Shown here: positions 1-64,000 of the stretch, in pieces | How positions within the stretch are numbered: the first letter of the stretch is position 1 | Layout: every line of letters begins with the position of its first letter | DNA from: Arenibacter algicola | GTDB taxonomy: Bacteria; Bacteroidota; Bacteroidia; Flavobacteriales; Flavobacteriaceae | Assembly (NCBI RefSeq): GCF_018860365.1 | Contig: NZ_JAHKPO010000018.1 | Coordinates: forward strand, 124,001 to 188,000 | Direction: 5' to 3' | Length of the DNA stretch: 64,000 bases | Notes under the pieces: generated by a model | What the model was told of the DNA's origin: nothing | Databases searched by the model: none | What the model saw: only the letters and a program-made list of their open reading frames with translations | Made by a program: the position numbers and the translations under genes

Positions 1-2
1 TC

Positions 3-2024
3 TTTTCTATGGGGAAAGACCAAGAGGACGGGGTTCTTCCAAACACCGATTACGCCAAGAATAATTTTAGGTTAAAGGCGGGTTATAAGATTTCTGATAA
101 ATTGACATTAAATTCCTCTATATCCTACACTAAATCTGGCGGACGTAGGGCCAATGGTGGGGATAAATCCGTTATGAGTGCTCTTTCCTATTATTCAGGG
201 ACATTTCCAATAAACGACTATATGAATGCCGATGGTACCGAAAGGGATTATTCTTTTGGGATAATTGACAACCCTAGGTATTTAATGGAAACAAGTAGCC
301 TTATGGATAATGTAAATAGATGGATAGGTAATGCCACTCTGAACTGGAGTCCTAAGGAATGGGTAAATGTTACTTACGCTGCCCAAATAGATAATTATTC
401 CGATCAAAGAAATAGATATGTTGGTGCAGATTTGGATGGAGGTTCACAGGTTGGTGGATTTGTCTTAAATCAAAACATCAATTTTACCGGTTTGGAATCC
501 AACCTTTTGGTTGCATTTACCAAGGATTGGTCGGACGATTTTACCACAGACCTTACATTGGGACATCAGATTTCCGATTCCAAAAGGGATTATGCCCAAG
601 CTAGGGGTGAAGGTTTGAACGTTCCTGGAATTAATGAAATAGGAAATACCATTAATTATTTTGTGGATAACAGTGTTACACAACTACGTAACGTTGGTGC
701 CTTTGGAGAATTGAAATTGGGTTACAAAGACAAATTGTTCTTGACGGTAACCGGTAGAAATGACTGGTTGTCTACCTTGCCCAAAGAAAATAGATCGTTC
801 TTTTATCCATCTGCAAGTTTGGCCTATGATGTTTCCGATGTATTTGGAGATAATGATGTCTTTACTTTTGGTAAACTTAGGGCTTCTTGGGCCGAGGTAG
901 GTAAAGGACCCGGTTTTGGGGATGTTGGACAGTATTTTGTGGTAGATGGGGATTTCCCTTTCGGCGGTGCCGGTGGATATAGAAGAAGTACCTTATTGGG
1001 AGATTTGGATATAGTTCCGGAACGTAACCAATCCACAGAATTTGGTGCGGATCTTAGATTTATGAAAGATAGGATCAGATTGGATTATGCCTACTACAAG
1101 ACACGTGTTAAAGATCAAATATTTACCGTTGGAACCGCTTATTCTTCCGGACTTTCAGGAATTACAAGAAATGCAGGGGATTACGAGGTATTTGGACATG
1201 AATTGTTGATTAGTGCGGACATTATTAGAAGCAACGATTTTAGATGGGAGTTGATTCTAAACTGGTCCACTAGTGAAGGAAAGGTATTGGAAATTCCAGA
1301 GGATATTGAGTCCATCATTTTTGCTGATTCTGGATTTGCCGGAATTACTTCGGAAATTAGGGCCGGTGACAACATGGGAAATCTTTATGGATATAAATGG
1401 AGATACGAAAATGGTGAACGTTATTTGGACGCCAATGGTTATCCGGAAATTGTATTGGATGAGAGGGTAAAGGTTGGTAATGCCTTTCCAGACTTCATAT
1501 CTTCCTTGGGCAGTAATTTTAAATGGAAGGGAATAGGATTCAATTTCTTATTGGAATATAAGGAAGGTGGAGATCTTTATGATTCCGGACTTAGAAATTC
1601 TATCAGGAACGGTAATCCTTTGAGTACTTTGGTTAGGGATGAAGAAGTGGTCCTGTCCGGAGTAATGGACAATGGAAGCGGAGGTTTTACCACCAACACT
1701 ACGCCAGCTTTGATAGATCAAGATTACTATAGAAATTCAAATGTCTACAATAGGGCGTCAGAAATACTGGTACAGGATGCATCTTGGGTTAAATTGCGCA
1801 ATGTTAGTCTGTCTTATGACATGGACAATAAATTTACCAGGGATCTTAAAATGGAGAAACTAAGCCTTTCTGTTAGTGCATCCAATATTCTTGTATGGAC
1901 TCCATTTGATGGTTTCGATCCAGAAGGTAACCAGTATAGTGCTGGTAGTAACGTTTACGGTTTTACAGGACTTAGTGTTCCGTTGAGCCAAAGCTACTCC
2001 TTCGGTCTAAATATTTCATTCTAA
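3..2024 (+). CDS. SusC/RagA-type TonB-dependent receptor, C-terminal part (cut by window edge)
   Basis: This is the C-terminal two thirds of a SusC-like outer-membrane TonB-dependent receptor. Family members import oligosaccharides or peptides together with a SusD lipoprotein. The frame is open to the left edge (codons begin at base 3), and the ATG at base 9 is only an internal methionine, so the plug domain and TonB box lie outside the window. The visible 671 residues show alternating amphipathic strands rich in aromatic residues and Asp/Asn/Gly turns, typical of the 22-strand barrel. They end in SFGLNISF, with the terminal Phe expected for Bam-dependent assembly. Full SusC proteins are about 1000 residues. 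The SusD gene starts 2 bp after the stop, so the two are co-transcribed. The substrate cannot be read from the sequence, and no glycoside hydrolase is adjacent on this side. Confidence 0.93.
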   Translation, partial: FSMGKDQEDGVLPNTDYAKNNFRLKAGYKISDKLTLNSSISYTKSGGRRANGGDKSVMSALSYYSGTFPINDYMNADGTERDYSFGIIDNPRYLMETSSLMDNVNRWIGNATLNWSPKEWVNVTYAAQIDNYSDQRNRYVGADLDGGSQVGGFVLNQNINFTGLESNLLVAFTKDWSDDFTTDLTLGHQISDSKRDYAQARGEGLNVPGINEIGNTINYFVDNSVTQLRNVGAFGELKLGYKDKLFLTVTGRNDWLSTLPKENRSFFYPSASLAYDVSDVFGDNDVFTFGKLRASWAEVGKGPGFGDVGQYFVVDGDFPFGGAGGYRRSTLLGDLDIVPERNQSTEFGADLRFMKDRIRLDYAYYKTRVKDQIFTVGTAYSSGLSGITRNAGDYEVFGHELLISADIIRSNDFRWELILNWSTSEGKVLEIPEDIESIIFADSGFAGITSEIRAGDNMGNLYGYKWRYENGERYLDANGYPEIVLDERVKVGNAFPDFISSLGSNFKWKGIGFNFLLEYKEGGDLYDSGLRNSIRNGNPLSTLVRDEEVVLSGVMDNGSGGFTTNTTPALIDQDYYRNSNVYNRASEILVQDASWVKLRNVSLSYDMDNKFTRDLKMEKLSLSVSASNILVWTPFDGFDPEGNQYSAGSNVYGFTGLSVPLSQSYSFGLNISF

Positions 2025-2026
2025 AT

Positions 2027-3517
2027 ATGATAAACATGAAAAACAATATTATAAAAACAGGAATTTTATCACTTCTTTTAGTTGCGCAGATTTCGTGTAG
2101 TGATGATTATTTTGATGTAAATACCCCTTCCAATACAGCAACTTTGGAGGAGTTGAGAATGCAGGATTTAATGGCACCGGTAATTCATAGCACCATGGAA
2201 GGTCAGCGATCTGCCGAATTGGCCTTTGGAAATTATGTACAGAATTTTGTATCTACCGGAGGTGGAGCTGCAGGACAAACAGAAGCAAGTGGCTTATGGA
2301 GTCAGGTTTACCTTTATATTTTGCCTAATCTTAAGGCAATTAAGGAGAAGGCTGCTGAGAGCAATGCCACACACATTGGAGCTATATCGGATATTCTTAT
2401 TGCCATAAATCTTGGAATAGCTACCGATACTTGGGATAATATACCCTATTCGGATGCTACAGACGGCCCGGATAATAATTTTCCAACCTTTGATACCCAA
2501 GAAGCAATTTACACGGAAATATTCACGCTCCTAAATTCCGCCATTACTGCGTTGGAAGGTCCAGATAACTCGGGCTTTAATTTGGGAAGCTCGGATCTTA
2601 TCTACGGGGGTGATTCCGATCAATGGTTAAGGGCGGCCTATACCGTTAAAGCAAGATATCAGTTGCATTTGGTTAACAAAGGTACTGTTACTGCCAGCGA
2701 GGTTTTAACTTCAATTGCCAACGGTTTTACTTCCAATGACGATAATTTTCAGATGTCGTACAATGAGAAAAACATCAACCCTTGGTACTCTGCGGAAATT
2801 TTAGCTAGGTCTACAGGTAACCTGAGCAACGATATAGCTAGCCAGTTGGTGAGTTCTATGAACGGGGATTACTATCCATTTGAAAGTGGAGCGCTTACTA
2901 TAGATCCAAGACTGCCCATATTTGCCGAAAATGGGGACGAAGCGGAGTGGAAAGGATTTGTGAGCGGTGGAGCGGGTGTAGCCCCGGACGGTAGTGATGC
3001 CAACACTCGTTTTAAAACCGATGGTTACTATACCAGTGTAGATTCTCCTCTATTGTTGATCAGTTATGCAGAAGCCAAATTTATTGAGGCGGAGGCTGCT
3101 TTCTTGGCCAACGGAGGCAACACTACAAGTACAGGTTCTACTACGGCGGCATATGACGCTTACATGGAAGGTATTTCGGCCAGTATGGAGATGTACGATG
3201 TGGACGGAAGCGATTACTTGGCCGATGGCGCTATTGCCGTTGGTGAAGCAGGTTTAATGTTGCATCATATCATGAAGGAAAAATACATAAATAACTTTTT
3301 GAATCCAGAGACTTTCGTGGATTATAGAAGATATGATTTTTCTGCGGATGTCTTCACGGGTCTGCAAATAAGATTGGAGGAAGCAAGTGATGATAGTGAG
3401 TTTTTTGGACAATGGTTCAGAAGGGCTATTTATCCTTCAACCGAGTTGAATAGAAATGAGGCCAATGTTTTGGCCAATCAACAAACCCCGGTTACCCCAG
3501 TATGGTGGGATAATTAA
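2027..3517 (+). CDS. SusD/RagB-family lipoprotein
   Basis: This surface lipoprotein forms the lid of the SusC channel and captures substrate. The precursor is 496 residues. The first ATG (2027) lies 2 bp after the susC stop, and a second in-frame ATG at 2036 starts a cleaner signal peptide (MKNNIIKTGILSLLLVAQIS, then Cys). The Cys followed by SDD is a lipobox with acidic residues behind it, as is common for surface-exposed Bacteroidota lipoproteins. The body has the helical TPR-like pattern of the family, with WLRAAYTVKARYQLHL near residue 200 and a C-terminal EKYINNFLNPETFVDYRRYDF segment. This resembles the SusD-like_2 branch, which is often associated with peptide or mixed substrates; that assignment is from memory. 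A strong hairpin terminator follows at 3544. Certain as SusD family, unknown substrate. Confidence 0.93.
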   Translation: MINMKNNIIKTGILSLLLVAQISCSDDYFDVNTPSNTATLEELRMQDLMAPVIHSTMEGQRSAELAFGNYVQNFVSTGGGAAGQTEASGLWSQVYLYILPNLKAIKEKAAESNATHIGAISDILIAINLGIATDTWDNIPYSDATDGPDNNFPTFDTQEAIYTEIFTLLNSAITALEGPDNSGFNLGSSDLIYGGDSDQWLRAAYTVKARYQLHLVNKGTVTASEVLTSIANGFTSNDDNFQMSYNEKNINPWYSAEILARSTGNLSNDIASQLVSSMNGDYYPFESGALTIDPRLPIFAENGDEAEWKGFVSGGAGVAPDGSDANTRFKTDGYYTSVDSPLLLISYAEAKFIEAEAAFLANGGNTTSTGSTTAAYDAYMEGISASMEMYDVDGSDYLADGAIAVGEAGLMLHHIMKEKYINNFLNPETFVDYRRYDFSADVFTGLQIRLEEASDDSEFFGQWFRRAIYPSTELNRNEANVLANQQTPVTPVWWDN

Positions 3518-3543
3518 TTTTATATAAGGGAATTGTTAAACAG

Positions 3544-3577
3544 AGCGGCCATCCAAAAAGGATGGCCGCTTCGTTTT
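3544..3577 (+). terminator. Rho-independent terminator after susCD
   Basis: A perfect 11-bp stem, AGCGGCCATCC (3544-3554) and GGATGGCCGCT (3560-3570), encloses a five-A loop and is followed by TTCGTTTT. It ends the susCD transcript 26 bp after the susD stop. The T run touches the stop codon of the convergent gene (stop at 3576-3578), so the hairpin may also act on the opposite strand. Confidence 0.85.
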
Positions 3578-4637
3578 ATAAGTAGGAATTAATAATATTA
3601 CATAATAGAAGGATATCCTCCCTTTTATGATGGGCACTTATTACAATTCTGCTCATAAGGTGTGAATCCTCATCGGGATAACGAAAACTGGTCACCAAAA
3701 CATTTTGCCGTTCCAGGTAATTTACAAGCTTTTCATCCGTAAAGCTGTAGGCCGGATGACCCTCCATGAATTTAAATCTATCCAAATTTTTAACATTGGA
3801 CTTGAATAAGTCCATATTATTGATGAGAATAGCCCTTTTTTCAAGGAAGAGCGTCTTTCCGTCCATAAGACAGGCCACAGCTGCAGGTGCCGCCGGACTT
3901 GCCCCGCCAAAAAAAGGAGTATTCGTAAACTGTTCAATTCTCTTCTTAGTTCCAAAAACGGACCCCGCCTGAATCCCAAACCCTTTTCCCAAGGAGCAAC
4001 AAACAATGAGTTCTTTAGGATTTAATTCCTTCAAGCTGCGAAAAACACCTCCACCATTTTCGCCTACAATTCCAATTCCATGGGAGTCGTCCACTACCAG
4101 AATAATACTTTCCAAAGGTAGCGTTCGCAATCCTTCAAAATCGGGATAATTGGCCCCTGAAAAATCAATGGCATCCAAAAATACCACGGGAGTAGTTTCT
4201 TTATTGGTTTCCAAATGGGCTCTAACGGCAATGTTCAAGGCCGTAAAAGTGATATATGGTTTTAGCTTTGTTGATGGAGTAGGGGAATAGAGGGCAGAAT
4301 GGGTATTGGGGGCATAGAACAGTCTATGCTCCTTGGTATCCATAGTTTGTCTTACCAATTGTCCTGCCAAATAACCAGAAGATAAAGTGACGCTGGACTC
4401 ACAACCCACCAATTGGGATAAATAGTGTTCTGCTTCTTGAAAAACTGAAATACGTACATTGGATTTTCTGGATGCTCCATAATTGGTGCCGTATTTCCTG
4501 ATATTGGAAATAAAAATTTCCAGAAAAGCCTCGTCGGTCTGCAGTCCTAGATAGGAAGTGCCTCCAAAATACAAAAATTTCTTGCGGTCCAAATCCAATT
4601 CCCTACCTGGGAACCCATCAGTATAAATAGTCATCAA
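3576..4637 (-). CDS. PLP-dependent aminotransferase-fold enzyme of the BioF/KBL (alpha-oxoamine synthase) family
   Basis: This is a fold-type I pyridoxal-phosphate enzyme of 353 residues. Visible motifs are SSGYLAGQ near residues 86-93, VVDDSHGIGIVGENGGG at 181-197 (Asp184 and His186 match the cofactor-binding Asp and His of the family), and CCSLGKGFG at 213-221, where Lys218 should form the Schiff base. Members condense an acyl-CoA with an amino acid (7-keto-8-aminopelargonate synthase, glycine C-acetyltransferase). The protein is shorter at the N terminus than the usual 390-400 residues. No biotin gene is nearby, so a BioF role is doubtful. Its ATG overlaps the stop of the dipeptide epimerase by 4 bp, so the two are translationally coupled, and the substrate may derive from peptide or cell-wall recycling (inference). 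Confidence 0.85.
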   Translation of the reverse strand: MMTIYTDGFPGRELDLDRKKFLYFGGTSYLGLQTDEAFLEIFISNIRKYGTNYGASRKSNVRISVFQEAEHYLSQLVGCESSVTLSSGYLAGQLVRQTMDTKEHRLFYAPNTHSALYSPTPSTKLKPYITFTALNIAVRAHLETNKETTPVVFLDAIDFSGANYPDFEGLRTLPLESIILVVDDSHGIGIVGENGGGVFRSLKELNPKELIVCCSLGKGFGIQAGSVFGTKKRIEQFTNTPFFGGASPAAPAAVACLMDGKTLFLEKRAILINNMDLFKSNVKNLDRFKFMEGHPAYSFTDEKLVNYLERQNVLVTSFRYPDEDSHLMSRIVISAHHKREDILLLCNIINSYL

Positions 4638-5644
4638 CGCAAACGTATTCCGCTTCCACCAGAGGTAGGAAAGATTACTTTTCCATTTTCCTGAATGATA
4701 ACCCCGTCGGCAATATCTTCCTTTAACAACATGGCGCCGTCCATATCCACATAATCCAATTGTGGAATTAGTTGGGCAATGGCCGAAATACCAACAGTGG
4801 ATTCTGTCATACAGCCCACCATTACCTGCAGGTTTAATTCCTTGGCCCTTTTAATCATTCGCCTTGCCGGGGTAAGGCCACCACATTTTGTAAGTTTTAT
4901 GTTGATTCCGTTAAAATGTAATGCGCATTTCTCCACATCGCTTTCCACTATACAGCTTTCATCGGCTATTACGGGCAGAACGCTTTGATGCATCACCGCT
5001 TCCATTCCTGTCCAATCATCGGCTTTAAGCGGTTGTTCCAAAAACTCAACGCCCAAATCCTTCAATAATGGGGCATTAGCAATGGTCTCTTCCGCTGTCC
5101 AGGCACAATTGGCATCTACCCTGAAAATGGCATCGGTATGTTTGCGCAGTTCCCTTACTATCTCGACATCTTTATCAGTACCTAGTTTAATCTTATATAT
5201 GGGCCAAGGCATTTCTTTCATCTTGGCCACCATTTTTTCAATGGAGTCCAATCCAATGGTATAATTGGTTATAGGATAACTACTGTTGTCCGTATTCCAT
5301 ATTTCATATAATGGTTTGCCCAATATTTTACCATACAGGTCGTTGGCGGCAAGATCCAATGCGCAGATAGCGAAATTGCTCAAGTTTTTGGATACCAAGA
5401 ACGCATGAAAGGCCTCGGGTTCCCTAAAATTGAAATCCTCTATTTCCTCCCTGACATTTTCAATCTCCGCCTGCATGGTTTCGAAGGTTATTTTGTAGTA
5501 GGGGTTGGATGTTGCCTCCCCAAAGCCCGTTTTGCCATCCAGTTCCAGGGCAACGATCATAGAATCTTGAAAATCATGGGATTCCCTGGAAATACTGAAA
5601 GTGTGCTTTAGCGGAAGTACATATTTTTTGATCTTTATTTTCAT
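4634..5644 (-). CDS. Dipeptide epimerase (L-Ala-D/L-Glu epimerase-like, enolase superfamily)
   Basis: This is an enolase-superfamily enzyme of 336 residues in the muconate-lactonizing subgroup. The acid/base lysine pair is in YKIKLGT (Lys151 and Lys153). Metal ligands are Asp177 (RVDANCAW), Glu203 (FLEQPL) and Asp228 (IADES). The opposing catalytic lysine is Lys253 in KLTKCGG. Near the C terminus, DYVDMDGA holds a D-x-D (Asp300, Asp302) like that used by dipeptide epimerases to hold the substrate amino group. Such enzymes act on L-Ala-D-Glu released from murein peptides, or on related dipeptides. The gene is first in a two-gene unit with the PLP enzyme. Family assignment is firm; exact dipeptide specificity is not readable. 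Confidence 0.9.
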   Translation of the reverse strand: MKIKIKKYVLPLKHTFSISRESHDFQDSMIVALELDGKTGFGEATSNPYYKITFETMQAEIENVREEIEDFNFREPEAFHAFLVSKNLSNFAICALDLAANDLYGKILGKPLYEIWNTDNSSYPITNYTIGLDSIEKMVAKMKEMPWPIYKIKLGTDKDVEIVRELRKHTDAIFRVDANCAWTAEETIANAPLLKDLGVEFLEQPLKADDWTGMEAVMHQSVLPVIADESCIVESDVEKCALHFNGINIKLTKCGGLTPARRMIKRAKELNLQVMVGCMTESTVGISAIAQLIPQLDYVDMDGAMLLKEDIADGVIIQENGKVIFPTSGGSGIRLR

Positions 5645-5693
5645 AACATAATTTATGGAACGAATATAAAGAAAGATGATGTATTGGAAAATG

Positions 5694-5721
5694 AAAACCC
5701 ACTGAAATCTCAGTAGGTTTT
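5694..5721 (-). terminator. Hairpin terminator downstream of the PadR/PspC/GIN genes
   Basis: On the minus strand a 12-bp stem (AAAACCTACTGA with TCAGTGGGTTTT, one G-U pair) closes on a 4-nt loop and runs into TTTTCATTTTCC. It lies about 46 bp after the GIN-protein stop at 5768. The plus-strand version would carry a C-A mismatch, which supports the minus orientation. Confidence 0.7.
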
Positions 5722-5767
5722 GTAAATTTTAAGAAGGTGGAATCCTTATTAATATTTGGTCTAGCTT

Positions 5768-6493
5768 TTATAATGCACTGACACTTCCGGAGCTCGATTT
5801 TTTATGTTCTACTTTTGCATTTCCGGTATAGCGGATGTCTCCCCCGCTACTAGCTTTTGCTATTAAGGTTTCGGATGCGTTTACCGTAATACCGGCACCA
5901 CTACTTGCACTGGCATTACAATTGGCCGCGCTTAAATTTTCAGCTTTTATTCCAGAGCCACTACTGGCACTACTGTTAAGCGTTTCTGTTTCCCCGGCCA
6001 CTCTAATATGGGCGCCACTGCTGGATTCCGCTATTACATTGTAGGCCTTGAGTTGCTCAATTTGAAGATTGGAACCACTGCTGGAGCTCAATTCAATGCT
6101 TTCGGCCTCTATTTCATTTTTGGTAGATAGGCCGGCACCACTGGAAGTTTCCAAGGCCGTGATGACAGGGAGAGTTACATATACATTTTTTGTAGCCCTA
6201 CCAATATTTTCAATGGCATGAATCCTTAAGGTTCCATTTTTGATATCAGTTCCAATCAGGTTTATAATGTTTTCGTCGGCCTCTACTACAATTTCGAAAT
6301 CATTGCCTTGGGTAACATAAGCGTCCAAGCCTTCAGAAACTGAAATAGCCGTGAATTCGGAAGTCACCCTGCGGTTGTCTTTTTTAACAATTCCATTGCC
6401 TTTTTTGCCATGTCCGATATTGATATCAAAGCCGCAGGAAGAAAATAGGATTGCCAAAATAAGTACGATGGTAATTCTTGCTAGTGTTGTCAT
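5768..6493 (-). CDS. DUF2807 (head GIN domain) lipoprotein
   Basis: This is a secreted lipoprotein with a putative auto-transporter adhesin head GIN domain (DUF2807). I start it at the ATG at 6493, giving 241 residues. The longer reading frame to 6544 begins with TTG and puts 17 charged residues before the signal peptide. From 6493 the protein begins MTTLARITIVLILAILFSS then Cys, an obvious lipobox. The rest is a right-handed beta-helix-like array with repeated Ser/Gly/Ala steps (SSSSGSNL, SSGAHI, SSGSGI, SSGAGI, SSGGDI). It lies 143 bp after the PspC gene on the same strand and is followed by a terminator at 5694. PspC and GIN proteins often sit together with PadR in flavobacteria, suggesting an envelope-stress module. 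Molecular function is unknown. Confidence 0.88.
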   Translation of the reverse strand: MTTLARITIVLILAILFSSCGFDINIGHGKKGNGIVKKDNRRVTSEFTAISVSEGLDAYVTQGNDFEIVVEADENIINLIGTDIKNGTLRIHAIENIGRATKNVYVTLPVITALETSSGAGLSTKNEIEAESIELSSSSGSNLQIEQLKAYNVIAESSSGAHIRVAGETETLNSSASSGSGIKAENLSAANCNASASSGAGITVNASETLIAKASSGGDIRYTGNAKVEHKKSSSGSVSAL

Positions 6494-6636
6494 GATTGTT
6501 GTTTTTGAGTCTTGTAATGAACTCTTGGGGGGCGAGTATTTCAAGGATTGATTAAAGTTACTATTTTATGGTTTGTTTAAAATTATGAATTAGGTTTTTT
6601 TGGCCACATTATAAATTACTGAGTTGTTAAAAGAGT

Positions 6637-8391
6637 CTACTGAACAGTATCCTTTTTTAAATCGGTACTTTTGGTCTCGTTGGTTTTGATCTGTACTCCC
6701 TTGTCGTCTATTTTAAGTTTAAAACTATCTCCATCCCCTTTTAAATCAATATCCACCCCATCTTCATTGATAATAATTTTACCATTACTGTTATCATCAT
6801 TATCTTCTTCTTTTACGGGGCAATTTAGACATATCAACTCACCACTGTCCTCCATTTTCCATTGGTATTTGGTCATTTTACAACCTGACATGTTGCGATC
6901 CAATGGCGCACTCATTATCCAGCAATGATTATTGTCGCTTTCATAGGTCAATACGGTACCCACCGGTAGATAGAGATATATCCTTACCTCTTGGTCTCTA
7001 TATTTATTCTCTTTGGCCGTAGTTAAAAAATCGTCCAAGATTATTGTATTCCCTTGTATTTCATAACCATAGTTGATATTATTGGCCGTCTCGGTTGCAT
7101 TTTTAAAGGTATTGCCATTCGCATTTTTGCGTACTTCTAACCTTGCTATAGAATCTTTGGACATTTTTAAGTTGATACGAATATCTTCCGATACCAATAC
7201 TTCTTCCCCATTTTCTGTATAATCCAGTACCACACCGTTAATACCAATGCCATTGCCATTATTTTGGAGGCGAGAAGATTTTAAGCTAATCTTTATGGGC
7301 TGTTCCGGTAACTGGAAGGCCAGTTCTTTTTCTGTGGAAACACTTCCTGTGTAGGCATGGGCAGCCGCCTGCCTTATACCAAAGACTGCTAATAGAATTA
7401 TGGCGATCAACCACATTCCCAAAAGTGTAAATTTTGCGATATTCCCGATAGATTTTAGGTTATTCACCAAAATTTTAAGGCCTAAATACATAAGAAAGAA
7501 AAAGGGAATCCCAATAGCAAAAAAGCCAAGAACGGACACCAGCCATACCGGAGTGTTCGTGGAATTTACCATATAGTAAAAATCTATTCCGGGAAGGTGT
7601 ACGATGTCTAAAATTCCTACGGTAAACATACCTACGAACAAGGCAACAATTCCCGCAGCACCGATTATTATAAGGATAATCCCAATAAATTTGCCAATGA
7701 TCTTAAAAAAAAACATGATGATATCGGCAATGGCATTAAAGAAACTTCGACTACCGTCCTTTACCTTGCTTCCCACTTTTTCGTAGTCTACGTTTTTTAC
7801 TTTTTCGGCTACATCGTCAAAACCTTCCTTTACTTTTTTTTCAATATTACTAATGTTGACCGCTTCGCCACGCATGTCCAACTTCTGGGCAGTAGTTACG
7901 GCCTCGGGGATTAGTATCCATAATAGACCGTAGATAAATACAAACCCACCCCAGCTAAAGATGGTCAACAAAATCCATAATAATCTAACCCAGAGCGCGT
8001 CTATACCAAAATAATGCCCAAGCCCGGCAGATACCCCTCCTATATATTTGTTGTCTATGTCCCTATATAATTTTCTTACCCGTCCAGGGATTTTGGAAGT
8101 TTTGGGTTGATCCTCAAAAATGTCCTCATCAACCATATAATCTTCCGGTTGTCCCATAATGCCTATGACTTCGTCCACTTCTTTTTCTGTGATTACCTGT
8201 CTTTCGTTTTCCATTTTTTCATGGAACAGTTCGGCAATTCTGGCCTCTATATCCGCTATTATCTCGTCACTACCACTTGTATTGGCAAAAGAACGTTTTA
8301 TGGCCTCTAAATAGCGTTGAAGTTTAGTATAGGCTACTTCATCTATATGAAAGAATAAATTGGCCAGATTTATATTTATTGTCTTGTTCAT
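6637..8391 (-). CDS. PspC-domain integral membrane protein
   Basis: This 584-residue membrane protein is related to phage-shock protein C. Residues 1-95 form a cytoplasmic segment like those fused to PspC in Bacteroidota (helical, ending in EVDEVIGIMGQPEDY). The PspC domain follows at about 104-165 (KLYRDIDNKYIGGVSAGLGH, then two hydrophobic stretches around WVRLLWILLTIF and GFVFIYGLLWIL). Further transmembrane segments occur near residues 215-260, 285-310 and 325-345. A C-terminal extracytoplasmic region of about 240 residues is rich in beta strands and Asn/Asp. E. coli PspC is only about 119 residues, so this is the long Bacteroidota form. The start lies 3 bp after the PadR gene stop, so the two are one transcript and PadR probably controls it. 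Confidence 0.9.
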   Translation of the reverse strand: MNKTININLANLFFHIDEVAYTKLQRYLEAIKRSFANTSGSDEIIADIEARIAELFHEKMENERQVITEKEVDEVIGIMGQPEDYMVDEDIFEDQPKTSKIPGRVRKLYRDIDNKYIGGVSAGLGHYFGIDALWVRLLWILLTIFSWGGFVFIYGLLWILIPEAVTTAQKLDMRGEAVNISNIEKKVKEGFDDVAEKVKNVDYEKVGSKVKDGSRSFFNAIADIIMFFFKIIGKFIGIILIIIGAAGIVALFVGMFTVGILDIVHLPGIDFYYMVNSTNTPVWLVSVLGFFAIGIPFFFLMYLGLKILVNNLKSIGNIAKFTLLGMWLIAIILLAVFGIRQAAAHAYTGSVSTEKELAFQLPEQPIKISLKSSRLQNNGNGIGINGVVLDYTENGEEVLVSEDIRINLKMSKDSIARLEVRKNANGNTFKNATETANNINYGYEIQGNTIILDDFLTTAKENKYRDQEVRIYLYLPVGTVLTYESDNNHCWIMSAPLDRNMSGCKMTKYQWKMEDSGELICLNCPVKEEDNDDNSNGKIIINEDGVDIDLKGDGDSFKLKIDDKGVQIKTNETKSTDLKKDTVQ

Positions 8392-8394
8392 TTC

Positions 8395-8730
8395 TTAGTT
8401 GTTTTTTGTTTTGGTTACGAGGTTCGTCGCATTTCTTAATTCATCCCAAGTGGTATCCAGTTCTTTTAGAAAAAGCTTACCTGTTTCTGTTAAGGTATAA
8501 TACTTTCTTGGGGGACCCGAGGTAGATTCTTCCCAACGATAGTTAAGAAGTCCCGCATTTTTTAGTCTTGTGAGCAATGGATAAATGGTACCCTCTACCA
8601 CCAGCATTTTAGCGTCTTTTAGGGTGTCCAAAATTTCGGAGGTATACTTATCCTCCCCATTGAGAATGGAAAGTATGCAGTACTCCAGGACTCCCTTGCG
8701 CATCTGTGCTTTTGTATTTTCAATATTCAT
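8395..8730 (-). CDS. PadR-family transcriptional regulator
   Basis: A 111-residue PadR winged-helix regulator. The N terminus MNIENTKAQMRKGVLEYCIL is the family opening, followed by DKYTSEILDTLKDA, the recognition segment VVEGTIYPLLTRLKNAGLL, and the wing GPPRKYYTLTETGKLFL. PadR proteins of this short subfamily bind as dimers to inverted repeats and repress neighbouring stress genes in response to a ligand. It heads a minus-strand unit with PspC (3-bp gap) and the GIN lipoprotein. An inverted repeat of 7-9-7 architecture lies 92 bp upstream (8822-8844), and a related one lies in front of the DUF4870 gene (9507-9527). Autoregulation is therefore likely, but it is inference. Confidence 0.92.
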   Translation of the reverse strand: MNIENTKAQMRKGVLEYCILSILNGEDKYTSEILDTLKDAKMLVVEGTIYPLLTRLKNAGLLNYRWEESTSGPPRKYYTLTETGKLFLKELDTTWDELRNATNLVTKTKNN

Positions 8731-8821
8731 AGTTGCATGATTATAATAATTTAACTGTTCGTTTTTTTGATGTCCGCATTTTACTGTTTCACTTTTGATT
8801 GATTGGATGAATAAACTCTCG

Positions 8822-8844
8822 AATTAGTGTGATGAGTACTAATT
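8822..8844. promoter_or_regulatory. Candidate PadR operator upstream of padR
   Basis: The perfect arms AATTAGT (8822-8828) and ACTAATT (8838-8844) are separated by 9 bp, giving the spacing usual for PadR-type dimers. The site lies between the DUF4870 stop and the padR start. It shares TTAGTACT with the candidate site at 9507-9527. No clear TAnnTTTG box was found next to it. Confidence 0.4.
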
Positions 8845-8854
8845 GTATTATACA

Positions 8855-9337
8855 TTATTTAATAAATTGAATGCTTATCGGATATTTAAAATCTAGTCCT
8901 TCACTGGTACGAATGGTGGCCAAGATGGTGTAAACTATATTTACCAAGAAAAGTCCCAGCTGTGCAATTCCCGCTATTCCCAATGGCCAAAGCAATTTTC
9001 CCATATGGAATGGATGAAAGTCGAAATCGAAATTAAGACCGTTGAATTCGTTTAAATTGGAAAAGTTAAAATCGCCCAGATGAAATATTTCCGGTATAAT
9101 TCCTATAAAAAAAGGAATAGTGAAAATACCTAGGATAATGGAATATAATAAGAGACTGATTTGAAAATTTAAAGCCTGTTTGCCATTTTGGTCCACGAAG
9201 TTATAATCCTTTTTATTTGCTGTCCACAGTACTAGGGGAAGCAGGAAATTCCCAAAGGGAATAATATACTTGGAAAAGGTAGAGGCGTGTATTATTGCCG
9301 CCAAATTTTTTTCGTGTTTGCTCAGTGTTTCGGTCAT
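8855..9337 (-). CDS. DUF4870 (Tic20-like) small membrane protein
   Basis: A 160-residue inner-membrane protein of the DUF4870 family. The conserved opening TLSKHEKNLAAIIHASTFS leads into a first hydrophobic segment (YIIPFGNFLLPLVLW, about 24-40), then FVDQNGKQALNFQIS, a family hallmark, then two long hydrophobic segments at about 60-85 and 115-150. Function is unknown. In flavobacteria these genes often accompany PadR/PspC/GIN genes. Here it lies 124 bp upstream of padR on the same strand, so it may be the first gene of the same regulon. A good Bacteroidota promoter with an overlapping inverted repeat lies upstream (9486-9527). Confidence 0.88.
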   Translation of the reverse strand: MTETLSKHEKNLAAIIHASTFSKYIIPFGNFLLPLVLWTANKKDYNFVDQNGKQALNFQISLLLYSIILGIFTIPFFIGIIPEIFHLGDFNFSNLNEFNGLNFDFDFHPFHMGKLLWPLGIAGIAQLGLFLVNIVYTILATIRTSEGLDFKYPISIQFIK

Positions 9338-9485
9338 TGCTTTGTAATTAGTGTTGCCAGTGGTTGCTATAGCTACTTTGCCATGTGTCTCGTTTAAAAT
9401 ATCTGGTGGTAGCTAAATCTATCTTTAGGTGCTAAACCAGGCTATTTTTATGGACTGATCTTTTTAAACCTAATAACTTTCTATG

Positions 9486-9517
9486 CAAATATATATCTAA
9501 AAGAAGGTACTATGCAA
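9486..9517 (-). promoter_or_regulatory. Bacteroidota-type promoter for the DUF4870 gene
   Basis: On the minus strand, TTG (9517-9515) is followed after 21 nt by TATATTTG (9493-9486), matching the Bacteroidota consensus TTG then TAnnTTTG. The gene starts 149 bp downstream at 9337. The TTG element lies inside the inverted repeat 9507-9527, as expected for repressor control. Confidence 0.55.
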
Positions 9518-9527
9518 AACCAAGTAC
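9507..9527. promoter_or_regulatory. Candidate PadR-type operator between DUF4870 and DUF4442 genes
   Basis: GTACT (9507-9511) and AGTAC (9523-9527) form a 21-bp imperfect palindrome. A 9-bp direct repeat CTATGCAAA also occurs at 9481 and 9510. The site overlaps the minus-strand promoter element at 9515-9517 and lies 24 bp upstream of the plus-strand promoter at 9552. Similarity to the padR upstream site (shared TAGTACT) suggests the same regulator. Confidence 0.45.
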
Positions 9528-9551
9528 TAAAATTTAACAATTTATTAACAA

Positions 9552-9581
9552 TTGTAGGTTCGTACATTTTATATACTTTTG
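9552..9581 (+). promoter_or_regulatory. Bacteroidota-type promoter for the DUF4442 gene
   Basis: TTG (9552-9554), a 19-nt spacer and TACTTTTG (9574-9581) match the Bacteroidota promoter consensus exactly. The predicted start of transcription is about 7 nt downstream, leaving a short leader before the ATG at 9602. Confidence 0.65.
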
Positions 9582-9601
9582 ATGTAAATTAAACTACAAC
9601 T

Positions 9602-10057
9602 ATGGCTTCCGATGCAAGTAAAATTAACATGTTCAGCTTTTTTAAACTCCCCGCCGTATGGTGGACAGGAGTACGATTAAGGTACATTGATGAAAAGAAG
9701 GCCATTGTAACGGTTAGGCATAGATGGATAAATCAAAATCCGTTTAAATCTTTGTTTTGGGCCGTTCAAGGAATGGCAGCTGAGTTAACTACAGGAGCTA
9801 TGGTCATGAACCAGATTAGAAAGAGCGGAAGGAATATTTCCATGCTAGTGGCCAATAACAATGCTAATTTCTCAAAAAAAGCGACAGGAAAAATTACCTT
9901 TACCTGTGAGGAGGGCCACCTTATTGCGGATGCCATTAAAAAAACCATCGAAACAGGCGAGGGGCAGACCGTCTGGATGAAATCGGTTGGGGTCAACGAA
10001 GAAGGGATTGTAGTTTCTACTTTTAATTTTGAATGGACCCTTAAGGTTAAAGGTTAA
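9602..10057 (+). CDS. DUF4442 hot-dog fold protein (PaaI-like thioesterase fold)
   Basis: A 151-residue protein of the DUF4442 family, which has the hot-dog fold of acyl-CoA thioesterases. Family features visible are the opening FFKLPAVWWTGVRLRYIDEK, the segment RHRWINQNPFKSLFWAVQGM, and the central helix-like stretch AAELTTGAMVM where the catalytic acidic residue of PaaI enzymes usually lies. It is a single-domain cytoplasmic protein. A thioesterase role on an acyl-CoA or acyl-ACP is plausible from the fold, but substrate and activity are not established for this branch. Expression is driven by its own promoter at 9552-9581. Confidence 0.85.
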   Translation: MASDASKINMFSFFKLPAVWWTGVRLRYIDEKKAIVTVRHRWINQNPFKSLFWAVQGMAAELTTGAMVMNQIRKSGRNISMLVANNNANFSKKATGKITFTCEEGHLIADAIKKTIETGEGQTVWMKSVGVNEEGIVVSTFNFEWTLKVKG

Positions 10058-10150
10058 TGCCCTTATTTATTAATAAATCAATGAGTCAATCAATGTACTA
10101 ATGGATGAATTGATCAATGAAGCCAGGTACCAAAATACTAATCCAACATT

Positions 10151-10175
10151 GTAACAAAACGCTTGTTTTTGTTAC
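10151..10175. promoter_or_regulatory. Inverted repeat in the upstream region of the AIM24-like gene
   Basis: GTAACAAAA (10151-10159) and TTTTGTTAC (10167-10175) form a 9-bp perfect stem with a 7-nt centre. A weak promoter reading (TTG 10149-10151, TACTTATG 10173-10180, spacer 21, one mismatch) would place the repeat between the two promoter elements, as an operator would be. Gene start is at 10216. Confidence 0.35.
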
Positions 10176-10215
10176 TTATGGTCTGAAAAAAAAATCAAAA
10201 TATTAAAGTTATAGT

Positions 10216-11013
10216 ATGAACGCACACGAAATAGACTATGTAATTTACGGGGAGGAAATGCAATATGTGGAAATAGAATTGGATCCGCAGGAGGCCGTTG
10301 TGGCGGAAGCTGGGAGTTTTATGATGATGGATTCCGACATTAAAATGGATACCATTTTTGGAGATGGTTCCAATCAGGATACAGGGGTCCTAGGGAAATT
10401 ATTCTCGGCCGGAAAACGTTTGCTTACAGGAGAAAGCCTATTTATGACAGCATTTTTAAACATAGGTCATGGCAAAAAGCAGGTAAGCTTTGCCTCTCCT
10501 TATCCTGGAAAAATTATTCCGATAGACCTAAGCGAGTTTCAAGGCAAATTCATTTGTCAGAAGGATGCTTTTTTGTGTGCGGCAAAAGGGGTTTCAGTGG
10601 GTATAGAATTTTCAAAGAGACTGGGGCGCGGTCTATTTGGAGGTGAAGGATTCATAATGCAAAAATTGGAGGGAGACGGAATGGCTTTTGTACACGCTGG
10701 TGGTACCACCGCTAAAAAAATATTGGGCCCAGGCGAAACCTTAAAAGTAGATACGGGCTGTATTATTGGCTTTACCAAGGATGTGGATTATGATATAGAA
10801 TTTATAGGAGGAATCAAGAACACCATTTTTGGTGGTGAGGGATTGTTTTATGCCACATTAAGGGGGCCTGGTACTGTTTATATTCAGTCCTTGCCTTTTA
10901 GCCGGTTGGCCGGAAGGGTCTTGGCATCTATTCCAATAGGAGGAAAAGACAAAGGGGAAGGCAGTATTTTGGGCGGCTTGGGCGACCTATTGGATGGGGA
11001 TAACCGATTTTAA
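10216..11013 (+). CDS. TIGR00266 / AIM24-family protein
   Basis: A 265-residue protein of the AIM24 (DUF124, TIGR00266) family, a beta-rich fold related to the tryptophan RNA-binding attenuator-like superfamily. Visible features are [23 protein letters not shown] at the N terminus, [31 protein letters not shown] around 55-85, and several Gly-rich strands ([28 protein letters not shown]). The C terminus is Gly-rich ([18 protein letters not shown]), as is common in the bacterial branch. The mitochondrial homologue supports inner-membrane organisation; the bacterial function is unknown. It is followed after 46 bp by the DUF2461 gene on the same strand. Confidence 0.9.
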
Positions 11014-11059
11014 AGAAAATATGAATTCCTAATATTACCCATAATAACATTTCCTATTA

Positions 11060-11713
11060 ATGAATTTCACTTCCCTGTTTCAATTTCTGACCCAGCTCAA
11101 CCAGAATAACTCCAAGGAGTGGATGGATAAAAACCGAAAATGGTACAAAGAAGTTAGGGATGAATATATAGGATGGTTGAATGATTTGGATCTTGCATTA
11201 GCGGCCGTGGATAATGAATACTATAGTACGCCAGGCAAGAAAGGAATAAATCGAATCAATAATAATTTAATGTTTCACCCCAATAAACCTACTTACAAGG
11301 ACCATTTTGGGGCCGGGTTGGACAAGGCGCCCAATACGGGTGATTTTTATATTGAGATTGGACTTGGTCGGTCTATGTTGGCCGGCGGAATTTGGAGACC
11401 AGATCCAAAAACCTTGCGCAGTATTCGCGAAGCCATTGATTATGACGGGGAAGAACTCAAAAAAATTCTGAATAAAAAATCATTTAAAGAAACCTTTGGG
11501 GAATTGGTTGTGGATGAAACCCTAAAGCTGGCACCTAAAGGTTTTTCCAATGACCATCCCCATATAGATCTATTGCGCAATAAAACCTTTGCCGTTATGC
11601 ATCCCTTGACCCAGAAAGAAATATTACAACCTGGTTTTAAGGAGAAGGTAATCTCGGTTTATACGGAAATGCTGCCCTTTAGAAGGTATTTGAACAAGGC
11701 CATTACTGTGTAA
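11060..11713 (+). CDS. DUF2461 (TIGR02453) family protein
   Basis: A 217-residue cytoplasmic protein of the DUF2461 family. The conserved opening is LFQFLTQLNQNNSKEWMDKNRKWY, followed by RINNNLMFHPNKPTYKDHFGAGL around residues 65-90 and FYIEIGLGRSMLAGGIWRPD around 97-118. Toward the C terminus, LKLAPKGFSNDHPHIDLLRNK is also a family hallmark. Biochemical function is unknown. It may be co-transcribed with the AIM24-like gene (46-bp gap). About 260 bp without a gene follow; they contain only a degenerate repeat. Confidence 0.9.
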   Translation: MNFTSLFQFLTQLNQNNSKEWMDKNRKWYKEVRDEYIGWLNDLDLALAAVDNEYYSTPGKKGINRINNNLMFHPNKPTYKDHFGAGLDKAPNTGDFYIEIGLGRSMLAGGIWRPDPKTLRSIREAIDYDGEELKKILNKKSFKETFGELVVDETLKLAPKGFSNDHPHIDLLRNKTFAVMHPLTQKEILQPGFKEKVISVYTEMLPFRRYLNKAITV

Positions 11714-11786
11714 GGGTAGGAGGCTGAAAAAATGAATATTGAAGGATGAATGTTTACCTTGAGCATATTTGTTTATAGAACTCTAT

Positions 11787-11826
11787 CCGTTATTGCGAGA
11801 AGCAGTGGCAATGAAGCAATTGAAAT
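11787..11826. repeat. Degenerate copy of a short intergenic repeat (low confidence)
   Basis: The stretch CGTTATTGCGAGAAGCAGTG, followed by an ATGAAGCAATTG tail, resembles the dispersed intergenic repeat of Bacteroidota with the pattern TTGCGAGG...GAAGCAATC, recalled from other genomes. Its ends are weakly complementary. No second copy was seen in this window, so the call rests on memory of the pattern. Confidence 0.3.
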
Positions 11827-11972
11827 AGGAACTCCGACTAAATGACAAGGCAATTCATTTATCATAAACCATTAGAGTATTTCATCTCACAATCGTGGTG
11901 CAATACTTTCTTTTACCGTTCCCGAGGGTCTAAAAATCTCTAGCTTTGTATGAATACTAGAATCTCCTAGAA

Positions 11973-12563
11973 ATGAGCAACAAAAAAGTAAGAAACATAA
12001 ACAGGCAGTTATTGTCCGATAACTGGTATACACTTGAAAAGATAACTTTTGAGTATCAGAGGGAGGACGGCAGTTGGGAGTCCCAATCCCGAGAAGCCTA
12101 TGATCGAGGAAATGGAGCGGCCATTTTGTTGTACAATAAAAAGAACAAAACGGTAATACTTACCCGACAGTTTAGGATGCCTACCTATATAAATGGTAAT
12201 GATTCCGGAATGATGATAGAGGTATGTGCCGGATTATTGGATGGAGACCATCCCGAAGACTGTATAAAAAGAGAGACCGAGGAAGAGACAGGTTATAAAT
12301 TGGACAAGGTAGAGAAAGTATTCGAATCCTATATGTCGCCAGGTTCCGTAACCGAGATCCTTTATTTTTTTATTGGATCATATGAAGAAAAAATGAAGAT
12401 AGGCGCGGGGGGAGGTGCTGAGGAGGAGACAGAAAATATTGAAGTCTTGGAGTTGGGCTTTGACAAAGCTGTGAAAATGATACAAACTGGTGAAATTAAA
12501 GATGCCAAGACCATTATGCTACTACAATACGCTAAAATGAATGGGTTATTTTCCAACAAGTAA
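11973..12563 (+). CDS. nudK: GDP-mannose pyrophosphatase-like Nudix hydrolase (NudK)
   Basis: A 196-residue Nudix hydrolase closely resembling E. coli NudK, which cleaves GDP-mannose to GMP and mannose 1-phosphate. The Nudix box spans about residues 87-108 (CAGLLDGDHPEDCIKR then ETEEETGY), with the metal-binding REtEEetG pattern at Arg100 to Gly107. Upstream, LSDNWYTLEKITFEY and VILTRQFRMPTY match the ADP-ribose/GDP-mannose subfamily, and SYMSPGSVTEILYFFIG matches the dimer-forming loop. The ATG at 11973 gives the usual length of about 190-200. The MsrA-like gene starts 15 bp after the stop, so the two are probably co-transcribed. Confidence 0.88.
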   Translation: MSNKKVRNINRQLLSDNWYTLEKITFEYQREDGSWESQSREAYDRGNGAAILLYNKKNKTVILTRQFRMPTYINGNDSGMMIEVCAGLLDGDHPEDCIKRETEEETGYKLDKVEKVFESYMSPGSVTEILYFFIGSYEEKMKIGAGGGAEEETENIEVLELGFDKAVKMIQTGEIKDAKTIMLLQYAKMNGLFSNK

Positions 12564-12578
12564 TACGACCAAACCATT

Positions 12579-13088
12579 ATGGAAACTGATCATAAAATTG
12601 CCTTTGGAGGTGGCTGCCACTGGTGTACCGAAGCTGTCTATAAATCCTTAAAGGGAATAATAAGTGTGGAGCAAGGTTTTGTAGCTTCGGAAGGGGAGGA
12701 GTCTTCCTTTTCCGAAGCTGTAATTGTTCATTATGATCACAGGGGTATTAGTATGGAAGATTTAATTTTGATACATCTTTTTACCCATAAATCGACTTCT
12801 GCGCATAGCATGCGAAAAAAATACCGTTCTGCCATTTATACTTTTAACACCACGGATTACGAAAAATCGAACTTGGCATTGCAGAAATTTCAGGAAAATT
12901 TTAAAAGTCCCCTGGTAACTAAAGTTCTACCGTTCAGGGAATTTAAAATTTCCGATAAAGCCTTTCAAGACTATTACTATAAAAATCCATATAAGCCATT
13001 TTGCAAAACCCATATTGCCCCTAAAATCAAGTTGTTATTGTTGAAATTTGCGGACAAAGTAGATCATATTAAGGTCTTGGATCAATAA
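12579..13088 (+). CDS. Divergent peptide-methionine (S)-S-oxide reductase (MsrA family)
   Basis: A 169-residue protein of the MsrA family, which reduces methionine-S-sulfoxide in proteins. The active-site region reads AFGGGCHWCTEAVY at residues 8-21. Cys13 aligns with the catalytic Cys of the canonical GCFWG motif, but Phe is His14 and the Gly after Trp is Cys16. The canonical stretch ending in QYRS is replaced by THKSTSAHSMRKKYRSAIY, so the family's H-D-P-T segment is altered though YRSAIY is kept. Another cysteine, Cys142, lies near the C terminus. The family fold is clear, but substrate and resolving chemistry may differ. It follows nudK by 15 bp, and its end overlaps the convergent peptidase gene by 7 bp. 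Confidence 0.8.
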   Translation: METDHKIAFGGGCHWCTEAVYKSLKGIISVEQGFVASEGEESSFSEAVIVHYDHRGISMEDLILIHLFTHKSTSAHSMRKKYRSAIYTFNTTDYEKSNLALQKFQENFKSPLVTKVLPFREFKISDKAFQDYYYKNPYKPFCKTHIAPKIKLLLLKFADKVDHIKVLDQ

Positions 13089-14407
13089 TTGTCCCTGATC
13101 ATTTCAAAAATAGATTCCATATGTTGTTTTACCTCACTATTGCTCTTGGTAAAATGGTTGTTCATAAAACTAAATATTAAAGTTTTTCCAGACTGGGTTA
13201 TTAGATATCCGCTAAGGCAGTAATTATTGCCAAGTGATCCGGTTTTGGCGTAAATATATGGGCGGTCATCACCATTAAACCTCCCTTTTAAGGTCCCGGT
13301 AAGGCCGCCAACGGGGAAAAAGTTGAATAAGCGTTCCCTTGGTATTTCTTGGTACATTTTATTCAATACATAGACCATTGTTCCAGGTGTAAACAAATTG
13401 TATCGTGAAAGCCCCGAACCATCTACCCATCGTGGTGGTTGTTCAAGTTCCTGTAAATAATTGTCCAAAACATATTTTCTGGCCTTAGCACTATTTAGGG
13501 TATCCGAAAGGGTAGAAGAGCTCAAAATTAATAATTGTTCCGCAAGAAAATTATCACTTACCTCCATCATTCTTTTAAGCACAGAATCCGAAGATACACT
13601 GTACAATACCTGTTTTTCCGCATTCGGCATCTTTTGTACAATATTGACCTTTTTAAGGAGGACTTCTTCCAAGAGGGTTTTTGTAAGTGTGCTATCTATC
13701 ATAAAGGGACTCTCCAAGGTATCTTTTCTCTGAGGGTCGAAATAAAAGGTATTGCTGTACAATTCCCGATTTACTCCATAACTAATGGGCACTACTTGGT
13801 TTTTGAAATGTTCAGGGATAACTTCCAAATTCTCGTTATTGGCAATGGTTACAACATTGCCGTATAAGGGAATACTATTTCTTTCCGGGCTAAAATAGAG
13901 GTCATAATCCTCCCAGGCCCAACCTGGACCATACCTACTTTCCTCAAAATTATTGAGATAGAGGGATACGTTCTTGTAGTTCTTGGCAAATTTTATTGCG
14001 GTACTGTCACCAAAATAAGTATGCAACAAAGTTGGGTCGCCAGTACCTTCCATATAAAGGGTGTCATTTTTTACAATATATTTTAGTGCCGGGATCTTTT
14101 CCGGTAGGGTTTTAAGGGAAGTATACAGCGTAATTATCTTGGTATTGCTTGCCGGAGTAAAATATTTTTGGCTATTATGGTTATACAAGGTGTCTTTTGT
14201 TACAGGGTCATAGACCAATAGACCCTGAAAGTAATTATTGGCGGTTTGTGAGCTTATCTGCTGGCCAATACTTTTGTTTAACCTGTTGTTATTTAATGTT
14301 TTACACCCAATAAAGCTCATTGAGGCACCAACTAAAATTAGTTGTCCAAGTATCCTTTTTTTATTGTAAAAAAGCATTTGAATTTGTATGTTCATCGACT
14401 TTAACAT
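13082..14407 (-). CDS. dacB: D-alanyl-D-alanine carboxypeptidase/endopeptidase (PBP4, peptidase S13)
   Basis: A 441-residue class C penicillin-binding protein of family S13, which trims or cleaves peptidoglycan cross-links in the periplasm. The three active-site motifs are present: SNTK (Ser87 to Lys90, within FTPASNTKII), SDN in MMEVSDNFLAEQLL, and KTG in IYAKTGSLGN. A lipobox (SFIG then Cys35) follows a hydrophobic N terminus, so it is probably a lipoprotein. The true start may be Met11 (14377), which gives a more normal signal peptide. Its 3' end overlaps the MsrA gene by 7 bp in convergent orientation. The gene symbol follows the E. coli family name. Confidence 0.9.
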   Translation of the reverse strand: MLKSMNIQIQMLFYNKKRILGQLILVGASMSFIGCKTLNNNRLNKSIGQQISSQTANNYFQGLLVYDPVTKDTLYNHNSQKYFTPASNTKIITLYTSLKTLPEKIPALKYIVKNDTLYMEGTGDPTLLHTYFGDSTAIKFAKNYKNVSLYLNNFEESRYGPGWAWEDYDLYFSPERNSIPLYGNVVTIANNENLEVIPEHFKNQVVPISYGVNRELYSNTFYFDPQRKDTLESPFMIDSTLTKTLLEEVLLKKVNIVQKMPNAEKQVLYSVSSDSVLKRMMEVSDNFLAEQLLILSSSTLSDTLNSAKARKYVLDNYLQELEQPPRWVDGSGLSRYNLFTPGTMVYVLNKMYQEIPRERLFNFFPVGGLTGTLKGRFNGDDRPYIYAKTGSLGNNYCLSGYLITQSGKTLIFSFMNNHFTKSNSEVKQHMESIFEMIRDNY

Positions 14408-14497
14408 CTTTTTATCTATTATTTAACGGAAAGACGACAATAATATATACCTTTTATTGGTTATCTTAGTCCAAGCAACCTAAAATTATTTTAAAAT

Positions 14498-14695
14498 ATG
14501 GCAAGAGCTATGTTAGAGTACACCAAAACTGTACTGCAAAAGGTTAGTTTCGATACAAAGTTATTTTGCAAAGAACTAGAAAAAGCAGTGACTAGACTAT
14601 TACCATTTGAAATAGAAGAATTAAAACTCTGGTTAAAGCAATTTATTAATGACAAACCAGAATTGCAACAAAGCCTTCTTTATTTGAAAGCATAG
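14498..14695 (+). CDS. Small conserved hypothetical protein, 65 residues
   Basis: A 65-residue, predominantly helical protein with no signal peptide. It opens MARAMLEYTKTVLQKVSFD and has one cysteine (Cys24) and a charged amphipathic middle (CKELEKAVTRLLPFEIEELK). It is a stand-alone gene with its own strong terminator 5 bp after the stop (14700-14727), which supports it being real and well expressed. I recall near-identical small proteins across Flavobacteriaceae with no assigned function; that is memory, not a search. It is divergent from the PBP4 gene. Function unknown. Confidence 0.8.
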   Translation: MARAMLEYTKTVLQKVSFDTKLFCKELEKAVTRLLPFEIEELKLWLKQFINDKPELQQSLLYLKA

Positions 14696-14699
14696 ATAT

Positions 14700-14729
14700 A
14701 AGCCGCCTGTATTAGGTGGCTTTTTTTTT
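14700..14729 (+). terminator. Rho-independent terminator after the 65-residue gene
   Basis: AAGCCGCCT and AGGTGGCTT pair as a stem with one G-U pair around a short GTATT loop, followed by an uninterrupted run of nine T. The hairpin begins within 5-6 bp of the stop codon. Confidence 0.85.
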
Positions 14730-14837
14730 GAATAATCCTTTGTGGCAGATTTAGTTTTTAAGACTTCTTAGACTTTAAAGACAACTATTTAGGCTAATTG
14801 AACCGTATATAATGGCGGACCCCCAATATTATATATA

Positions 14838-15233
14838 ATGAAACAATTGACCTACCTATGTATTCTATTCCTTCTAAGTTGTGGTAAGGATGAAGATACC
14901 TTGCCCCTAATTACCAATGAACTTCTTGGAAAATGGCAATTGGAAGCCACTAAAATTAGCCCCGGCGATATAGTCGAAAATTGGACGACAGTGATGAACG
15001 GACCAATATTTGAATTTAAGGCCAATGGTGCATATACACACAATGAAAAGGCTTGCGGTGGTATTGTTATTGGAGTTTACAGTACAAATGACCAAGTACT
15101 AACATTGAGATATCACTGTGAAAACAATGCAATAGAGACCAATTTTAATATGAATTTCGCCGAAGGAAGACTTATCCTATCCAATGTAGGCTGTATTGAG
15201 GAATGTTCGTATAAATATCGGAAAATAGAATAA
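14838..15233 (+). CDS. Lipocalin-like lipoprotein
   Basis: A 131-residue lipoprotein. The signal peptide MKQLTYLCILFLLS is followed by Cys15 and GKDEDT, a lipobox with an acidic follow-up. The mature part starts with LLGKWQLEATKI, typical of the lipocalin-like DUFs of Bacteroidota, then beta strands (IFEFKANGAYTHN, VLTLRYHC). Four further cysteines (in EKACGG, RYHCENN and NVGCIEECSY) could form two disulfides. Function is unknown; small-ligand binding is possible from the fold. The stop codon directly abuts the stop of the convergent oxyR gene, with no intergenic base. Confidence 0.8.
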   Translation: MKQLTYLCILFLLSCGKDEDTLPLITNELLGKWQLEATKISPGDIVENWTTVMNGPIFEFKANGAYTHNEKACGGIVIGVYSTNDQVLTLRYHCENNAIETNFNMNFAEGRLILSNVGCIEECSYKYRKIE

Positions 15234-16172
15234 TTATTTGTTTAACGGACTAATAATTTTCACATCCTGAAAAGCAATGGCACCTCTTACTACACTGGCA
15301 ATAACATCATATAATGCTTCTGTAATTTGTATTTTAAGTTCGCTTTTATGATAAATTAGACTTACTTCCCGAGCGGGAGAAGGATTTTTAAAGAATTTAA
15401 GGTTCTGCTTCTTTTTATCATCCAGTTCAATTGTATTGAGGAAAGGTAGGAGGGTCATCCCTAATCCTTCATTGGAAAGGTTGATCAGGGTTTCAAAACT
15501 ACCGCTCTGTAATTGAAAGTGCTCTTCCTGATAATTTTTTGAGGCATTGCACAAATTTATGACGCCATCCCTAAAACAATGTCCGTCCCTTAAAAGCAGC
15601 ACATCCGAAATTTCCAAATCTTCGGGTACTAATTCCGTTATTTTTCCCAGCCTATGATTAGGTGGTACATAGCCCACAAAAGGTTCGTAATATAATGGGC
15701 GTTCCTTAATAAATTCGATTTCCAAAGGCGTAGCCGCTATAGCTGCATCTATATGGCCATCTTGCAGGTTACGGATTAAATTCTCCGTGTTTTGCTCTTT
15801 AATGATCATGTTCACCTTAGGATATTTTTTTATAAAAGTCCTCAGGAACATGGGCAATAAGGTTGGCATAATGGTAGGGATGATCCCAAGTGTAAACTCA
15901 CCGCCTATAAAACCTTTTTCCTGATCTACTATGTCCTTAATACGGTTGGCTTCATTGACAATATTCTTGGCCTGGGCAACTATTTTGGCGCCTACTTCCG
16001 TTATGGTAATAGGTTTTTTGCTCCTATCGAAAATTAATATGTCCAACTCGTCCTCCAGTTTTTGGACCTGCATACTTAATGTAGGTTGGGTAACAAAGCT
16101 TTTTTCGGCCGCTAAGGTAAAATTCTGGTACTCGGCAACGGCTAGTACATATTGCAATTGTGTAATGGTCAT
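15234..16172 (-). CDS. oxyR: OxyR, LysR-type hydrogen-peroxide sensor
   Basis: A 312-residue LysR-type regulator. The winged helix-turn-helix is at residues 1-60 (QLQYVLAVAEYQNFTLAAEK, TQPTLSMQVQKLED). The effector domain contains LLLRDGHCFRDGVINLC, with the two cysteines falling at positions 199 and 208, the same numbering and spacing as the redox pair of E. coli OxyR that forms the activating disulfide with H2O2. This makes OxyR far more likely than another LysR member. Likely targets are peroxide-defence genes. The Dps gene at 20761 lies in the same region but is not adjacent. It lies 139 bp downstream of the TolC gene on the same strand and probably has its own promoter. Confidence 0.92.
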   Translation of the reverse strand: MTITQLQYVLAVAEYQNFTLAAEKSFVTQPTLSMQVQKLEDELDILIFDRSKKPITITEVGAKIVAQAKNIVNEANRIKDIVDQEKGFIGGEFTLGIIPTIMPTLLPMFLRTFIKKYPKVNMIIKEQNTENLIRNLQDGHIDAAIAATPLEIEFIKERPLYYEPFVGYVPPNHRLGKITELVPEDLEISDVLLLRDGHCFRDGVINLCNASKNYQEEHFQLQSGSFETLINLSNEGLGMTLLPFLNTIELDDKKKQNLKFFKNPSPAREVSLIYHKSELKIQITEALYDVIASVVRGAIAFQDVKIISPLNK

Positions 16173-16311
16173 GAAGTGTTATTTAAAGTGATAAAATTAG
16201 GAAAACTATAAACAAAACCTATGCTGTTCGACCCTTACTTATAAAATCTTTTTTACCAACCTATAATTTTTGAGGGCGGTTGTTGGATCTGTTTCTTTTT
16301 ATCAAGGGCTT

Positions 16312-17772
16312 TTAATCAATAATAATATTCTCCGCTTCAATTTTTTTGTCATTGATAAAATCGTAAAGTGTCAGCTTTCTCAAGGTATAGTAGTCTGTCC
16401 AGAAATTTTGCAAAGAATTTAGGTATTCCAGTTCTGCCTTGTCTTTTTCCTGTTGCGCCAAATTAAGATCCGTAATGGTAATTTTTCCTAGAATATATCG
16501 CTCTTTGGTAATTTGATAGCGCTTAATGGCAATCTCTTTGGCCTTTTCCGAGGTAGCCAGAAAATCCCTTTTGCTTGACCAATTTAAGATGTGTAGGTAA
16601 ATTTCCTGTTCAAAGGCCTGTTGTTCCTGTTCAATATTTGTTTCTACCAGACCTAGATCGGCTTCTCCCATTTTTCTTCTGGACTTGGATACCCCCCAAT
16701 CGAAAATGGGAATGCCCAAGGATACAGAAACGTTTTGTTGTCTATCGTAGTCTTGGAAAAGGGCGTCATAATCCTCGGCGCGTTTGTTTAATCCAAAATT
16801 GGCATTGACATTAATTTCCAATCTATTGGTGCCTTTTATTTCTGCAAGGTTTCTTTCCGCCTCCAAACGTCTCCTTCTAAATTCTATCACGGATTTTCTG
16901 TTATGTGTAGCTTCATCCAGGGCGGTCTCCACGCTTACATCAAAATCTACCAATTTCTCAGGAATGAACAGTTCTATATCTTCGGTTTCCAGTTCCAGAT
17001 AGCGGGCTAAATTTTGTGAAGTCCTTTTAAGGGAGATGGTATTGGTAGTTACTTCATTTTTTGAATTTAGATGCCCAAGTTCCATTTGCAATAATTCGTT
17101 CTCGGCTATTTTTCCAATCTCAAACCGTCCTTTGGCAATCTGCAACAAGGTGTCTTGGGTTGCTAAATTATTCTGGGAATTCTTTAATCTCATTTGCGCG
17201 GTCAGAAGGCCAAAATAACGCTGGCAACTGCTTAGGGAAATATCTTCCATACGTTCTATGAATTCGCGTTTGGATTCTTCATATTTTAAGGGTTCTATTT
17301 GCCGGTCCCACTTATATGGATTAAAGAATAGGGAGTTCTGATAGTAATTCAGGGAAAACGGGGTTAGGGAGTAATTACTGGATTCGATATCACCATAGCG
17401 ATCCACCCGTTGTATTTGGGAAATTAGGGAAAAGTCTCCTCCCGTAAAAGGTACTTGCTGGGTAATGGCAAGTCGCCCATCAATTCTCGATTGGTTTTGA
17501 CTTACGAAAATATCCTGTCCTTCATCATTGGTAATCCTTTGAATAGAATTGGAGTAATCCGGTACCGTAGCAATTAATCTAAATTGGGGCAGAAATTCGG
17601 CCATGTAGGTCCTGTACTTCCAATAGCTGGCTTGGGATTGGTTTAGGACGGCTTGGTATTCGGGGGAGTTCTTCTTCGCCATTTCTATGGCTTCCGTTAG
17701 TGTTAGCTTTTTGGACTGTCCCAGGACAATTAGGTTTGTACATAGGAATAACAACACAATACATTTTTTCAT
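16312..17772 (-). CDS. TolC-family outer-membrane efflux protein
   Basis: A 486-residue TolC-like trimeric outer-membrane channel. A signal peptide (MKKCIVLLFLCTNLIVLGQS) is followed by KKLTLTEAIEMAKKNSPEYQ, the usual start of the outer-membrane efflux fold. Two long helical hairpins can be traced, with the repeat elements ALDEATHNRKSVIEFRRRRLEAERNLAEIKG and a C-terminal helix KDKAELEYLNSLQNFWTDYYTLRKLTLYDF. It is third in a minus-strand operon after the adaptor (20458) and the MacB-like permease, with a 66-bp gap from the latter. The cargo is unknown. Confidence 0.92.
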   Translation of the reverse strand: MKKCIVLLFLCTNLIVLGQSKKLTLTEAIEMAKKNSPEYQAVLNQSQASYWKYRTYMAEFLPQFRLIATVPDYSNSIQRITNDEGQDIFVSQNQSRIDGRLAITQQVPFTGGDFSLISQIQRVDRYGDIESSNYSLTPFSLNYYQNSLFFNPYKWDRQIEPLKYEESKREFIERMEDISLSSCQRYFGLLTAQMRLKNSQNNLATQDTLLQIAKGRFEIGKIAENELLQMELGHLNSKNEVTTNTISLKRTSQNLARYLELETEDIELFIPEKLVDFDVSVETALDEATHNRKSVIEFRRRRLEAERNLAEIKGTNRLEINVNANFGLNKRAEDYDALFQDYDRQQNVSVSLGIPIFDWGVSKSRRKMGEADLGLVETNIEQEQQAFEQEIYLHILNWSSKRDFLATSEKAKEIAIKRYQITKERYILGKITITDLNLAQQEKDKAELEYLNSLQNFWTDYYTLRKLTLYDFINDKKIEAENIIID

Positions 17773-17838
17773 ATTGGACTATTTTGATTGATAAAATGGG
17801 GGAGGGCAATTGTTCTTGGTGTTATCTGGAAAATATTT

Positions 17839-19209
17839 CTATTCACGTCTTATGGCTTCAATTGGATTCTTGTTGGCCGCCGATTTAGCAGGTAGAACTC
17901 CAAACGCAAGCCCTATAAAAGTGGCTACAAAAAAGGATAAAACAATGGAGTTCAATGAAAGGATGGTTTCTATTCCCGTTGCCAATTCCAATCCATACGA
18001 CGCTACAATTCCCAATAATATACCTATTATACCTCCGCCCAAACTTATGAGGACGGACTCTGATAAAAACTGTAGGATTACATCTTGTTTGGTGGCTCCA
18101 ATGGCCCTCATGATGCCTATTTCCTTTGTGCGTTCCAATACAGAGGCCAACATAATATTCATGATGCCGATACCACCTATAAGAAGGGATATCCCGGCAA
18201 TAACGCTGAGTACAATATTAAATATCTGTTTGGTTTTCTGCTGCTGTTTTAGCAGTTGTATAGGAATGGTAATTTCAAAATCCAACACCTCGTTATGTTT
18301 TCTTTTGAGAAGTTTGCTCAATACTTCCGCAGTAGCTTTAAGTTCATTGGAATTATTTACCTGGACCGTTAATTTGTCCAATTGATGGTAATTGCCCCTA
18401 GGGATCCTTTTCTTGGGTCCATTATTGGCACCACTAATGATGATCATGCCTCCGCCACTAAAATCCAAGGGTTGGTCCGATATGATCTTTCTATCCTTAT
18501 ATCTAACCAAAAAGGTCTTTACTGGAACATATATGTCCTGGTTCAGATCTCTAATGCCCAGGTTTTCCTGTGCTTTTTCCGAAATGAGTTTTTCCTCTAT
18601 TATTCCAATGACCTTAAGCCAAACGTCCTTTACCTTAATTTGCTTGCCAATGGCACTCTCACCAGGAAACAATTTCTTTTCTATCTTTTCACCAATGATA
18701 CAGACTGAAGAAGCATTTACCAAATGTTCTTGGGAGAAGTTGCTTCCTTTTCCTATATGAATATTGGAAGTTTCAAAAAAGGAATTGTTGACCCCAATTA
18801 ATTTCACCGAATTTTGCCTACCCTTATTGATCACGTAGGTTTCTAGGATTATCTCTGGACTAATGGCTTTTATAGTAGGAATATTATTTGCAATACTGGC
18901 TACATCCAAGAGATCCAGTCCCTTTGAAAATCGGGTAGTTTCCTGGGCACCTTCCTCTTCCTCACTGGTGTTTTCATCTTCTTCGTCAGGAATGGGTGTT
19001 ACCACAATGTTGTTAACGCCTACCAGTTCCAGTTGTGCCAAAATTTCCTTTTCGGCCCCATTCCCTATAGACAGCATTGTAATTACAGCTGCAACGCCAA
19101 ATATGATTCCCAATGCCGTTAAAAAAGTTCTAACCTTGTTGATTGTTACCACGCGAATGGCTTCCCTGAAATTAGAGACAATCTGTTCTAGAAGTATCTT
19201 GTCTATCAT
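17839..19209 (-). CDS. MacB/FtsX-type ABC transporter permease
   Basis: A 456-residue permease with the MacB topology. The first transmembrane helix is at about 25-50 (VRTFLTALGIIFGVAAVITML), followed by SIGNGAEKEILAQ and a large periplasmic core of about 250 residues. Three helices form the FtsX domain near the C terminus (about 330-350, 380-410, 415-440, including IGGIGIMNIMLASV and ERTKEIGIMRAIGAT). It ends in NPIEAIRRE, as MacB permeases do. An acidic insert (DEEDENTSEEEEG) sits early in the periplasmic part. These permeases use ATP hydrolysis to drive periplasmic mechanotransmission for efflux of macrolides, peptides or lipids. No ATPase domain is fused, and no ATPase gene lies in this operon or elsewhere in the window. 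It starts 4 bp after the adaptor gene. Confidence 0.92.
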   Translation of the reverse strand: MIDKILLEQIVSNFREAIRVVTINKVRTFLTALGIIFGVAAVITMLSIGNGAEKEILAQLELVGVNNIVVTPIPDEEDENTSEEEEGAQETTRFSKGLDLLDVASIANNIPTIKAISPEIILETYVINKGRQNSVKLIGVNNSFFETSNIHIGKGSNFSQEHLVNASSVCIIGEKIEKKLFPGESAIGKQIKVKDVWLKVIGIIEEKLISEKAQENLGIRDLNQDIYVPVKTFLVRYKDRKIISDQPLDFSGGGMIIISGANNGPKKRIPRGNYHQLDKLTVQVNNSNELKATAEVLSKLLKRKHNEVLDFEITIPIQLLKQQQKTKQIFNIVLSVIAGISLLIGGIGIMNIMLASVLERTKEIGIMRAIGATKQDVILQFLSESVLISLGGGIIGILLGIVASYGLELATGIETILSLNSIVLSFFVATFIGLAFGVLPAKSAANKNPIEAIRRE

Positions 19210-19213
19210 GAGT

Positions 19214-20458
19214 CTAATTTAAAGACAGTATGCCCTTTTCTTCCAGTCCTTCGGGTTTGCTCAGATATACAACTTCATTCTCATTTAGACCATTTTTGAT
19301 AATTACTACATCCAAATTGGATTCGCCCATCTCAATTTCCTTTTTATCAATAGATAAGCCGGACTTGGCGTACACAAAACTTATGGAATCTTGGGAAAAT
19401 ACCGCTTCCAGCGGTATCATTAGAACCTCCTCTTCCTTATGGATAAGGATTCTATTGGAGGTGGTCATTCCTGGCCTTACATTTTCATTATTCTCGTCAA
19501 AGTTTACCAGTACCTGAAAAAGTTTAATATCCGAACCGCGTTTCTCTTCCCCTACATTGGCCACGTTGGTAATGGTTCCTTTTACGGTTACCTCAGGAAA
19601 TGCATCAAAACCAATAATAACAGGAAGGTCTTTTTTTATCTTTCTGATGTCTACCTCATTGGCATAGGTCTTGGATTCCATTTTGGTGAGGTCCGGTAAG
19701 GTGGCAATTGCAGGGTCCCACATACTTATGGACGAACCCACCTTTCTTTTGGAGCCATCCCAGTTTTTGGCGTAAGTTACCATTCCATTGGCATCGGAAT
19801 GAATGGTGAAGGATTTTTGAAGATTTCTTAGTTCCTCCAGCATTTTGCTTATTTTGGATACTTCAGTTCCGACCTCCACCATCTTGGCCATGGCTTTCTG
19901 TTCCTTAATTTTGTAATCCTCGGTTTTCTCCTTTAGATCGCGTTCCAGACGTTCAATATTTATTTCCAACTTTTTAATTGTGGCCGGCGGCTCGTAGATA
20001 GATTGTTTGAGCTCCAGCTTGTTTTCTTGGATATCAAATAGCAGATCTTTTATAGCTGTCCGCTCCTGTTTCAAGGTAAGGGTAGTGTCCAGCTGTTCTT
20101 GAGTGTATTTGGACTGGGCAGTTTCCAAGTTTAATTGAGCGTCCAAAATCTGCTCGTTCACTTCTGAGGGATCCAATCGCCCTACATAGTCGCCTTCCTT
20201 CACCAGTGAACCTTCAGGAATAAGATCTTGGATTTTTACGTCACGCAGTTTGAATTTTCTGATGTCATCCGGGCCATTGATTTTTTTCAAACTGGTGGAT
20301 TGGGCCTCTCCGGAAATAATTACTTCATTTACAAACTCGCCCTTTACCACTTTGGTGGTAATGGCTACATCTTCATCGGCGGTGTTTCCGAACAAGGTGT
20401 AACCTACAAGAATAAGAACAATGGGGATACCAAATAGGAGTAGTTTTTTTTTATTCAT
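19214..20458 (-). CDS. HlyD/MacA-family periplasmic adaptor protein
   Basis: A 414-residue membrane-fusion protein that links the MacB-like permease to the TolC-like channel. A single N-terminal transmembrane helix (LLLFGIPIVLILVGYTLFG) anchors it. A lipoyl/barrel-sandwich half (VKEGDYVGRLDPSEV, then later FTIHSDANGMVTYA) is split by a long coiled-coil hairpin at about residues 105-200 (charged heptads such as LEINIERLERDLKEKTEDYK). A beta-barrel and membrane-proximal domain follow (VRPGMTTSNRILI). It is the first gene of the efflux operon. A promoter and an overlapping inverted repeat lie in the upstream 100 bp. Confidence 0.92.
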   Translation of the reverse strand: MNKKKLLLFGIPIVLILVGYTLFGNTADEDVAITTKVVKGEFVNEVIISGEAQSTSLKKINGPDDIRKFKLRDVKIQDLIPEGSLVKEGDYVGRLDPSEVNEQILDAQLNLETAQSKYTQEQLDTTLTLKQERTAIKDLLFDIQENKLELKQSIYEPPATIKKLEINIERLERDLKEKTEDYKIKEQKAMAKMVEVGTEVSKISKMLEELRNLQKSFTIHSDANGMVTYAKNWDGSKRKVGSSISMWDPAIATLPDLTKMESKTYANEVDIRKIKKDLPVIIGFDAFPEVTVKGTITNVANVGEEKRGSDIKLFQVLVNFDENNENVRPGMTTSNRILIHKEEEVLMIPLEAVFSQDSISFVYAKSGLSIDKKEIEMGESNLDVVIIKNGLNENEVVYLSKPEGLEEKGILSLN

Positions 20459-20490
20459 TTTTAGGTGGTTTAGTTGAAGGGGGGAGTAAT

Positions 20491-20519
20491 CAAATTTAAA
20501 CTAGTACCTCTATAATCAA
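20491..20519 (-). promoter_or_regulatory. Bacteroidota-type promoter for the efflux operon
   Basis: On the minus strand, TTG (20519-20517) and TAAATTTG (20498-20491) are separated by 18 nt, one less than the usual 19. Transcription would start about 25 bp upstream of the adaptor ATG (20458). The TTG lies inside the inverted repeat 20513-20549. Confidence 0.5.
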
Positions 20520-20549
20520 GAGAATATTTTGTTATTATTTTCTTAATTA
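20513..20549. promoter_or_regulatory. Candidate operator overlapping the efflux-operon promoter
   Basis: TAATCAAGAGAATA (20513-20526) and TATTTTCTTAATTA (20536-20549) are inverted repeats matching at 12 of 14 positions, with a 9-bp centre. The left arm covers the TTG promoter element. AT-rich DNA raises the chance of random symmetry, so this is a candidate only. Confidence 0.35.
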
Positions 20550-20760
20550 ATCAGCAAAATTGATGCCAAGGGATTAATTCTTGAGTTTCTTTAAATTTTT
20601 ATGTTAAATTATTAGTATTTGTATCAAGAATCATACCATTGCTAAACCTTACTTTCTTCCTATCTTATATTACTATACCATCATAAAATCTATCAATAAA
20701 TCAAAGCATCTTTAGGAAAGGGATTTCTGTAATTTAGGGGTATAATTAAAAAGACAAATT

Positions 20761-21240
20761 ATGCAATTAAACAGTATAGGTTTGGATGTTGCCAAATCAA
20801 AATCGTTAAGTAAGGATTTAAATCAATTATTGGCAAATTTCCAACGCTACTATCAAAATCTCAGGGGAATTCATTGGAATATAAAAGGGAAAAGGTTTTT
20901 TGATCTTCATGTGAAATTTGAAGAATTGTATACCGATGCCAATCTTAAAGTGGATGAAATAGCAGAGCGTATACTTACCCTGGGGGGTGTACCCTTACAT
21001 ACTTTTGAGGATTATATAGAGAATTCCAAAGTGCCGGTAGGTAAAAATATAACCAAAGATGAGGACGCTATTCGTTTAATAGTGGAGTCGCTTAGCGGGT
21101 TATTGGTAATTGAAAGGGCAATTTTGGATGCTTCTGACGAGGCCTCCGATGAAGGTACCAATTCTATGATGAGCGAGTTTATCACTGAACAGGAAAAAAC
21201 CGTTTGGATGATGAAGGCTTGGTTGGCGGAGGAAATTTAA
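20761..21240 (+). CDS. dps: Dps-family ferritin-like DNA-protection protein
   Basis: A 159-residue Dps (mini-ferritin). It forms a 12-mer that oxidises and stores iron with H2O2, preventing Fenton chemistry, and in many species coats DNA. The inter-subunit ferroxidase ligands are in place: His38 (RGIHWNIKG), His50 (FFDLHVKFEELY), and Asp65 with Glu69 (LKVDEIAERI). YYQNLRGIHWN and GGVPLHTFEDY are family hallmarks. The N-terminal tail is short with few lysines. It is monocistronic, divergent from the efflux operon. Control by OxyR (15234-16172) is plausible from known biology but no OxyR site was recognised. Confidence 0.93.
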   Translation: MQLNSIGLDVAKSKSLSKDLNQLLANFQRYYQNLRGIHWNIKGKRFFDLHVKFEELYTDANLKVDEIAERILTLGGVPLHTFEDYIENSKVPVGKNITKDEDAIRLIVESLSGLLVIERAILDASDEASDEGTNSMMSEFITEQEKTVWMMKAWLAEEI

Positions 21241-21301
21241 TCCAAAGCAATTGAATTTTTTATAAAAACCAATAGTCCATAAATGGATTATTAGGTTACA
21301 G

Positions 21302-21365
21302 ATCATCCCCAATATGGACAATGTTTTGGCAATAAAATACCATAACAATCCCTATTGGGGATGAT
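21302..21365. terminator. Long-armed inverted repeat between dps and the phosphoesterase gene, possible bidirectional terminator
   Basis: ATCATCCCCAATA (21302-21314) and TATTGGGGATGAT (21353-21365) are perfect 13-bp inverted repeats separated by 38 bp. They lie between two convergent genes (dps stop 21240, phosphoesterase stop 21382). No strong T run follows on either side, so a terminator role is likely from position but not proven. Confidence 0.45.
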
Positions 21366-21381
21366 TCTTATTTTGGGAGGT

Positions 21382-22293
21382 TCAATCCAAAAACTGCCTA
21401 TCGAATGTAAAGGGGTAGTCCAGTGTCGTATCTACGGTTATTTTTACGGCTGTGTCCCGTCCATCTATTTGTAGACGGGTAATGTTTTGTTCCGGCCAGG
21501 GTTTATTTTTGATCCAAAAGTGCCCATCTCCCTGAACCATTAGAACCGGTTTCCCGAAAGATTGGGCAGCAGATCTAAACAAATCCGTAAAGGGCTTAAA
21601 CTTATCAGGGCCGGCTTCCACTATGTTGGCGTGTCCAAAAACTACCATGGCCTCTACCTTGTTCAGATGTTCTTCCAAGAGTTTTTTAACCCATTGGCCA
21701 TTTTGGGTTAATCGGGTCTGCCATTCCAAGGAGTCATGAACTTGACTTCCTACGAGATTAACTCCTATAAATAAAACTTTGTTCTCTATCCAACTAAAAT
21801 TTTCTGTACGCTCGGGCTGGTAGGTTACAGCTGGTTCAAAAGCCCAATTTTCATTAAAATGCAGGAAGTACTGGTTCCAGTATTCCAATCCTTGCTGTGG
21901 GTCCGTACAGTCGTTATATTCATTGTCTCCCAAAACGATAAAGGTGGGCGCCTCAAAGGTCTTTAATATGTCCGAAACATCCTGGTAGACCGTTTCGTTA
22001 CATTCCACGGCACCAGGTTTTATGTCCCCAACATGAATAACAAATTCCGAAGGATCAATGGCATTATGCCTGGATATCATATCGATCAGGCCATCCCTTT
22101 GTTCCTCGTCATAGGGAACATCCCCAATAGCTGTAAAGGAAATAGCGGTTGACTCCTCAGTCAACTCATCATTGTCCATGGATTTGGGCTGTTGGTCATC
22201 CTTGCAAGAAAAAAGCAATAATGCCGCTCCCATAAAAATCCAATGTGTAAAATTGGACTTCTTGAAATTAAAACTGGTATTTTTATAAGGCAT
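21382..22293 (-). CDS. Calcineurin-like metallophosphoesterase lipoprotein
   Basis: A metallophosphoesterase exported as a lipoprotein. I choose the ATG at 22293 (303 residues). The longer frame to 22353 starts with GTG and would place 20 extra residues ahead of the signal sequence. From 22293 the hydrophobic stretch WIFMGAALLLFS ends in Cys followed by KDDQQ, a lipobox. Metal-binding motifs follow the family order: AIGDVPYDE, HVGDIKPG, LGDNEYND and VVFGHANI. The GDVPY form of the first motif belongs to a branch of secreted phosphoesterases with unknown substrate. It ends in a conserved YPFTFDRQFLD. It lies directly downstream of the DoxX gene on the same strand and may be co-transcribed with it. 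Confidence 0.85.
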   Translation of the reverse strand: MPYKNTSFNFKKSNFTHWIFMGAALLLFSCKDDQQPKSMDNDELTEESTAISFTAIGDVPYDEEQRDGLIDMISRHNAIDPSEFVIHVGDIKPGAVECNETVYQDVSDILKTFEAPTFIVLGDNEYNDCTDPQQGLEYWNQYFLHFNENWAFEPAVTYQPERTENFSWIENKVLFIGVNLVGSQVHDSLEWQTRLTQNGQWVKKLLEEHLNKVEAMVVFGHANIVEAGPDKFKPFTDLFRSAAQSFGKPVLMVQGDGHFWIKNKPWPEQNITRLQIDGRDTAVKITVDTTLDYPFTFDRQFLD

Positions 22294-22354
22294 GATAAAG
22301 TGGAACCGTAAAGAATTAGATATTAAATATAATTTAATTACGGGGTTTATCACC

Positions 22355-22777
22355 TTATTTCTGCATTTTTAAATAATAATCAGTGGAATGTTTTCCCGAA
22401 CCATAAAACATAAAGAATACACATAGCAATAAGGTTATGGAAGCCAAAACCAGATTTCTAGCATTCATCTCGCCTAAAAAATTTACCAATACTGCACCAA
22501 TTAGAATTGGTAATTGAGTCACTACGGCCCATCGGGTCAATAAGCCTATTACCAATAAAAACCCACCTACAAAATGTGCCGGAGCAACATAATGCATAAT
22601 CAACATACCTCCCGGAATGTCTTGGAAGGGTTTAATAATTTCTGCCATTTGTTGATGATTCGACATAAAATCCACGCCTTTCATGAAAAGAAAAACTCCC
22701 AATGCAACTCTTAACAAATCCAAGGGATAATAAGTATGTGCATTGGCCCATTTGTTTAAAGATTTAATTGTTGCCAT
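22355..22777 (-). CDS. DoxX-family membrane protein
   Basis: A 140-residue inner-membrane protein of the DoxX family with four hydrophobic segments (about 18-36, 55-80, 85-105, 112-130). The conserved LLRVALGVFLFMKGVDF near residue 20 and GGFLLVIGLLTRWAVV near 71-86 identify the family. DoxX-like proteins take part in redox or quinone-linked processes in some bacteria, but most members have no assigned role. It lies upstream of the metallophosphoesterase gene with a gap of about 60 bp to that gene's likely start. Confidence 0.88.
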   Translation of the reverse strand: MATIKSLNKWANAHTYYPLDLLRVALGVFLFMKGVDFMSNHQQMAEIIKPFQDIPGGMLIMHYVAPAHFVGGFLLVIGLLTRWAVVTQLPILIGAVLVNFLGEMNARNLVLASITLLLCVFFMFYGSGKHSTDYYLKMQK

Positions 22778-22959
22778 AATTGTAGTATTATATGTTACCT
22801 ATTCTAAGGTACTCATTTTTAACGAAATATGAAAGGTTTAGGGGTTCCTGTTTAATCAATATGGTCACTATCAATAACGTCCGGGTAATTCATATTGGTC
22901 CAATGTAAGAGCAATTGAAGGCAGCATGTTGTTCTATAAAAAAAGCACGGCAGGTTTTT

Positions 22960-25137
22960 CTATACCAATACATTTTCAAAATCTGAGTCGGAACAAAAAA
23001 CGGCCGATATTCTGGAATCATTTACAATTTTGACCATATCGTCAATAGTGACCCCTTCCTCAATATTAAAAATATTGACATCCGCATTTTTCTCTTTAGA
23101 AACATTTTCGAGCAGATTTCCCTCATGTGTTTTAATGATGGTTCGCTTTGGGAAACGCACCATGGTCTTTAAATCTTCTATGTCATTCTCTCCAAATATC
23201 AAATCGGGATTATTATTAAGTATGTGCACATCTATGTTCCCTTTCCAATTACGGCAAATAAGAAGGGAGGTCAAGGCAGATAGGTTGTTGTTATTTACAC
23301 TAAAGGTTTCCTTCCAGTCTACCGGAATATTGGTCATCCACAAATTGATGCTTTTTTCAATGGCCAGACTCGCGGTGGCAAAGGGTATGTAAATAATCAT
23401 CCCAAAGTTATTCTTCTTTGTATCGGCTATTAGTTTGTTGTAATAGGACAAATTGGAGGTGGCGGTATCTATACTGATGAAAATGATGTTGGGTTTAAAG
23501 AAAGCAGCGTTTAAGGATTGCATACTTACATTTACGGTGGTATTGAAATCTGTGTTATCTATTACGGAATAGGAAACGGACAGATCACTCTCTTTAAATT
23601 TCTTAACAGCGTTTTTAAGGAAATTTTCCATGTTTCTCTGCTCCGTCTCATTTTCATTTCTAAGGGCCAATATCTTTACGGAACCTTTGGGGTAAATAAT
23701 GGAATGGATAAGCTTAAAGGAACTTCTAAGCTCTTTCGGCATGGTAACCGGAATCAACAAATCCGGGCGCCATGATCTCACTTCCCTTTCTTGTCTTAGA
23801 CTATTTGTCTTTTTGGTGGCCCATTCTGCCAAGGCTGTGAATAGACCACTTCTAGAATCCCCTGCAGCTGATTTAATGTTCATTTTAACCAGATAGAGGT
23901 AGAAAAGCACTATGAAGATCAAGGAAAATAAGGCTACGATTACATTCAGTACAAACATAATTGCAATGGAACCAAAGGCCCCGATTGCGGGAATAATTAT
24001 GGGAATTTTTAGGGTAGGCCTATAACTCGGCAATCCCAAGGTCTGTTCTACCAGTGCTACTATATTTACCATGGCATAGGTTATCATAAAAAACATGGTA
24101 AGCAAAGGGGCAATGGTATTTAAATTTCGAAGCGAAATACCAAATAGCACCAATCCCGCTGTAATTAACATGGCATTGACGGGCTCTCCTTTTTTGGATT
24201 TTTTGGCGAGTTCCTTGCTTTTGGGAAGTATGTTTTTTTCTCCCAAAGCCAATAATATTCTTGGGGCTCCTACAAAGGACCCTAGGGCGGAGGATAGGGT
24301 AGCACCCAAAAGACCCGCTAGGACAATGGGTCCAAAAAGGGCTTTGTCTATAAAAATGTTATAATTTTTAGCCAGTTCGTCGGGAGATGCAATAACGGCT
24401 GCAACAAAAATTAAGCTGATATAAATTATAGTGGTAATTATTACGGAAGATATAGTACCAACAGGAATACTCTTTCTTGGATTGGTGAGATCGCCGGACA
24501 TGTTTGCTCCTGCCATAACTCCAGTAACCGCTGGGAAAAAGACGGCAAAAACCGTCCAAAAGGAAGATCCGCCAAAATCGTTTTCCACCGAACCAGGATA
24601 TTGCCCGATCCATTGGATATTAAAATTCAACTCATTTACAAAGAGGGAGCCGTAGATTGAAACAAGAGATAAAACAATGATACCCAAAATGACGAATTGA
24701 ATTTTAAAGGCAAAACTGGTACTGATAAAGGCAATGCCCATAACAACAGCAAAAATGACCAAATCCAGAATTACTGGATTAATGTCCGGGGTCAATGTTT
24801 GTAACCCTTCCCTGAAACCGAAAATATACATGGCAACGGCTATGGATTGGGCAAAATAAAAGGGAATCCCAATGGCCCCTCCAATTTCCAAGCCCAAGGA
24901 TTGCGAAATTAAACTAAAGGCACCACCACTGCCTATTCTAATGTTGGTGGTGATGGAGGATAGGCTAAGGGCCGTCGTCAAGGTGATGGCGACAGACAAT
25001 AAAACTATGCCCAAGGCTCCCACAACCCCTGCATTGCCAACGACCCACGGTTGACGTATATACATAATGACCCCCAATATAGTTAGGGTGGTAGGTGTAA
25101 AGACCCCTGCAAAGGTCCCAAAAGTTTTCTTGGTCAT
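22960..25137 (-). CDS. Cation-chloride cotransporter / SLC12-like APC-superfamily transporter
   Basis: A 725-residue transporter of the amino acid-polyamine-organocation superfamily that resembles eukaryotic Na-K-Cl cotransporters (SLC12). The N terminus FGTFAGVFTPTTLTILGVIMY holds the SLC12-type first helix break, and IGSGGAFSLISQSLGLEIGG is the conserved third-helix motif. About 12 transmembrane helices span residues 10-430. A C-terminal soluble region of about 290 residues (from ATKKTNSLRQEREVRSWRPDLL onward) matches the SLC12 regulatory domain rather than short APC permeases. The actual ion or amino-acid substrate is not proven. It is monocistronic on the minus strand. Confidence 0.88.
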   Translation of the reverse strand: MTKKTFGTFAGVFTPTTLTILGVIMYIRQPWVVGNAGVVGALGIVLLSVAITLTTALSLSSITTNIRIGSGGAFSLISQSLGLEIGGAIGIPFYFAQSIAVAMYIFGFREGLQTLTPDINPVILDLVIFAVVMGIAFISTSFAFKIQFVILGIIVLSLVSIYGSLFVNELNFNIQWIGQYPGSVENDFGGSSFWTVFAVFFPAVTGVMAGANMSGDLTNPRKSIPVGTISSVIITTIIYISLIFVAAVIASPDELAKNYNIFIDKALFGPIVLAGLLGATLSSALGSFVGAPRILLALGEKNILPKSKELAKKSKKGEPVNAMLITAGLVLFGISLRNLNTIAPLLTMFFMITYAMVNIVALVEQTLGLPSYRPTLKIPIIIPAIGAFGSIAIMFVLNVIVALFSLIFIVLFYLYLVKMNIKSAAGDSRSGLFTALAEWATKKTNSLRQEREVRSWRPDLLIPVTMPKELRSSFKLIHSIIYPKGSVKILALRNENETEQRNMENFLKNAVKKFKESDLSVSYSVIDNTDFNTTVNVSMQSLNAAFFKPNIIFISIDTATSNLSYYNKLIADTKKNNFGMIIYIPFATASLAIEKSINLWMTNIPVDWKETFSVNNNNLSALTSLLICRNWKGNIDVHILNNNPDLIFGENDIEDLKTMVRFPKRTIIKTHEGNLLENVSKEKNADVNIFNIEEGVTIDDMVKIVNDSRISAVFCSDSDFENVLV

Positions 25138-25443
25138 ATCGGTTTTCTGTTAAAAGGGCTGAAAGTAATTGGCTTAAAGCCTTAAGGTAAGAGCAACTTA
25201 GAACATGCCATTTGCACAAAAGAGAAATGGATAAATTTACTGGCAGTCTATGATTGCGCAATCTCTTAACGCTATTACCTACCTATAAGATATTCATTTA
25301 TTTTTGAATAAGCGCAAATTCTGCTCTTTGGTTTTAACATTTTTGATGTGCCGTAGTTTTCCATGGAATTTTTGTACCACAGGTTCACCATCTACAAATT
25401 TCAAAATCGGAATTTGAGATAACCATAAAATAGCGGGCATGGT
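25138..25443. other. Gap upstream of the cotransporter gene
   Basis: About 306 bp between the cotransporter start and the amidohydrolase stop. The right half holds a possible 48-residue reading frame (25294-25440). The left half is AT-rich, and no clear promoter or repeat was recognised. Confidence 0.5.
25294..25440 (-). CDS. Possible 48-residue small protein or gene remnant
   Basis: An ATG at 25440, 3 bp after the amidohydrolase stop, opens 48 codons ending in TGA at 25294. The peptide begins MPAILWLSQIPILKFVDGEP and ends in a lysine-rich tail. The segment IPILKFVDGEPVV resembles the strand around the cis-proline loop of thioredoxin folds, so this could be a decayed thioredoxin-like C terminus. 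The frame is closed upstream by a stop. It could equally be chance; tight spacing to the upstream gene is the main support. Confidence 0.3.
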   Translation of the reverse strand: MPAILWLSQIPILKFVDGEPVVQKFHGKLRHIKNVKTKEQNLRLFKNK

Positions 25444-26253
25444 CTAAAGTTTGGATACATCGATCTTAAAAAGATCGGCAGCATTCTTCCATAGGATAAG
25501 TTCCTTTTTTTCTTCAGGAAGATCCAATTGCTTCATAAAGTTGAGATAGGAATGCATATTGGAAATGGGCCAGTCCGTACCGTATAATAGGTACTGGGGA
25601 TTCCCGGCATAGGTAATCATTTCCTCCAATTCATTTTTCATGAATCTTTCAAATTTATACGAGAAATTGCCTAATACCAGGCCAGAGACGTCGCTATAGA
25701 CATTTTTGTTCTTGTACACTACTTCCATGCAGTCTTTGATCCAAGGATTGCCCACATGGCAGATGACTATTTTAAGATCAGGAAAATCCACGGCTACGTC
25801 GTCTATATGAATGGGATGGGAGTATTTTATCCTTCCCGTTGGGGAATAGGTGTCCCCGGAATGAAACATTACTGGTATATCGTATTCAACCGCCATGTCA
25901 TAAACTACCTGTAGCCCTTTGTCATTGGGGTAAAAGGGTTCATAGCCTGGGTAAAGTTTTAGTCCTTTTATAAGTCCTTCATCCAGAAATTCACTTATTT
26001 CCTTTAAGTCCCTATGGGTGTAATTCAAATAACTGATGCCAGCAACCACGCCAAGATTATCTCGTCCACTAATGGCTTCCACCACCTTCTTGGTACTGGG
26101 TCTATGTTCGTTTACCTTATAGGAAGATAGTACCAAAGAATAATCTACCTTATTTTCCTGCATGGTCTCAGTTAGAAGGTTTAGGCATTCTTCCAAGGAA
26201 ACTACCCGGTCTTCATGGTAATTGTTGATATGTGTGTGGACGTCTATGATCAT
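25444..26253 (-). CDS. Amidohydrolase-family (amidohydrolase_2) metal-dependent hydrolase
   Basis: A 269-residue TIM-barrel hydrolase. Metal-site motifs occur in order: DVHTHIN at 4-10 (His6 and His8), MFHSGD in the middle, VICHVGNPW after it, and YGTDWPISN with the C-terminal catalytic Asp. This is the pattern of the ACMSD/amidohydrolase_2 branch, whose members decarboxylate or hydrolyse cyclic and aromatic substrates. It has no signal peptide, so it acts in the cytoplasm. It lies downstream of the small membrane protein and VOC genes on the same strand (112-bp gap). Exact substrate unknown. Confidence 0.87.
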   Translation of the reverse strand: MIIDVHTHINNYHEDRVVSLEECLNLLTETMQENKVDYSLVLSSYKVNEHRPSTKKVVEAISGRDNLGVVAGISYLNYTHRDLKEISEFLDEGLIKGLKLYPGYEPFYPNDKGLQVVYDMAVEYDIPVMFHSGDTYSPTGRIKYSHPIHIDDVAVDFPDLKIVICHVGNPWIKDCMEVVYKNKNVYSDVSGLVLGNFSYKFERFMKNELEEMITYAGNPQYLLYGTDWPISNMHSYLNFMKQLDLPEEKKELILWKNAADLFKIDVSKL

Positions 26254-26365
26254 AAATTTTTAGTTATATGTTTTGTGGTAATATGCAATATTTTTTTCAA
26301 TGGGTGCTACGGGCAACAGGTTGTTTTTTTTAGTATTGAACAAAGCTGATATACTTGGACTTTTT

Positions 26366-26572
26366 TTATTTGTTCGACTTCTTGGCCCCATTTTTTTTTC
26401 GATTCTTTTTAGTATCGCGAATTGTAATCAACATGGCAAGGATCAATAGCGTTAGCGTGATGATTCTTGCCCAAAATCCAAAGTCCATATTGTTCCAAGA
26501 GTTAATGAAACTTACAATGATCCAAAGGGTACTTGCAATTATTAAAAGGAGGGGATAGTTTATTTTGCGCAT
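26366..26572 (-). CDS. Small two-helix membrane protein
   Basis: A 68-residue hypothetical protein with two hydrophobic segments (YPLLLIIASTLWIIVSFI at about 6-23, and WARIITLTLLILAMLITI at about 34-51). It ends in a very basic tail rich in Lys, Arg and Asn. It starts 4 bp after the VOC-protein stop, which points to co-translation and supports it being real. No family was recognised. Its basic C terminus is probably cytoplasmic. Confidence 0.7.
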   Translation of the reverse strand: MRKINYPLLLIIASTLWIIVSFINSWNNMDFGFWARIITLTLLILAMLITIRDTKKNRKKNGAKKSNK

Positions 26573-26576
26573 TGGT

Positions 26577-27275
26577 CTATCGTTTTTTCTGGGTATATGG
26601 GTTATTAAGGCTAACGGCGTTTAAACTTTCATTGTTGAACTCCACATGGTATTGTTTTCCTTTTTCCTGTAAAACTAGTTCAAAGTCGGATGCAAAGGCT
26701 TTATCATTGGTAGGGTACCATTTTTTATGGTCCCTGTCAATGCAGATGAACAAACCGTTTTCATCGCCGATGGCACAAAAATTCCCCAATCCGCCATCAT
26801 AAATTGCGATGTCCAAAACATTTCTTAAGGTGTTGAATTCCCTTTCAATATCTGTTGTAGGGACCCCGATTTCAGATATTTCCAGAAAATGCTCAGGTCC
26901 AAAATTTTGATCAGAATCATTCCTTAGGTTCTTACGAGCAATGAGTTCCACAATATTTTGGTCCTGGTCATAGAAGTAGATGGCTTTGGCATTCCAGGCC
27001 CTAAAATTGATAATCTCATCTTGGTCGTCCTTCAATATAGAAAGTTTGGACTTAAGCCATTTCAATGCTTCAACCTCTTTATTGGCAGGGATATTGATCG
27101 CAAAATGGTATGGGGTAGCCTCTTTTTTTAATTCAAAATGGAGTAGGGTATTGCCAATTGGAAAAGTAACATTTTTCGGAGATTTCTTCACTATTTCCAA
27201 TCCCAAAACTTGGGAGTAAAACTCGGCTTGCCCCTCAATATTGGAAGTATATAGTGTCAGTTCCAGGATCTTCAT
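26577..27275 (-). CDS. VOC-superfamily (glyoxalase/bleomycin-resistance-like) protein
   Basis: A vicinal-oxygen-chelate protein. I start it at the ATG at 27275 (232 residues, MKILELTLYTSNIEGQAEFY), which begins exactly at the first VOC beta strand. The longer frame from 27314 adds 13 residues. Two VOC modules can be traced: residues 1-115 (FYSQVLGLEIV, KAIYFYDQDQNIVELIAR) and 125-185 (LEISEIGVPTTDIEREFNTL, GDENGLFICI). Such proteins bind a divalent metal and act as glyoxalases, dioxygenases, isomerases or drug-binding proteins. Which applies here cannot be told. It is followed by the small membrane protein after 4 bp. Confidence 0.87.
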   Translation of the reverse strand: MKILELTLYTSNIEGQAEFYSQVLGLEIVKKSPKNVTFPIGNTLLHFELKKEATPYHFAINIPANKEVEALKWLKSKLSILKDDQDEIINFRAWNAKAIYFYDQDQNIVELIARKNLRNDSDQNFGPEHFLEISEIGVPTTDIEREFNTLRNVLDIAIYDGGLGNFCAIGDENGLFICIDRDHKKWYPTNDKAFASDFELVLQEKGKQYHVEFNNESLNAVSLNNPYTQKKR

Positions 27276-27394
27276 TCTTAGGTTATGTATTAGCCGGCAA
27301 AATAATCTGATCATAGATCAAACCTCTGCTTCCTCTAAGATAGCAAATCTTGAACATTCATCCCGCAATATAGGCTAGGGAAAGTACGGGAGCC

Positions 27395-27928
27395 TTAATT
27401 GCAAATACTGCAGTTGGAATCCCCAACGAGCTTGCCCTCATTGTTTATTTCAAATTTACAGCAAGCATTAAAATTATGGATAAGAAGTGATTTAGCGCGC
27501 CTAATTCTTGCTTTTACGTTGGCCAAGCTAATTCCCATCATTTCTGCTGCCTGGCCCTGGGTCTTGCCCTGTAGGTAAACCAAATGAACCACTTCTTTGT
27601 ACGGTTTGGGTAAATTGGTTACAAATCGATCAAAGCAACAGAAATCCTGGTAGCTATCGTATGTGGATGAAATTTCATTCAAAGGGCTTTGCAAGGTTTT
27701 GATGGCAAGGTTGTAATAATTGGCAATTTCATTTCTAACAATAGTAAATACCCAAGCCCTAACCTTTTCCGAGTCCTTTAAGGTGTCAATTTTTTGATGG
27801 ATTTTAAGGAAGGCATTCTGAATTATTTCCCTGGTAGCTTCTTCATCCTTCACTTTTTTCAGAATAAAAAAGTAGATTTCACTATGGTGCTTTTTCCAAA
27901 TGGCTGCCGTTTCAATCTTCATACCCAT
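27395..27928 (-). CDS. sigZ: SigZ-type RNA polymerase sigma factor with cysteine-rich tail
   Basis: A sigma-70 family (ECF-like) factor resembling Bacillus SigZ. I use the ATG at 27928 (177 residues). The longer frame starts with TTG at 27937, and an ATG at 27922 is a further option. Region 2 is KIETAAIWKKHHSEIYFFILKK through AWVFTIVRNEIANYY, and region 4 is FVTNLPKPYKEVVHLVYLQG through SLANVKARIRRAKSLL. Three features fit SigZ: a Cys-Cys pair before region 4 (DFCCFDRF), a second pair at the start of the tail (NACCKFE), and CSIC near the C terminus. No anti-sigma factor gene is adjacent. A cysteine-rich peptide gene lies 36 bp upstream on the same strand, with a stem-loop between. Confidence 0.88.
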   Translation of the reverse strand: MGMKIETAAIWKKHHSEIYFFILKKVKDEEATREIIQNAFLKIHQKIDTLKDSEKVRAWVFTIVRNEIANYYNLAIKTLQSPLNEISSTYDSYQDFCCFDRFVTNLPKPYKEVVHLVYLQGKTQGQAAEMMGISLANVKARIRRAKSLLIHNFNACCKFEINNEGKLVGDSNCSICN

Positions 27929-27935
27929 AATATAC

Positions 27936-27961
27936 AAGGTTGGCCTTGAAAGACCAACCTT
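27936..27961 (-). promoter_or_regulatory. Stem-loop in the leader of sigZ
   Basis: An 8-bp perfect stem (AAGGTTGG and CCAACCTT) with a 10-nt loop lies between the stop of the cysteine-rich peptide gene (27965) and the sigZ ATG (27928). Read on the plus strand it is followed by a T run like a terminator, but there is no plus-strand gene. On the minus strand it would fold in the intercistronic RNA, 7 nt before the ATG. Confidence 0.5.
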
Positions 27962-27964
27962 TTT

Positions 27965-28078
27965 TTAACAACATTCACATTTATTGCAATCGCATTTGCT
28001 GCACGGACAGTTTTTTTCCAAACAGTTGACACAATTACATTTGGTGCATTCGCACTGGGTACATTTACAATTATTCAT
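27965..28078 (-). CDS. Metallothionein-like cysteine-rich peptide, 37 residues
   Basis: A short gene on the minus strand: ATG at 28078, TAA at 27965, 37 codons. It encodes 14 cysteines (38 percent of residues) arranged as C-x-C and C-x-x-C units, for example CKCTQCECTKCNCVNC at residues 4-19 and CPCSKCDCNKCECC at 24-37. Other residues are mostly Asn, Lys, Thr and Glu, with no signal peptide. The pattern is that of metallothioneins or short metal-sequestering peptides, which bind Zn, Cu or Cd through thiolate clusters. The ATG is preceded by TTTTAGGA, a weak ribosome-binding site. SigZ follows 36 bp downstream on the same strand. I know of no named family for it. Real by composition and context; metal binding is inference. 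Confidence 0.75.
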   Translation of the reverse strand: MNNCKCTQCECTKCNCVNCLEKNCPCSKCDCNKCECC

Positions 28079-28294
28079 TCCTAAAAGATTTTAAGTTTAT
28101 TAAGTAGACCAAAACTTGCCTAAAAGGATACAAAAAAAGGTGTGTTTTTTTCTACATTATTTCAGCATGTGGAACAAGTTACTGGTTTATGGAGCCCAAA
28201 AAATATATTTTTTACAGGAATGCTCTCTAAAAATTTATTCAACTGCTAAGCCCACTTTCTTTGGGAATATAGCCATAAACAGTAATACCAAAAC

Positions 28295-29410
28295 TCAGAA
28301 TATTTTCTGTGTTAATCCCTTTGGTTGTATGGTGTCACTAGTGATCACTTCAAAATCTATTATGCCCAAAACCAATTCTTCCTGGGTAAGCACCTCCACT
28401 TTCCATAAGCCTTCGACTAAATTGTTTTTATAGGTGTAACCGCGATAACCGCCATCCCTACCACCAGTGATGTCATAACCGATATCCTCTATAATTTCCC
28501 ATTCCTGGGTTGTATTATTAAACCATTTCCAACGATGAAATACCGATTTCTCCAAACTGGTCGGGGCAAATATGGACGAAAAAACATAGACATCTTCATT
28601 GGGCTTCTGTATGAATTTTAGTCTGTGTTTTCTCCAAAATACGTACCATTCATCAGTTTCATAGGTAACAAGGTAGTTATTGTTTTCTACCTTAACTTGA
28701 TGCGCAACAATACCATTGCTCAAGGCAAGGGGTACTGGAGGGATAAGCCTAAAAAAATAGAATATATTGATTATTAGGTATATGGAAAACACTATTCCAA
28801 TGAGTTTTCCCAGATGTATTTCGGCCCTTGTGCTAGGACTTGCACGATAAATAATAGCGATAAGTGCCAGGGTAGTAATTAAACTTATTAGACCCGAAAG
28901 TATAAATATATTGGGATTCATTTCCTTGATCAACACGGGTACCATAAAGGTGAAGAAGGTGAAACTGATAAAGAAATATACGCTGAACTGTAAGTACTTA
29001 TTGGATATTCTTTTTTTTAAAATTTCATTGGCAAATAGTAATACAAGGAGTATGATCAGGAAGAAAACGGTTTTGGACATGGATACACTACGCGAGTAAT
29101 AAATGACATAAGCACTGGAGAGACCACCGAAGAAAAATTGTATGGCCAAGGGATAATATTCCTTAAACCTTTCAAGTATGGTATTGTTCCATTTACCATC
29201 ATCAGCTAGATTGTAGAGGTAGAGCGTAATGGTCAAGGAGGTCATATGAAGGCAGAGTACGCTAAGGTCATATAGCCGGTCTATGCGTCCTAAGGTAAGG
29301 GTGTCAAATATAAATCCGCCAATGAAAAATAGGATTGGAGCATATTTTTCATGCTTTCTTATAAATCTCAGTAATCCGTTATTCCTAAACTGTACCAAGC
29401 TTCCTTTCAT
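28295..29410 (-). CDS. DUF2914 membrane protein
   Basis: A 371-residue protein with an N-terminal membrane part of about eight hydrophobic segments (residues 20-235) and a C-terminal DUF2914 domain (about 250-365). The domain shows its family signature VYVFSSIFAPTSLEKSVFHR, then GGRDGGYRGYTYKN and GLWKVEVLTQE. The N-terminal half is common in Bacteroidota and proteobacterial DUF2914 proteins. The DUF2914 part probably forms a beta sandwich outside the cytoplasm. Function is unknown. It lies 216 bp upstream of the cysteine-rich peptide gene on the same strand, but the gap suggests separate transcription. Confidence 0.85.
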   Translation of the reverse strand: MKGSLVQFRNNGLLRFIRKHEKYAPILFFIGGFIFDTLTLGRIDRLYDLSVLCLHMTSLTITLYLYNLADDGKWNNTILERFKEYYPLAIQFFFGGLSSAYVIYYSRSVSMSKTVFFLIILLVLLFANEILKKRISNKYLQFSVYFFISFTFFTFMVPVLIKEMNPNIFILSGLISLITTLALIAIIYRASPSTRAEIHLGKLIGIVFSIYLIINIFYFFRLIPPVPLALSNGIVAHQVKVENNNYLVTYETDEWYVFWRKHRLKFIQKPNEDVYVFSSIFAPTSLEKSVFHRWKWFNNTTQEWEIIEDIGYDITGGRDGGYRGYTYKNNLVEGLWKVEVLTQEELVLGIIDFEVITSDTIQPKGLTQKIF

Positions 29411-29535
29411 CTCATTGTTAAGTACATAAAATTATAGCATTGAAAGCCATTGCTATGACCCGTATCAACAAGTTTTTACTTCTTTTACATTATGGATTAC
29501 CGTAAAATAATTTTTAAGATATAATTACGGGTATC

Positions 29536-30648
29536 TTATTTTCCGCCGTACAACTTATAAACTTCCGAGCCGGCACTTAGAAAGGCTCCCGTGCCATAAA
29601 CTTCAGTTTTGTCTGCCCAGGCCTTCCCAGGTGCGGCACCAATAGGCTGAACATAGCCCAACATTCCTTCATTGGTAACATGGCCCACCAAGGCGTTCCA
29701 TCCCTTTTTTACGGCAGGGGTGTAGGTGGACTTATCCAAAATGCCTTGGTTTATGCCCCAAGCCAAACCGTATACATTAAATGAAGTTCCACTGGTTTCT
29801 GGAGTAGGGTAAAATTTTTGTCCCAATAAACTCATGGCCCAGTGGCCTTCTGGAGTTTGGATCTCCAGCAGTTTGGCAGCCATTTTTTTGTAAATATTCA
29901 GGAAATATTTGTACTCCTTGCTTTGTGGATCCAATTCGTTCATGATATTAACGAGTCCGGCAAACACCCAACCGTTGCCCCTTGCCCAAAATATTTTTGT
30001 ACCGTTGTCCAATTTGCCCATATAACTTTCGTCCCTGTAGTATAGGCTTTCTTTTTTATCGAACAGGAAATCGGTGGTTGCCTTGAATTCGGTCATCATA
30101 AAGTCCAGGTATTTTTTTTCACCCGTAACATTGTACAATTTTGCCCAGACCGGAGGAGACATGAAAAGGGCATCGCACCAATTCCAACGATCCTGATGAT
30201 AGGGAGTCTTCCAATGTAGGGAGCTTAGTGAAGGATGGTACATGATAAAATTAAACTGTTCCTTGGTAGGTTCTATCATATCCTTGTCCTGATATTTTCT
30301 ATACAGATCAATATACATTTGTCCAACAGTATGATCATCGGCATGGTATTTTCTACGGTGTAATTGCCATTCATGTTTTTGCCCAATGTCTTTAAGCCAC
30401 TCATAATACTTGACACTATCGGCCATGGCGGCCCATTTTACCATACCTACATACAAGGCGCCATTGGTCCAGTCCAATGGGTGGTGCGGTTTATCATGTC
30501 CACTGTATAACCCCTGGTAATTGTCTATCTGCCAGTCGGCCACTTTCTTCATGACCTTTGTAACTTCGGTCGGCTTTATATCCTGGGCTTGTGTAATGGT
30601 GGTAAACGCAAATACTAAAAACGACGTAAAAATGGTTGCTCTTCTCAT
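29536..30648 (-). CDS. Glycoside hydrolase family 88/105-like unsaturated uronyl hydrolase
   Basis: A 370-residue exported (alpha/alpha)6-barrel hydrolase. A signal peptide (MRRATIFTSFLVFAFTTITQAQ) precedes the barrel. Family GH105/GH88 enzymes remove the terminal unsaturated uronic acid left by polysaccharide lyases on rhamnogalacturonan or ulvan-type oligosaccharides. Motifs visible are HADDHTVGQ (near 102-110), WNWCDALFMSPPVWAKL with the likely catalytic Asp159, and WARGNGWVFAGLVNIM. Length matches the family (about 350-390). It is not in a clear PUL here; the next genes downstream and upstream are unrelated. Family assignment is firm, exact substrate is not. Confidence 0.9.
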   Translation of the reverse strand: MRRATIFTSFLVFAFTTITQAQDIKPTEVTKVMKKVADWQIDNYQGLYSGHDKPHHPLDWTNGALYVGMVKWAAMADSVKYYEWLKDIGQKHEWQLHRRKYHADDHTVGQMYIDLYRKYQDKDMIEPTKEQFNFIMYHPSLSSLHWKTPYHQDRWNWCDALFMSPPVWAKLYNVTGEKKYLDFMMTEFKATTDFLFDKKESLYYRDESYMGKLDNGTKIFWARGNGWVFAGLVNIMNELDPQSKEYKYFLNIYKKMAAKLLEIQTPEGHWAMSLLGQKFYPTPETSGTSFNVYGLAWGINQGILDKSTYTPAVKKGWNALVGHVTNEGMLGYVQPIGAAPGKAWADKTEVYGTGAFLSAGSEVYKLYGGK

Positions 30649-30925
30649 TGATTGGTTAAATTATTATAGTGGATCATTGGTGTTGTACAGCATTAATAGC
30701 CTTCAATTTGTTATTTCCAAAGGTTTTGAATAATACGGAAAATCCATTGTTAATGATATTAGTTGTCAATAATAATAAATATTCGGTTAAAATCTTTTCA
30801 ATTGAATGAATAATATGGCTGTATTATGATAATGATGAAATATTAGATAAAATATAGTCTTGGCTTTATAAGTGGGAAGAGCAGGAATAAGGGGGATGCT
30901 GCAACCATTGAATCATGGGTGCCTG

Positions 30926-31327
30926 TTATTCAGACTTGTCTGATAGGGCCGTTAAAACCAGCATTGCCTTTTCCGAATCCTTTGTATCCACAAAAATATG
31001 GTCGTGATAATAGCCGGCTATTACATTACAGCTTATATCATTTTTGGCCAATGCTGTTGAAAATACAGCGGTTAGACCTACCGCTTCCAGCGAAGAATGA
31101 ATTTTTAGGGTAATCCAAGAGGCTACATATTCATAGGGTAACTTTAATTCGTCTGCCTTATTTCTGGAAATTACAATGGTTGTCCCTTCCTTTTCCTTGA
31201 ATTCACAGATGGTATCCTTTCTATCTATACGATCCAAGTTTTGTACCGTAGAAAATACGTATTCCCTTTGGTTCAGAACAGGGGACATTTCATTTATTAG
31301 TCTGGATATGTTGGTTTCTCCACTCAT
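30926..31327 (-). CDS. ACT-domain protein
   Basis: A 133-residue small cytoplasmic protein with two ACT-like halves. The N-terminal half is MSGETNISRLINEMSPVLNQ through DTICEFKEKEG, and the C-terminal half starts ASWITLKIHSSLEAVGLTAVFSTALAKNDIS and ends with IFVDTKDSEKAMLVL. This matches the uncharacterised ACT_3/ACT_7-type family of bacterial proteins. The fold usually binds an amino acid or other small effector, but no function is established. It begins 24 bp after the oxidoreductase gene on the same strand, so it is likely co-transcribed. Confidence 0.85.
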   Translation of the reverse strand: MSGETNISRLINEMSPVLNQREYVFSTVQNLDRIDRKDTICEFKEKEGTTIVISRNKADELKLPYEYVASWITLKIHSSLEAVGLTAVFSTALAKNDISCNVIAGYYHDHIFVDTKDSEKAMLVLTALSDKSE

Positions 31328-31351
31328 TTAATTATTCATATTTAATAAAGC

Positions 31352-32521
31352 TTACACATTTAGTTTATGGGCCATTTTTTGACCTTTCAGCGCTAATTCC
31401 GTAGCAAGGAAACAATGTTCCTGTGTCATGGCCGTTTCGGTACGGTGCACCACATCGTTGACCAGTTGCTCGCCATAGGGCATATAGATATTGGAACAAT
31501 CGTAATATTTTGTTTCTTTTTGGTTCACTAAAAATAGGTGGTTACCACCCTCTCTCCCTGCAATGTCGATGTATTTTCGCATTTCTATATAGCCTTCCGT
31601 TCCCAAAATAAAGGTGCGGCCATCTCCCCATGTACCTAGACCTTCCGGTGTAAACCAGTCGATTCTAATGTAGCCGGTAGCGTGTGCACTTCTAACACTC
31701 ATATCCCCAAAATCTTGATAAGTTGGATTATGCGAATTTTTAAAATTTCCTATTTGGGAAAAATTTACATCTGCTTGTTTGGAGTTGGTATAAAATAGAA
31801 ATTGGTCACACTGGTGCGAGCCAATGTCACATAGAATGCCTCCAGCCTTGTTGGGGTCGAAAAACCAGTCGGGACGGGATTCAGGACGCATTCGGTGCGG
31901 TCCCAGTCCTATAGTTTGCACCACTTGCCCTATGGCCCCGGCACTGACCAATTCCCCAGCTTTTATGGAGGCCGGATTGCCTAAACGTTCGCTATACATT
32001 ATGGAATAAATGCGCTGCGTTTCCCTTTGTACTTTTTTTACTTCATCCAATTGTTCCAAAGTAAGTATGCCAGGCTTGTCCGCCATAAAATCTTTTCCGG
32101 ACTTCATAACACGAATTCCAATTGGCGCCCTTTCTACAGGAATGGCGGCGCTGGCCACCAGCTGAATTGAATTGTCCTCAATAATTTCATTTTCGCTTTT
32201 TGCGATTTTAACCTTGGGGTAGCGTTTAGTGAATTGCTCCAACAATTCGGGTTCCTTGGCGTAAACGGCCAGCATAGTACCTCCACCGTTGATGAGCGAG
32301 TCTACCATGCCATAAATATGGCCATGGTTCAAACCTATTACAGAAAATTTAATGGATTCTTTAATACTGTAGGGTTTATTGGGTGGCAATATGATTTCTT
32401 CCGGTCTCGCGGTGTTATGTAAGTTGTGGCCAAATATTTGGTTCGGAATCATGGAAGTAGCGGCTATTCCTGCTAGTGAAGCAAAGGATTGACCAATAAA
32501 TTTACGTCTGTTGGATGGCAT
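31352..32521 (-). CDS. Tat-exported Gfo/Idh/MocA-family oxidoreductase
   Basis: A 389-residue NAD(P)-dependent oxidoreductase with an N-terminal twin-arginine signal (NRRKFIGQSFASLAGIAAT, residues 4-22), so it is folded with cofactor and exported to the periplasm. The Rossmann part starts at SIKFSVIGLNHGHIYGMVDSL (the G-x-x-x-H-G variant). The segment MKSGKDFMADKPGILTLEQL contains the usual catalytic Lys in DKP. Such periplasmic members oxidise or isomerise sugars such as myo-inositol, and are frequent near glycan genes in Bacteroidota. Its substrate is unknown. It precedes the ACT gene by 24 bp. Confidence 0.9.
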   Translation of the reverse strand: MPSNRRKFIGQSFASLAGIAATSMIPNQIFGHNLHNTARPEEIILPPNKPYSIKESIKFSVIGLNHGHIYGMVDSLINGGGTMLAVYAKEPELLEQFTKRYPKVKIAKSENEIIEDNSIQLVASAAIPVERAPIGIRVMKSGKDFMADKPGILTLEQLDEVKKVQRETQRIYSIMYSERLGNPASIKAGELVSAGAIGQVVQTIGLGPHRMRPESRPDWFFDPNKAGGILCDIGSHQCDQFLFYTNSKQADVNFSQIGNFKNSHNPTYQDFGDMSVRSAHATGYIRIDWFTPEGLGTWGDGRTFILGTEGYIEMRKYIDIAGREGGNHLFLVNQKETKYYDCSNIYMPYGEQLVNDVVHRTETAMTQEHCFLATELALKGQKMAHKLNV

Positions 32522-32689
32522 TTGTTTTTGGTTTAGGTGTCAAGTAATATAGCAATAAACTTTAGTTAATCCAGTTAAAAGGGAATTCTAATGCCCACTT
32601 TATATTCTAAGGGAGATCATTTATAATGGTAGAATCCAAAGTTTTTCGAATCTGTTTTGTTCATTAAGTGCTTATGGAACTATTCGCAA

Positions 32690-33262
32690 TCAGACCCTTA
32701 ATGTTCCTCGGAATCCTCTAGCCGCATAATAGGAATCGGCACCATTGTGATAAACAAATACATGGCCATACCTATAATCAGCAAAGAGTGCTCCTCCAAG
32801 TTGTCTAATATTAGACGGAGTCCGTATCCAACTAGAAGTTTTTGTATCAAATTCCCCCAGTTTTTGTAGTTTTCTATAGTCCTCTTCGGTCATAATGTTC
32901 ACGCCCATAGCTATGGCCATGTCACAGGCATTTTGTTCGGGTTTGAATTTTTTTCTCGATTCTTGTGCCTCTTGATCATAACAGGCGCTTCTTCTTCCTA
33001 CAGGGCTTTCAGCTGAGCAATCAAAAAAAACGTAATCACCACTTTCTTCATCAAAATCCACTACATCCGGTTCACCACCTGTTTTTTCCATTTCATAAAG
33101 GGACCAAAGTTTACCTGGGTTCTCAATCAATTTATTTTCCATAGCCTTCCATTCAAGGCTTTTATGCCGATGCATGTTTTTATGAAAACGGTCTTTTAAA
33201 ACTTCCAGAATAGTGGTCTGTTCTTTTGTGGTTAATTTCTTTTTTATCATGATTGGTAGCAT
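32690..33262 (-). CDS. DUF4256 family protein
   Basis: A 190-residue cytoplasmic protein of the DUF4256 family. Hallmarks are SLEWKAMENKLIENPGKLWSL near residues 39-59, EMEKTGGEPDVVDFDEESGDYVFFDCSAESPVGRRSACYD in the middle, and the C-terminal PSNIRQLGGALFADYRYGHVFVYHNGADSYYAARGFRGTLRV (each known from the family by memory). Function is unknown. Start could also be the ATG at 33250 (MIKKKLTTKEQ), which removes four residues. It stands alone, with about 100 bp on either side. Confidence 0.85.
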   Translation of the reverse strand: MLPIMIKKKLTTKEQTTILEVLKDRFHKNMHRHKSLEWKAMENKLIENPGKLWSLYEMEKTGGEPDVVDFDEESGDYVFFDCSAESPVGRRSACYDQEAQESRKKFKPEQNACDMAIAMGVNIMTEEDYRKLQKLGEFDTKTSSWIRTPSNIRQLGGALFADYRYGHVFVYHNGADSYYAARGFRGTLRV

Positions 33263-33369
33263 TTTTTATGGCCTTATGCAATAGGGGAGGGTTAACTCCT
33301 TTCTATGTAGGATGAAATTAAGCTATTTTCATCATTCAAGGAAGGTGTTTGGCAGCTTTTGGGTATAGC

Positions 33370-34383
33370 CTATCTCCCATAATCACCCTGTGCATAGGAA
33401 GCTACAATACTACTGTTCGGAGTTTTGCAGTTAGTGGGAAAGTCGAAAAAATAAATACATTTCGGCAAACCATTGTCAAAGTCGATTTGCACCCAACCTT
33501 GACTACTACTACCAAAACCTGCATAACTATAATTGGCTTTCAAAGATTTAGGCCTCCCTTCATTGTCTTTGGAAAGTACGGAAACAGCTGAAATACTTCC
33601 AGGAGTATAACGATTGAACGACCAGGTTTTGGATTGGTTGGATACAAGGTCATCGATCAACTTAGTATAATCCTGGGATCCCGTAGGTCCCCCGGATTTT
33701 TTCATTGCGGCATATTTACTGCTACCGTCCATGCGGATTGAGGGTTTGTTCAGGGCAAACAATTTTAGGTTCTCTTCAAATCTTCGAACACCAGGACTAT
33801 TACAGCTGTTTATCTTGAAAATCTGAAGCATATCATTTTTTAGACCTTTGGCCTGATGCATTAAATCAACAGAATTACCCATGGAATTTGGATCCAAGAT
33901 CATTTCCATTGTAGTGCGTACGGCATCGGATCTTTGGATATTTTCAACCTCAATTTTGGCATTATACAAGTCTCGGCGGGCAAATAAGCCCGTGCCAACC
34001 CATTTATATTCTATACATACCCTGCTAAGCACATCACCATATATATTTTTTGAAACCTCTTCCACGGCGCATTCCTGTTCCAGAATTTCTACCTTGTCAT
34101 CTGGAAGGTAGCTGGGACATTCTCTTCCAAAGGCCCTGAGGTATTGTTCAAAAATCATAAGGAATCTCATGTCCTCGCGTTTTAAATCAATATTTTCAAA
34201 ATGACCTCTAAAAATATAATCGAAAAACTCGGCGTTGTACAAGCCGTCGGTATTAAATACCAACGATTGTGGAGGTGAGCTCTCTTTTTCTGAAGGGTGC
34301 GGAATTGAATGGTTATAGGAAGAAATAATAACAAATAGAAAACTTAGGAACAAAATCCGCATAAAATAATTGCTTTTCCACAT
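33370..34383 (-). CDS. Secreted hypothetical protein
   Basis: A 337-residue protein with an N-terminal hydrophobic signal. The likely start is the internal ATG at 34362 (MRILFLSFLFVIISSYN), which gives a cleaner signal peptide than the ATG at 34383. The mature part contains an acidic/helical domain (FRGHFENIDLKREDMRFLMIF), several cysteines that may pair (ECPSYLP, EQECAVEE, RVCIEYKW, NSCNSPG, PKCIYFF, TNCKTP), and a C-terminal beta-rich part (GWVQIDFDNGLPKCIYFFDF). I recognise no family. It is expected in the periplasm or secreted. It lies 107 bp upstream of the DUF4256 gene on the same strand. Confidence 0.7.
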   Translation of the reverse strand: MWKSNYFMRILFLSFLFVIISSYNHSIPHPSEKESSPPQSLVFNTDGLYNAEFFDYIFRGHFENIDLKREDMRFLMIFEQYLRAFGRECPSYLPDDKVEILEQECAVEEVSKNIYGDVLSRVCIEYKWVGTGLFARRDLYNAKIEVENIQRSDAVRTTMEMILDPNSMGNSVDLMHQAKGLKNDMLQIFKINSCNSPGVRRFEENLKLFALNKPSIRMDGSSKYAAMKKSGGPTGSQDYTKLIDDLVSNQSKTWSFNRYTPGSISAVSVLSKDNEGRPKSLKANYSYAGFGSSSQGWVQIDFDNGLPKCIYFFDFPTNCKTPNSSIVASYAQGDYGR

Positions 34384-34609
34384 GTGAAGCTTTGGTTGTT
34401 TTTAGACGAAAGGTCTGGATTAAATGATTGATTACATGATAAATATACAAATTATCATAAATTTATAAAATCCTACATGCCATTGTTTTTCGGTGGATTT
34501 TTCCAATTTATGTAATTCAAGTGTTCCATGTGGTGGCCCATAGTTTTCTGCAACTATTCCTGACTTCAAGCATTAAGGATAAGTACCTATGTATTGGCGC
34601 CTTTTTAAA

Positions 34610-35047
34610 TCACAAATTGGAAATATGGCACTTAAATAAAATATACTCCCCTTCATTTGAAATTCCTTCGGTTACTGCCTCCCATCCCGACTTCAAATAA
34701 AAATTGACGCCTAATCTATTTTGTTTTAAACACTTTAAAGTAATGTCGAAATCGGCCTTTTCAATGACTTTGTTCAATAGCATGGTGCCAATGCCTTTAC
34801 GTTGATATTGGTTGGAGATATACAGATGGTGAAGGAAGCTGTCCTGTAGCCATACCGAGGCAAAACCAACAATTTCTTTTTCCACTTTCGCCACTAAAAT
34901 GTATTCTCCTTCAGTGTCATTGTTAAACGATGATTTGTTGATGGATTCCTTGGTCAGCCATGTAAAGGTAGTATTCCGAACTTCAAAATAGATTTGTTGA
35001 AGCTGTTCCCTATCATTTTCCTCAAAATCTGTTATCTCTACTTTCAA
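34610..35047 (-). CDS. GNAT-family N-acetyltransferase
   Basis: A 145-residue acetyltransferase of the GNAT superfamily, which transfers acetyl from acetyl-CoA to an amine. The acetyl-CoA loop is YQRKGIGTMLLNKVIE (motif Q-x-x-G-x-G, near residues 83-92), preceded by the strand LHHLYISNQ. The C-terminal strand NFYLKSGWEAV is typical of the RimI-like branch. Substrate cannot be read. Confidence 0.85.
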   Translation of the reverse strand: MKVEITDFEENDREQLQQIYFEVRNTTFTWLTKESINKSSFNNDTEGEYILVAKVEKEIVGFASVWLQDSFLHHLYISNQYQRKGIGTMLLNKVIEKADFDITLKCLKQNRLGVNFYLKSGWEAVTEGISNEGEYILFKCHISNL

Positions 35048-35127
35048 CCTAAATCACAGTTTTATCATACATTTTCGACCCTACTGTTTCTATAATTAAG
35101 GGACAATCTTAATTGCAATTTTTTCGC

Positions 35128-35146
35128 AGACCTAACAATTAGGTCT
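35128..35146. terminator. Short stem-loop downstream of the MFS gene
   Basis: AGACCTAA (35128-35135) and TTAGGTCT (35139-35146) form an 8-bp perfect stem with a 3-nt loop, 25 bp after the MFS stop (35171) and 80 bp before the GNAT start. No T run follows on the minus strand, so it may be a weak terminator or only a stabilising hairpin. Confidence 0.35.
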
Positions 35147-35170
35147 TATTCACACATCCACTTTTTTGGT

Positions 35171-36406
35171 TTACCCAACACTTCTCAAAGAACTGGTTGC
35201 ACTTGCTTTTTCCTTCTTTAAAAAATGAATGAACAGCAACATGAATGCTGCACTGGACAATGCCAAGAGGGCAATTATATACCAGGTATACCTATATCCC
35301 AAATTCGCCACTAAATTCATCCCGATGCTGTGCCCAAAAATATGGGCTATGGAGAACGAAATGGAGTAATAGGCCATGTATTGTCCTTGGTTTCCCTTTA
35401 TGGATCTATTTAGGGCCAAGGAATTGGAAAACGGAAATACGATCATTTCTCCAAATGACATAAGAATCATACCAATAATTAAGGCACCTATCCATCCGAT
35501 GAGATTAATTACAATGAAGCTCATTGCGGTTAATAACACCCCGATAAGGATGAGTTTGGACATACTATTTTTACCGCCTTCCAACCATTTTATCAATGGC
35601 ATTTCAAAAATAAAAATAAGAAAGCCGTTCAAGCCTAGGAGCAGGCCGATCTCTGCCTCCGTTAAATGGTGCACATCTTTGTAAAACAAGGGAAGGGTAG
35701 ATAACAATTGAAAGAATGACAGCCCAAACAATGCCATTGCCACCAAAAGGATCATAAAGGCCTTATCCGTGTAAGCCTCTTCTGGATTTGCCACCTTTAT
35801 TTGCTCAATAACCTTTGCTTTTCTAGGATTAAGAATTTTTAATAATAAAATACCCGCAATAAAACAGGTAATGCCGTCTATCCAAAACAGTCCCCCGTAA
35901 CTTAGGGCAAAAATAATGAGGCCTCCCAAGGCAGGTCCCGCAGAAAAACCTAAATTTATGGCCAACCTGATCAGCGTTATGGAGCGCGTTCTATTTTCTG
36001 GTTTACTATAGGAGCTTAATGCTACAAACATGGCCGGACGGAACATATCGGCGATGGCCATTAGAACCAAGACTCCAACACAAAAACCAACAAATGTTGT
36101 AATGTACTGTAAGAGGATAAATGAAACTCCTGAGGCCAATAGGCTTATTACCATCACCTTGTAATAGCCTATTCTATCCGTTAATTTTCCTCCCAACCAA
36201 GAGCCGATCACAGACCCCAAGCCGAAAAGTGCCATGATCCAACCCACATCCGAAAGGCTAAAGTTTAAACTTTGGGTAAGGTATAGGGAAAGAAATGGTA
36301 TAACCATGGTACCGGCCCTGTTAATAAGTGTAATAAGTGCCAGCCACCAAACTTCTCTGGATAGTCCATTAAAGGTGTTAAAATAACTGGATAATAGCTT
36401 TCTCAT
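35171..36406 (-). CDS. Major facilitator superfamily transporter
   Basis: A 411-residue inner-membrane transporter with about 12 transmembrane segments. The N-terminal half carries the MFS signature loop between helices 2 and 3 (GSWLGGKLTDRIGYYKVMVIS, with the D-R-x-G-Y-Y pattern). It opens with LINRAGTMVIPFLSLYLT, as in proton-coupled drug or peptide exporters. The middle loop (NPRKAKVIEQIKVANPEEAYTD) is cytoplasmic. Substrate unknown; drug efflux is the common guess for this branch. It stands alone on the minus strand. Confidence 0.9.
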   Translation of the reverse strand: MRKLLSSYFNTFNGLSREVWWLALITLINRAGTMVIPFLSLYLTQSLNFSLSDVGWIMALFGLGSVIGSWLGGKLTDRIGYYKVMVISLLASGVSFILLQYITTFVGFCVGVLVLMAIADMFRPAMFVALSSYSKPENRTRSITLIRLAINLGFSAGPALGGLIIFALSYGGLFWIDGITCFIAGILLLKILNPRKAKVIEQIKVANPEEAYTDKAFMILLVAMALFGLSFFQLLSTLPLFYKDVHHLTEAEIGLLLGLNGFLIFIFEMPLIKWLEGGKNSMSKLILIGVLLTAMSFIVINLIGWIGALIIGMILMSFGEMIVFPFSNSLALNRSIKGNQGQYMAYYSISFSIAHIFGHSIGMNLVANLGYRYTWYIIALLALSSAAFMLLFIHFLKKEKASATSSLRSVG

Positions 36407-36784
36407 TTTTGTCGTTAATTTTTAATCCCACTTGGTATAATGGTATATTCCTACATTGGTGATAGATACGAGATAATTGTTACAGATTATCATCCCAATA
36501 ATAAAAATTTGATTCCTTGTTCAACGCAAATCCGGTTTTTGAATATAGATTATTGCCCTTTAATTGAATATTTTCGTTTCCAAAAACATCCCGCTGGCAG
36601 ATGTCTCTTTTACTAATTGCTTGGTCCTTTCAATTAAATGTTTGGAAATTGAAAGTACTCCTTAATTTGCTTTTACCAATAAATCATCCAATAACCATAA
36701 CCTTTTTATTCCCGTAGATGAAAATAATAGGTAAAGTTGCGTGAAAGCGGTTAATTAGTATTATCCCTGATATACTGTACAAAT
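36407..36784. other. Non-coding gap of about 380 bp
   Basis: AT-rich sequence between the MFS start and the CHMI stop. No reading frame, repeat or convincing promoter was recognised. It should contain the MFS promoter. Confidence 0.5.
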
Positions 36785-37132
36785 TTACCCTACCATTGAT
36801 TTATTACAGTAGGTGGCTTTCTCAAAATCCCTGATGTTTATGGAAATAATAGGAACTTCGGGAAACATTGATTTTAATTCAGAAACTATTTTTTTTGATA
36901 AATCTTTTTTTTCGGGAATGCTTCTTCCTTCCATAATATTGGCGAAAACGTGCATAAAGTCGTCCCTGGTATTGCCTATCGTATAGTATTCAAAGGGATT
37001 GATCCTTACCTTGATGTCCCCGGCTTCAAAAAGACCGGATGCTTCAGCGGTATCATAAACCCTCTGAATGATTTCGTTAGGAGCTTTTTTGTTTAAAATG
37101 TTTTGCGAACAATCAATTACAAAGTGTGGCAT
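36785..37132 (-). CDS. 5-carboxymethyl-2-hydroxymuconate Delta-isomerase (CHMI) family protein
   Basis: A 115-residue tautomerase-superfamily enzyme resembling HpaF/CHMI of the homoprotocatechuate pathway. It begins MPHFVIDCSQNIL, so after Met removal Pro is N-terminal, the catalytic base of the superfamily. IKVRINPFEYYTIGNTRDDFMHVFANIMEGRS matches CHMI. The remaining homoprotocatechuate genes are absent here, so the physiological substrate may differ. It is the last gene of the minus-strand series from 40662, separated by 87 bp with a stem-loop from the nitroreductase gene. Confidence 0.83.
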   Translation of the reverse strand: MPHFVIDCSQNILNKKAPNEIIQRVYDTAEASGLFEAGDIKVRINPFEYYTIGNTRDDFMHVFANIMEGRSIPEKKDLSKKIVSELKSMFPEVPIISINIRDFEKATYCNKSMVG

Positions 37133-37156
37133 ACTATTATTCTTTAGATTATTTTA

Positions 37157-37195
37157 GGCAAGTCCAACCTGCTTTATAAGGAGGTTGAACTTGCC
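37157..37195 (-). promoter_or_regulatory. Intercistronic stem-loop between nitroreductase and CHMI genes
   Basis: On the minus strand, GGCAAGTTCAACCT and AGGTTGGACTTGCC form a 14-bp stem (one G-U pair) with an 11-nt loop. No T run follows, so it is more likely an RNA processing or stability element, or partial attenuator, than a full terminator. Confidence 0.5.
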
Positions 37196-37219
37196 ATTCT
37201 TTTTCTCAATTCTATTTGG

Positions 37220-37849
37220 TCAGGCAGTTTGGAATAATTCTTCCTTGGTCTTTCTTATTTTTAATCTATTCTGGGATTTATCGGAAGCGGATCTATACCC
37301 TACAGGGGCTATCACGGCTGCATTAAGTCCCAGTTCATCCAATCCCAATATTTGATTATAGGCCTGGTTGTCAAAGCCTTCCATGGGACATGCGTCTATT
37401 TTTAGCTCGGCACAGGCAATAAGAAGATTGTTCAAGGCCAAATAGGTTTGCTTTTCCGACCAACTTTTTCGTTCCTCTGCCGACATCTTGGCGATGCTTG
37501 ACTTAATGGATTCTCCATATTGTTTTATCCCATCGGAAGAAGTGCCCTGTGTAGTGATAATTCGTTCTACATAATCGTCTACATGCCTATCATAATCAAG
37601 GGTGTAATTACAAAAAACAAACAACTGGGATGCGTCGGTAATTTGCGATTGATCCCAAGAAGCTTTTCGCAGTGCTGCCCTGATTTCATCGTTTTCAATG
37701 ATCAATACTTTATAAAGTTGTAGGCCATAGGATGATACGGAAAGCCTTATGGCTTCTTTTAGAAATTCCAAGTCTTGCTTGCCTACCTTTCTTTTTGGGT
37801 CGAACATTTTGGTGGCATATCGCCAATTAAGGTGATCAATTAAATTCAT
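37220..37849 (-). CDS. NAD(P)H-dependent nitroreductase-family oxidoreductase
   Basis: A 209-residue FMN flavoprotein of the nitroreductase family (NfsB-like). Visible features are LIDHLNWRYATKMFDPKRKV (FMN phosphate contact), RLSVSSYGLQLYKVLIIEN, LALNNLLIACAELKIDACPMEGFDNQAYNQIL with the PMEGF motif, and the C-terminal VIAPVGYRSASDKSQNRLK. Such enzymes reduce nitroaromatics, quinones or dihydropteridines with NAD(P)H. It starts 11 bp after the GNAT gene, inside the minus-strand operon. Confidence 0.9.
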   Translation of the reverse strand: MNLIDHLNWRYATKMFDPKRKVGKQDLEFLKEAIRLSVSSYGLQLYKVLIIENDEIRAALRKASWDQSQITDASQLFVFCNYTLDYDRHVDDYVERIITTQGTSSDGIKQYGESIKSSIAKMSAEERKSWSEKQTYLALNNLLIACAELKIDACPMEGFDNQAYNQILGLDELGLNAAVIAPVGYRSASDKSQNRLKIRKTKEELFQTA

Positions 37850-37860
37850 TTTATACTGTT

Positions 37861-38583
37861 TTAATGTTTTACAAAATTTTGAATAAGGAAATCTTCTTGA
37901 AATCCGGTTTTTAGATATAGTCCTTTTGCCATGGAAGACGCTTGTAGGGTGGCATAGATTGCACCTTGCTTCTGGGCCAGGTACAACACATAATTAAGTA
38001 GGTCTGCGGCATATCCCTTTCGTCTATGGTCCGGGACAACACCAATGGAGTGAATGCCTGCCGTATTGGGATTATCTCTATAAAGAACAGCTGTCCCAAT
38101 AGATCGGGATCCATGGTTCCCAATGAGATAGTCCACCCGACCCATGGTGAGTTCTACTGTTTTCGGGCTGATAAAGTATCCAAAGGCTTTAAGGAAAAGA
38201 TTGGACCACAGTACAGCTGAGCTGGCATCGCTTACCTTTTGGAAGGATAATCTATGTGTTCTATTGTGGGTGCCATTCAGCTGTAAGGACATTCCGGTCA
38301 ATTCATTTTTTAAGGAGAAACCACGGGACTTTAATAGTCCTTCCGGCACAATGTTTTGCCATATGGGAATAGTGATGCCGTCACTTTCACACCTAGTAAG
38401 GATTTCCTCCAATAGCTCTTGGGTTGGAGGCCTATGAAACCATAATTTATTAGGCCAATCTGATTCTACCACGGTGCTGATGGCGTAATTGGCATCGCTG
38501 ATAAATGTACCGTCCTTAAGGCCTGCCAAGCTCCATAAGCTTGTAAGATTTTTAATGTTTGCTGTAATCAAATCCATAATCAT
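37861..38583 (-). CDS. GNAT-family N-acetyltransferase (second in window)
   Basis: A 240-residue protein with a GNAT domain in its C-terminal half. The acetyl-CoA loop is VPDHRRKGYAADLLNYVLYL (R-R-K-G-Y-A), preceded by the strand AGIHSIGVVP and followed by YATLQASSMAKGLYLKTGF. The N-terminal half (residues 1-110) is probably a degenerate GNAT-like domain, as in tandem GNAT proteins. Its start codon overlaps the stop of the DMT gene by 1 bp (TAATG), so it is translationally coupled. Substrate unknown. Confidence 0.85.
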   Translation of the reverse strand: MIMDLITANIKNLTSLWSLAGLKDGTFISDANYAISTVVESDWPNKLWFHRPPTQELLEEILTRCESDGITIPIWQNIVPEGLLKSRGFSLKNELTGMSLQLNGTHNRTHRLSFQKVSDASSAVLWSNLFLKAFGYFISPKTVELTMGRVDYLIGNHGSRSIGTAVLYRDNPNTAGIHSIGVVPDHRRKGYAADLLNYVLYLAQKQGAIYATLQASSMAKGLYLKTGFQEDFLIQNFVKH

Positions 38584-39029
38584 TAATATTTTATCAGTAT
38601 TACTCCTAAGGTCATCACTATCATTCCCATAACTTTCTTAATGGTCATGGGTTCCATGGGCATTCCGAACCAACCAAAATGGCTCGCTATCGCTGCAAAA
38701 ATTATTTGACCACTTAGTCCAAAAATTACCGCTGTAGATATCCCAATACGTGGAATGATGTAGTAAAAGAGCGTAACTGCCAAGAAACTTAAAGCCCCTC
38801 CTGTAAACCACATATAGGTGGGTATAGATTGTATTTGGTCTATACTTGGAAGTTCGCGGACGGTCATGAAAACTGCAATTAGTGTAAAACTTGCACTCAT
38901 TACCAAGGCAGCGGTGGTAGCTAGCAAGGTGTTGTTTAGCAGTATCCCGAGCCTAGCGTTAATTCCACCCTGGATTACGACCAAAATACCTACCGAAAAC
39001 GAGAGAAGTAATAGCGATGAATTGTTCAT
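38583..39029 (-). CDS. DMT-family (DUF606/YdcZ-like) half-size transporter
   Basis: A 148-residue membrane protein with five hydrophobic segments (about 5-22, 34-56, 68-88, 95-115, 128-146). The opening LLLLSFSVGILVVIQGGINARLG with the GGINARLG motif identifies the DUF606/YdcZ branch of the drug/metabolite transporter superfamily. Half-size members act as dimers. It starts 3 bp after the cyclase stop and overlaps the GNAT gene by 1 bp, so it is part of the same operon. Confidence 0.88.
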   Translation of the reverse strand: MNNSSLLLLSFSVGILVVIQGGINARLGILLNNTLLATTAALVMSASFTLIAVFMTVRELPSIDQIQSIPTYMWFTGGALSFLAVTLFYYIIPRIGISTAVIFGLSGQIIFAAIASHFGWFGMPMEPMTIKKVMGMIVMTLGVILIKY

Positions 39030-39032
39030 GAC

Positions 39033-40013
39033 TTACTTTTTTGTGTTAAAAGGGATGGCAAGGGGCCGCATTGGGGATCCGCTTGCACCCCTTAATTTTA
39101 GGGATGCCGCAATAAATGCAAATTCATAGACCTCATCTTTGGATAGCTCTTCCAAGGATAGCTGCTCTATGAACATTACCCCTTTTTCGGCGAGTAGATA
39201 GGTGTGCACGGGTACCCAATTGTCTTCCCGTTCTGGCGGAAATGCCTCAAAACTAAGGTTATCTGCACCCAAGAGCATAATTCCTTGCTCTTCTACCAAC
39301 CACTTAACGGCCTCAAGGCCAATACCTGGATAGTTATCTAGGTAGTGTGAGGCATCTTCGTAGAATTCGGCTTGGCCGGTTCTGATCAAAACAACATCCC
39401 CGCTCTTTAGCTTTATACCCTGTTTTTTAAGAGTGAGCTGTAAGTCTTGGGAGGTGATGTGATAGTTTTTTGGAAGGGGTCCTTTTGCATTCGCCACATC
39501 CAAGAGTACTCCTCTGGCAATAATTGGAGGAATAGTTTCTGCTCCGGTCTTCTTCCAGCCTTTGTTTCCTAGGTATTCCTCTGGGGTAAATCCGTTCCAT
39601 ATTTTCCCATCCAGGCCAAAGTGGTTCAGGGCATCTATGTGTGTGCCCATATGGGTATACAAGGAGATGGCGTCCCCGGTATAGCTTACCTTTCTGTTCA
39701 TTTCCTCTCCTAGGCCATTGGGATTGTCCACTATAGTGCCGTGTGGTGTATGTGTAAGCCAATACTGGTATCCCGGATCTCCCAGCGAATGAAAACTGGG
39801 CATCCCAACAAAGTATTCTACACTGAGGTCGTAGGTCTTTCCAGAGGATATTTTGGAGAGTACCTGAAGCTTTGAAGCTTCGGTCATCATATTTAGGGTG
39901 CCAATTTGATCCTGTGGTCCCCATGGGCTTTTACCCACTGTTTCTTGTTGTTGCCCTCTCAACATTAACTGAAAAAAGAGCAGGACTGTAATTAAAATGT
40001 TCGTTCTTTTCAT
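39033..40013 (-). CDS. Secreted cyclase-family hydrolase (kynurenine formamidase-like)
   Basis: A 326-residue protein of the cyclase family (PF04199), whose members include kynurenine formamidase and isatin hydrolase. A signal peptide (MKRTNILITVLLFFQLMLRGQ) suggests export. The metal site is in LYTHMGTHIDALNHFG (the H-x-G-T-H-x-D-x-x-x-H pattern, near residues 115-130). GDVVLIRTGQAEFY and GADNLSFEAFP follow, both usual in larger family members. The actual amide or lactone substrate is unknown. It heads the metabolic part of the operon after the Crp/Fnr gene (70-bp gap). Confidence 0.88.
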   Translation of the reverse strand: MKRTNILITVLLFFQLMLRGQQQETVGKSPWGPQDQIGTLNMMTEASKLQVLSKISSGKTYDLSVEYFVGMPSFHSLGDPGYQYWLTHTPHGTIVDNPNGLGEEMNRKVSYTGDAISLYTHMGTHIDALNHFGLDGKIWNGFTPEEYLGNKGWKKTGAETIPPIIARGVLLDVANAKGPLPKNYHITSQDLQLTLKKQGIKLKSGDVVLIRTGQAEFYEDASHYLDNYPGIGLEAVKWLVEEQGIMLLGADNLSFEAFPPEREDNWVPVHTYLLAEKGVMFIEQLSLEELSKDEVYEFAFIAASLKLRGASGSPMRPLAIPFNTKK

Positions 40014-40083
40014 GGTTTAAATAATTTGTTTGTGCAAATATTAAAACCATGTGGAACTATTTCATTAAGGTATCTTAAGAACG

Positions 40084-40662
40084 CTAATAATCCCTTATAT
40101 TTTTCCGGATGGAGCTTAGGTGCTCAGGGGTCACCCCCAAGTAGGAGGCAAGCATATATTGAGGAATCTGTTGTTCTATGTCTCTGTATCGCTCAATAAA
40201 CTCAAGGTAACGTTGCTCGGCGGACTGACTCATATTATTGATCGTTCTTTCCTGTAGGGCAACATAGCCATTCTGTGTTTTGATACGGAAAAATCTATCC
40301 ATCATATGGATTTTATCAAAGAGTTCATTTAATCTATCCCTATGTATTTGAAGTACGGTACTCTGTGTAATGGCCTGAATGAAGAATGTTGCAGGTTTTT
40401 GGGTGAGATAGGCATACAAGTCGTTGATCCACCATCCACTTATCCCAAATTGTAGAATATGTTCAGCACCCAATTCATCTAGGTTATACAGTTTTACGCA
40501 TCCTTGGGAAATGAAGCGCATATGGTTGGAATATTCCCCGCTTTGAAGTAAAAATTGTTTCTTTTTAAGATGGACCGGTTCAAACGATTTCTGGATCAGC
40601 TTGGATTCATCTTCGGTAAGAGGTACTAATTCCTTAATATTTCCAATGAGGAGGTCATACAT
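40084..40662 (-). CDS. Crp/Fnr-family transcriptional regulator
   Basis: A 192-residue regulator with an N-terminal cyclic-nucleotide-binding-like beta roll (VHLKKKQFLLQSGEYSNHMRFISQGCVKLYNL, residues 30-61) and a shortened C-terminal DNA-binding part (SAEQRYLEFIERYRDIEQQIPQYMLASYLGVTPEHLSSIRKNIR). The helix-turn-helix is in YMLASYLGVTPEHLSSIRK. Bacteroidota have many such short Crp-like regulators without a known effector; the cAMP pocket is not conserved. It is the first gene of the minus-strand series 40662 to 36785 and may control the cyclase, transporter and oxidoreductase genes behind it. Confidence 0.9.
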   Translation of the reverse strand: MYDLLIGNIKELVPLTEDESKLIQKSFEPVHLKKKQFLLQSGEYSNHMRFISQGCVKLYNLDELGAEHILQFGISGWWINDLYAYLTQKPATFFIQAITQSTVLQIHRDRLNELFDKIHMMDRFFRIKTQNGYVALQERTINNMSQSAEQRYLEFIERYRDIEQQIPQYMLASYLGVTPEHLSSIRKNIRDY

Positions 40663-41024
40663 TATTCACAGATTGGATTACACTTAAATTTATAAAGTTA
40701 AACGTCGAATAAAAATATTATCAGTTAATTTCTATAATCAAGGCGGTATTGTCATGATCTAAATAACAGTGACGGTTGATTGGAATAAAAATAGTTAATT
40801 AAGGTAAACGACGATAATGGTGTTGATCTTTTTCGGTTTATATGTACCCATTGTTATTTCTTATGGTGTATGTGGGAATTTAAGTATAGACGTGAAATTA
40901 TTTTTTTGTTCTTTATCCATTTTTATTCAACTAATCCAAGCTATAGTTCCACAATTTTTAAATAGTCAGCTTTTGATATTGTTGTATCGCTTTAGTAAAA
41001 TTGCCCTCCCCAGTAAATTGGGAT
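40663..41024. other. Non-coding gap of about 360 bp
   Basis: AT-rich sequence upstream of the Crp/Fnr gene. An open frame on the plus strand (40817-41065) is hydrophobic but overlaps the end of the GNAT gene and looks like chance. No repeat or convincing promoter box was found. Confidence 0.45.
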
Positions 41025-41549
41025 TTATCGGTTCCAATTCTCCTTGTCTATCCGAAATATATTGAAGGATTTTATCTTTTTTTCGAATGTCATTCCATTT
41101 CTCAAAGCGACTTTTTCAGAGCTTAGGTTATCTATGTGAATCATAGAGATCAATGAATTAGCAAAATTATTCTCAAAAGCATAATTTTTACATTTTTTAG
41201 CAGCTTCAATGGCAAAACCATTTTTCCAAAACTCTGGAAGGATAGAGTAACCTATTTCCAATCTCTCCCTATTTTCAATGGTTTGGACTAGGAGCCCGCA
41301 TTGACCCACAAGTCGGTTTGTTTTTTTATCGATCAGCACATTCATTCCGCCCAGATCATTTTCATATCTATGAAAAGCTTTGTCGAACCAAATCTGGCAT
41401 AATTCCAGTTCCGTTAGTTTTGGATCAAGGTCTAAATATTCCGCAACATTATCTGCCTTAAATAAATGCACCCAAGAATCGAAATCCTCTGATTTAAGTA
41501 GTCTAAATTTTAGCCTTTCGGTTTCCTGTCCTGTAAGTAGGTATTTCAT
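41025..41549 (-). CDS. GNAT-family N-acetyltransferase (RimJ/RimL-like)
   Basis: A 174-residue acetyltransferase of the ribosomal-protein-alanine (RimJ/RimL) type. The opening ETERLKFRLLKSEDFDSWVHLF is the family start, RLVGQCGLLVQTIENRERLEIGYSI the central strands, and LPEFWKNGFAIEAAKKCKNYAFE the acetyl-CoA loop (x-W-x-x-G-F-A). SLISMIHIDNLSSEKVALRNGM closes the domain. Substrate unknown. Monocistronic. Confidence 0.88.
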   Translation of the reverse strand: MKYLLTGQETERLKFRLLKSEDFDSWVHLFKADNVAEYLDLDPKLTELELCQIWFDKAFHRYENDLGGMNVLIDKKTNRLVGQCGLLVQTIENRERLEIGYSILPEFWKNGFAIEAAKKCKNYAFENNFANSLISMIHIDNLSSEKVALRNGMTFEKKIKSFNIFRIDKENWNR

Positions 41550-41972
41550 TTGTCAGCAAGTGTAACACAAAGATAAAGGATCATGGTAAATATGTCTTTT
41601 ATAGCCTTAGTATAGTAAATCCAAATTATTTCTGTAGTTCGGATACTATTGGTGTAAAGCCCAAGAAAGGCTTCATAAATACAAGGCTAGGGTTGAAACC
41701 TATTCTTAAAAAAACAATTGAAAAAAGATGGAAGACAAATGTAAATTTTTTAAACAGTCATTGATTATGTGGATCAGGTCACCAAAGTCCAAATTTATTT
41801 ATTGTCTTTTCTTGCAATTGAAATTCAGTAAATATTTGCGTGCAAACAAAAAGAGAAATGAAAAAGGATCTACAGTGAATTAAATTTCTCAGAAGATATT
41901 TCCTTATATTTAATGGTTTGTCTATCGCATGACATATTTGGTGAATATCAAAACACTTTAATAAAATAGTTA
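41550..41972. other. Non-coding gap of about 420 bp upstream of the YncE/phosphoesterase gene
   Basis: Very AT-rich. CATATTTG (near 41930) is one base from the TAnnTTTG element but has no TTG partner at the right distance. No reading frame or repeat was recognised. Confidence 0.45.
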
Positions 41973-44591
41973 ATGAGTATGAACCACTTCAAAAAATCAA
42001 TAAAATCAATTGTCCTTATTTCCCTAGTTGGTTTAAGTTTTCTATTCAGTTGTAATTCAGTAAAAATTAAGGAAAATTCCAAAAAGCAGTTTACTGTTGC
42101 TCCGGATTTATTTAATCGTAGAGCAATGGTAGGACCTCAGGAGGATGGTAGCCATGTAGTTGCTACTTCACAAATAATAAATCCTGCTGGTAATACGGTA
42201 GTTTTTCCTGGAAGGCCTACTGATCTTGCTTTAAATAATGCAGAAACTATTGTAGCTGTAAAAAATAAGAGTGATTTGACATTCTTGGATGTAAACAGTC
42301 AATCCATTATACAAACATTGGAATTGCCCAAAGGCGGTAATACATTTGCAGGTATTGAATGGACGTCAAATGATTCTATTGTTTGGACTACCGACACCGA
42401 GGGTATTTTAAGGTCGGCCATATTGGGTGAAAATGGGTTTAATTGGCATAAAGAAATTACATTAAAAGGTCCTGAAAAGGAAGAGAACAACAGGTCTTAT
42501 CCTGGTGGTTTTGTTATTGATGAAGCCCAAGATTTGATTTATGTAACCCTTAGTCGCAATAATAGTCTTGGAATTGTGAACACAAAAACAATGGAGTTGG
42601 AAACGCAGATTCCTGTTGGAATTGCTCCATTTACTGTAATTATAAAAGATTCAAAGGCTTATGTAACCAATTGGGGAGGGCGCACTCCAAACTCGGAAGA
42701 TATAACAGGGTTAACCTCTGGGTCAGATGCTGTTATTGATCCCAAAACGGGTATTGGTTCTTCAGGAACCATTACGGTAGTTGATTTAAAAAGTAGAACG
42801 GTGTTGAAGGAAATCGAAGTTGGTTTGCTTCCATGTAATATGGTATTGTCAAATGATGCTTCCAGATTATATGTTGCCAATGCCAACAGTGATGTCATAT
42901 CTGTTATTGATACCAAACAGGATGTAGTATTAAAATCCATAGAAACAAAACCCAGTGCAGAACTACCTTTTGGGAGTGCTCCCAATGCTCTTGTATTGGA
43001 TCCATCTGGGAAATTATTATATGTAGCCAATGGTGCTAATAATTTACTTGCCGTAATAGACCTTGAAACAGATAAAGTAACTGGATTAATCCCTACAGGA
43101 TGGTATCCAGGGGCCGTTGTTATGAATAAAGCCGGGTCAGGGTTAATCGTGGCTAATGTAAAAGGCACTGGAGGTAGATGGGAAGAGCGATCTAAAATTC
43201 CTAAGGGAGGTTATAACTCACATGATCATATGGGGTCTGTCTCCTTTATACCGGTTCCTGGAGAGGTGGAGTTAAATAGCTATTCATTGCAGGCGGCCTC
43301 TAATATGAGACTTCCAAAAATAATTAACGAATTGAATATTGAAGCTACTGAAGAAAAAGTGGTGCCTTTGCCCACCCGTCCGGGTGAAAAGTCTGTATTT
43401 AAACATGTGCTTTATATTATCAAAGAAAACCGCACATATGACCAGGTATATGGAGATCTTCCTCAAGGCAATGGAGATGCCGGTTTATGTCAGTTTGGGA
43501 GGGAAGTAACCCCCAACCAACATGCTCTTGCAGAGAAATATGTTTTGCTGGATAACACTTATTGCAATGGAGTGCTTAGTGCCGATGGTCATATGTGGGC
43601 TATGGAAGGATTTGTTACCGATTATCTCGAAAAAAGTTTCGGAGGTTTTGTTAGAAGTTACCCCTATGATGGAGATGATGTCTTGGCATATTCTTCGGGC
43701 GGTTTTATATGGGATAAAGTTTTGGATGCAGGACTTTCTTTTCGCAATTATGGCGAATTTGTTGCTGCTGATATAGAACCAAAAGATGCCACCTGGACCC
43801 AGCTTTATAACCAATTTAAAGCAGGTACCAATGAAATAAAGATCAGGGCAACTACAGAGGTCAAGTCTCTGGAGCCTTATCTTTGCCCAACCTATGTTGG
43901 ATTTCCGGGAAAAGTACAGGATGTTTACCGCGCAGCTGAGTTTATAAAAGAATTAAAGGAATTTGAAAAGAATGATAACTTTCCGAATTTTACAGTAATG
44001 CTTCTACCTAATGATCATACAGTGGGTACCAGAGCTGGATATCCTACACCTAGAGCAACTGTTGCAGATAATGATTTGGCGTTAGGGCAAATAGTAGAAG
44101 CGGTAAGTCATAGTAAATTCTGGGCAGAAACGGCCATTTTTGTTATTCAGGACGATACTCAGGCAGGTTTAGATCATGTAGATGGCCGCAGAACAGGTGC
44201 CTTGTGTATAAGTCCGTACACCAAAAGGGGAGAGGTAATAAGCACTCACTATAATCAAAATAGCTTTCTCCGAACTATGGAATTGATTTTGGGATTATCG
44301 CCTATGACACAATTTGATCTATTAGCGGAGCCATTGGTCGATTGTTTTACCAGTGAGCCAGATTTTTCTCCCTATACAGTGATACCTAATAATATTAAAT
44401 TGGATGAGATGAACCCAGAGTTGTCTTCGATTTCTAATGAGAAACAATTGTATTATGCACAAAAATCAATGGAAATGCCACTAGATGATATTGATGAGGC
44501 AGATGAAAGCATTTTTAATAGGATAATTTGGCATTCCATAAAAGGCTATGACGTGGAGTATCCAATTTTGGTCAATAATAAGGATAAATAG
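41973..44591 (+). CDS. YncE-like beta-propeller fused to a phosphoesterase/alkaline-phosphatase-type domain, lipoprotein
   Basis: An 872-residue lipoprotein. The signal peptide ends in LVGLSFLFS then Cys27. Residues 80-430 form a seven-bladed YncE/YVTN-type propeller with recurrent blades such as RLYVANANSDVISVIDTK, LLYVANGANNLLAVIDLE and GLIPTGWYPGAVVMNKAG. Residues 470-850 form a phosphoesterase domain of the phospholipase C/acid phosphatase or alkaline-phosphatase-like superfamily: HVLYIIKENRTYDQVYGDL, ADGHMWAMEGFVTDYLEKSF, MLLPNDHT, and DDTQAGLDHVDGRRTG, which holds metal or catalytic residues. The two-domain arrangement is known in Bacteroidota. It may bind and hydrolyse a phosphate ester at the cell surface. 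It has no co-directional neighbour close by. Confidence 0.88.
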   Translation: MSMNHFKKSIKSIVLISLVGLSFLFSCNSVKIKENSKKQFTVAPDLFNRRAMVGPQEDGSHVVATSQIINPAGNTVVFPGRPTDLALNNAETIVAVKNKSDLTFLDVNSQSIIQTLELPKGGNTFAGIEWTSNDSIVWTTDTEGILRSAILGENGFNWHKEITLKGPEKEENNRSYPGGFVIDEAQDLIYVTLSRNNSLGIVNTKTMELETQIPVGIAPFTVIIKDSKAYVTNWGGRTPNSEDITGLTSGSDAVIDPKTGIGSSGTITVVDLKSRTVLKEIEVGLLPCNMVLSNDASRLYVANANSDVISVIDTKQDVVLKSIETKPSAELPFGSAPNALVLDPSGKLLYVANGANNLLAVIDLETDKVTGLIPTGWYPGAVVMNKAGSGLIVANVKGTGGRWEERSKIPKGGYNSHDHMGSVSFIPVPGEVELNSYSLQAASNMRLPKIINELNIEATEEKVVPLPTRPGEKSVFKHVLYIIKENRTYDQVYGDLPQGNGDAGLCQFGREVTPNQHALAEKYVLLDNTYCNGVLSADGHMWAMEGFVTDYLEKSFGGFVRSYPYDGDDVLAYSSGGFIWDKVLDAGLSFRNYGEFVAADIEPKDATWTQLYNQFKAGTNEIKIRATTEVKSLEPYLCPTYVGFPGKVQDVYRAAEFIKELKEFEKNDNFPNFTVMLLPNDHTVGTRAGYPTPRATVADNDLALGQIVEAVSHSKFWAETAIFVIQDDTQAGLDHVDGRRTGALCISPYTKRGEVISTHYNQNSFLRTMELILGLSPMTQFDLLAEPLVDCFTSEPDFSPYTVIPNNIKLDEMNPELSSISNEKQLYYAQKSMEMPLDDIDEADESIFNRIIWHSIKGYDVEYPILVNNKDK

Positions 44592-44617
44592 AAAATTAGA
44601 GATTTACTTTCGTTCCC

Positions 44618-45328
44618 TTAGCAAGTTTTGTAATAAGTTACATTCGGAGTTAAATCAGCAGATAATAGTTGAATCCAACCCGTGTAGGTCTTGAGTTTTA
44701 TTTCCTCAAAATTACCTTTACTGGAACATGGGTGATCACTATATTTGGTTACAATAACTTTGCACCATAATCCTTTGACTTCTTGGGTAAGTTTTATTTC
44801 CAATAAATCTCCTTTCAAATCTAAAATTAGTTCAGAATTTTCTGAAGGATTTTCCCTTAAATGGAGACCAGGTTCTTTTGCATAGTACCCAATTACTTCC
44901 GGACTTTGCTCAATGAGGTATTGCATCCAATTAACAATTTGCAATCCCTTATCTTCCAACTCTGCTACTTTAATCCAATAGCCATTTTGCAATTTAACAA
45001 AATTTGAATGTTCATCAATGTACAGCAGAGCTGTAATGTCATCGCCTATTATTTTTATGTTTGGATGTTCTATTGGTTCTAATTCCCCTTGCACTTTAAT
45101 GAATATTCCCTTTATTTTATTTTGACGATCTTTTCCGGAGTCTTGAACAATTCTTCCTTGAACTTCACCATTGGGTTTGTTATAAATCTGGATGCCAGAC
45201 TCCGGAACATAAGCACAACAAAAATTAGAGACGTTAGCTTCTTTGGGTACAATTAGACCCTTAGTAATTTGGGCATAAAAAGATTGACTTAAAGTGAAAA
45301 CGGCAATAAAAAGGAGTTTTAATTTCAT
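44618..45328 (-). CDS. Secreted protein with SH3-like repeats
   Basis: A 236-residue exported protein with signal peptide MKLKLLFIAVFTLSQSFYAQ. Two SH3b-like units can be seen: residues 40-70 (GIQIYNKPNGEVQGRI) and 150-200 (YYAKEPGLHLRENPSENSELILDLKG, then LWCKVIVTKYSDHPC). Such bacterial SH3 domains often bind peptidoglycan peptides or mediate surface contacts. Six cysteines are present. It is convergent with the phosphoesterase gene (26-bp gap). No enzyme domain was recognised. Confidence 0.7.
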   Translation of the reverse strand: MKLKLLFIAVFTLSQSFYAQITKGLIVPKEANVSNFCCAYVPESGIQIYNKPNGEVQGRIVQDSGKDRQNKIKGIFIKVQGELEPIEHPNIKIIGDDITALLYIDEHSNFVKLQNGYWIKVAELEDKGLQIVNWMQYLIEQSPEVIGYYAKEPGLHLRENPSENSELILDLKGDLLEIKLTQEVKGLWCKVIVTKYSDHPCSSKGNFEEIKLKTYTGWIQLLSADLTPNVTYYKTC

Positions 45329-45618
45329 TGGGTTACAAGTTGAATCTGAATAAAAGGATTGCCCTTTGGCTCAATAATCATTTATAAAAGGCGTGCAGCC
45401 TATTGTAAAAACTGACTTAAAAGTATTATTTTTTAAGTGAACTACTGTATATCTATGAGAAAGACATTTAAGCCAATAATACTTCTTGAGCATTAGACTT
45501 GCGCTTTTTGCATAGCAGAAGTTATTAATATGACCCTTAATTTCTTTGGGTTAGATTTAATCACCGCACCTTTTAAAATATTTTTCCGTAACTTATTGTA
45601 CACTAAACATATACGATC

Positions 45619-45996
45619 ATGAAAATTAAAAAGGAAAGCATTCCGACCACCATGCAAGCACCAGGTACTACTATGCGGGCTCAACCTGATTTTGGAGGAA
45701 TGACCGTTTGTTTCAATGAATTACCAAAGGGCACCGATTTCACACCACTCTTACAAGGTTTGAATAATGACAGTTGTCATTGTCCTCATTGGGGATATAT
45801 ATTGGAAGGTGCTTTGTTAGTTATCTATGATGATGGAAAAGAAGAATTACTCGAGAAGGGAGATGTTTTTTATATGCCATCAGGACATACGGCTATAATT
45901 CAGAAAGATGTTAAAATGATTGATTTTAATCCAACAAAAGAATTCAACGAGGTAATTACCCATGTTGGAAAAAAAATGGCCGAATTGGGAGGATAA
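45619..45996 (+). CDS. Cupin-domain protein
   Basis: A 125-residue small cupin. The core is SCHCPHWGYILEGALLVIYDDGKEELLEKGDVFYMPSGHTAIIQ (residues 52-95), with His56 and the GH-x-A pattern near the second cupin motif. The HCPHWG start suggests a metal ligand set slightly different from the classic G(X)5HXH. The domain could be a metal-dependent isomerase/dioxygenase or a sensor; no assignment is possible. Monocistronic, its own 290-bp upstream region contains no recognised promoter. Confidence 0.83.
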   Translation: MKIKKESIPTTMQAPGTTMRAQPDFGGMTVCFNELPKGTDFTPLLQGLNNDSCHCPHWGYILEGALLVIYDDGKEELLEKGDVFYMPSGHTAIIQKDVKMIDFNPTKEFNEVITHVGKKMAELGG

Positions 45997-46220
45997 ATCT
46001 CATTCAATTTAACTCCAGCTATAACAGGGCAGGTTAGTAGAATTAATATACTACGATATTCTTTAATAGTATATATTGGTAATGAAATTCCAAAAGCAGC
46101 TGCTCCTGAGAACTGTTTCATGCTTGGATGAAAATAATAGGTGAAAGCAATATCAAAATTGTGGTTGGGTCCCAATTCCAATCCAATAGAGCAGGGGACG
46201 TGAACAATTTTGTGGGGATT
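45997..46220 (-). pseudogene. Possible remnant of a coding sequence
   Basis: About 74 codons are open on the minus strand from 46220 (a TGA precedes) down into the antisense of the cupin gene. The hypothetical peptide reads MELGPNHNFDIAFTYYFHPS and GAAAFGISLPIYTIKEYRS, which looks more protein-like than random, with strand-like alternation as in outer-membrane proteins. It has no plausible start at the right place and no stop before the cupin gene. I would treat it as a decayed fragment or chance. This also describes the 303-bp gap 45997-46299. Confidence 0.25.
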
Positions 46221-46299
46221 TCATCTAAATGTACAGGTGGTTTTACCAGTGCCTTTTAAGTAGTCCGTATTATAATTTGGAAGTTTTTTGTTACATTGA

Positions 46300-47388
46300 C
46301 TACCTATCATATCTGTCCCACCGATTCTTCCAATCATTCATTACATTATATCGCCATTTTCCTATAGTCATTTGGCATTCGGCAGGAGATTTGTCAAGAT
46401 CAATATAGTAATTCGGATGAGTATTTTTGTCTGAATGCCTAAACTGTCCGCCCCAACTTTCTTGGGTGGGGTCATCAACGTTTCCCACACCACCAATTAT
46501 AGGAGACATTAAATATAACAGTGAAGGGCTATCTCCTTCCTTTAAACTGTTTTTGGGATAATTGGCCAATGGAAAGACATCACCGCATTTTTCTTGAAAC
46601 AAGCCATCGTGGGTAGAGCCGTGGTTACGAATATTGAAATCGGTGAAACTGGTATAGGACCATTCTCCATCTTGAATTCCGGACTGATAAACACCACGAA
46701 AAGTTTCATGTTTGCCCCTTGGAAGGATTCCATTTTCAATCCACCATAATTCAGGGTATTCATTTTCCATGAAGGTATATACAAAATTCCTGCTTACGGG
46801 GTCATGTAGGGTGTTGGAAGAACTGATATAGTAGATCCTTATTTTATCGGCAATGTCAGGAGCATCGTGAAGTGCCTGGGCAGTTGTTGTTAAACTTCCC
46901 CACACCAATATCCATATTGGACTTTCCTTCGTATAATTTTGGGCTGTTTTAATTATCCATTCAGAACCTTCTGTACTTTGGTTGTCCGAAGGGCCTCCTG
47001 GTTTTTTCGCTCCCGATTTTATGATGGAGAGCAAATCTTCCTCCCGCATTATTTGTCGGTAACCGTTTTTACGCAAATGTTCAACATCTATCCTCTTGAT
47101 CCAATTTTCAATGAGCCTTGTATGTTCTATGGTATCCCAAGGGTGGTGATCAATATCTGAATTGGGCGTTGCTACAATACCTTTTATCTTGATTATATCA
47201 GAATAATGCACAGCTCTGAACAATGATTGTATATCATCGGGATCACCTCCCAGATCTGTATCAATAATGACATCAAAGGTTTTGTTTGATGTTGACTCTT
47301 GTGCATTCGCAAACAAGGTGGTTGTCAACATAATCAGGAAATATACCCTATAATATCTCCCACTCTTGGATATTCTTTTCATTTTCAA
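46300..47388 (-). CDS. DUF1593 / nucleoside-hydrolase-like secreted protein
   Basis: A 362-residue exported protein of the nucleoside-hydrolase-like DUF1593 family. A signal peptide (YRVYFLIMLTTTLFANAQ) is followed by FDVIIDTDLGGDPDDIQSLF, the D-T-D-x-x-x-D-P-D-D calcium motif of nucleoside hydrolases. Later parts include ILVWGSLTTTAQAL, ISSSNTLHDP and SPIIGGVGNVDDP. The gene ends soon after the hydrolase-like domain and appears to lack the C-terminal beta domain found in longer family members (about 450-490 residues). Substrates of DUF1593 proteins are not well known; ribosides or glycosides are possible. It lies 113 bp after the sialidase-like gene on the same strand. Confidence 0.87.
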   Translation of the reverse strand: MKMKRISKSGRYYRVYFLIMLTTTLFANAQESTSNKTFDVIIDTDLGGDPDDIQSLFRAVHYSDIIKIKGIVATPNSDIDHHPWDTIEHTRLIENWIKRIDVEHLRKNGYRQIMREEDLLSIIKSGAKKPGGPSDNQSTEGSEWIIKTAQNYTKESPIWILVWGSLTTTAQALHDAPDIADKIRIYYISSSNTLHDPVSRNFVYTFMENEYPELWWIENGILPRGKHETFRGVYQSGIQDGEWSYTSFTDFNIRNHGSTHDGLFQEKCGDVFPLANYPKNSLKEGDSPSLLYLMSPIIGGVGNVDDPTQESWGGQFRHSDKNTHPNYYIDLDKSPAECQMTIGKWRYNVMNDWKNRWDRYDR

Positions 47389-47501
47389 TTGTTTATGAGG
47401 CTATTGTGTCTTCCAAATAAGGGTTCCATTTAATAGAAGTAGCGGTATTTAAGTATCAATCTTGAGGTCTTAAAGACAGATGTTTAATTGAAAATAGTAC
47501 G

Positions 47502-49403
47502 TTAAAAAATTTGTTTAATAAATACATCATCAATTAAATAACTCGAAAGCTTTTGTTTTTCATCGGCACCCTTTAAGGGTGGCATTTCCACTTCGTTGGG
47601 AGTCTTCCTGCTTGGTATATCGCGATAAGCCCCCGTTCTAAATGAAATTCTTTCAGCAGATTTTACAGCCACTACTGCAGCTAAATTATCTGCTACTGGC
47701 TTATCATTGATAGTAAGGGAATAGGAACCCAAGCCACGGCTGTCATAATTTATTTTGCAGGAATACCATTTATTGACCTCGAACTTCAGTAAAGACATCA
47801 TTTTAGCCCCATTTGCAGCCTTAATATAACCATCTGTGTCAAATGATATTTGTACAGGTCTGTTGCCATAACGGTCAGTAATGTCAATATCGAACTGGGT
47901 AGTATCCATTGCTTTAACTTTCAACTTAAAACTTGCTGTAACTACTTTGCTTTCTTCAAAAACACGTATCGCCCTGCAATAATCATATGGGTCCATGTCC
48001 TTCATTTGCAAACATTGATTGCCGTTGTCTTCTTTGATCAAACTTGCTTTTGCCCAGATTGGCGAATAAATGTTCCAATCTGTAATATGTCCAGTGATGT
48101 CCATATTTTCAAAGTCATTGGTAATGTCTTCGTCCACTTTGTATTTAATAGGTGTAGGAATACGGGATACCCACATATCCTCTTTATTCATACTGTAGGT
48201 CATCCACATGTCCGTACCTGGAGGGTTTCCATTACCTGGCGTAATGCCTCGCATATAACAGGGGCCGAAATCTTTCCATATGCCATAGAATCGCCTGGCA
48301 GGAACTTCTCCTTGAACGAGCAGCAGATCATCATAGAGAATACCGTCATCACTACTTATAATTGCCATGGGAAAACGATACTCCGATTGATCTACAGGGT
48401 TATATGAAATTGCATATCTGTCATCTTTTGTTCTTTGCCCCCACATTTTACCTCCGGACATGACTAAAGAATTTACTTTTACAGGGTCTGAAAAGGTAAT
48501 ACCCCCATCGTTGGAAAGTGATGCAAAGGAGTGTTTAAAAAGTCCCACTATCTTTCCATCTTTCCTTACATGCCAATTAAAAGCCTGTTCAGAATTGTTG
48601 AAGGTGTAAAAACCATCAACGCCATTATCCTCTTCAAACCATTGTAGGGTCATTAATTTATCTTTCAAAAGAGAATCGCAAGCTTCTAAAAATCCTTTAT
48701 CTGTTGATTTTTTAAAGAATGGATGTGAGGTGTTGGATTCATTCCAATTTGTTTGGCTATCATACCTTATAAAATAGATGGGACCCAAGCTCCCATCTTT
48801 ATAAATTTCGCGTACTACACGCCCTATACCATTTTCCCGGAACGGATCTTCCGTGTGACCATAAAAAGCCAAGGTCAGCAATCGGCCATTGGGTGCAACA
48901 TAAAAGCCCATTCGCTGATGCATCATATAACCCGTTGATCCCTCCGGGATTTTAACTCCTTCCGGAGCTTTGTAAGGAGGAAAAATCACTTTGGGAAAAC
49001 TCCAGTCTTTTCCATTCTTGGAAGTAATCAACATTGTTTGAACGGGTGATCTATGCTCATCGGCTTCACCACTAATATATTGTTGGTAGAATTGACCATT
49101 CCAATAGGCTAGGTTGGACGCATGACTATATGTCCATCCATATCCATCACTTAACTCTGGATGTGTACGGTTTGCTCGAAAGGTTTGAATATTTTCGACA
49201 CCAATGGCATATCTTAAGCCCGCTTCGTGGGTAAAGGGGTCAATATGTGTGCCGCCAATGTAGCGTATAGGTTCGTTTTCACTGCCTGTTTGGGCTTTCG
49301 AAATTTGACAAAACATTATAATTAGGAAAATAACACAGTTTATGGCTATTATTTTCACTAGAGTAGCTAAATTTAAAATTGTAGTTGGGTATCCAGCTTT
49401 CAT
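47502..49403 (-). CDS. Secreted sialidase-like (BNR/six-bladed propeller) exo-enzyme
   Basis: A 633-residue exported protein. The N terminus contains a hydrophobic segment (LVKIIAINCVIFLIIMFCQIS) that acts as signal or anchor. Residues 40-420 resemble a six-bladed sialidase-like propeller with Asp-box-like turns (TSKNGKDWSFPKV, LSNDGGITFSDPV, SSDDGILYDDL). A C-terminal region of about 190 residues (from TNDFENMDITGHITDWN) is beta-rich, like a concanavalin/LamG-type carbohydrate-binding or lectin domain. This architecture is seen in exo-acting glycoside hydrolases or rhamnosidases of marine Bacteroidota, but no catalytic residue set was assigned with certainty. It is co-directional with the DUF1593 gene, so the two may degrade one glycan or glycoside. 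Confidence 0.75.
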   Translation of the reverse strand: MKAGYPTTILNLATLVKIIAINCVIFLIIMFCQISKAQTGSENEPIRYIGGTHIDPFTHEAGLRYAIGVENIQTFRANRTHPELSDGYGWTYSHASNLAYWNGQFYQQYISGEADEHRSPVQTMLITSKNGKDWSFPKVIFPPYKAPEGVKIPEGSTGYMMHQRMGFYVAPNGRLLTLAFYGHTEDPFRENGIGRVVREIYKDGSLGPIYFIRYDSQTNWNESNTSHPFFKKSTDKGFLEACDSLLKDKLMTLQWFEEDNGVDGFYTFNNSEQAFNWHVRKDGKIVGLFKHSFASLSNDGGITFSDPVKVNSLVMSGGKMWGQRTKDDRYAISYNPVDQSEYRFPMAIISSDDGILYDDLLLVQGEVPARRFYGIWKDFGPCYMRGITPGNGNPPGTDMWMTYSMNKEDMWVSRIPTPIKYKVDEDITNDFENMDITGHITDWNIYSPIWAKASLIKEDNGNQCLQMKDMDPYDYCRAIRVFEESKVVTASFKLKVKAMDTTQFDIDITDRYGNRPVQISFDTDGYIKAANGAKMMSLLKFEVNKWYSCKINYDSRGLGSYSLTINDKPVADNLAAVVAVKSAERISFRTGAYRDIPSRKTPNEVEMPPLKGADEKQKLSSYLIDDVFIKQIF

Positions 49404-49668
49404 TGGTATGTATAAAGATTAATCATTTATTTTATTCAATTTGTTCAGGGTTATTACCATCCAAGTTTACTCCTAGATTGTATAAACCTTCAAAGCGCTG
49501 GTTACAACATGGTGACCGGACAAATATTTTGAATCTAAGATAGCAAATACCAATTAATTACTTTTACCATTACTTGATTAGCAAAATGCATGGAAAAGTA
49601 AAAATACATTGGAATGGATATTAAGCTGATTTTGTAGTTTGCAGTGCCAACTAGAGTGTTTATGGAGA

Positions 49669-50337
49669 ATGAAAGAAAATAGAATAAAAAGAACAAAGAA
49701 GCCTTGGCCCACCAAAGCGGCTATGGAACAGGTTTATGAAATGAACCTGTGGGGCGGAAACGAATCCGATTTTTATTCCGGCGCAGGGTCACATCACCCA
49801 GAAATAGTAAACCCTTATATAGCTGTACTAACATTATTCTTGAGCTCGTTTAAAGAACCCTTAACCGTATGTGATTTAGGTTGTGGGGATTTTAATGTTG
49901 GAAAGGAATTGGTAGGGCATACCAGGAAGTACATAGCCATAGATATAGTTACAGGGCTTATAGCCCGTAATAGGGAAAAATATAAGGCAGATAATTTGGA
50001 GTTCCATTGTTTGGATATCGCCCTTGATGAGTTGCCTTCTGGGGATTGTGCTATATTGAGACAAGTGCTTCAACATTTATCCAATGAGGAAGTACAAGGT
50101 GTACTGGGTAAGTTGTACAATTATAAATATGTTGTTTTAACGGAACATTTACCTGAAGGGGATTTTGTACCCAATAAGGATATTATTTCTGGACAGGGAA
50201 TTAGGTTAAAAAAGCAAAGCGGTCTAAACTTATTGGCCCCACCATTTAATTTAAAAGTAAAGGAAAAAAAACCATTATTGTCCCATGTTTTAAATGATGG
50301 TAAAGGGGTAATAGTAACTACGCTTTATAAAATATAA
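49669..50337 (+). CDS. Class I SAM-dependent methyltransferase
   Basis: A methyltransferase with the Rossmann-like SAM fold. I start at the ATG at 49669 (222 residues, MKENRIKRTKKPWPTKAAME), preceded by GGAG 5 bp upstream; the longer frame from 49639 begins with TTG. Motif I is VCDLGCGDFNVGKEL, which binds SAM; YIAIDIVTGL is the acidic residue after strand 2; and EFHCLDIALDELPSGDCAILRQVLQHL covers motifs II-III. The acceptor is unknown. It ends just before a strong bidirectional terminator (50376-50416). Confidence 0.87.
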   Translation: MKENRIKRTKKPWPTKAAMEQVYEMNLWGGNESDFYSGAGSHHPEIVNPYIAVLTLFLSSFKEPLTVCDLGCGDFNVGKELVGHTRKYIAIDIVTGLIARNREKYKADNLEFHCLDIALDELPSGDCAILRQVLQHLSNEEVQGVLGKLYNYKYVVLTEHLPEGDFVPNKDIISGQGIRLKKQSGLNLLAPPFNLKVKEKKPLLSHVLNDGKGVIVTTLYKI

Positions 50338-50375
50338 TAGTATTAAATCTTGTTGATGTACAAGGTAGGTGGCCC

Positions 50376-50416
50376 AACCAGAACACTCTGCACTAAAGGT
50401 GCAGAGTGTTCTGGTT
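50376..50416. terminator. Bidirectional terminator with an 18-bp perfect stem
   Basis: AACCAGAACACTCTGCAC (50376-50393) and its exact reverse complement (50399-50416) are separated by TAAAG. The right arm overlaps the stop codon of the minus-strand redoxin gene (50415-50417). It lies 38 bp after the methyltransferase stop, so it probably ends both transcripts. Followed by weak T content only. Confidence 0.75.
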
Positions 50417-51095
50417 AATTGTAGGCAAGCTTTACCGGACATCCAATAGCCTTGGTAAAGCTGGGATTTGGTTTTTCGTCCTTTTCCAAAGCTTTAATGG
50501 CATTTTCAACATATTTTACCTTTACATCTTCAGCAGATCGGGCATTATCATCAATAGTGCCTATATACTGTACCTTGCGTTCTTTGTCCAATATAAACAC
50601 GTGTGGTGTTCTTACAGCACCATATTGCGGTGCTATTTTTTGTCCTTCATCTGCCAAATAAACAAATGTAAACCCTTTTTCCTTGGCCCTTTTTTGCATT
50701 GCCCCATAACTTTCATTTTGGTTGGATTCACTTACGTTGGGGTTGATGGCTATTACAGAATATCCTTTGGGAGCATATTCATTGTGCAGGGCAATTAAAC
50801 GATTCTCATACATTTTAGCGAAAGGGCACTCATTGCAAGTAAAAACTACTATGTATCCTTTGGCATTTTTTATATCGGATAAGGAAAACATATTTCCATT
50901 TACATTTTTAAGTTTAAAATCAGTGGCAACATCTCCAATTTTATAACCTCCAATTTCTTCCAAGGTCTTGGTTTGTTCAGGATTATGCCCGCCGCCACGA
51001 GGTGGACCTTTTCTGTCTTGGGCGTAGGAGCCAACAGTTATAAGGAAACTGCTCGCCATAAGTATTGCCGTAAAAAATACATTGTTCGTTTTCAT
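50415..51095 (-). CDS. Exported redoxin (AhpC/TSA- or thioredoxin-like) with CNEC motif
   Basis: A 226-residue exported thioredoxin-fold protein. The signal peptide is MKTNNVFFTAILMASSFLITVGSYAQ. A Gly/Pro-rich linker (KGPPRGGGHNPE) follows, then the fold begins EEIGGYKIGDVATDFKLKNVNG. The redox motif is FTCNECPFAKMYENR, with Cys87 and Cys90 as C-x-x-C. The redoxin scaffold is confirmed by GYSVIAINPNVSES and TPHVFILDKERKVQYIG (cis-Pro). It may reduce periplasmic disulfides or methionine-oxidised proteins. It is co-transcribed with the TlpA-like gene directly upstream (2-bp gap). Confidence 0.88.
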   Translation of the reverse strand: MKTNNVFFTAILMASSFLITVGSYAQDRKGPPRGGGHNPEQTKTLEEIGGYKIGDVATDFKLKNVNGNMFSLSDIKNAKGYIVVFTCNECPFAKMYENRLIALHNEYAPKGYSVIAINPNVSESNQNESYGAMQKRAKEKGFTFVYLADEGQKIAPQYGAVRTPHVFILDKERKVQYIGTIDDNARSAEDVKVKYVENAIKALEKDEKPNPSFTKAIGCPVKLAYN

Positions 51096-51097
51096 AG

Positions 51098-51628
51098 TTA
51101 ATTGTCTTTTATAGTTTTATTTATTTCGTTTTCTAAATCTTGAAGATTTGCAAAAGCGCGTTCGTGATAGGAGCGATTTTTGTTATTGAATATAATGGTA
51201 AAGGGTATTGCTCCAGACCAATTTGGGTCTATCTTGTCTATCCAACTGTTGGCATCGGGGTCATCCAGCAACACAACTTTAGATGTAATCCCCTTTTTCT
51301 TTAAAAATGGTTTTAGTTTGGTTTCGATATTTTCGGGAAAATCAAGACTTACCAATAGAATCTCCACATTTGGATTATTGGCTTCATACTCCTTAAGTAT
51401 AGGTAATTCTTTTACACAAGGAGCGCACCACATGGCCCAAAAATTAACTATATGGACCTTATCGGAATTGGTATTTAAAAGAGGTTTTAAGGATTCAAAA
51501 TTGTAAATAGGGATATCTTCATTGCTAGACAAATAGGTCGATTCCAATTCTGAATTTTCTGTAATAAATCCATAGCATAGGGGAAGAAAGGAAACGGCTA
51601 AAAGAAGGATACTCTTTTGTAACTTCAT
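51098..51628 (-). CDS. TlpA-family periplasmic thioredoxin-like protein
   Basis: A 176-residue TlpA/ResA-like disulfide reductase with signal peptide (MKLQKSILLLAVSFLPLCYG). The active site is NFWAMWCAPCVKEL with Cys68 and Cys71 (C-A-P-C). KGITSKVVLLDDPDANSWIDK and GAIPFTIIFNNKNRSYHERAFANL complete the fold. Members reduce cytochrome c apoproteins or oxidised periplasmic proteins. The gene ends 2 bp before the redoxin gene, so both form one transcript, suggesting a shared electron relay outside the cytoplasm. Confidence 0.9.
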   Translation of the reverse strand: MKLQKSILLLAVSFLPLCYGFITENSELESTYLSSNEDIPIYNFESLKPLLNTNSDKVHIVNFWAMWCAPCVKELPILKEYEANNPNVEILLVSLDFPENIETKLKPFLKKKGITSKVVLLDDPDANSWIDKIDPNWSGAIPFTIIFNNKNRSYHERAFANLQDLENEINKTIKDN

Positions 51629-52070
51629 CTTAAATAAATATCGTCAAGTTTTTCATTTATAATTTTAGACTATTAAAAATAGCAAAGGTTTAGCCTGCCT
51701 TGAAGTTTTTTTTATCTCCAATGCTGTGAAATTACACTCTCTATTTTCTAACTGTCCAAAGCCAAACCAAGTGGTAGGAGGGAGGTTTATTTGCTAAACT
51801 TAAATCATAAGATATTAGCGAAGGCTTTGGTAATTGATCGAGGCATTGGCAACATTTAGGTTTTACCCTATGCAGTGGCTTGGTTGCCATGGTCCCGGTT
51901 TACGATTCAGGAAAATCCGTCCAAATTTTCCGCATTACTTAAAGTATTATAGAAAAGTGAACAGCACTTCGCTGGGTCCATGTACAGAGAACTGGATCCG
52001 GACACTTATCTGATAAATATCATTGCTGTGCCGTTTTAAATAAAATATATTTGAGCATACAAGTTCAATT
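51629..52070. other. Divergent gap of about 440 bp upstream of the first universal stress gene
   Basis: Contains a 19-codon open frame (51980-52039) shortly before the USP gene, with no clear support as a gene. Otherwise AT-rich with no recognised promoter box or repeat. Confidence 0.4.
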
Positions 52071-52907
52071 ATGACACGAAGAATACTTTGTCCTACAGAT
52101 TTTTCCAGAAATGCCCAAAATGCAATTAATTATGCAATTGCACTCTTCAAGAATGAAACTTGTGTTTTTTATATCCTCAATACTTATCATGTTGAAGGCT
52201 ATACCATGGAACTTACCTTTACCAATGGTTTGGAGGAATCCAAAAAAAAATCACTCGGCGGCTTGCAAATTGTTCGTGAATGGGTAACTGCTGATAAGCC
52301 TATTGACCATAAATTCCACACAGTATCAGAATGTGGTTATCTCATAGACATAATGAAAACCATAGTGGACAAGGAGGGTATAGATTTAGTGGTTATGGGC
52401 ACTAAGGGAGCTACGGATTCTAGAATGGATATCTATGGGAGCCAAACCGTTCTTGCCATGGAAGAAATTAGAAACTGTCCGGTACTTGCCATACCGTCAA
52501 AAACTACCTATACAAAAATAAAGGAAATTGTTTTTCCAACGGATTATAGGACTACCTTTAAAAGACAGGAATTTCAATACCTCGTCGATATAGCAAAAAT
52601 TTCCAAATCATCAATAAAAGTGTTAATTGTCCTTCCTAAGGATGAAATACTAGATGATCATCAGATCAATAATCAAAACCTCTTAAAAGATTATTTTGAA
52701 GGATTGGACTACTCATTCCACACTATAAATGACAAGGATGTGCAATCAGCGATCAATGCATATATACATAGTAGTGATAGTGATATGGTTGCATTTATGA
52801 ATAGGAGGCACAGTTTTTTTGGTATGATTTTGTCACGGCCAATGGTAAAAAACCTTGGCTATTACACTACTATTCCGGTTCTGGCTTTACACGACTTTAA
52901 AAGATGA
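52071..52907 (+). CDS. Universal stress protein (two tandem Usp domains)
   Basis: A 278-residue protein with two Usp domains. The first (1-148) opens MTRRILCPTDFSRNAQNAINYAIALF and holds the ATP-binding pattern G-x2-G-x9-G-S (GTKGATDSRMDIYGS, residues 112-126). The second half (150-278) starts EIVFPTDYRTTFKRQEFQYLVDIA and lacks an intact ATP-binding motif, as is common for tandem Usp proteins. Such proteins act in survival under stress and sometimes bind ATP, cAMP or fatty acids. A second, related USP gene follows after 223 bp, suggesting a small stress cluster. Confidence 0.9.
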   Translation: MTRRILCPTDFSRNAQNAINYAIALFKNETCVFYILNTYHVEGYTMELTFTNGLEESKKKSLGGLQIVREWVTADKPIDHKFHTVSECGYLIDIMKTIVDKEGIDLVVMGTKGATDSRMDIYGSQTVLAMEEIRNCPVLAIPSKTTYTKIKEIVFPTDYRTTFKRQEFQYLVDIAKISKSSIKVLIVLPKDEILDDHQINNQNLLKDYFEGLDYSFHTINDKDVQSAINAYIHSSDSDMVAFMNRRHSFFGMILSRPMVKNLGYYTTIPVLALHDFKR

Positions 52908-53130
52908 GGATTTAAGCACTACAATGGAAGCCAACAGGAAGCCTTCAACTACATACGTCTGGAGTTCATTAAAAAGACTACAACATTTTATAAAGAAGTA
53001 CTAATGCACGTAGGTAAAAGGACTGTTTACAAAGAAGGTTTTTGATAGGTTATTACTAGGGATGACCAATATCATATTATTTTAGCCAATAGTTGGATAA
53101 TTTTAGAGTTCAAACCTAAAACAGTTTTTT

Positions 53131-53955
53131 ATGAGAATTTTAATTCCAACAGATTTTTCAGAATTATCCAAAGTAGCTATCAAGTATGCTGTAGATATGG
53201 GCAAGGACCTGGAGGTAAAACTTTTTTTACTTCACGTAATAGACACTAGTGCGCCTTCAAGGGCCAGAGTGGGTTCCAATAAACTTCAAGAGGCTATAAA
53301 AACTAGTTCCGAAAGGGCGATGAAGGAACTTTTGGCGTCTATTAAAAAAGATATTAGCCACAGTATTGATATAAGCTATGAAATTACCTCTGGCACGTCC
53401 ATAGGAAAATATGTTGAAACGGCTGCCTTGAAAAATGATATCGATATTGTATGTATTGGAACCAAAGGTGCCAGTGGTCTAAAAAAGATTCTCTTCGGAA
53501 GTAATGCGGCTGGGATAATAGAAAACAGTAGCATCCCTGTTCTCACCATTCCTGAATTTGCACGCTATAAGGGTGTCAACAATATTGTATATTCCAGTGA
53601 CTTTTACAATCTTGAGAAAGAGCTTGATTTAATTATTCCATTTGCAAAATTAATGGATGCATGGATTCAAATTCTTCATATCGATAAGGACGATGAAGGT
53701 TTTGAAGGGGATCTGCAACAAAAAGAAAAGAGTTTGATAAAGGATTTTTCTTATCAAAAAATAAAAATGACCGAACTAAAAATCAACTCCGTTGTATTGG
53801 GCATTAATAAATTTGTTGCCGACGTTGACGCGGATATGGTAATCATGTTTACCCACCATACCAACTTTATAGAAAAGGTATTTCAAAAGAGCGTCACTCA
53901 AAATACGGCATTTCAAACTAGAATACCGCTTTTTACTTTTCAAAAGGAGTCATAA
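53131..53955 (+). CDS. Universal stress protein (two tandem Usp domains), second copy
   Basis: A 274-residue tandem Usp protein. The first domain opens MRILIPTDFSELSKVAIKYA and has the intact ATP-binding pattern GTKGASGLKKILFGSNAAG. The second domain (about 146-274) has no such motif. The protein is a paralogue of the previous gene by architecture, although the sequences have diverged. Both are monocistronic by spacing. They may respond together to energy limitation or oxidative stress; the regulator is unknown. Confidence 0.9.
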   Translation: MRILIPTDFSELSKVAIKYAVDMGKDLEVKLFLLHVIDTSAPSRARVGSNKLQEAIKTSSERAMKELLASIKKDISHSIDISYEITSGTSIGKYVETAALKNDIDIVCIGTKGASGLKKILFGSNAAGIIENSSIPVLTIPEFARYKGVNNIVYSSDFYNLEKELDLIIPFAKLMDAWIQILHIDKDDEGFEGDLQQKEKSLIKDFSYQKIKMTELKINSVVLGINKFVADVDADMVIMFTHHTNFIEKVFQKSVTQNTAFQTRIPLFTFQKES

Positions 53956-54235
53956 CCCTAGAAGAATACTATCTGTTCCAGTACTAAATAGTATTACTGT
54001 TTTTGGCTAGTTCAGGGAATAGAAAGGTATAGTTAAGGGGTAGTATGGTACGGAAACCGGTCAAGGCTGGTTTAAGTACCCTCAGAAGGCCAGCTCTATT
54101 GTATAGAAAAGCATCAAAATTACATATTATGGGATAATTCGACTTCTAAAAACACGGTGTTGGGGATCCGCGAATTTCAATGGTCGATGACGCTTACTTT
54201 ATCGTAATTAGAGTCCAATAGAATAAAATATTGAC

Positions 54236-55504
54236 ATGCATTACCTAAACGAAAGCCACATCCTACTTTTTATTGTGCAGATCCTTGTGCTGCTTGGGGT
54301 TGCACGAACCCTTGGTGTTATCTGTGAATCCTTAAAGATACCGGCCTTGGCAGGTGAAATTCTAGCCGGTGTTATTTTGGGGCCAACCCTTCTTGGACGG
54401 GTATCTCCAGACTTGCAGAACATGCTTTTTCCTGATAGTGAACCCCAATACATAATGCTGGAAACAGTTTCTTGGCTGGGTGTCTTTTTTCTTTTACTCG
54501 CTTCAGGCTTTCATGTTAATGTAGGGCATGCGCTCCGAAGTGGTCGTGCATCCATTTTCATCGGTATTGTTGGTGTGCTGTTCCCTATTGCTATTGGCTA
54601 TCCAATTTTTAGCGCATATGACCCTATTTATTGGGGTGAAGCAGCTACGGGAATCACATTTCCCCTGTTTTTGTCGGTAGCCTGTTCTATCACGGCCATC
54701 TCTGTTGTGGCACGTGCTTTGGGCGATCTTGGAATCAGTAAAACGCCGCAAGCGTCCCTAGCCCTTTCTGCCTGTGCTATCAATGACATTTTTGGATGGT
54801 TATTGTTTACCGTGGTGATGTCATTGGTAACGGCCCATACAATGAGTGTCATGGATCTGGGTGGTAGGGCATTGCTTGTAATTGCCTTTATCATTATAAG
54901 TATTGCCATTGGGGCCAAAGTTTTAAACTTTGCGTTAAAGCGTGTCCAAGCTACTTCATTACCACAGCCCGCAGCAGCACAGACCCTGATTGTAAGTGTT
55001 GGTTTGCTTTGTGGAGCCATCACTCAGTGGATGGGAATACATGCCATTCTGGGATTCTTTCTTGCCGGTACCATGGCGGGAAGTGCCAAAAGGGTAACAG
55101 AGGATCTTCGCAATAGTGTCTCCGATACCTTGCACGCTATTTTTGTACCCCTCTTTTTTGCAACACTTGGGATTAAAATCGACTTCTTGGCCGGACTGGA
55201 ACTATGGCCAACGGTTATATTCTGTATAGTTGCTATTTTGGGAAAATTTATAGGTGCCTGGTTAGGGGCAAGATTGGGCAAACAAACCCAACAAACATCT
55301 ATTTTAATGGGCCTGATCTTTATTCCGGGAGGCGCTATGGAAATTGTAGTTGCTACACTCGCCATTGAACTAGAACTCATTGGACAGGCAATATTTGTGG
55401 CTATTGTATTTTCAGCGCTTCTGTCCTCAATTCTCGCTGGCCCCCTAATTGGAATCCAATCACGTCGCTTAGGGATTGGGAAAAGTGAAGTGAATCCCAG
55501 TTAG
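54236..55504 (+). CDS. CPA2-family cation:proton antiporter
   Basis: A 422-residue membrane protein with about 12-13 transmembrane segments and no C-terminal TrkA domain. The core opening AGEILAGVILGPTLLGRVSP (near residues 38-57) is the first broken helix of the CPA2 family. The second core helix carries SACAINDIFGWLLFTVV, where the conserved DD or ND pair is ND, usually associated with electroneutral exchange. It probably swaps Na+ or K+ for H+ and helps pH or osmotic balance. It is downstream of the two USP genes but with its own 280-bp upstream region. Confidence 0.9.
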   Translation: MHYLNESHILLFIVQILVLLGVARTLGVICESLKIPALAGEILAGVILGPTLLGRVSPDLQNMLFPDSEPQYIMLETVSWLGVFFLLLASGFHVNVGHALRSGRASIFIGIVGVLFPIAIGYPIFSAYDPIYWGEAATGITFPLFLSVACSITAISVVARALGDLGISKTPQASLALSACAINDIFGWLLFTVVMSLVTAHTMSVMDLGGRALLVIAFIIISIAIGAKVLNFALKRVQATSLPQPAAAQTLIVSVGLLCGAITQWMGIHAILGFFLAGTMAGSAKRVTEDLRNSVSDTLHAIFVPLFFATLGIKIDFLAGLELWPTVIFCIVAILGKFIGAWLGARLGKQTQQTSILMGLIFIPGGAMEIVVATLAIELELIGQAIFVAIVFSALLSSILAGPLIGIQSRRLGIGKSEVNPS

Positions 55505-55693
55505 AAAATTAAGGAATTGTTTTACAACTTTAGGGTAGGAGAATACAAATCTTTAACTCAGAAAGGTTGTCAATAGTCAGGCGAATGTTGATTTACAATT
55601 AATAAGGGCTATTGACCTGGGCTATGGTGTAAAACCAACTCCACTATGGTTCAAACCTAACAATAGCTTGAATTAATAGCAAAACTTTAAGGT

Positions 55694-56923
55694 ATGAACG
55701 AAGAAAAGGAAGAGGTAGGGCTAAAGAAACAACTGGGTACAATGCAAATACTGCTTTACGGTGTTGGGACCATGCTTGGAGCAGGTATTTATGTACTGGT
55801 GGGCAAAGTAGCAGGATATTCTGGAACATTGGCCCCTCTTTCTTTCCTCCTTGCCGGGGTTTTGGCAGGATTGACTGCATATTCCTATTCCCTTCTTGCT
55901 CCGCGGTTTCCGAAAAGTGGTGGGGAGATAATCTATGTAAATAAGGCATTCAATTCAAAACGATTGGCCTCTTTGGTGGGGTGGGGCGTAATATTTACAG
56001 GGTTTATTTCCGCTGCTGCCATTCTCAAAGGATTTGTAGGCTACTTGGATGTGTTTATAGAATTCCCTGATGCTATTGTCATCATTGTTAGCATGACACT
56101 ACTAAGTTTACTTGCCATATGGGGTATAGGGGAATCTTTAAATGTGATCGGTATAATAACCCTTATCGAGGTTGGGGGGCTACTATTTGTCATTTTTGTG
56201 GCCGGCATAGATATGGAGAAATTCACATCGCAGTTTTCCCAAATGTTCATTACGGCACCTGGTTATGATATATTCGCTGTGTTTCAGGGCGCGTTCTTGG
56301 CCTTCTATGCCTTTGTTGGGTTTGAAGATTTGGCAAATGTTGCCGAGGAGGCCAAAAACCCGAAAAAGAGCATGCCTATAGCTATAATGGGCAGTTTGTT
56401 CATTGCCTTGTTCCTGTATATTGCCGTCGCTGTAGTAGCCGTGATTGCCTTGCCACTGAACGAACTTTCTACTACCAATGCACCTATGGCGGAAATAGTA
56501 GCGAATAAGGGCCCACATTATGCCTATATTATAAGTCTAATTAGTTTGGTAGCCGTTCTAAATGGAGTATTGGCGCAGTTAATAATGGGCTCCAGAGTCC
56601 TTTACGGAATGGCCGGACAGAACAACGCACCCAAATTGTTTCATAAGGTACATAAGAAGTACCGTACTCCTGTACTGGCCACTATTGCTATAGGCATTGG
56701 GATTGTTGTACTAGCTATTTTTGTTCCTATTGTTGAACTGGCCAATACTACCAGCTACGTAGTTATAAGTGTTTTTGTAATGGTAAATCTATCGCAGACC
56801 AAGTTGGCCATTAACGATTACGGGAAGAAGAAATGTTGGGGGAATCGGAAGTTTTTACTGCCATTGTTTGCTGCTCTACTATGTATTGTTTTTCTTGTTT
56901 ATAAGATACTGGCCGAAGTGTAA
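55694..56923 (+). CDS. APC-family amino-acid permease
   Basis: A 409-residue APC-superfamily permease with about 11-12 hydrophobic segments. The first helix motif is YGVGTMLGAGIYVLVGKVAGYSG (G-A-G-I-Y in the substrate-binding break), followed by ALAGLTAYSYSLLAPRFPKSGGEI. FYAFVGFEDLANVAEEAKNPKKSMP is the conserved central loop. It resembles the cationic or general amino-acid branch. It is shorter than most (about 440-480), the C terminus ending after the last helix. Substrate unknown. Spaced 189 bp from the antiporter. Confidence 0.9.
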   Translation: MNEEKEEVGLKKQLGTMQILLYGVGTMLGAGIYVLVGKVAGYSGTLAPLSFLLAGVLAGLTAYSYSLLAPRFPKSGGEIIYVNKAFNSKRLASLVGWGVIFTGFISAAAILKGFVGYLDVFIEFPDAIVIIVSMTLLSLLAIWGIGESLNVIGIITLIEVGGLLFVIFVAGIDMEKFTSQFSQMFITAPGYDIFAVFQGAFLAFYAFVGFEDLANVAEEAKNPKKSMPIAIMGSLFIALFLYIAVAVVAVIALPLNELSTTNAPMAEIVANKGPHYAYIISLISLVAVLNGVLAQLIMGSRVLYGMAGQNNAPKLFHKVHKKYRTPVLATIAIGIGIVVLAIFVPIVELANTTSYVVISVFVMVNLSQTKLAINDYGKKKCWGNRKFLLPLFAALLCIVFLVYKILAEV

Positions 56924-57158
56924 GTTACCTAAATAACCTGAGTTTAGTTAATTTTTAGTAATTAAGAGCTGTTAGGGTTAATGTTGTTCGGCCGAGCCAG
57001 CCCACAAAGCAGGTGCTCCCGGCAGCTATCTAGCGAGATCTCATTTATTTTAAGCTATAATTGTCCAAAACGACTGGACTGCCTTATAAGATTAGCATTA
57101 TTAAATATAGAGGTGTTTGATATACGGAGATTACTGAATCTAGTTTCTACCACATTAC

Positions 57159-57587
57159 TCAAATTCCCAACGTAATCAATTCCTTTACTTTATGGTAGGT
57201 CAATGCAGCTTTAATACATTCCTTCAATTCCACCTTTGGGATTTTCTGATTTAATTGAAATACTATGGCCCGTTTACCTTCGTATTGAAATTTGTGGTTG
57301 AAAACCAACCTAAATGTATCTACCAATCTAGTTGAGCAATGAAAATACATGGCGTACTGGTCCGGTGCTTTTTCTTTCCAGTCCATTCGCAGGGTACTAC
57401 CATCTTTGGTTACAAAACTTGGTTCTCCCCATTTCAACGTTTCTTCCAATTTATAAAGCCCATCGGTTTCTTCCGCTGCTTCAATGACCAATTCTCGTAA
57501 CAATTGCATTTTATCCCTAACAAAGTCGGGATAATTTGCAAAGACTGCAGCTACTTTTGGGTCGGTGATCACTTTCAGGTTCCCCAT
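57159..57587 (-). CDS. DUF1801 (YdhG-like) family protein
   Basis: A 142-residue small cytoplasmic protein of the DUF1801/YdhG/YjdF family. Conserved features are FANYPDFVRDKMQLLRELVIEAAEETDGLYKLEETLKWGEPSFVTKDGSTLRMDWKEK and YAMYFHCSTRLVDTFRLVF. Function is unknown; some relatives carry iron or small-ligand pockets. It ends close to the AT-rich gap 56924-57158 and is followed by the nitrilase region after a 303-bp gap. Confidence 0.85.
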   Translation of the reverse strand: MGNLKVITDPKVAAVFANYPDFVRDKMQLLRELVIEAAEETDGLYKLEETLKWGEPSFVTKDGSTLRMDWKEKAPDQYAMYFHCSTRLVDTFRLVFNHKFQYEGKRAIVFQLNQKIPKVELKECIKAALTYHKVKELITLGI

Positions 57588-57890
57588 TTCATTCGTTTAT
57601 TTCTTTTTTACAGGTTGCCAACGCCTAATGCCTAACACTAATTTGGAAGTAAGTTACGGTTTTGTCCGCATATATTAAATAAGACGTTTTTCTACAATAC
57701 AGTTATGCTGCCTTGGTCAAAAATGCAAAAGTGCGATGTAGTATTTACTGTTGTAAACCTGTTTTGGCGATGACCGTATTATTTACGATTAAGAAAATTA
57801 TTCCCCTTTTCAAAGAACCTCTATTGGTATATACGTTGCCATAAATTACTCTTAACCTTCTAGGATTTTCATGTTCTTTCTCCGACACTA
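57588..57890. other. Non-coding gap of about 300 bp
   Basis: Sequence between the DUF1801 start and the nitrilase stop. I see no reading frame, promoter box or clear repeat; the end near 57830 shows only short AT-rich stretches. Confidence 0.45.
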
Positions 57891-58637
57891 TTAGACATTG
57901 CTGTCTTTCCCTTCTTTCACCCTATGGGTTGTTTTTGAAACCGTATCATAGATTAGTAGGCCCTCGCTCTGGCTATCGAGTTGTCCTATTGAAATTCCGT
58001 TAGCGTCCCATATTGATGTTTGTCCGACACTTAGGTAATTATCACAATACCCTATACAATTGGCCATTAATACTGGTATTGAATATTGGTTCCCAATGTT
58101 TGGATAGTACGCATATGCTTTTTCTATTCCGGCCTGTGATTTCGCCACACTGGCCAAATATACATCAGCCCCCATTTCCCGAGCATTTTTAGCGTGTTGA
58201 GGCTGTAAGGATTCGTAACAAATGGCAAGGGCAATTTTCGTGTTTTTTATGGTCAAAATAGTCTGTTCGCTTCCTTCAACGAAATATGGCTTTTCGTCCG
58301 GATGCAGTATTTGTTTGGAGTAGGTTTGCCGTGGAAGGTTAGGTTGAAAAATAATCAAACTTATTAAAATTCCGGATTCCGATAGGGTAGGTACACCAAC
58401 TCCAATGGCAATGTTGTCCGTATCGCTAATTTCTTGAAACACGTCCAATCTCACATCATTTTGGTCGGTCGCAAAATCCTTTGCAAGTTCCGGTTCGTAA
58501 CTTAACAAGGATAATTCCGGAAAAACAATCAAGTCGGTTTTTTCGGAAACGGCAAGTTCTATCCATCTCAAATGGTTTTGAATATTGGCCTTTATATTTC
58601 CTTTTTCCGATTTTGTCTGTGCAATACAAATTTTCAT
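57891..58637 (-). CDS. Carbon-nitrogen hydrolase (nitrilase superfamily)
   Basis: A 248-residue nitrilase-superfamily hydrolase. The catalytic triad can be placed: Glu41 in VFPELSLLSYEP, Lys108 in TYSKQILHPDE, and Cys140 in ALAICYESLQP. The N-terminal start MKICIAQTKSEKGNIKANIQNH is a standard family opening. Such enzymes hydrolyse amides or nitriles in nitrogen metabolism or cofactor repair. Substrate unknown. No signal peptide, so cytoplasmic. Upstream of it lies the DinB-like gene (51-bp gap) on the same strand. Confidence 0.9.
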   Translation of the reverse strand: MKICIAQTKSEKGNIKANIQNHLRWIELAVSEKTDLIVFPELSLLSYEPELAKDFATDQNDVRLDVFQEISDTDNIAIGVGVPTLSESGILISLIIFQPNLPRQTYSKQILHPDEKPYFVEGSEQTILTIKNTKIALAICYESLQPQHAKNAREMGADVYLASVAKSQAGIEKAYAYYPNIGNQYSIPVLMANCIGYCDNYLSVGQTSIWDANGISIGQLDSQSEGLLIYDTVSKTTHRVKEGKDSNV

Positions 58638-58688
58638 CGTATTTGCTTTTTTGAAATTAATATTCCAATTGAAGTGCCTTTTTTGGTT

Positions 58689-59246
58689 TTAACCTATGTC
58701 GTCCGAGAAATGTCCTTTGTGCTTGCCTTTTGAAAATTTCTCTTGGTTAAATTCTGTTGATCTACCTTTTGGAATCGTCAAACTTTTCCATTCACTTCCT
58801 TTGATCATTTTGCCTATATAAACTATTTGTCCTATATGATAGGAATAATGGGCCAATTGTCTATTTATCGCCTCGATTATTGAATGCTCTTGGTTCCTGA
58901 TATAAACCTTGGTGTCAAAATTTTCTTTATTAATAGAGGCTAGTGCCTCAAACAGGCAATTCCAAGCATCATTCCACTTGGATATAAGTTCAACTTCTGA
59001 TTTTATTTCGGATTCAAATTCCGAATCACGATTTCGCCATTCTTTTTCTCCGTCGGTGGTTAAAAAATTTGTCCAGCGCGATTTCATATTTCCCCAAAGA
59101 TGGTTCACCGTAATTGCAATGGAATTGGACTCTTCATTATAATTCCAAAAGAGGTCTTTTTCGTTTAGTTGTTCAAAGGTTCGCTCTCCAAGGGATTTAT
59201 AATATTCAAATTGCTTCCTTACGCTATTTAGATATTCAATTTTCAT
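58689..59246 (-). CDS. DUF1572 / DinB-like protein
   Basis: A 185-residue protein of the DinB-like four-helix-bundle superfamily (DUF1572). The opening MKIEYLNSVRKQFEYYKSLGERTFEQL is the family start. Putative metal-ligand histidines are in ITVNHLWGN (near 45-53), and in NRQLAHYSYHIGQIVYIGK (near 130-150), the usual D/H-x3-H pattern. DinB-like proteins include thiol S-transferases acting with bacillithiol or mycothiol. The specific role here is unknown. It precedes the nitrilase gene by 51 bp. Confidence 0.87.
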   Translation of the reverse strand: MKIEYLNSVRKQFEYYKSLGERTFEQLNEKDLFWNYNEESNSIAITVNHLWGNMKSRWTNFLTTDGEKEWRNRDSEFESEIKSEVELISKWNDAWNCLFEALASINKENFDTKVYIRNQEHSIIEAINRQLAHYSYHIGQIVYIGKMIKGSEWKSLTIPKGRSTEFNQEKFSKGKHKGHFSDDIG

Positions 59247-59350
59247 AATATTTTATTCAAATTGGCTACCCGGTACTTTATTAAAATGATTTAATTCCTT
59301 TTCCATTAAATGAAGTACCTAGATGCTCAATTATAATGACCTTTAAGTTA

Positions 59351-59785
59351 CTAAAAGTTGTTTTCCTCTGCCATTTTTACGACACCAACAATAAGGATCA
59401 AATTGGCAAAGCGGCGTTGTTCCCCTGTTTGAATAATCAATGTGGTGGCAGGTTCCCTGATTTTATCGTAGAAAGCCCAGCGTTCCATGCTTTCCCAACT
59501 TACATCACCCAATATTTTTTTATAAGCATCGTGTATTTCGGCGCTTGCTTCTGCAGGCTTTTCCATGACGATAGCACCTTGAACAGGGCAGACTTCCAGA
59601 ATACCTTCAAGCACCGTGAGCGCATCCAATAGTCCTGGGCGAAAGTTGAGGTGTACAGTGGTGGAGTTTGGACCTGTCATGGCACCGACCGGTAAATTTC
59701 CGTCTGCAATAACAACTTGTGCAAAATGCCCTGATCGCGCAAGCACTTCCATGATTGTAGGATGTATTACCGGAGTCTTTAACAT
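59351..59785 (-). CDS. RbsD/FucU-family sugar mutarotase
   Basis: A 144-residue protein of the RbsD/FucU family, which interconverts alpha and beta forms (or pyran and furan forms) of ribose or fucose. Conserved parts are ARSGHFAQVVIADGNLPVG, with the catalytic His20 in the GH motif, and the C-terminal TGEQRRFANLILIVGVV. It has the fucose-type extension with a cysteine in VCPVQGAIV. It lies 124 bp after the SDR gene on the same strand. Base composition is clearly richer in G+C than its surroundings. It could supply a sugar to the SDR enzyme; that is inference. Confidence 0.88.
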   Translation of the reverse strand: MLKTPVIHPTIMEVLARSGHFAQVVIADGNLPVGAMTGPNSTTVHLNFRPGLLDALTVLEGILEVCPVQGAIVMEKPAEASAEIHDAYKKILGDVSWESMERWAFYDKIREPATTLIIQTGEQRRFANLILIVGVVKMAEENNF

Positions 59786-59909
59786 AAACTTATCCTTGAA
59801 AAAAAATTAATATTAAAACACTGGGTGTTATTTGGCTCCCAGTATTTTCTGTTTTTTAGCGATTAGGTGCATTTGGTTTAGTGTTTAGTCTAGTCAAATC
59901 AAGGAGGAA

Positions 59910-60680
59910 CTACATATTGTAGACGCCGCCATTGATGTCCAGGGTAGCACCGCTAATAAAGCCGTCGTATTCGGAGGCCAGAAATAATACTGCCCGCGCC
60001 ACGTCATCTGCGTTACCGGCTCGTTGGATTGGAATACCTGCCGTTGTTGCAGCCGCTGATTCTTTTGTCGTATGAGTGTTGTGAAATGAAGTACCAAGGA
60101 TAAGACCTGGAGCCACCGCGTTGACCCGAGTACCTTGAGGTCCCAATTCGGCTGAGAGTGCCCGTGTAAATGTAAGGATAGCACCTTTGCTGGTAGAATA
60201 AGCCAACGATCCCGGGTGACCTCCTTTACGCCCGGCAAGTGAGGCCAAATTAACAATACTACTATTGTCATTTTTGGCTAGAAAAGGAGCCGCAGCTCGT
60301 GTCACGAACATCATGGAGGTAAGGTTTATGTCCATTACTTTGTGCCAGAATTCGGCCTCCATTTCGCTCAGCATTTTACGGGCAACAAGTGAACCTGCAT
60401 TATTGATCAGTATGTCCAGACCACCAAACGCTTTTACTGTTTTTTCCACCAATGCATTCGCATCGGCCTCCTTTGTTAGGTCACCACTTATAGCAACCGC
60501 CTTTTGTCCTTTACCAATTGCATATTCCGTTAATTGGTCCGCGGTATCGGCACTGGAAAAATAGTGGATGGCAACATTGGCTCCACTATCAATAAAGTGT
60601 CTGGTGATTGATTCGCCAATTCCTTGAGCTCCAGCAGTGATGAGAACATTTTTTCCGGTTAATTTATTATTGTTTTTCAT
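59910..60680 (-). CDS. Short-chain dehydrogenase/reductase
   Basis: A 256-residue classical SDR. The cofactor site is NVLITAGAQGIGESI (T-A-G-x-x-G-I-G), and LINNAG follows in the expected place. The catalytic triad reads Ser in SIVNLASLAG, Tyr and Lys in SLAYSTSKGAILTF. NGGVYNM closes it. These features fit 3-oxoacyl-ACP-reductase-like enzymes and sugar or alcohol dehydrogenases such as L-fucose dehydrogenase. Its base composition (about 53 percent G+C in sampled lines) is higher than the surrounding DNA, hinting at recent transfer together with the RbsD/FucU gene. A -7-like box and a small hairpin lie upstream (60726-60767). Confidence 0.9.
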   Translation of the reverse strand: MKNNNKLTGKNVLITAGAQGIGESITRHFIDSGANVAIHYFSSADTADQLTEYAIGKGQKAVAISGDLTKEADANALVEKTVKAFGGLDILINNAGSLVARKMLSEMEAEFWHKVMDINLTSMMFVTRAAAPFLAKNDNSSIVNLASLAGRKGGHPGSLAYSTSKGAILTFTRALSAELGPQGTRVNAVAPGLILGTSFHNTHTTKESAAATTAGIPIQRAGNADDVARAVLFLASEYDGFISGATLDINGGVYNM

Positions 60681-60960
60681 ATTGTTCCTAAATCAATAGC
60701 GTTGATAGTTGTCGTGAAATTAATACTTGTCCTTTTTGGACAAGGTACTTTTACTTTTACAAATATAATATAACAAGTTACGCATTTTCCTATTGTAGTC
60801 ATTGTCAAGGCTATGATTTTGGCCTGGAGGCCCTAATTGCCATGTCTTTGGGTGTGGGTGGATTTTTTGATTAAGTAATAAGTTTTCAGTTTATAATGGC
60901 CCCAAACTAAACCTTTCATATTAATAAAAGTCCAATTTAAAATTAGTCACCATTTAATTA
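60681..60960. promoter_or_regulatory. Divergent upstream region of SDR and FG-GAP genes, with a leader hairpin
   Basis: On the minus strand TATATTTG (60767-60760) matches the TAnnTTTG box; no TTG partner stands at the normal distance. Just downstream, CTTGTCC and GGACAAG (60726-60744) form a 7-bp hairpin with a five-T loop that would lie near the 5' end of the SDR transcript. A loose GGCCT/AGGCC pair follows near 60820. The promoter of the FG-GAP gene was not recognised. Confidence 0.4.
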
Positions 60961-62277
60961 ATGAAAATGCATTTAAAAAACCTCAAACTGCTTGTAGGAA
61001 TCCATTTAATATTATCAATACTTTATAGTTGTAGTAATAAGTCAGATGATGGCATAGACGACGAAATTATGAACACTCCAATTTTACCCTATGAAGCGGA
61101 AGGTTTGGTGAAAATTGAAAATGGTTCGGGCGGTTTAATTGCAAGTTTGGAAAGTGGGGATAGATTTGGTAGAGACCACGATAAAATTGGAGATGTTAAT
61201 GGAGATGGTGTAATCGATATTGTAGTTGGTGCACGTTCAGACGATGATGGAGGCGTTGATGCAGGAGCCGTTTATATTTTATTTATGAATAGTGATGGAA
61301 CTGTTCAAAACAATCAAAAAATATCGATGCTTGAAGGTGGTTTTAATGAAACCCTAAATGCAGGAAACTTTTTTGGTTATGGTGTTGCGGGTATAGGTGA
61401 TTACGATGCAGACGGGATCCCTGATATTGCCGTCTCCTCTCCTGTACCACCAAATAATGCACTATATATTATTCATCTTAATGCTGATGGCACAGTTAAA
61501 GATTATGTAAAAAATCAGAACATAATCGCAAATGGTTTAACAGCTATTGGAGATATTAATGGAGATAATCGTATAGATTTAGTAGCCTGTAATCCTGGGT
61601 CTGATGATGGTGGAACACAAAGAGGTGCAATTGATATCTTATTTTTAAATACAGCATCACAAGTAATATATGCAAATACGGTTACCATAAGTTCAACGCA
61701 AGGAGGTTTCGGAGTCGGACTTGAAGATGGCGACCAATTTGGAGGTAGGGAAGTGGCCATGCTTAATGATATCGATAACGATGGAAATAAAGAATTGGCT
61801 GTAGGTGCTTTTATGTCCGACGGGGGTAAGGGAGCAATTTGGATACTTTCATTAAACGCATCAACTTTTAATGTAGAATCCAAAATTAAAATTGCCGAAG
61901 GTTTGAATGGGTTTACCGATAAACTTACTGATGAACTGAACCCTAATGGAACTTATGGCGCAAATTTTGGACACGCCATGTGTGCTTCAGGAGATATCGA
62001 TGGAGATGGAATTATGGACTTAATCACAGGAGCGAATCAACAAAATGAAGGTTGGGCTTATGTACTGTATTTGAATGCGGACAAGACAGTTAAATCATTC
62101 TCAAGAATTAATAATACTGAGGGCGGTTTTAATTTAACTTTGGATTCAGAGGAACGATTTTCACGTTCAATCTCTTGTGTTGGAGATTTAAAGGGTGATG
62201 GTTCAGTTGCGATAAATTTTGGAGGTGGAGCTGGTGGTACAGGTACACTTTATACCCTGTTTTTTAGACCGCAGTAA
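60961..62277 (+). CDS. FG-GAP repeat lipoprotein (integrin-alpha-like propeller)
   Basis: A 438-residue lipoprotein. The signal peptide KLLVGIHLILSILYS ends in Cys24 followed by SNKSDD. The rest is a seven-bladed propeller with FG-GAP repeats, each containing a calcium-binding loop of the D-x-N/D-G-D-G-x-x-D type: DVNGDGVIDI, DYDADGIPDI, DINGDNRIDL, DIDNDGNKEL, DIDGDGIMDL and DLKGDGSVA. Blades are marked by GGFN.. and VVGA-like ends. Such proteins are surface adhesins or binding platforms in Bacteroidota, possibly for glycans or cells. It is monocistronic, with a repeat-like element in the downstream gap. Confidence 0.87.
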   Translation: MKMHLKNLKLLVGIHLILSILYSCSNKSDDGIDDEIMNTPILPYEAEGLVKIENGSGGLIASLESGDRFGRDHDKIGDVNGDGVIDIVVGARSDDDGGVDAGAVYILFMNSDGTVQNNQKISMLEGGFNETLNAGNFFGYGVAGIGDYDADGIPDIAVSSPVPPNNALYIIHLNADGTVKDYVKNQNIIANGLTAIGDINGDNRIDLVACNPGSDDGGTQRGAIDILFLNTASQVIYANTVTISSTQGGFGVGLEDGDQFGGREVAMLNDIDNDGNKELAVGAFMSDGGKGAIWILSLNASTFNVESKIKIAEGLNGFTDKLTDELNPNGTYGANFGHAMCASGDIDGDGIMDLITGANQQNEGWAYVLYLNADKTVKSFSRINNTEGGFNLTLDSEERFSRSISCVGDLKGDGSVAINFGGGAGGTGTLYTLFFRPQ

Positions 62278-62734
62278 AATAAATATTATTCTTTTTGATT
62301 AAAAAAAGATGTTTGTATTGGTTAAATTTTTGATCAGTTAGGAGATAACGTTTTCGTATAACCATTATTTGCCGGTTAATATGCAATAATTATTGGTTGG
62401 GACTGACGTTACCAATTCCGAGTGCCTACCTGCCTGAGTGTAGTTTAAGGAAAGTTTAATCGGCCGTTCCGAGTTAAGAGAACAGTGCAATAAATAGCGG
62501 TTATTCATTGTTGGTTTAAGGTTTCTCTTTATTTAGGTAGACATTGGGATTATATTTTTCCATTTAGATTTCTGGTTTAGGTAGTTTGGTAAATCCGTAT
62601 TTTACATAGAGCCATTCCGCTGTGCTTGTCTATAAAATCCAACATCTTAAATCTTGCCCTAATAGACCTCAGGCATAAGAGGGTTCAGGGAAAGGTGAGG
62701 CAGTTATGAATTATTGCCATCCAAAGTTTGTCTT
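62278..62734. other. Gap of about 460 bp with a repeat-like element
   Basis: Contains a 167-bp element (62347-62513, described separately) and otherwise AT-rich sequence with no reading frame. The right part (62520-62734) shows nothing recognisable. Confidence 0.5.
62347..62513. repeat. Candidate interspersed repeat with terminal inverted ends, upstream copy
   Basis: The ends TATAACCATTATTTGC (62357-62372) and GCAATAAATAGCGGTTATT (62487-62505) are imperfect inverted repeats bounding about 150 bp. The internal text (GACTGACGTTACC...CCGAGTGCCTACC) resembles a repeat I have seen in other flavobacterial genomes near single small genes; that is recall, not a search. It lies 220 bp before the stop of the minus-strand MBL gene. 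Confidence 0.4.
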
Positions 62735-63463
62735 TCATATTTTGATTACTTGTCCAATTGTCGGAATGATACACTTGATATTTTCCCCTTTGACTTTCAG
62801 CTTATTTTCAAATTCGCTAAAACTCTTACCAAGATTATGGATAGGGACAACAATTTTCGGATTAATCGTTATGGTTGTCTTTACTGCCTCGTCAATGTTC
62901 ATAGTGAATTTACCGCCAATTGGAATAAATGCTACGTCAATGTCTTTCAATAATTCCATTTCTACTAAAAAGTCCGTGTCGCCCAAATGATAAAAGGATA
63001 ATCCGTTAATTCTAAAAATATAGCCAACACCTTGGCCCTTTTTATGTTGTTTTATTGTTGAAGTTCCATGTTGGGTATTATAGGCATTCAAAACGGTTAC
63101 GGAGATGCCGACATTAATTTGGAGGGTGTCATTTGGCTTCACAAGGATGATTCTATCTCCAAGTTCCTTAAAACAACTTTTAGGGGCAAAAATTTTCGTA
63201 TCCTGTTTTATCAGTCGGTCTACCGTTACTCTTTTGCAGTGGTCTTTGTGGTGATGAGTTATAAATATAAAATCCGCTTTCTCAAGTCCGTTCGGCATTC
63301 CGTCAATTGGGTCAGGCCATTTTGAGTACTCTGTTTTATCGGGATATTTTGAAAAATACGTCTTTAAATAGGCGGGGTCAAAATAGATTACTTTTTTGTT
63401 GATCCGCAATCGAATCCAGGAATTAGGAAACCAGGTTATATCAGTTTTAGTTGTTATTTCCAT
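62735..63463 (-). CDS. Metallo-beta-lactamase-fold hydrolase
   Basis: A 242-residue MBL-fold hydrolase of the UlaG-like branch. The first metal motif is FITHHHKDHCKR (His70-x-His72-x-Asp74-His75), followed by SFYHLGDTDFLVEMELL and VPIHNLG, which contains the C-terminal histidine. It starts MEITTKTDITWFPNSWIRLRINKKVIYFDP, typical of the phosphodiesterase/lactonase type. Substrate unknown. Flanked on both sides by repeat-like elements, which gives a cassette-like look. Confidence 0.9.
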   Translation of the reverse strand: MEITTKTDITWFPNSWIRLRINKKVIYFDPAYLKTYFSKYPDKTEYSKWPDPIDGMPNGLEKADFIFITHHHKDHCKRVTVDRLIKQDTKIFAPKSCFKELGDRIILVKPNDTLQINVGISVTVLNAYNTQHGTSTIKQHKKGQGVGYIFRINGLSFYHLGDTDFLVEMELLKDIDVAFIPIGGKFTMNIDEAVKTTITINPKIVVPIHNLGKSFSEFENKLKVKGENIKCIIPTIGQVIKI

Positions 63464-63776
63464 TCTGTTTTAATTACCAACAACATGTTCGTTTATGGCT
63501 ATTTGCCTTGGCAATAACTAAGTTAGCAAAAGAAAACGAATCTGCGGAAAACCCTTCCTGTTACGCTTTTGGGAGTGGAGGATTTTCCAAGAAGGCGAAA
63601 AAAAAGCAACCCGTCCACCGGCCTTAATAACAAAATTGTGCAGGTAACGATTAGGGTGGGGGCGGGTTAGTTATACACAGTGTTTTCATATCGTTTTTTC
63701 AATTTATTCTATTTTACAGGATAATCAAATAAAAACAAACCTAATATACTTATATTGTTCATTAAAATAAATACCT
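63464..63776. repeat. Gap with a second repeat-like element, 63473-63684
   Basis: Just upstream of the MBL start lies a segment ending in GGGTTAGTTATACACAGTGTT (63664-63684). Its left end (63473-63500) contains AACATGTTCGTTTATGGC. Both ends loosely resemble those of the element at 62347, in the same orientation. A short G+C-rich stretch with GGAAAAC and GATTTTCC lies inside. No reading frame was recognised in this gap. Confidence 0.35.
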
Positions 63777-64000
63777 ATGCCCATTTACATGGATCGTCAT
63801 GATGTATCTAAAGAAGTAACTGCTGAAAGTGTTGCACGGTTACATTTGGAAGACCTAAAGGTTCAACATAAGTACAATTGCCGAGGATTAACATATTGGT
63901 TTGATAATAAACGAAAAACCGCATTCTGTTTAGTGGAAGCTCCCAATGCAGAATCTGTAAACAAAATGCACAATCATGCACACGGTGAGTTATCTCATTC
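63777..64000 (+). CDS. DUF4242-type protein, 5' part (cut by window edge)
   Basis: The first 74 codons of a gene that runs off the right edge. The visible sequence begins MPIYMDRHDVSKEVTAESVA, then CRGLTYWFDNKRKTAFCLVE and KMHNHAHGELSH. This matches the DUF4242 (SCO4226-like nickel-binding) fold, which may be single-domain or fused to a guanylate cyclase or regulatory domain in Bacteroidota. The His-rich HNHAHG segment and Cys residues could bind a metal. The rest of the gene is needed to decide. Start chosen at the first ATG after the AT-rich region. Confidence 0.75.
   Translation, partial: MPIYMDRHDVSKEVTAESVARLHLEDLKVQHKYNCRGLTYWFDNKRKTAFCLVEAPNAESVNKMHNHAHGELSH

Follow-up and report, generated by a model that had tools for sequence, protein, structure and literature searches.

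The question raised by this locus is whether a cysteine-rich peptide encoded directly upstream of a sigma factor gene forms a functional pair with that sigma factor and, if so, to what such a pair would respond. Metallothioneins are very small proteins without aromatic residues, in which more than about a quarter of the residues are cysteines arranged in CxC and CxxC motifs; the bacterial metallothioneins SmtA, which occurs with SmtB, and MymT are very short and cysteine-dense. In the window, i.e. the whole stretch of 64,000 nucleotides of Arenibacter algicola DNA that was analysed, a frame of this kind precedes the gene of a SigZ-like ECF sigma factor, and an earlier note on this DNA had suggested that the two may form a metal or redox sensing pair. 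This suggestion is partly supported: the pairing was found to be conserved, and of the two kinds of signal, metal is the one favoured. To the reading that the locus is a two-gene autoregulated metal-response module, consisting of a promoter, a metallothionein-like peptide gene, a hairpin and a sigZ-like gene and working as proposed in the last section, we assign a probability of roughly 60%.

The metallothionein-like peptide and the SigZ-like sigma factor

Table 1 Features of the module in the A. algicola window
Feature	Position	Strand	Remarks
ECF-type promoter	28105..28131	-	GTATC 28131-28127, 17 nt, GTCTA 28109-28105; 53 nt before peptide ATG
Metallothionein-like peptide gene	27965..28078	-	37 aa, 14 Cys, no His, no aromatic residue
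Hairpin between peptide and sigma genes	27936..27961	-	AAGGTTGGTC-loop-GGCCAACCTT; weakly terminator-like here
SigZ-like ECF sigma gene	27395..27928	-	Start at ATG 27928 (homologues favour 27922); last base of stop codon 27395
Linker Cys-Cys (CCFD)	27635..27640	-	Second Cys invariant in 21 aligned module sigmas
C-terminal Cys tail	27401..27463	-	CC 27463-27458, CxxC 27412-27401; four Cys invariant, 21 sigmas aligned

Translation of the minus-strand frame described in the earlier note gave the same 37-residue product, MNNCKCTQCECTKCNCVNCLEKNCPCSKCDCNKCECC (Table 1), which is short, polar and dominated by its 14 cysteines, is devoid of H, F, W and Y and in size, cysteine content and lack of aromatic residues corresponds to the metallothionein definition given above. 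The window peptide had no match in Pfam, NCBIfam, PHROGs and the PDB sequences, and four other peptides likewise had none in Pfam and NCBIfam, where the curated metallothionein families were sought; a widespread peptide gene is thus unrecognised by all family libraries searched. Two types were distinguished, type A being like the peptide of the window (37 residues, 14 cysteines) and type B comprising 32-34 residues, e.g. MKNKECTCNCDPCKAGKCSQCICDNCTCTNCNC with 11 cysteines, and the spacing of the CxC and CxxC motifs is exact and conserved among the peptides. Within the set of 29 peptides of exactly 37 residues and 14 cysteines (out of 85 module loci), both TGT and TGC are used at all 14 cysteine positions and no other residue ever occurs there; several non-cysteine positions, e.g. 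N2, T7 and N18, are almost fixed. When its own genome was searched with a profile, no further copy of the peptide turned up; a type A profile matched 24 of the 397 genomes of the family draw, once per genome, with 22 of the 24 matches adjoining a sigma gene according to their coordinates. Two orphan 14-cysteine peptides (in genomes G376 and G239) have no sigma gene in the 5-kb stretch examined and no SigZ-like match in the family search, which suggests an independent function for the peptide. The peptide is probably metal-binding.

The peptide stop codon is followed on the same strand by sigZ, 36 nt later, as the earlier note had it, when ATG 27928 is taken as start, or 42 nt later with ATG 27922, which fits the homologues better. 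The sigma factor is composed of the Pfam domains Sigma70_r2 and Sigma70_r4_2, and its top family matches are the SigZ families TIGR02959 and NF007215, each under its cut-off (122.1 versus 168.65 bits and 131.8 versus 212 bits, respectively) and hence short of SigZ equivalog level; the sigma factor of a type B member scored 147 and 162.6 bits against the same families. In its own genome it is the sole close SigZ homologue found, the 19 other matches being weak (best E value 5.5e-11, 26% identity). The two Cys-Cys pairs and the CSIC motif ascribed to it were all located, one pair (CCFD) in the linker, the other past the sigma-4 domain and CSIC at the very end. Alignment of 21 module sigma factors revealed invariant cysteines in the linker (residue 98), which contains either CC or a single C, and in the tail (residues 156, 157, 173 and 176). 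An AlphaFold2 model (three sequences) has a mean pLDDT of 73, falling to 48 in the last block, and predicts a long last helix ending at the CC, beyond which come two short strands and the CxxC end, the latter poorly predicted; a fold search with the model returned ECF sigma factors, as expected. Sigma factors without the peptide, too, often have a CC close to the C-terminus, and CC alone is therefore not specific.

Co-occurrence and co-inheritance of peptide and cysteine tail

Comparison across genomes confirmed the initial observation as real and the pairing as wider than this strain. A genus search yielded SigZ-like matches in 16 of 18 genomes (20 loci); all 15 strong matches have an upstream peptide with the full 14 cysteines, so that the frame is conserved in the homologous loci, on which the earlier note had made its case depend, and all five weak ones (32-36% identity) are without it. 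The module is present in Arenibacter echinorum, A. palladensis and Patiriisocius marinus. At least 101 of 397 genomes were matched in a family search (109 loci, up to eight candidates scored per genome), which does not imply absence from the others. With the exception of that of G064, which is cut at a contig end and was dropped, the family loci (108) were combined with those of the genus search into 125 distinct SigZ-like loci. A tail was defined as CC-x7..9-GxLxG-..-CxxC and a peptide by at least 8 cysteines and 13% cysteine; 83 loci possess both, 39 neither (among them L027-L030, which are near-identical, and some that come in pairs from a single genome), one the tail only and two the peptide only, figures which are a description and no blind test because the tail pattern was picked after the sequences had been seen. 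Tallied at this threshold instead of the at least 10 cysteines in under 50 residues named in the earlier note, the occurrence of such a peptide before sigZ is strongly positive.

The tail-only locus (L136 in genome G242) has neither peptide nor promoter, and directly upstream of its sigZ lie what we take to be a tRNA-like fragment and a GIY-YIG-like frame. In one of the two loci with the peptide only, L031, the final CxxC of the sigma tail is gone; the other, L097, carries a sigma gene broken by two stops, which was scored as tail-less because the script missed the tail that the short last piece still reads. In a tree of 142 sigma factors, for which the root is the midpoint only, a branch (99/90) sets apart 88 peptide-bearing sigma factors and one with tail but no peptide; among these, type B is a clade (100/93), and so is type A (100/99), which holds the single loss. 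Peptide types A and B track their own sigma clades, a pattern pointing to co-inheritance of the pair, and the one-sided split, like the 125 loci, bears out a link outside the strain. Beyond the family, a phylum search (162 matching genomes, up to eight candidates scored per genome) led to 30 loci that were examined, among which three have the module (L155, L160 and L162); L155 nests among family members in the tree, which hints at transfer.

Co-occurrence of tail and peptide almost without exception (three mixed loci) and their joint inheritance might also mean that the peptide acts on the sigma factor directly, binding its cysteine tail as an anti-sigma partner or metal donor, with metal buffering as a secondary role. 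Also in favour of this, the two flanking proteins scanned matched no anti-sigma family in Pfam, which agrees with the statement of the earlier note that no anti-sigma partner is adjacent. Co-inheritance is, however, expected for any operon, orphan peptides persist without a neighbouring sigma gene, and the peptide is short, polar and cysteine-dominated; we consider a direct partner of this kind unlikely.

Promoter, hairpin and candidate targets

The promoter and the hairpin are parts of the module beyond what the earlier note had observed. The promoter motif consists of GTATC (type A) or GCATC (type B), a spacer of about 17 nt and GTCT. Of 86 module loci (including one duplicate, L011 = L047), 82 have an exact regular-expression match ahead of the peptide gene, mostly 53-54 nt before the ATG, and the four misses comprise three near-matches (L033, L050 and L051) and a misplaced start (L062). 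Among the sigma genes that lack the peptide, 4 of 39 (L094, L096, L098 and L134) also show a motif of this kind close to where they start, as do 4 of the 19 loci L164-L182 (L166, L167, L169 and L170; in L164 it lies 434 nt away from the sigma start). Such motifs in peptide-less loci fit autoregulation, which may be older than the pairing of peptide and sigma factor.

The spacer between the two genes has a median length of 52 nt (84 loci). Among spacers of 30-90 nt, 67 of 70 fold at z < -2 relative to dinucleotide shuffles, compared with 5 of 37 control stretches upstream of peptide-less sigma genes. In the type A spacers (n = 29, including L045 and L049, both without the stem), changes on both sides occur at nine of the ten stem pairs and 97.7% of cells pair, values reached by none of 500 shuffles; a search of Rfam gave no match. 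The T-richness past the stem is uneven (at least six T in 12 nt in 40 of 70 spacers, by a crude count), and for many loci the hairpin is likely to act as a leaky terminator.

A frame with 14 cysteine codons among 37, followed by a conserved, covarying hairpin, could instead be a cysteine-responsive leader peptide, whose product would be inert and in which stalling at the cysteine codons would act via the hairpin on the expression of sigZ; short polycysteine frames reportedly serve as cysteine-responsive attenuators in mycobacteria, an observation credited to Canestrari in 2020. Stalling would require neither the exact CxC and CxxC spacing nor the conservation of several non-cysteine residues, and the hairpin sits past the stop codon. 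Moreover, a leader peptide should have no purpose without a downstream gene, but 14-cysteine frames were found in G376 and G239 with no sigma gene beside them. These points make an attenuator improbable.

A strict form of the motif was scanned in 80 of the 86 module genomes (G004, G005, G008, G009, G108 and G289 not being included) and gave 88 sites, sorted by hand into 68 at the module operon and 20 elsewhere, versus 12 sites for the reversed pattern. Per genome, 51 have the operon site only, 19 have another site and 10 have none. In the own genome, the operon promoter is the only match of a longer pattern at 0 or 1 mismatch; L138 and L139 (short pattern) and L142 (two mismatches) do not precede a convincing gene and were rejected as second targets. 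Fourteen of the 20 sites elsewhere were inspected, two of which lead to a cation-efflux gene (G100 and G217) and one to a DUF3703 gene (G326); the other 11 were discarded, as no convincing gene is next to them and three lie inside a longer frame. The sigma factor seems, from the distribution of the motif, to control little besides its own module.

The site in G100 is located between a gene that we take from its sequence to be rpiB and a cation diffusion facilitator gene (PF01545, E = 1e-48), 51 nt before the latter, and that in G217 lies before rpiB, which precedes the same kind of cation-efflux gene; in G381, a relaxed match was found before rpiB. Homologues of the efflux protein gave 33 matches in 52 genomes, 30 of which were scanned: a strict or relaxed site in or before the rpiB-efflux pair is present in 3 of 30 loci (reversed pattern 0 of 30) and missing from 27, and only G381 counts as an additional find because the sites in G100 and G217 came from the genome-wide motif search itself. 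In a few genomes, an efflux gene appears to have joined as a target. In 29 of the 30 loci (L243-L272) the rpiB-like frame precedes the cation-efflux gene, a conserved arrangement in which a sugar isomerase accompanies a metal exporter. DUF3703 was dismissed as a general target, since the gene occurs in 18 of 67 module genomes but the motif precedes it only in G326 (L237) among 19 loci; eight proteins encoded beside DUF3703 genes at seven loci were scanned, and metal-related families were obtained at three of these loci (HlyD and FUR-like; MerT with HMA; FUR-like) and not at the others.

That the signal might be thiol or oxidative stress, with disulfides in the sigma tail exerting control and the peptide acting as a thiol buffer, is suggested by the paired cysteines in linker and tail, which could form disulfides, and by a SigZ-like relative preceding thioredoxin, permease and oxidoreductase genes on an A. 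algicola plasmid, but clustering of CxC and CxxC is typical of metal-thiolate clusters and the cation-efflux gene is the only recurrent extra target found, so that this signal, too, has little probability.

Proposed mechanism and comparison with known systems

For the autoregulated metal-response module, the following mechanism is proposed. A thiophilic metal ion in the cytoplasm would bind to the cysteines of the sigma linker and tail, and the metal-bound sigma factor would then use the GTATC/GCATC-N17-GTCT promoter; transcription would yield much peptide, the hairpin would pass less sigma message and thereby set the ratio of peptide to sigma factor, and the peptide, by sequestering the metal, would take away the signal and turn off the operon. 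The mechanism builds on conservation, linkage, promoter motif, hairpin, cysteine sites and co-inheritance, all of which are established by sequence. Metal homeostasis is favoured by the metallothionein-like nature of the peptide, the invariant cysteines of linker and tail and the SigZ-type sites at cation-efflux genes in three genomes. The flanking frames differ in size and strand between module loci, which fits a closed two-gene unit; downstream of several type B loci a convergent pair of 131 and 147 residues recurs. A stricter version would be a minimal closed circuit, in which a metal-sensing sigma factor transcribes about one operon, encoding a metallothionein and the sigma factor itself, the hairpin determines how much buffer is made relative to sensor and the metallothionein shuts the sensor off by withdrawing its metal; we put this forward tentatively, as possible rather than probable.

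The sigma factors closest to this proposal are CorE and CorE2 (formerly ECF44 and ECF238), which, according to the passages available, have conserved cysteines in the sigma2-sigma4 linker and in a C-terminal extension of their own, through which CorE is controlled (PMC8999054, PMC3107203). For CorE of Myxococcus xanthus, these passages describe the linker CXC and the cysteine-rich C-terminal domain as both essential for activity (PMC8999054) and give the extension as 38 residues with six cysteines (PMC3107203). The module sigma factor likewise has sigma2 and sigma4 domains only and a cysteine-rich C-terminus with four invariant cysteines, but this tail is shorter and follows another layout (CC, 7-9 residues, GxLxG, CxxC), and the linker contains CCFD or, in other module sigma factors, CC or a single C in place of CXC. 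Because the cysteines are alike in place and not in motif, we state likeness to CorE and not membership, and by analogy the module sigma factor may work like CorE. Their targets differ as well, CorE being reported to activate cuoB and copB (PMC10141476), whereas the detectable target of the module sigma factor is its own metallothionein-like operon. SigZ (TIGR02959 and NF007215; Priestia, Vibrio) is the best-scoring sigma family, but in the one Priestia and one Vibrio region inspected no cysteine-rich peptide lies upstream of sigZ and the C-terminus is different. With SmtA and MymT the window peptide shares its very small size, cysteine density and CxC/CxxC motifs; these are under a metal-responsive regulator, SmtB in the case of SmtA and, as reported in the passages available (PMC10141476), RicR in that of MymT, whereas the window peptide matches no family of Pfam or NCBIfam and is paired with a sigma factor instead of a repressor.

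Metal-sensing ECF factors and metallothioneins are already known; what appears to be undescribed is the peptide-sigma pairing, together with the hairpin and a set of targets nearly confined to one operon. In the titles, abstract openings and passages of the literature covered, which include few subscription papers, no pairing of a metallothionein with SigZ or any other ECF sigma factor was found for Bacteroidota and no function is described for the SigZ-like group, which now gains a predicted function and a promoter sequence. The available passages on a Flavobacterium psychrophilum transcriptome report seven ECF sigma factors and a CGT-box motif, the module operon not being among them (PMC9723704). 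In the stricter version, the closed circuit, the module would be the equivalent, built on a sigma factor, of the known pairs of repressor and metallothionein, passed on as one unit throughout the Flavobacteriaceae. If the circuit works as proposed, it would be a natural metal sensor of very small size that combines positive feedback, differential output and feedback by its product, and would be a metal defence of Flavobacteriaceae that had gone unrecognised.

Some features of the neighbourhood and of other SigZ relatives deserve mention. Upstream of the module, positions 28295-29410 of the window encode a large protein ending in a DUF2914 domain, and a frame of equal or near-equal length (370-376 residues) is found upstream in nine other Arenibacter loci. 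SigZ relatives without tail and peptide are followed after about 50-85 nt by a frame presumed from its sequence to be PhzF-like in all nine loci inspected (L099, L105, L107, L108, L112, L115, L116, L119 and L121), which constitutes another stable sigma-target pair. Genome G007 has four SigZ paralogues (L027-L030) that score equally and share one C-terminus, located within the first 1.7 kb of four contigs, a placement suggesting a repeated or mobile element with a sigma gene. On the A. algicola plasmid pSMS7 (L275), the order is a SigZ-like sigma gene followed by thioredoxin, permease, oxidoreductase and DoxX genes.
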